In this document: positions 1 through 12,227 of the stretch, in pieces
How the letters are laid out: each line of letters opens with the position of its first letter
Position numbering within the stretch: the first letter of the stretch is position 1
NCBI GenBank assembly: GCA_027014185.1
Contig: JALWEK010000098.1
Location: 1 to 12,227, forward strand
DNA length: 12,227 bases
Direction: 5' to 3'
Source of the DNA: Aquificaceae bacterium
GTDB taxonomy: Bacteria; Aquificota; Aquificia; Aquificales; Aquificaceae
Notes under the pieces: model-generated
Seen by the model: only the letters and a program-made list of their open reading frames with translations
What the model was told of the DNA's origin: nothing
Databases searched by the model: none
Position numbers and translations under genes: made by a program

Positions 1-45
1 GAGAGGTTCCACATCAACTTCCACAGGCTGAAGCTCTATGACCAT
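1..45 (-). CDS. N-terminal fragment of an unidentified gene (runs off left edge)
   Basis: Only the first 15 codons lie in the window, reading MVIELQPVEVDVEPL. The start is well supported: a strong Shine-Dalgarno sequence (AAAGGAGGTG, minus strand, within 49-60) sits just upstream of the ATG at 43-45. The gene begins about 28 bases beyond the 3' end of tRNA-Pro on the same strand, so it may be co-transcribed with the tRNA, the HU gene and rpsA. The fragment is too short to recognise a family or assign a function. Confidence 0.6.
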   Translation of the reverse strand, partial: MVIELQPVEVDVEPL

Positions 46-73
46 TTCTCCACCTCCTTTCCCTTATTGTAAA

Positions 74-146
74 TCGGGGTGCCGGGACTTGAACCCGGGA
101 CCTCTGGCCCCCCATGCCAGCGCGCTACCACCTGCGCTACACCCCG
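74..146 (-). tRNA. tRNA-Pro (anticodon GGG)
   Basis: A complete 73-nt cloverleaf folds by eye on the minus strand. The acceptor stem CGGGGTG pairs with CACCCCG, the D stem is GCGC/GCGC, the anticodon stem CTGGC pairs with GCCAG, and the T arm is CCGGG-TTCAAGT-CCCGG. The seven-base anticodon loop ATGGGGG places anticodon GGG at 111-113. The C1-G72 pair is characteristic of bacterial proline tRNAs, and the discriminator is A73. The 3' CCA is not encoded: TTT follows directly, so CCA must be added after transcription. The tRNA lies 19 bases after the HU stop codon and is followed by a same-strand gene, so it is probably cut out of a longer transcript or driven from the AT-rich HU-tRNA gap. Confidence 0.95.
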
Positions 147-165
147 TCTTCTATCTATTTTTATT

Positions 166-468
166 TTATATTTTCTTTAGCTTGAGCTCCACAAGCTCCA
201 ACAGCTTTCTGCTGGGTTTGAATACTATCACCCTCCTGTCCGGAACGGGGACCTCCTCGCCAGTTCTCGGATTTCTCCCAACCTTACCCTTCCTAACCTT
301 CACGAGGAAGGTCCCGAAACCTGATATCTGGACCTTTTCACCCCTCTTGAGGGTCGTCTCTATTATCTCGAAGATTTCCGAGACTATCTCATAGACCTCT
401 TTCTTTGTAAGGTCAAACTCCCCTTCGCACCTCTCGTAGATGAGGTTCGCTATGTCCCTCTTGGTCAT
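166..468 (-). CDS. hup: HU/IHF-family DNA-binding protein
   Basis: This 100-aa histone-like protein bends and compacts DNA as a dimer in the nucleoid. It opens with MTKRDIANLIYERC, the usual N-terminal helices of the family. The body then shows the GFGTF turn (about residues 50-54) and the DNA-binding beta-arm motif GRNPRTGE (about 64-71). Length and motif order match full HU/IHF subunits, with a short lysine-rich tail after the core (LKLKKI). A GGAG sequence precedes the ATG. The gene starts 18 bases after the rpsA stop codon, recalling the rpsA-ihfB order of proteobacteria, so it is probably in the rpsA operon. HU and IHF subunits cannot be told apart with certainty from sequence alone; the family call is firm. 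Confidence 0.93.
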   Translation of the reverse strand: MTKRDIANLIYERCEGEFDLTKKEVYEIVSEIFEIIETTLKRGEKVQISGFGTFLVKVRKGKVGRNPRTGEEVPVPDRRVIVFKPSRKLLELVELKLKKI

Positions 469-486
469 ATCAAGACTCCGAAAGGT

Positions 487-2085
487 TCACATCTTCCACT
501 TCTTCTTCAAGATGTCCCCGAGTTTGAAGCCGGCCGCCGAGACCTCCTCGGCCTTCTCCTCGGTCTTCTCCTCCTCTTCACCTCTCAGGGCCTTTATCGA
601 GAAGGTTACCTTACCTTCCTTCGGGTTCAGGTCTATTATCTTCACCTCGTACTCCTTACCCTCTTCGAGCTTGATGTCCCTCGGAACTTCCGATAGGGGT
701 AGCAGGCCTTCCACACCCTCCGGCAGTTCAAGGAAGGCCCCGAAAGGCATAACTTCCTTTGCCTTTAAAGTTATCACATCCCCGACCTTGTACTTCTCAG
801 AGATTACATCCCACGGGTTCGGCGTTAGCTGTTTCAGGCCCAGCTTAACGTACTTGCCCTCAGTTCCCAGTATGGCGAACTCTTTCTCCTCCCCTTCCTT
901 CAGAACCTCCTCAACCCTCTTGGGTTTTGTCCAGGAGAGATCGCTCCTGTGGATTATACCTTTGACCTTCTCGCTGCCCAGATCGATTATCGCCTTGCTC
1001 CCTTCTATCTTCTCAACCTTACCCTTGACCTTGGAGCCTACAGGATGCTCCTTGAGGAACTCCTCCCACGGTTTGGGAAGGGCCTGCTTTATGCTGAGAA
1101 TTATCCTCTTCCTCTTGGGCTCTATCCTTAGAACCTTAGCCTTCACCGGCTCTCCCTTTTCGGGAACCTCACCGTTCCAGCCTATCTCCTCGGAGGGGAC
1201 GAAGCCCTCGAGACCCTCGTCTATGTCTATAACTATACCTCTCTGGACCGACTGAGCCACCCTGCCCTCTACGATATCTCCTTCTTTGTGCTCTTTGAGG
1301 AACTTCTCCCAAGGATTCTCCTTCATCTCCCTGAGGGAGACTATTATGAAGTCCTTCTCCCTGCTCTTCTTCTTAACCTTAACCTTTATTACCTCGTCAA
1401 CCTCTGCGTAGTTGTACGGGTTCTTGTCCCTTCCCCAGGAGAGCTCCTCTTTCGGCAGGAAGGCCCTCAGGACCCCGTCTATCAGGAGCGTTATTCCCTT
1501 GTTGGGATCTATCTTTATAACCTTGCCCTCGACCACGTCTCCCTTCTTTAGGGTCTTCAGAAGCTCCTGCTTCCTCTTCTCCCTCTCCTCCTCTACGTAC
1601 GCCTTGTGGGAGACTATCACTTTGGGCCTGTCGTTCTGAAACTGGACCTCAAGAACCTTGACCCTGACGGGCTTGCCCACGCTCAGTCGTCTCCCCGCCT
1701 CGCTCGAAGGCAGGAAGGCTTTCACACCCTCTATGTCAACTATAAAGCCTCCCCTCGTCTTCTTCTCCACGTTCCCGACGACTTCCCTGCCTTCCTCTTT
1801 GGCCTTCTGGAGCTCTTCCAGGCCCTTCTGCTGGGCTATGACCCTGTAAGAGAGCCTCGGATGGTCAAGACGCGGAGATATCCTCACTATCGCGGCCTGG
1901 ATCTCTTCCCCCTCGCTTACCTCTGGGAGCTCCTCCCTCGGAATAACCCCCTCTACCTTGTACCCTATGTCCACGTAAACGTATCTCTCATCTACCTTAA
2001 CGACCCTCCCCGTCACTATCTTCCCTTTCTTGAAGTTTTCTTCTCTGGGAATGGCTTTGCTCAGGAGTTTCTCAAATTCGTTCAT
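487..2085 (-). CDS. rpsA: 30S ribosomal protein S1
   Basis: Protein S1 binds mRNA on the 30S subunit and helps load leaders onto the ribosome. The 532 residues contain six S1 (OB-fold) repeats at about 20-82, 100-162, 181-254, 268-333, 350-419 and 434-499. The last three are introduced by the family's typical linkers (ENPWEKFL, PKPWEEFL, PNPWDVIS). An acidic Glu-rich linker follows, then a basic tail (FKLGDILKKKWKM). Six repeats and this length match full-size S1. I chose ATG 2083-2085 because GGAGG at 2091-2095 sits five bases before it. The ORF can be extended to an ATG at 2107-2109, but that ATG has no ribosome-binding site and is itself part of a TATAAT promoter element. The gene is the first of a unit with the HU gene. 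Confidence 0.95.
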   Translation of the reverse strand: MNEFEKLLSKAIPREENFKKGKIVTGRVVKVDERYVYVDIGYKVEGVIPREELPEVSEGEEIQAAIVRISPRLDHPRLSYRVIAQQKGLEELQKAKEEGREVVGNVEKKTRGGFIVDIEGVKAFLPSSEAGRRLSVGKPVRVKVLEVQFQNDRPKVIVSHKAYVEEEREKRKQELLKTLKKGDVVEGKVIKIDPNKGITLLIDGVLRAFLPKEELSWGRDKNPYNYAEVDEVIKVKVKKKSREKDFIIVSLREMKENPWEKFLKEHKEGDIVEGRVAQSVQRGIVIDIDEGLEGFVPSEEIGWNGEVPEKGEPVKAKVLRIEPKRKRIILSIKQALPKPWEEFLKEHPVGSKVKGKVEKIEGSKAIIDLGSEKVKGIIHRSDLSWTKPKRVEEVLKEGEEKEFAILGTEGKYVKLGLKQLTPNPWDVISEKYKVGDVITLKAKEVMPFGAFLELPEGVEGLLPLSEVPRDIKLEEGKEYEVKIIDLNPKEGKVTFSIKALRGEEEEKTEEKAEEVSAAGFKLGDILKKKWKM

Positions 2086-2107
2086 TCGGTCCTCCACGGG
2101 AGAATAC

Positions 2108-2116
2108 ATTATATCA
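2108..2116 (-). promoter_or_regulatory. Extended -10 promoter of rpsA
   Basis: The minus strand carries TGATATAAT, an exact extended -10 (TGn plus TATAAT). Transcription would start near 2101, giving a leader of about 16 bases that still contains the GGAGG ribosome-binding site of rpsA. I see no good -35 hexamer at 15-19 bases upstream, which is usual for extended -10 promoters. The element overlaps the longest possible rpsA start codon, which argues against that start. Confidence 0.55.
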
Positions 2117-2120
2117 AAAA

Positions 2121-2149
2121 TTTACAGAGTTCCTGTTTGCGGTTATATT
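2121..2149 (+). promoter_or_regulatory. Sigma70-type promoter for the 154-aa gene and hslU
   Basis: TTTACA (2121-2126) and TATATT (2144-2149) are separated by 17 bases, close to the sigma70 consensus in sequence and spacing. Transcription would begin near 2156, about 15 bases before the ATG at 2171 and just ahead of its AGGAGG. The RNA polymerase footprint would overlap that of the divergent rpsA promoter. Confidence 0.5.
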
Positions 2150-2170
2150 ATTAACCTTACAGGAGGCGGC

Positions 2171-2635
2171 ATGGAGTTCTTCTTCTTTCTAGACGTTTAC
2201 GCCGACAGGCAGCTCATAGACTACTACATACTGGCCTTCAAGCTGGGCAACCTGAAGTCTGTGGAGCTAAAGGAGTGGTCCGGCAAGAGCTACATAGTGG
2301 GGATAAAGAACTGGGAGAAGTTCAGGGAAACCACCTACGACATAGTCCTCTACGAGCTGGGGGACGAGATAGAGAGGTTCAGAGATATAGAGACCGCCTT
2401 CAGGGAGGGATACAAGATAGCTTACAGGGAGGCGGCCAGAAGGGGGGCCAAGAGGATACTCCCCGCGATAGGCTACGGCAACCCACCGGTGGAAGTGGTA
2501 AAGAGGTTCTTTCCCGTGGAACCAGAGTTCGAGAAGTTCCCGGAGGACATAGACGGTTTCTTGGAAGAGGTGGTCAGGAACACGCCCAAGGAACTGACTA
2601 AGAGAGGATTTACCGATGAAGAGCACCCTTTCTGA
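2171..2635 (+). CDS. Unrecognised 154-aa protein, first gene before hslU
   Basis: I do not recognise this family. The start at 2171 is chosen because AGGAGG (2161-2166) lies four bases upstream and a good promoter lies at 2121-2149; a longer in-frame reading to 2030 would run through the divergent rpsA start. The protein is soluble-looking: it opens with an aromatic stretch ([10 protein letters not shown]), has a charged helical middle (about 65-95), then [16 protein letters not shown] (about 91-106) and an acidic C-terminus ending TDEEHPF. There is no signal peptide or membrane segment. Its last 20 bases overlap the start of hslU in another frame, so the two are co-transcribed and probably translationally coupled. 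It is not HslV: it lacks the N-terminal catalytic Thr region of that peptidase. A role with HslU is only inferred from position. Confidence 0.75.
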
Positions 2636-3965
2636 GCTTTTAGAGGACCTCACGCCCAAGCGTATAGTTGAGGAGCTTAACAAGTACGTTGTGGGCCAGG
2701 ATGAGGCCAAGAAGGCGGTCGCGATAGCCTTGAGGAACAGATGGAGGAGGCAGAGGCTCCCCGATTACATAAGGGACGAGGTTGCTCCCAAGAACATCCT
2801 CATGATAGGACCCACGGGGGTGGGTAAGACGGAGATAGCCAGGAGGCTCGCGGGCCTGATAAAGGCACCCTTCGTAAAGGTTGAGGCTACCAAGTACACC
2901 GAGGTCGGGTACGTTGGTAGGGACGTTGAGTCCATGGTGAGGGAGCTCGCGGAGGTCTCCTACCAGATGGTTAAGAGGGAGAAGGTTGAGAAGGTTAGGG
3001 AGAGGGCCAGGAGGCTTGCCGAAGAGAGGATACTCGACTACCTGACGCCCCAGCAGTTCACCAGCTTCGGTATAAGGGAGGCCCAGGACTCGGGCAAGAG
3101 AGAGGAGCTCAGAGAGAAGCTCAGAAAGGGAGAGCTGGACGAGAAGGTCATAGAGATAGACGTTCAGGAGAAGGCCGTTCCCATGATAGGGATCGCAGGG
3201 CCTCCTGGGCTCGAGGAGCTGGAGAACCAGCTGAGGGAGATGTTCTCCAACCTCATGCCCTCCAAGAAGAGGAGAAAGTTGAGGGTGAAAGAAGCCCTCC
3301 ACATACTCGAGCAGGAGGAGGCTGAGAAACTCATCGACATGGAGGAGGTCGCCAGGGAGGCGATCTTCAGGGCCGAGAACTTCGGGATAATCTTCATAGA
3401 TGAGATAGACAAGATAGCGGTCAAGACCCCCGGACACGGTCCTGGTGTGTCGAGAGAGGGCGTTCAGAGGGATCTTCTCCCTATCCTCGAGGGAACTACC
3501 GTGAACACCAAGTACGGTCCGGTGAAAACGGACCACATCCTATTCATAGGGGCGGGGGCCTTCCACATGGCCAAGCCCTCGGACCTGATACCCGAGCTAC
3601 AGGGGAGGTTCCCCATAAGGGTAGAGCTAAAGCCCTTAACCAAGGACGACTTCGTCAAGATACTCACCGAGCCCGAGAACGCCCTTACCAAGCAGTACGT
3701 AGAACTCCTCAAAACGGAGGGTGTGGAGATAGAGTTCACCGAGGATGCGGTGGAGGAGATAGCGAGGATCTCGGAAGAGATAAACAACAGGACCGAGAAC
3801 ATAGGTGCGAGGAGGCTTCACACCGTGATGGAGAGGCTCCTCGAAGACATCTCCTTCAACGCTCCGGACATGAGCGGCCAGTACATAATAATAGACAGCA
3901 AGTTCGTAAAGGCTAAACTGGAGAACATAGTAGAGGACGAGGAGCTAAGTAGGTATATCCTTTAA
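2616..3965 (+). CDS. hslU: HslU, ATPase/unfoldase of the HslUV protease
   Basis: HslU is an AAA+ hexamer that unfolds substrates and feeds them into the HslV peptidase. The 449 residues carry the family features in order. Walker A GPTGVGKT is at 65-72, and the substrate-gripping pore loop GYVG at 98-101. The charged helical I domain runs over about 112-240. Walker B IIFIDEID is at 258-265, and the conserved ELQGRFPIR segment at 327-335, with R331 a likely arginine finger. The sensor-2 region [10 protein letters not shown] is at 397-406. The C-terminus LSRYIL matches the tail that docks into HslV, implying an HslV partner encoded elsewhere. A GAGAGG sequence (2602-2607) precedes the ATG. The 3' end overlaps the convergent otsA gene by 21 bases. 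Confidence 0.96.
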
Positions 3966-5318
3966 GAACTCTTCTATCCACCAGTGGACGTCCTTCTCCG
4001 TAACTATGCTCTTTAGAGATCTCATCCTCTCCCTCTTCTCTCTCTTCTTCATCTTTAGGGCCATGTATATGGCCTCCGCTACCTGATCCTCGTCGAAGGG
4101 GTTCACTATCAGGGCACCCTCCCTGAGCTGGACGCTGACCCCAGCGAACTCGCTCAGTATTAGAACCCCATCCTCGTCCGTCCTGGAAGCCACGTACTCC
4201 TTGGCAACTAGGTTCAGACCGTCTATAACAGGTGTTATGAGGGCGAAGTTGGACACCATGTAGAGGGATGCGAGCCTCTCGTCCCCGTAGTTTTTGTAGT
4301 AGTAGTATATAGGAACCCAGCCTGGTTCTCCGAACCTGCCCTCCACCCTTCCTACTATCTCGTCCGTCTTCCTCTTTATATCCATGTAGTCCTCTAGCTT
4401 CGTCCTCGTCGGAGCGGCTATCTGTATAAACGAGACCTTTCCCCTAAAGGAAGGGTACTTCTCGAAGAACCTCTCGAGGCCCTTAAACTTCTCCTCCAGG
4501 CCCTTCGTGTAGTCGAGCCTGTCTACCCCTATGCCAACGTAATCCACGCCCAGCTTCTTCCTGAGGTTCTTCGCGTACCTTACCACCTTCGGGTTCGACC
4601 TCAGCCTCTCCCATCTCTCCACGTCTATCCCGACCGGAACGGCCCTTACCTCTATCCTCCTTCCGTTCCAGTAAACGGTGTTCCCGTCCGGGAAGGCTCC
4701 GAGGATCTCCCTAACGCACTCCAGAAAGTTGTTGACGTAGTACTGGGTATGAAAGCCGATCACATCCGCTCCCAACATCCCCTCGAGGATCTCCCTCCTC
4801 TGGGGCAGGAACCTGAGCATGAAGTAGGGGGGGAACGGTATGTGCCAGAAGAAGTATATGGGATCGTCTAGCCCCTCGTCCTTGAGGAGCTTGGGCACGA
4901 GGGCCAGGTGGTAATCGTTGACGACGATCTTGGTCCCTCCCTGGTAAACCTCCTTGACCGCCCTAGCGAACTTTCTGTTTACCCTCCTGTAACCGAGCCA
5001 GTAGCTGTCGTCGAAGTGGGTTCTGTTTAGAAACATGTGGCTAAGTGGCCATAGGGTCTCGTTGGAGAACCCGTAGTAGTACTCCGATACGTCCGCGCTG
5101 GTGAGGGGAACCTGCTTCATCAGGAACTTTTCGTTTATCCACACCTCCAGGGGTGTCTTCTGACCCCTCCTGCCCCAACAGATCCATATCCCTCCGTTCT
5201 TCCTCAGGATAGGCTCCAGCGCAGAGACTAGACCTCCTACCGTCTTCTCGAAGCTCGCCTTCCCCCGCCTGGGCTCCACCCTGTAAGGTTCTCTGTTGGA
5301 TACAACTATGAGTTTCAT
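3945..5318 (-). CDS. otsA: Trehalose-6-phosphate synthase (GT20)
   Basis: OtsA joins glucose from a nucleotide sugar to glucose-6-phosphate, giving trehalose-6-phosphate. The 457 residues show GT20 landmarks: VVSNR (5-9), VGGL (27-30), FSNETLWP (84-91), NDYHL (134-138), HIPFP (159-163), GADVIGFHT (183-191), donor-site VDRLDYTKG (265-273) and DGLNLVAKE (366-374). Positions equivalent to the E. coli acceptor-site residues Arg9, Tyr76, Trp85 and Arg300 (from memory) appear kept as R9, Y81, W90 and R305. That favours glucose-6-phosphate over glycerol-3-phosphate as acceptor. The start at 5316-5318 fits the family's N-terminus; a longer ORF to 5549 would run through otsB and adds no family sequence. 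No Shine-Dalgarno precedes this ATG. The 3' end overlaps hslU by 21 bases. Confidence 0.9.
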
Positions 5319-5345
5319 ATTGTTATTAAAATAACTTAATCCGGG
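5319..5345. promoter_or_regulatory. 27-bp AT-rich divergent spacer between otsA and otsB
   Basis: This spacer must hold the start signals of both divergent genes unless the promoters lie inside coding sequence. On the plus strand TAAAAT (5327-5332) would start RNA near 5339, leaving about seven bases before otsB. On the minus strand TAATAA (5324-5329) would place the start at or next to the otsA ATG. The core (TTATT...AATAA) is close to palindromic. There is no Shine-Dalgarno sequence for either gene and no clear -35, so both messages may be leaderless or nearly so. Confidence 0.3.
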
Positions 5346-6053
5346 ATGGTAATACTCTTGGACTACGATGGCACGCTTACCCCCATAGCCCCAAAACCTT
5401 CCGAGGCAAGGATAGACCCTGAAAGAAAAGAATTTCTGGAAGAGCTGTCGAGGAGGCACAAGCTCGCCATAGTTACCGGCAGGGACATGAATAGCTTCAG
5501 GGAGGTCTTCGGCGATGTCCCGGAAACCATGTACGTGGTTACATCTCACGGGGCAAAGATATACAGAGGGGAAAAGCTGATAGGTAACTTCCTGAACGGG
5601 GAGATTCCGGATTTAAGTAAGCTCAGGGAGAGGCTGAAGGATCTCGAAGGCGTTCTCCTGGAGGAGAAGGAAGGGTGTTTTGCCGTACATTACAGGGAGT
5701 ACAGGGGAGATGAGAACAAGGTTAAGAAAGTGTTCTACGAGTTTCTGAGAGAACACCCACCGAGGAAGGTGATAGAGGGGAAGAAGGTACTCGAGGCCAT
5801 ATACGGGGGCTTTGACAAGGGAACGGCGGTAGAGAACTTCCTGAGGCTGGTTGGGAGAGAACCCTATGAGGAGCTTGTGTACGTGGGAGACGACACGACG
5901 GACCTCTTTGCACTCAGGAAGGTAAGGGAGCTCGGGGGAAAGGCGGTATTCGTAGGGGAGAAAAAGCCACCGGAGGCTGACATACTCCTAAAGGACGTGG
6001 ATGAGGTTTACGAGTTCCTAGCCTCCATCGATAAGGCTGCTCACCAGAAGTAG
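5346..6053 (+). CDS. otsB: Trehalose-6-phosphate phosphatase (HAD family)
   Basis: OtsB removes the phosphate from trehalose-6-phosphate, completing the OtsA/OtsB pathway. The 235-aa protein has the HAD phosphatase motifs in order. Motif I is DYDGT (6-10), with D6 the nucleophile and D8 the acid/base. Motif II is VTGR (43-46, T44). The family's SHGA segment is at 67-70, a Lys of motif III at K158 (GFDKGT), and motif IV is GDDTTD (181-186), which binds Mg2+. Size and the small cap domain between motifs II and III fit trehalose-phosphatase. The start is fixed by motif I at residue 6 and by an in-frame TAA at 5337. No Shine-Dalgarno is present. It is divergent from otsA, and its last 36 bases overlap the convergent treT gene. 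Confidence 0.92.
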   Translation: MVILLDYDGTLTPIAPKPSEARIDPERKEFLEELSRRHKLAIVTGRDMNSFREVFGDVPETMYVVTSHGAKIYRGEKLIGNFLNGEIPDLSKLRERLKDLEGVLLEEKEGCFAVHYREYRGDENKVKKVFYEFLREHPPRKVIEGKKVLEAIYGGFDKGTAVENFLRLVGREPYEELVYVGDDTTDLFALRKVRELGGKAVFVGEKKPPEADILLKDVDEVYEFLASIDKAAHQK

Positions 6054-7223
6054 GTAGTCCTTTAGATGTCTCGTTATCAGGAAGCTGTGCTTTACCCTCT
6101 CGTGGGCGTTCCTGCCCATTTCCTCCCTCCTCTTTTCGTCGGCGAGAAGCTGCTTTATCCTGAAGGCTGTCCCCTCTATGCTGTTTATCAGGTATCCCGT
6201 TACGCCGTTTATTATCTGCCTCCTTATACCCCCTATGTTGCTTCCTATCACGGGCTTGCCCTTCCACATCGCTTCCGACACCACCAGGCCGAAACCCTCC
6301 CTTATCGACTTCTGAACCACCACGGTGGCCGCCCTCTGGAGGGCGTTTATCTCCATGTGGCTGTTCGGGGGTAGGTTGAGGACGAATACGTCGGGGTCGT
6401 CCCCCTTTACCTCGAGCACCTCTCTGTAAACCTCCTCACCTTCCGGATCGTCGCTGGCGAAAGAACCCGCAAGGACCAGCTGGCATTCGTACCTTTTCCT
6501 GACGATCCTGTAAGCCTCTATTACCCCGATGGGGTCCTTCAGCCTGTCGAAGCGGGAGACCTGAAGGACTATGGGTTTTTCCGGATCTATCCCGAACTTG
6601 TTGAGCACATGGTGAACGTAGTCCTCCTTCAGCTCCCTGTTCTTGTCGTGGAGAGGATCTATAGACGGGGGTATAACGAAGGCAGGTATCCTCACCCCCT
6701 CTCTCACGAACTCTGGTATGTGGAATATGCTCGCATCGTATCCGTTCACGAACATCTCGAGGAACTTCCATGTATCTTCATCGGGCGTAGAGACGTCTAT
6801 GTGGCATCTCCATATCCACTTCTGTCCCCTCTTCTTCTTGACTATCAACCCCAGGGGCTGGGGATCGTGTATGAAGATAACGTCGAAGGGATCGGTGTCT
6901 ATGTAGGAGACGTTCTCGTAGGTGTACTTCATGTAGGTTATAACGTCCTCGTGGTTCAGTTTCTCCTCTCCAGGCAGATGGAGGAGGTTGTGTATCTTCT
7001 TGGTAACCTTGAAGAAGTCAAGATCCCCCTTTATCACCTCCCAGCGGGTCTCTATGCCGAGCTCGTTCATAAGGGGAACCATCCTGTAGAGGATCTCGGC
7101 CACACCCCCTCCCAGCTTGGTGGAGTTCACGTGCAGAACCTTTACTCCTCTGAGCCTCTCTGCAACCTTCTGGAGCTCTAAAAGGGAGCCCTCGTCTATG
7201 AACCTTGCGTACTCTTCGAGCAT
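6018..7223 (-). CDS. treT: TreT-like trehalose-forming glycosyltransferase (GT4)
   Basis: TreT enzymes make trehalose in one reversible step from a nucleoside-diphosphate glucose and glucose, as described in hyperthermophiles such as Thermococcus and Pyrococcus. The 401-aa protein has the family's N-terminal HVNSTKLGGGVAEIL (31-45). Next come HDPQPLG (119-125) and the donor-phosphate motif SRFDRLKDP (223-231). The GT4 EX7E motif is EGFGLVVSE (309-317), followed by the NIGGIRRQI segment (329-337). The length suits TreT. The ATG (7221-7223) follows the stop codon of the upstream 204-aa gene after one base (TGAtATG), and GGAG in that gene's last codons serves as ribosome-binding site, so the two are coupled. 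A related disaccharide-forming GT4 activity, such as trehalose phosphorylase, cannot be excluded. Confidence 0.82.
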   Translation of the reverse strand: MLEEYARFIDEGSLLELQKVAERLRGVKVLHVNSTKLGGGVAEILYRMVPLMNELGIETRWEVIKGDLDFFKVTKKIHNLLHLPGEEKLNHEDVITYMKYTYENVSYIDTDPFDVIFIHDPQPLGLIVKKKRGQKWIWRCHIDVSTPDEDTWKFLEMFVNGYDASIFHIPEFVREGVRIPAFVIPPSIDPLHDKNRELKEDYVHHVLNKFGIDPEKPIVLQVSRFDRLKDPIGVIEAYRIVRKRYECQLVLAGSFASDDPEGEEVYREVLEVKGDDPDVFVLNLPPNSHMEINALQRAATVVVQKSIREGFGLVVSEAMWKGKPVIGSNIGGIRRQIINGVTGYLINSIEGTAFRIKQLLADEKRREEMGRNAHERVKHSFLITRHLKDYLLLVSSLIDGG

Positions 7224-7224
7224 A

Positions 7225-7839
7225 TCAACTCTCCGAAAGGATCTTCAGTATCCTGTTCCTGACCTCGTACAGGCTGTAGGCCATGAGGTCTAGCTTGTCT
7301 ATCTCCTCCGCCTTCTCCTCCTCCCCTATCTCCCTCAGCCATCTGGAGAAATCGTTCGTTGGTTCGCCGTGGTAGAGCCTCGAGGTGACCAGATGGTAGA
7401 AGAGGGAGTGTATCCCGACCTTTCCTACCCCTTCCCTGAACTCCTCCAGGTTCCTCGCCCTTATCCCGAGGTCGATGGTTCTCCTTACCGCCCTTATGAA
7501 GTAGAAGGGCTTGCATATCTTCTCTATTCCGTCTATGTCGGAACGGAGTATATCGAGCATCCTCTCCCTCATGTCGGCTATGCAGACGCACTCCAAGAGA
7601 TCAAGGGCGGAGAACTTCTCCGCTAAGACGGAGAAGCCGTTCTCGGCGAGCCAGTATGCGAAGCTGTTTCCGTAGTCTGTGGGCAGAAAGTGGTACTCAA
7701 AGAGGTTCCTGTAAAGGTGGTAGTAGATGGTGTCATCGTCCACCTCCTTGAGGGCCCTCGCAAAGGAGGCCAGGGTGTTGGCCTTTATCCCCGTGTACTG
7801 GGCTGTCCAGAGCTCGGACCTGAAGGCGAACTCGGTCAT
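7225..7839 (-). CDS. Two-repeat protein of unknown function coupled to treT (possibly DUF5752)
   Basis: The function is unknown. The 204-aa protein is soluble-looking and made of two diverged copies of a roughly 90-residue unit (about 5-98 and 112-201). Matching positions are YYHL (39-42)/FYHL (147-150), NSFAYWL (58-64)/NDFSRWL (162-168), LDLLE (79-83)/LDLMA (183-187) and RERMLDIL (91-98)/RNRILKIL (194-201). The two copies share a regular helical pattern and no obvious catalytic motif. I recall DUF5752-type proteins beside thermophile treT genes, but that is memory and not checked. It lies directly upstream of treT with one base between them, so a role in controlling or assisting TreT is a reasonable inference. 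The ATG has no Shine-Dalgarno sequence; the upstream bases are AT-rich. Confidence 0.85.
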   Translation of the reverse strand: MTEFAFRSELWTAQYTGIKANTLASFARALKEVDDDTIYYHLYRNLFEYHFLPTDYGNSFAYWLAENGFSVLAEKFSALDLLECVCIADMRERMLDILRSDIDGIEKICKPFYFIRAVRRTIDLGIRARNLEEFREGVGKVGIHSLFYHLVTSRLYHGEPTNDFSRWLREIGEEEKAEEIDKLDLMAYSLYEVRNRILKILSES

Positions 7840-7844
7840 ATAAT
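7839..7844 (+). promoter_or_regulatory. -10 box of the bcp promoter, in the divergent start region
   Basis: TATAAT matches the -10 consensus exactly and would start RNA near 7851, giving a leader of about 21 bases to bcp at 7872. It overlaps the first base of the start codon of the divergent 204-aa gene. No convincing -35 lies at 16-19 bases, so this rests on the -10 alone. On the minus strand CATTAT (7844-7849) could start RNA at or next to the ATG of that gene, consistent with a leaderless message. The whole spacer is only 32 bp (7840-7871). Confidence 0.35.
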
Positions 7845-7871
7845 AATGTTAAACTGAAAGGGAGGCAAGGC

Positions 7872-8342
7872 ATGCTGAAAGAAGGGGACAAGGCTCCGGA
7901 TTTCTGTCTCAAGGGAATAGATGAGAAAGGAGAGGAGAAGGAGTTCTGCCTGAAGGATTTCAGGGGTAACAGGCTGATACTTTACTTCTACCCCAAGGAC
8001 AACACCCCCGGGTGCACGGTGGAGGCCTGTGACTTCAGGGACAACCTCAACGTTCTCGTGGAAAGGGGCTACAAGGTTGTGGGCGTGAGCCCGGACAGCG
8101 TCGAGTCCCACAGGAAGTTCAAGGAAAAGTACAACCTCAACTTTCCCCTCCTGAGCGACCCCGATAAGAAGGTCGCCGAGGCGTACGGGGCCTATGGGGA
8201 GAAAAAGATGTACGGTAAGGTGACCAAGGGTATAATCAGGTCCACGTTCCTTATCGACGAAGAGGGGAGGATAAAGAAGGCATGGTACAACGTAAAGGCG
8301 AAAGGTCACGTGGAGAAGCTCCTGAAAGAGCTCGAGGGCTGA
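7872..8342 (+). CDS. bcp: Bcp/PrxQ-type thiol peroxidase (peroxiredoxin)
   Basis: Bcp (PrxQ) reduces hydrogen peroxide and organic peroxides in the cytoplasm using thiols, usually recycled by thioredoxin. The 156-aa protein opens with the family's GDKAPDF (5-11). Its active site is YPKDNTPGCTVEACDF (40-55). C48 is the peroxidatic cysteine and C53, five residues on, the resolving one, as in the atypical two-cysteine BCP class. The segments VVGVSPDS (69-76) and FPLLSDP (91-97), and the late RSTFLID strand, are also typical. Two further cysteines (C12, C26) are unlikely to be catalytic. GGGAGG (7859-7864) supports the ATG. Its 3' part overlaps the only ATG start of nth, linking peroxide removal to oxidised-base repair. 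Confidence 0.95.
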   Translation: MLKEGDKAPDFCLKGIDEKGEEKEFCLKDFRGNRLILYFYPKDNTPGCTVEACDFRDNLNVLVERGYKVVGVSPDSVESHRKFKEKYNLNFPLLSDPDKKVAEAYGAYGEKKMYGKVTKGIIRSTFLIDEEGRIKKAWYNVKAKGHVEKLLKELEG

Positions 8343-8968
8343 GGGAGAGGGCCAAGAAGGTAATAGAGAAGCTCAGGGAGCTATACCCGGACGCCCGGCT
8401 CGAGCTCGAGTTCGACAACGCCTTCCAGCTTCTTATAGAGGCCATACTCGCCGCTCAGGAGTCCGATAAGAAGGTGAACGAGCTCAGAAAGGAGCTCTTC
8501 AAAAAGTACAAGGGGCCGGAGGATTTCGTCAGGGTTCCGTTGGATGAGCTCGAGAGGGATATAAGCTCCATAAACTTTTACCGCAGGAAGGCGAAGCTGA
8601 TAAAGAAGTGCTGTGAGGCGCTGATCAAGGAGTTCGGTGGAGAGATACCGAAGAGCGTGGAAGAAATGGTCAAGCTCCCCGGAGTTGGGAGGAAGACCGC
8701 CAACATGGTCCTGGGAGGGGCCTTCGGCCTCCCGGCGATAATAGTGGACAGGCACGTTCTCAGGGTATCTCAGAGGATAGGCTTTACGAAAGAGAAGGAC
8801 CCCGACAAGGTGGAGTTTGAGCTTATGGATATAGTCCCCAAGGAGCACTGGACGACCTTCTCTTTCCTACTCCTTAACCACGGAAAGAACGTGTGCACGG
8901 CGAAGAATCCTAGGTGTGAGGAGTGCCCTATCTGTGAGCTGTGTGAGTCCTGTAAGGTAAGGTTATAA
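8282..8968 (+). CDS. nth: Endonuclease III (DNA glycosylase/AP lyase)
   Basis: Endonuclease III excises oxidised pyrimidines and cuts the abasic site. The helix-hairpin-helix LPGVGRKTAN (132-141) contains the catalytic Lys138, and Asp156 lies in VDRHVLRV. The C-terminal [4Fe-4S] ligands follow the exact spacing Cys-X6-Cys-X2-Cys-X5-Cys at C205, C212, C215 and C221. AAQESD (57-62) corresponds to the usual SAQxTD segment. Family homology seems to begin near residue 22. The ATG used here lies 61 bases inside bcp and adds about 20 Arg/Glu-rich residues with no clear purpose. A CTG at 8339-8341 overlapping the bcp stop (CTGA) would give a normal-length protein; no in-frame GTG or TTG exists there. 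The start is therefore uncertain, the identity is not. Confidence 0.92.
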   Translation: MVQRKGERSRGEAPERARGLRERAKKVIEKLRELYPDARLELEFDNAFQLLIEAILAAQESDKKVNELRKELFKKYKGPEDFVRVPLDELERDISSINFYRRKAKLIKKCCEALIKEFGGEIPKSVEEMVKLPGVGRKTANMVLGGAFGLPAIIVDRHVLRVSQRIGFTKEKDPDKVEFELMDIVPKEHWTTFSFLLLNHGKNVCTAKNPRCEECPICELCESCKVRL

Positions 8969-8969
8969 T
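8964..8969 (+). promoter_or_regulatory. Possible -10 box before the sensory gene set
   Basis: An exact TATAAT overlaps the nth stop codon and would start RNA near 8976, about 25 bases before the ATG at 9001. No good -35 is visible, and the hexamer partly follows from the Leu-stop codons of nth, so chance is a real alternative. If real, it would let the following genes be transcribed apart from bcp-nth. Confidence 0.25.
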
Positions 8970-9000
8970 GTCCGAAATAGACTAGGGGAAGCAGGGGAAG

Positions 9001-10188
9001 ATGATTAAAAGGGTTCTCTTTAAAGATCTCGATATAAATGTAATAAACCTGGGGAACATATTCGACGAGGCGAGGAAAAGAGGTCTCACGGGCTTCTTCA
9101 GGGCTACCTACTGGAACAGGGACGACTACCTCCTCTTTGTGGATGGGGCTCCTTTTAAGCTTGTGAGCATCTACTCGGACGGCAGGAGGATCGTCGGTGC
9201 TCTGGAGAACTTCAAGCTCGAGGAGAGGGAGGGAACGGGGACCTTTGCGGAATGCACCCTGGACGATCTCGTAGGTTTTCAGGAGTACCATCACGATCCG
9301 GGAAGATCCGGAGCCCTCTTCTTCTTTCCCTTCGGTACCGTGGTCCAGGAGACCACACCCCTTAGCTTTCTGGACCTAGATAAGGAGTTCCTCCTGGCCC
9401 AGAAGAGTCATCTGAGCGGTTACATGGCTCTGTACACCCAGGAGAGACTTCTGGGCATGGTGATATTTCAGGAAGGGGTGCCAGTTGCCGTGTTCGGCGG
9501 TGATAACTCCTTCGCCTCACAGGCGGTGGATTACATCAACGCTAACCTCGTGCCTGCCAAGAGCTTCATGTCCATGTACACCCTAGAGTACGAGATCCTC
9601 AGCTTCATGTACTCCATGCACTCGGACAATGTTCACTCGGTGGACTCGAAGTTCATGACCTACACGGAGGCTAAGGATTTCGTAGAGCAGGGCAAGAGGA
9701 ACGCCATCATCCTTATCGAGGGCGGAGGAATACACAGGTACGACCTCTTCTTCAGAGGCCAGCAGGTGGACAGGCTCGTGAAGGAGAAGGGCCTCTTCGT
9801 TACGGACGAGGAGCCCGCCGGTAGGCTCTCCGTTAAGGCGGAGAACATGCCCGACAGGAGTATATGGGTTTACGAGGTTTCCATAATAGAGAAACCCCTC
9901 CCGATAGAGGTGAGCATAGAGGTAACCTCGGAGGAAGCCACCGTAGTCGAGAGCGAGATTCCCGTGGACAAGGTGGGAGAGGTGAGATCCCTCTTCATAA
10001 AAGAGATAGGCCCGGTGGGGAAGCTGATATGGGAAAAAACCCTCGACGAGCTCAGGTTCAAGGAAAACGCCATGAGCCTCAATCAGGTGAGGATACTGAT
10101 AGAAAGGCTCAAGAAGGAGTTTCCCGAGGAAGAGCTTGCAAAGGAGTTTCTGCGAAAAATCAAGGAAGTTCTGCCCGATATAATGTAG
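9001..10188 (+). CDS. 395-aa repeat protein of unknown function in an MglAB gene set
   Basis: I do not recognise a named family with confidence. The protein looks cytoplasmic, with no signal peptide or membrane segment. It appears to contain related beta-rich units: one at about 27-64 (GLTGFFRATY, then YLLFVDGAPFKLV) and one at about 136-168 (LSGYMALYTQ, then MVIFQEGVPVAVF). A weaker third lies at about 231-260 (AIILIEGGGIHRYDLFFRGQQ). The pattern L-[ST]-G-aromatic followed by a hydrophobic strand and F-x-[DE]-G-x-P recalls DUF4388/PATAN-type modules, which occur with polarity and signalling proteins; this is a resemblance, not an assignment. The C-terminus (about 330-395) is helical and begins FIKEIGPVGKLIWEK. 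The gene starts 32 bases after nth and is followed closely by the HAMP receptor and mglBA, suggesting a shared pathway. Confidence 0.85.
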   Translation: MIKRVLFKDLDINVINLGNIFDEARKRGLTGFFRATYWNRDDYLLFVDGAPFKLVSIYSDGRRIVGALENFKLEEREGTGTFAECTLDDLVGFQEYHHDPGRSGALFFFPFGTVVQETTPLSFLDLDKEFLLAQKSHLSGYMALYTQERLLGMVIFQEGVPVAVFGGDNSFASQAVDYINANLVPAKSFMSMYTLEYEILSFMYSMHSDNVHSVDSKFMTYTEAKDFVEQGKRNAIILIEGGGIHRYDLFFRGQQVDRLVKEKGLFVTDEEPAGRLSVKAENMPDRSIWVYEVSIIEKPLPIEVSIEVTSEEATVVESEIPVDKVGEVRSLFIKEIGPVGKLIWEKTLDELRFKENAMSLNQVRILIERLKKEFPEEELAKEFLRKIKEVLPDIM

Positions 10189-10200
10189 AGGAGGTCGCCG

Positions 10201-11316
10201 ATGGTAGGTAGGTACTTCAAGAACGCGTCCCTCATAGAGAAGTTCGTCATTCCGAACGTCATCATACTCGCCGTGCTTATAGTTTCCATAGGAGCGATAA
10301 GCTACGTTCTCCTCCAGCAGCAGTTGAAGAAACAGGCCCAGGACACACTCAACAACGGCTACAAACTCTTCAGGCAGCTGGTGAACGACAGGGAGAGCTC
10401 GGGTCTCGCGGTCGCTTACCTGGTCAGTCAGGATCCAGACGTGAAGAAGGCCTTGGCCAAGAAGGACAGAAAGCTCCTCTACAAGTACGTTAAGGTCAGA
10501 GCGGATCTGGAGATGCTTACCGGTATATACGACCTCAGGCTCCACTTCCTCACGCCCCTCGCCGTCTCCTTCTTCAGAACCTGGAACCCCGAGAGGTACG
10601 GCATAGACGTATCCAAGTTCAGGAGGATAATAGTCACGGTCGCCCAGAGGAGAACACCCCAGAGGGGTATAGAGGTGGGGCTAAAGAGAACCATAGTTAC
10701 CGGGGCTTACCCGGTTCTAGAGGGTACAGAGTACCTCGGGGCTGTGGAGCTTATTACCCCTTTCAACCCTATCCTTGATCAGCTGAAGGAGCTGACCGGA
10801 ATGGACAGCGTGGTACTCATAAGCCGTAGGGCGGCCACCCACGCCGAGTGGGCAACGAAGGCAGAGAAGGTAGGGAACTTTCTACTCTACTACGAGACGA
10901 ACCCCGTTCTGAGAAATCTCATGCTCCAGGCGAAGGACAAACCGGATACCGTCTTCGTTGTTCAGAACTACGCCGTTATAGCTAAGCCCATATTCGACTT
11001 CTCCAAAAGGAACATAGGTTATCTGATACTGGGTTACGACCTCACTCCCATAATTGACTCCTACAAGGAGCTCGGTATCTACATACTCATGTTCGTCTTC
11101 GTGGGTCTCGTTGTCAGCTTCTTCGTTTCGTACATGATATTCAAGAAGTACGTGGAGGAGCCGATAAACACGCTGATAGAACACACAGAGAGGATAAGTA
11201 TGGGGGACGTGGATCAGAAGATCCCGATCCAGTCGAGGGACGAGATAGGCAGACTTGCGGAAGCCTTCGACAGGATGAGGGTCAGCATAAAGAAGGTTAT
11301 GGACCTCCTCAAGTGA
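10201..11316 (+). CDS. Membrane receptor: Cache-type sensor plus HAMP, no output domain
   Basis: This is a 371-aa single-chain receptor. Its order is: short cytoplasmic N-terminus; TM1 about 16-38; extracytoplasmic sensor about 39-288; TM2 about 292-315; HAMP about 316-369. The sensor includes LRLHFLTPLAVSFFRTWNP (112-130), RRTPQRGIEVG (150-160) and EYLGAVEL (177-184). That pattern resembles double-Cache (dCache_3-like) ligand-binding domains of chemoreceptors and sensor kinases. HAMP is complete, with Pro321 and DEIG (347-350). The protein stops just after HAMP, with no methyl-accepting, kinase or cyclase domain, and the stop is not obviously a lesion. GAGGAGGT (10188-10195) gives a strong ribosome-binding site, and only 12 bases separate it from the preceding gene. 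It may signal through neighbouring MglA/MglB or the 395-aa protein. Confidence 0.88.
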   Translation: MVGRYFKNASLIEKFVIPNVIILAVLIVSIGAISYVLLQQQLKKQAQDTLNNGYKLFRQLVNDRESSGLAVAYLVSQDPDVKKALAKKDRKLLYKYVKVRADLEMLTGIYDLRLHFLTPLAVSFFRTWNPERYGIDVSKFRRIIVTVAQRRTPQRGIEVGLKRTIVTGAYPVLEGTEYLGAVELITPFNPILDQLKELTGMDSVVLISRRAATHAEWATKAEKVGNFLLYYETNPVLRNLMLQAKDKPDTVFVVQNYAVIAKPIFDFSKRNIGYLILGYDLTPIIDSYKELGIYILMFVFVGLVVSFFVSYMIFKKYVEEPINTLIEHTERISMGDVDQKIPIQSRDEIGRLAEAFDRMRVSIKKVMDLLK

Positions 11317-11319
11317 GGC

Positions 11320-11347
11320 TTGATGATGTTGGGGACGGGTGTATCAT
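11320..11347 (+). promoter_or_regulatory. Possible promoter of mglB-mglA
   Basis: TTGATG (11320-11325) and TATCAT (11342-11347) are 16 bases apart; four and five bases match the sigma70 hexamers. Transcription would start near 11354, inside the long AGGAGGAGG stretch, leaving a leader of about 13 bases that still carries a ribosome-binding site. This would explain the 50-base gap after the receptor gene, larger than the others in this set. Confidence 0.35.
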
Positions 11348-11366
11348 TTATTAGGAGGAGGGAAGT

Positions 11367-11858
11367 ATGGAGCTTGACGTAGTTCAATACGAGATAGATG
11401 AGGAGGTTGAGAGGGAGCTCGTGAACGCCTTAAAAAATTTCGTCGCAAGAACCGATGCAGATCTCGTTCTCCTCTCGGACGATGCGGGGAGAATAATATC
11501 CTTTTACGGAAAAAACCTGGATGAGACCCAGGCAGAGTTTCTGGCCAGCATTATAAGCGGTATATTCGGGGCCGCCTTCGAGATGGCCAAGATGGTCTCT
11601 CAGGAAGATCTCCTGGACGCCATACAGTACGAGAGCAAGAAGCAGAACGTTGTGGTGAAGGCGGTCGGTGATAGATTTCTCGTGGGCGTTCTGTGTCCTA
11701 AGAGCGTCGCCCTCGGGACTGTCAGGCTCTTCCTTAAAGAGTTATCTGAGGATTTAAATAAGATATTCGCTTCGGTAAAACCGAAGCCTTCTAAGTTGCT
11801 GAAGCTCTCCCCCGAAGCTGTCGAAGAGAAGCTCAACAAGATACTGGGGGCGACATGA
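11367..11858 (+). CDS. mglB: MglB-like Roadblock/LC7 protein (likely GTPase regulator)
   Basis: MglB is the Roadblock/LC7 partner that stimulates GTP hydrolysis by the small GTPase MglA and marks a cell pole in Myxococcus. The 163-aa protein has the Roadblock pattern: an N-terminal helix (about 10-28), then DADLVLLSDDAGRIISFYG (30-48). A long helix follows, FLASIISGIFGAAFEMAKM (58-76), then the strand VVVKAVGDRFLVGVLCP (95-111) and a last helix (about 114-134). A Pro/Lys linker and a helical tail (about 139-163) extend past the core. A long AGGAGGAGG (11353-11361) precedes the ATG. It overlaps mglA by four bases (ATGA), so the two are coupled. The assignment rests on fold pattern plus the adjacent GTPase; the GTPase-activating role is inferred. 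Confidence 0.87.
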   Translation: MELDVVQYEIDEEVERELVNALKNFVARTDADLVLLSDDAGRIISFYGKNLDETQAEFLASIISGIFGAAFEMAKMVSQEDLLDAIQYESKKQNVVVKAVGDRFLVGVLCPKSVALGTVRLFLKELSEDLNKIFASVKPKPSKLLKLSPEAVEEKLNKILGAT

Positions 11859-12227
11859 AGCTAAAGGTAGTTTACTTCGGAGCATCGCTGGCGGGGAAGA
11901 GCACCAACGTAAAGGTTCTCTATGACATCCTCAAGGAGAAGGGGATCACCAAAGGTGACTACATATCTATGGAAACGGACGAGAACAGGACTCTCTTCGT
12001 TGAGATGTTCCTCAGCTCTATAAACCTTGAGGGGCAGGACATAGACATAAAAGTTCTCACCACGCCGGGGCAGTTCAGATTGCACCCCCTCAGAAAGGTG
12101 ATAATGAAAGGGGTTGATGGTCTGGTTTTCGTCGTGGACAGTTCCAGAGAGAGGGAGAACATAAACTTCCTCGTTCTGAGGGAGACCGCAGCGGTTTTGA
12201 AGGAGCAGGGTTTTGACCTGTACTCCC
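11855..12227 (+). CDS. mglA: MglA-like small GTPase (C-terminal part missing at window edge)
   Basis: MglA is a Ras-like GTPase that switches cell polarity and motility in Myxococcus and occurs widely with MglB. The 124 residues visible have P-loop GASLAGKST (9-17), the family's switch-I-like METDENRTLF (39-48), and TPGQF (69-73) where classical Ras proteins have DxxG. The lost Asp is also typical of MglA. The strand GVDGLVFVVDSS (85-96) follows. The region with the guanine-specificity NKxD motif lies beyond the edge, so completeness cannot be judged. The ATG overlaps the mglB stop codon (ATGA), indicating translational coupling. No lipidation signal or membrane segment is seen at the N-terminus. 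Confidence 0.9.
   Translation, partial: MKLKVVYFGASLAGKSTNVKVLYDILKEKGITKGDYISMETDENRTLFVEMFLSSINLEGQDIDIKVLTTPGQFRLHPLRKVIMKGVDGLVFVVDSSRERENINFLVLRETAAVLKEQGFDLYS

Follow-up and report, generated by a model that had tools for sequence, protein, structure and literature searches.

The first HAMP structure is said to have been worked out by Hulko et al. in 2006 on Af1503, a receptor of Archaeoglobus fulgidus. HAMP is the only cytosolic part of Af1503, which is described in the cited sections as having no recognisable effector and whose gene is translationally coupled to that of the STAC protein Af1502 (PMC4834066). STAC, a small helical domain, is so far known for lying next to receptors of this kind in archaea. 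In SLC5/STAC histidine kinases such as CbrA, STAC follows the transporter in the same chain; in the available part of a cryo-EM preprint on CbrA, it is suggested to be a mechanical or allosteric coupler beneath the membrane domain, connecting the membrane part to the downstream domains (PMC13022988).

A different line of work concerns the MglA/MglB polarity switch of Myxococcus and Thermus. According to the cited sections of PMC4316618, the Myxococcus network has the Frz chemosensory system and RomR, and Wuichet and Soegaard-Andersen assigned the Aquificae MglA to groups 1 and 5, occasionally with adjoining PATAN genes. The nearest known receptor-MglB-GTPase operons are the actinobacterial conservons, which, as far as the cited part of the source describes them, bring together a histidine kinase-like membrane sensor, an MglB-type Roadblock protein, a further protein and a Ras-like GTPase (PMC13343842).

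Here, we describe an operon from the heat-loving Aquificaceae that resembles these systems in part. As in Af1503/Af1502, the receptor ends in HAMP and the product of the next-door gene has a four-helix domain with a GP between its first two helices. In contrast to the archaeal pair, this STAC-type domain forms the C-terminal end of a 395-aa protein, with mglB and mglA alongside; it also differs from the CbrA-type arrangement in being carried on another protein, beside a HAMP receptor. Where Myxococcus has Frz and RomR, the operon has a membrane receptor and a STAC-type protein, and unlike the conservons it has no kinase domain, the further protein being STAC-type. We propose, with a probability of roughly 0.68, that the receptor is split rather than output-less: its HAMP end would be read in trans by the STAC-type domain of the 395-aa protein, and the signal would then pass to MglB/MglA. 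The gene neighbourhood thus suggests what tail-less receptors may talk to. Since an operon with a STAC-type protein and a Ras-like GTPase recurs in many genomes, the partner of a HAMP-only receptor is now a question with named parts.

The four-gene operon and its products

The window (the whole stretch of DNA analysed, 12,227 bp) is one entire contig, C98, of a draft genome with 233 contigs. It ends inside mglA; therefore, the genes beyond mglA are out of view. The features of the operon are as follows:

9001..10188, + strand: gene of the 395-aa putative adaptor protein; three alpha/beta repeats, linker and C-terminal STAC-type domain
9961..10176, + strand: STAC-type four-helix domain, aa 321-392 of the 395-aa protein; Pfam DUF8082 by precomputed label
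10201..11316, + strand: receptor gene, 371 aa; dCache_3 sensor and HAMP, without output domain
11161..11292, + strand: HAMP domain, receptor aa 321-364; Pfam match
11272..11313, + strand: C-terminal tail RMRVSIKKVMDLLK of the receptor; R-x-[SNG]-[ILMV]-[KRQ], common to HAMP-terminated proteins
11367..11858, + strand: mglB, 163 aa; Roadblock/LC7 protein, putative GAP homologue
11855..12227, + strand: mglA, Ras-like GTPase; 3′ part lost at the contig end (full length 187 aa in several relatives)

The ORF coordinates agree with an earlier note on this DNA, which had described four close same-strand genes with overlapping mglB and mglA: the 395-aa gene and the receptor gene are 12 bp apart, the receptor gene and mglB 50 bp apart, and mglB and mglA overlap by 4 bp. 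This arrangement is conserved in relatives, so it is not due to chance. The nearest copy found of the 395-aa protein, on another Aquificaceae bacterium contig, is 95 percent identical. A second mglA 3′ part is present in the same assembly (L077:2-466), and its DNA is 81 percent identical to the mglA of the window; therefore, the assembly seems to be a mix of lineages.

The earlier note had also read the receptor as a sensor and a HAMP domain with nothing to signal with, a reading that the domain search bears out. Residues 44-282 match Pfam dCache_3 (E 3.5e-25), HAMP is matched with an E value of 1e-12, and the protein stops 7 residues after it, leaving HAMP as the sole cytosolic part, as in Af1503-type HAMP-only receptors. 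The best PDB matches of this HAMP are the HAMP constructs of Af1503. Neither the MCPsignal domain of chemoreceptors nor a kinase domain, as in the CvnA-like sensors of conservons, was found in the receptor by the domain search. The tail motif, picked after the sequences were seen and relaxed from a stricter form (77/102), is present in 100 of 102 HAMP-terminated proteins, drawn from regions selected for their STAC-type genes, vs 0 of 14 output-bearing HAMPs. Af1503 has RRSLK at this position.

The 395-aa product had been called a repeat protein, and its AlphaFold2 model (pLDDT 90.1) fits that name, with three alpha/beta units (aa 1-293), a linker without predicted structure (about aa 303-320) and the four-helix C-terminal domain. 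In this domain, GP at aa 337-338 lies between helix 1 and helix 2, as in the four-helix bundle of STAC. A profile search against the PDB placed 5a1q (Af1502) first, with an E value of 2.1e-4, the next of the 12 matches up to E 10 being at 0.016; Af1502 is also the top PDB match by fold. As regards the STAC motif LGPx(x)A, GP occurs in 26/27 rows of the alignment and the preceding residue is I, M or V; at the A position, the window has G, and some relatives have A or S. Af1502 itself has IGPIA. The N-terminal part gave no Pfam match, and its hhalign comparison with DUF4388 proteins was not significant (probability 0.8 percent, E 0.07). A true DUF4388 precedes the same C-terminal STAC-type domain in the three f5 proteins checked (3/3). 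Our literature search returned no paper mentioning DUF8082 and, by term counts, none joining STAC or Af1502 with "small GTPase" or "Aquificae".

The Roadblock/GTPase pair of the earlier note was likewise recovered, and the window's MglB and a relative's MglA match solved structures of the polarity switch. MglB matches Pfam Roadblock/LC7 above the cut-off (E 3.2e-8), scores below the cut-off of the NCBIfam MglB model, and aligns with solved MglB at E 2.6e-10; judged by its sequence, it is a GAP homologue. The mglA fragment at the contig end narrowly misses the Pfam Ras cut-off, which a relative's full-length MglA passes, and the MglA of relative L005 matches solved MglA (3t12, 6hjh) at E 4.6e-37. 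In two genomes, G001 and G017, mglA is broken into two frames (L068:8997-9565; L130:5591-6016). In two genomes of genus g6, mglB was seen by eye to be divergent from flhA-, flhF- and flhG-like genes (L071:9762-13832; L140:1479-5451).

Gene order and co-occurrence in the Aquificaceae

The earlier note had proposed to search for conserved adjacency of the four genes. Such adjacency holds within the genus of the window, where the rare adjacency that the note named as refuting its proposal was not observed; beyond the genus, another type of sensor takes its place. The dCache receptor is present in 16 of the 17 genus genomes (in G020 the contig stops beside the 395-aa gene), and a receptor of this type was not found in the other genera of the family. 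In 13 of the 15 genus genomes showing mglB, the receptor gene lies between the 395-aa gene and mglB (the contig end cuts the 395-aa gene in two of them); the remaining two have the receptor HAMP end before mglB, followed by the contig end. None of the 15 contradicts this order.

In the other genera, two genes come after mglB-mglA: one for a paralogue of the 395-aa protein (24 to 31 percent identity over 14 near-full-length matches) and one for a different HAMP-terminated receptor, REC2. This order was observed at 16 loci; one further locus is cut (G034) and the genes are scattered in G057, while G043 and G059, with their pieces at contig ends, stand outside the order table, their mglB stretch not having been fetched. 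REC2 has a Tll0287-like domain in 4/4 copies checked and CxxCH in 9/9 (eleven loci, two places being seen twice). This pair of c-heme-type Cache (Tll0287-like) receptor and STAC paralogue was found in members of 8/10 other family genera, as a rule after mglA. In the genus of the window, the dCache pair lies before mglB; four genomes have both pairs (G009, G010, G013, G016), and seven with a visible post-mglA gene have the dCache pair alone (G012, G014, G015, G017, G018, G022, G023). Tll0287-like domains joined to HAMP are presented, in the available part of a preprint, as c-heme sensors with NO-binding properties, with Aquificota among the enriched phyla (PMC12889525). REC2 at L055:9578-10471 and its relatives are candidates for feeding NO or redox signals into the MglBA module of other Aquificaceae.

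The family has 47 genomes outside the genus: 18 of them have this MglA as well as REC2, 2 only MglA, 1 only REC2 and 26 neither, with all three single-presence genomes showing the gene at a contig end. Fisher's test, with kinship ignored and MglA counted at E at most 1e-40, gave p 7e-10; G003, whose mglA is in pieces at a contig end, was scored as being without MglA. Outside the genus, the 19 genomes with a STAC-type domain are also the 19 with REC2. G057 has its operon split over three places (mglB; mglA with the STAC protein; REC2), with all parts kept.

Based on a STAC-type profile search of 136 genomes of the class, matches were obtained in 85 (E up to 0.01). We analysed 102 STAC-type genes within regions selected around such genes, with eight weak matches (E 4.5e-5 to 0.0099; G064, G122, G127, G121, G067, G060, G128, G017) lying outside the 102. 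In 90/102, the STAC-type gene directly adjoins a same-strand HAMP-terminated gene, with gaps of -16 to 43 bp. Six of the 12 unpaired genes are limited by contig ends, including that of G011, where the receptor is cut before HAMP; in G114 the neighbouring ORF stops after CxxCH, in G057 the receptor is relocated, in G021 it is gone, and three are true exceptions (G072, G122, G127). The unbiased reverse check covered five genomes, in which 24 HAMP matches were found: 10 proteins end at most 14 residues past HAMP, and the other 14 continue for at least 214. The genes of these 10 lie directly beside a STAC-type gene in seven cases and one gene away, in tandem mini HAMP pairs, in two; the last is the relocated receptor of G057.

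The STAC-type proteins have three kinds of membrane partner: dCache_3 receptors, Tll0287-like receptors (also in f5, three checked) and mini HAMP proteins of about 130 aa, with HAMP but no sensor domain. In the genome of the window, mini HAMP genes come as tandem pairs (contigs C228 and C232), and family f2 has one per locus. The tandem genes adjoin STAC-type proteins of 225-230 aa (L073:4073-4868; L074 about 3284-3879), and the presence of two mini HAMP genes per STAC-type partner suggests a heterodimer. A second GTPase system, with Roadblock, DUF4388 and small GTPase genes, was also observed (L075:3087-4698; f2 loci such as L080:6570-9536); in family f2, the mini HAMP and STAC-type genes precede its Roadblock, DUF4388 and GTPase genes.

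Proposed signal path and alternative explanations

The earlier note had left it open whether the receptor feeds into MglB/MglA or into the 395-aa protein. Gene order and co-occurrence make a link of the receptor, the 395-aa protein and MglB/MglA well supported, and the direct target of the receptor is likely the 395-aa protein, contacted at its STAC-type C-terminus, because even loci without mglB/mglA have HAMP-terminated proteins next to a STAC-type domain. The helices of dimeric HAMP domains generally move when ligand binds at the sensor. A ligand at the dCache_3 sensor would move them here as well, and the second HAMP helix would be read in trans at its exposed end, which carries the R-x-S-I-K tail, by the STAC-type domain, a step suggested by gene adjacency and co-occurrence and by the precedent of Af1503/Af1502. 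From there, the remainder of the 395-aa protein would act on MglB/MglA, shifting the GTP/GDP state or the place of MglA. The sensor may be exchangeable between the dCache pair and the c-heme-type Cache pair.

An alternative is that the receptor and the STAC-type protein work on their own as a signalling or transport-sensing unit, sharing the operon with mglBA for expression only. Pairs located away from mglBA are in accordance with this explanation; nevertheless, it is unlikely given that module and receptor co-occur across the family and that G057 retains every part despite their dispersal. We regard as quite unlikely a direct binding of the HAMP end to MglB (or MglA), with the 395-aa protein as a separate MglA effector: the receptor HAMP end does lie immediately before mglB in 15/15 genus genomes showing mglB, but in 16/16 full loci from outside the genus its neighbour is the STAC protein gene rather than mglB, and HAMP/STAC pairs exist at loci without mglB.

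That the output comes from a chemotaxis protein or a histidine kinase whose gene lies at another place is very improbable, even though CheW is present in 17/17 genus genomes and two of the receptor's four full-length matches outside the genus (E up to 1e-20; longer proteins, 25 to 31 percent identical), both of those checked, are dCache_3-HAMP-MCPsignal chemoreceptors, since the receptor is without such a signalling domain and the search for CheW came up empty in 13 of the 36 family genomes that carry this MglA type. Nine of these 13 are 99-100 percent complete; therefore, a chemosensory output is not needed, which makes a chemotaxis partner, named in the earlier note as speaking against its own proposal, unlikely.

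As for what a signal through the STAC-type domain to MglB/MglA might control, the polarity, pili or gliding of the earlier note are a guess, and type IV pili or surface behaviour are a possible output. PilT is present in 64/64 family genomes and therefore does not discriminate for a pilus output. The gene of a GspE/PilB-type ATPase comes after REC2 in G028, and relatives of this ATPase adjoin a mini HAMP/STAC locus in G000, G009, G011 and G022. Genes for such ATPases are thereby found next to HAMP/STAC modules in two different arrangements (L067:3897-8166; L074:4553-5962). These neighbours amount to no more than a hint of pilus or secretion machinery.

On a broader scale, we tentatively suggest, at somewhat less than even odds, that a HAMP-only receptor with a trans-acting STAC-type domain may serve prokaryotes generally as a third means of signalling across the membrane, next to kinases and chemoreceptors, the effector in Aquificota being a Ras-like GTPase module with plug-in sensors (dCache, c-heme-type Cache, mini HAMP). 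If true, this would indicate what kind of output Af1503-like receptors have and assign a function to Pfam DUF8082, and a membrane sensor could drive a bacterial Ras-like switch with no kinase in the operon.

Elsewhere in the window, a tRNA-Pro (ggg) is located at 74-146, at the contig start, and a trehalose cluster at 3945-7839 contains OtsA-like, OtsB-like and TreT genes, with a DUF5752 gene adjoining TreT. The side-by-side genes of this cluster have equal length and start in relatives too.
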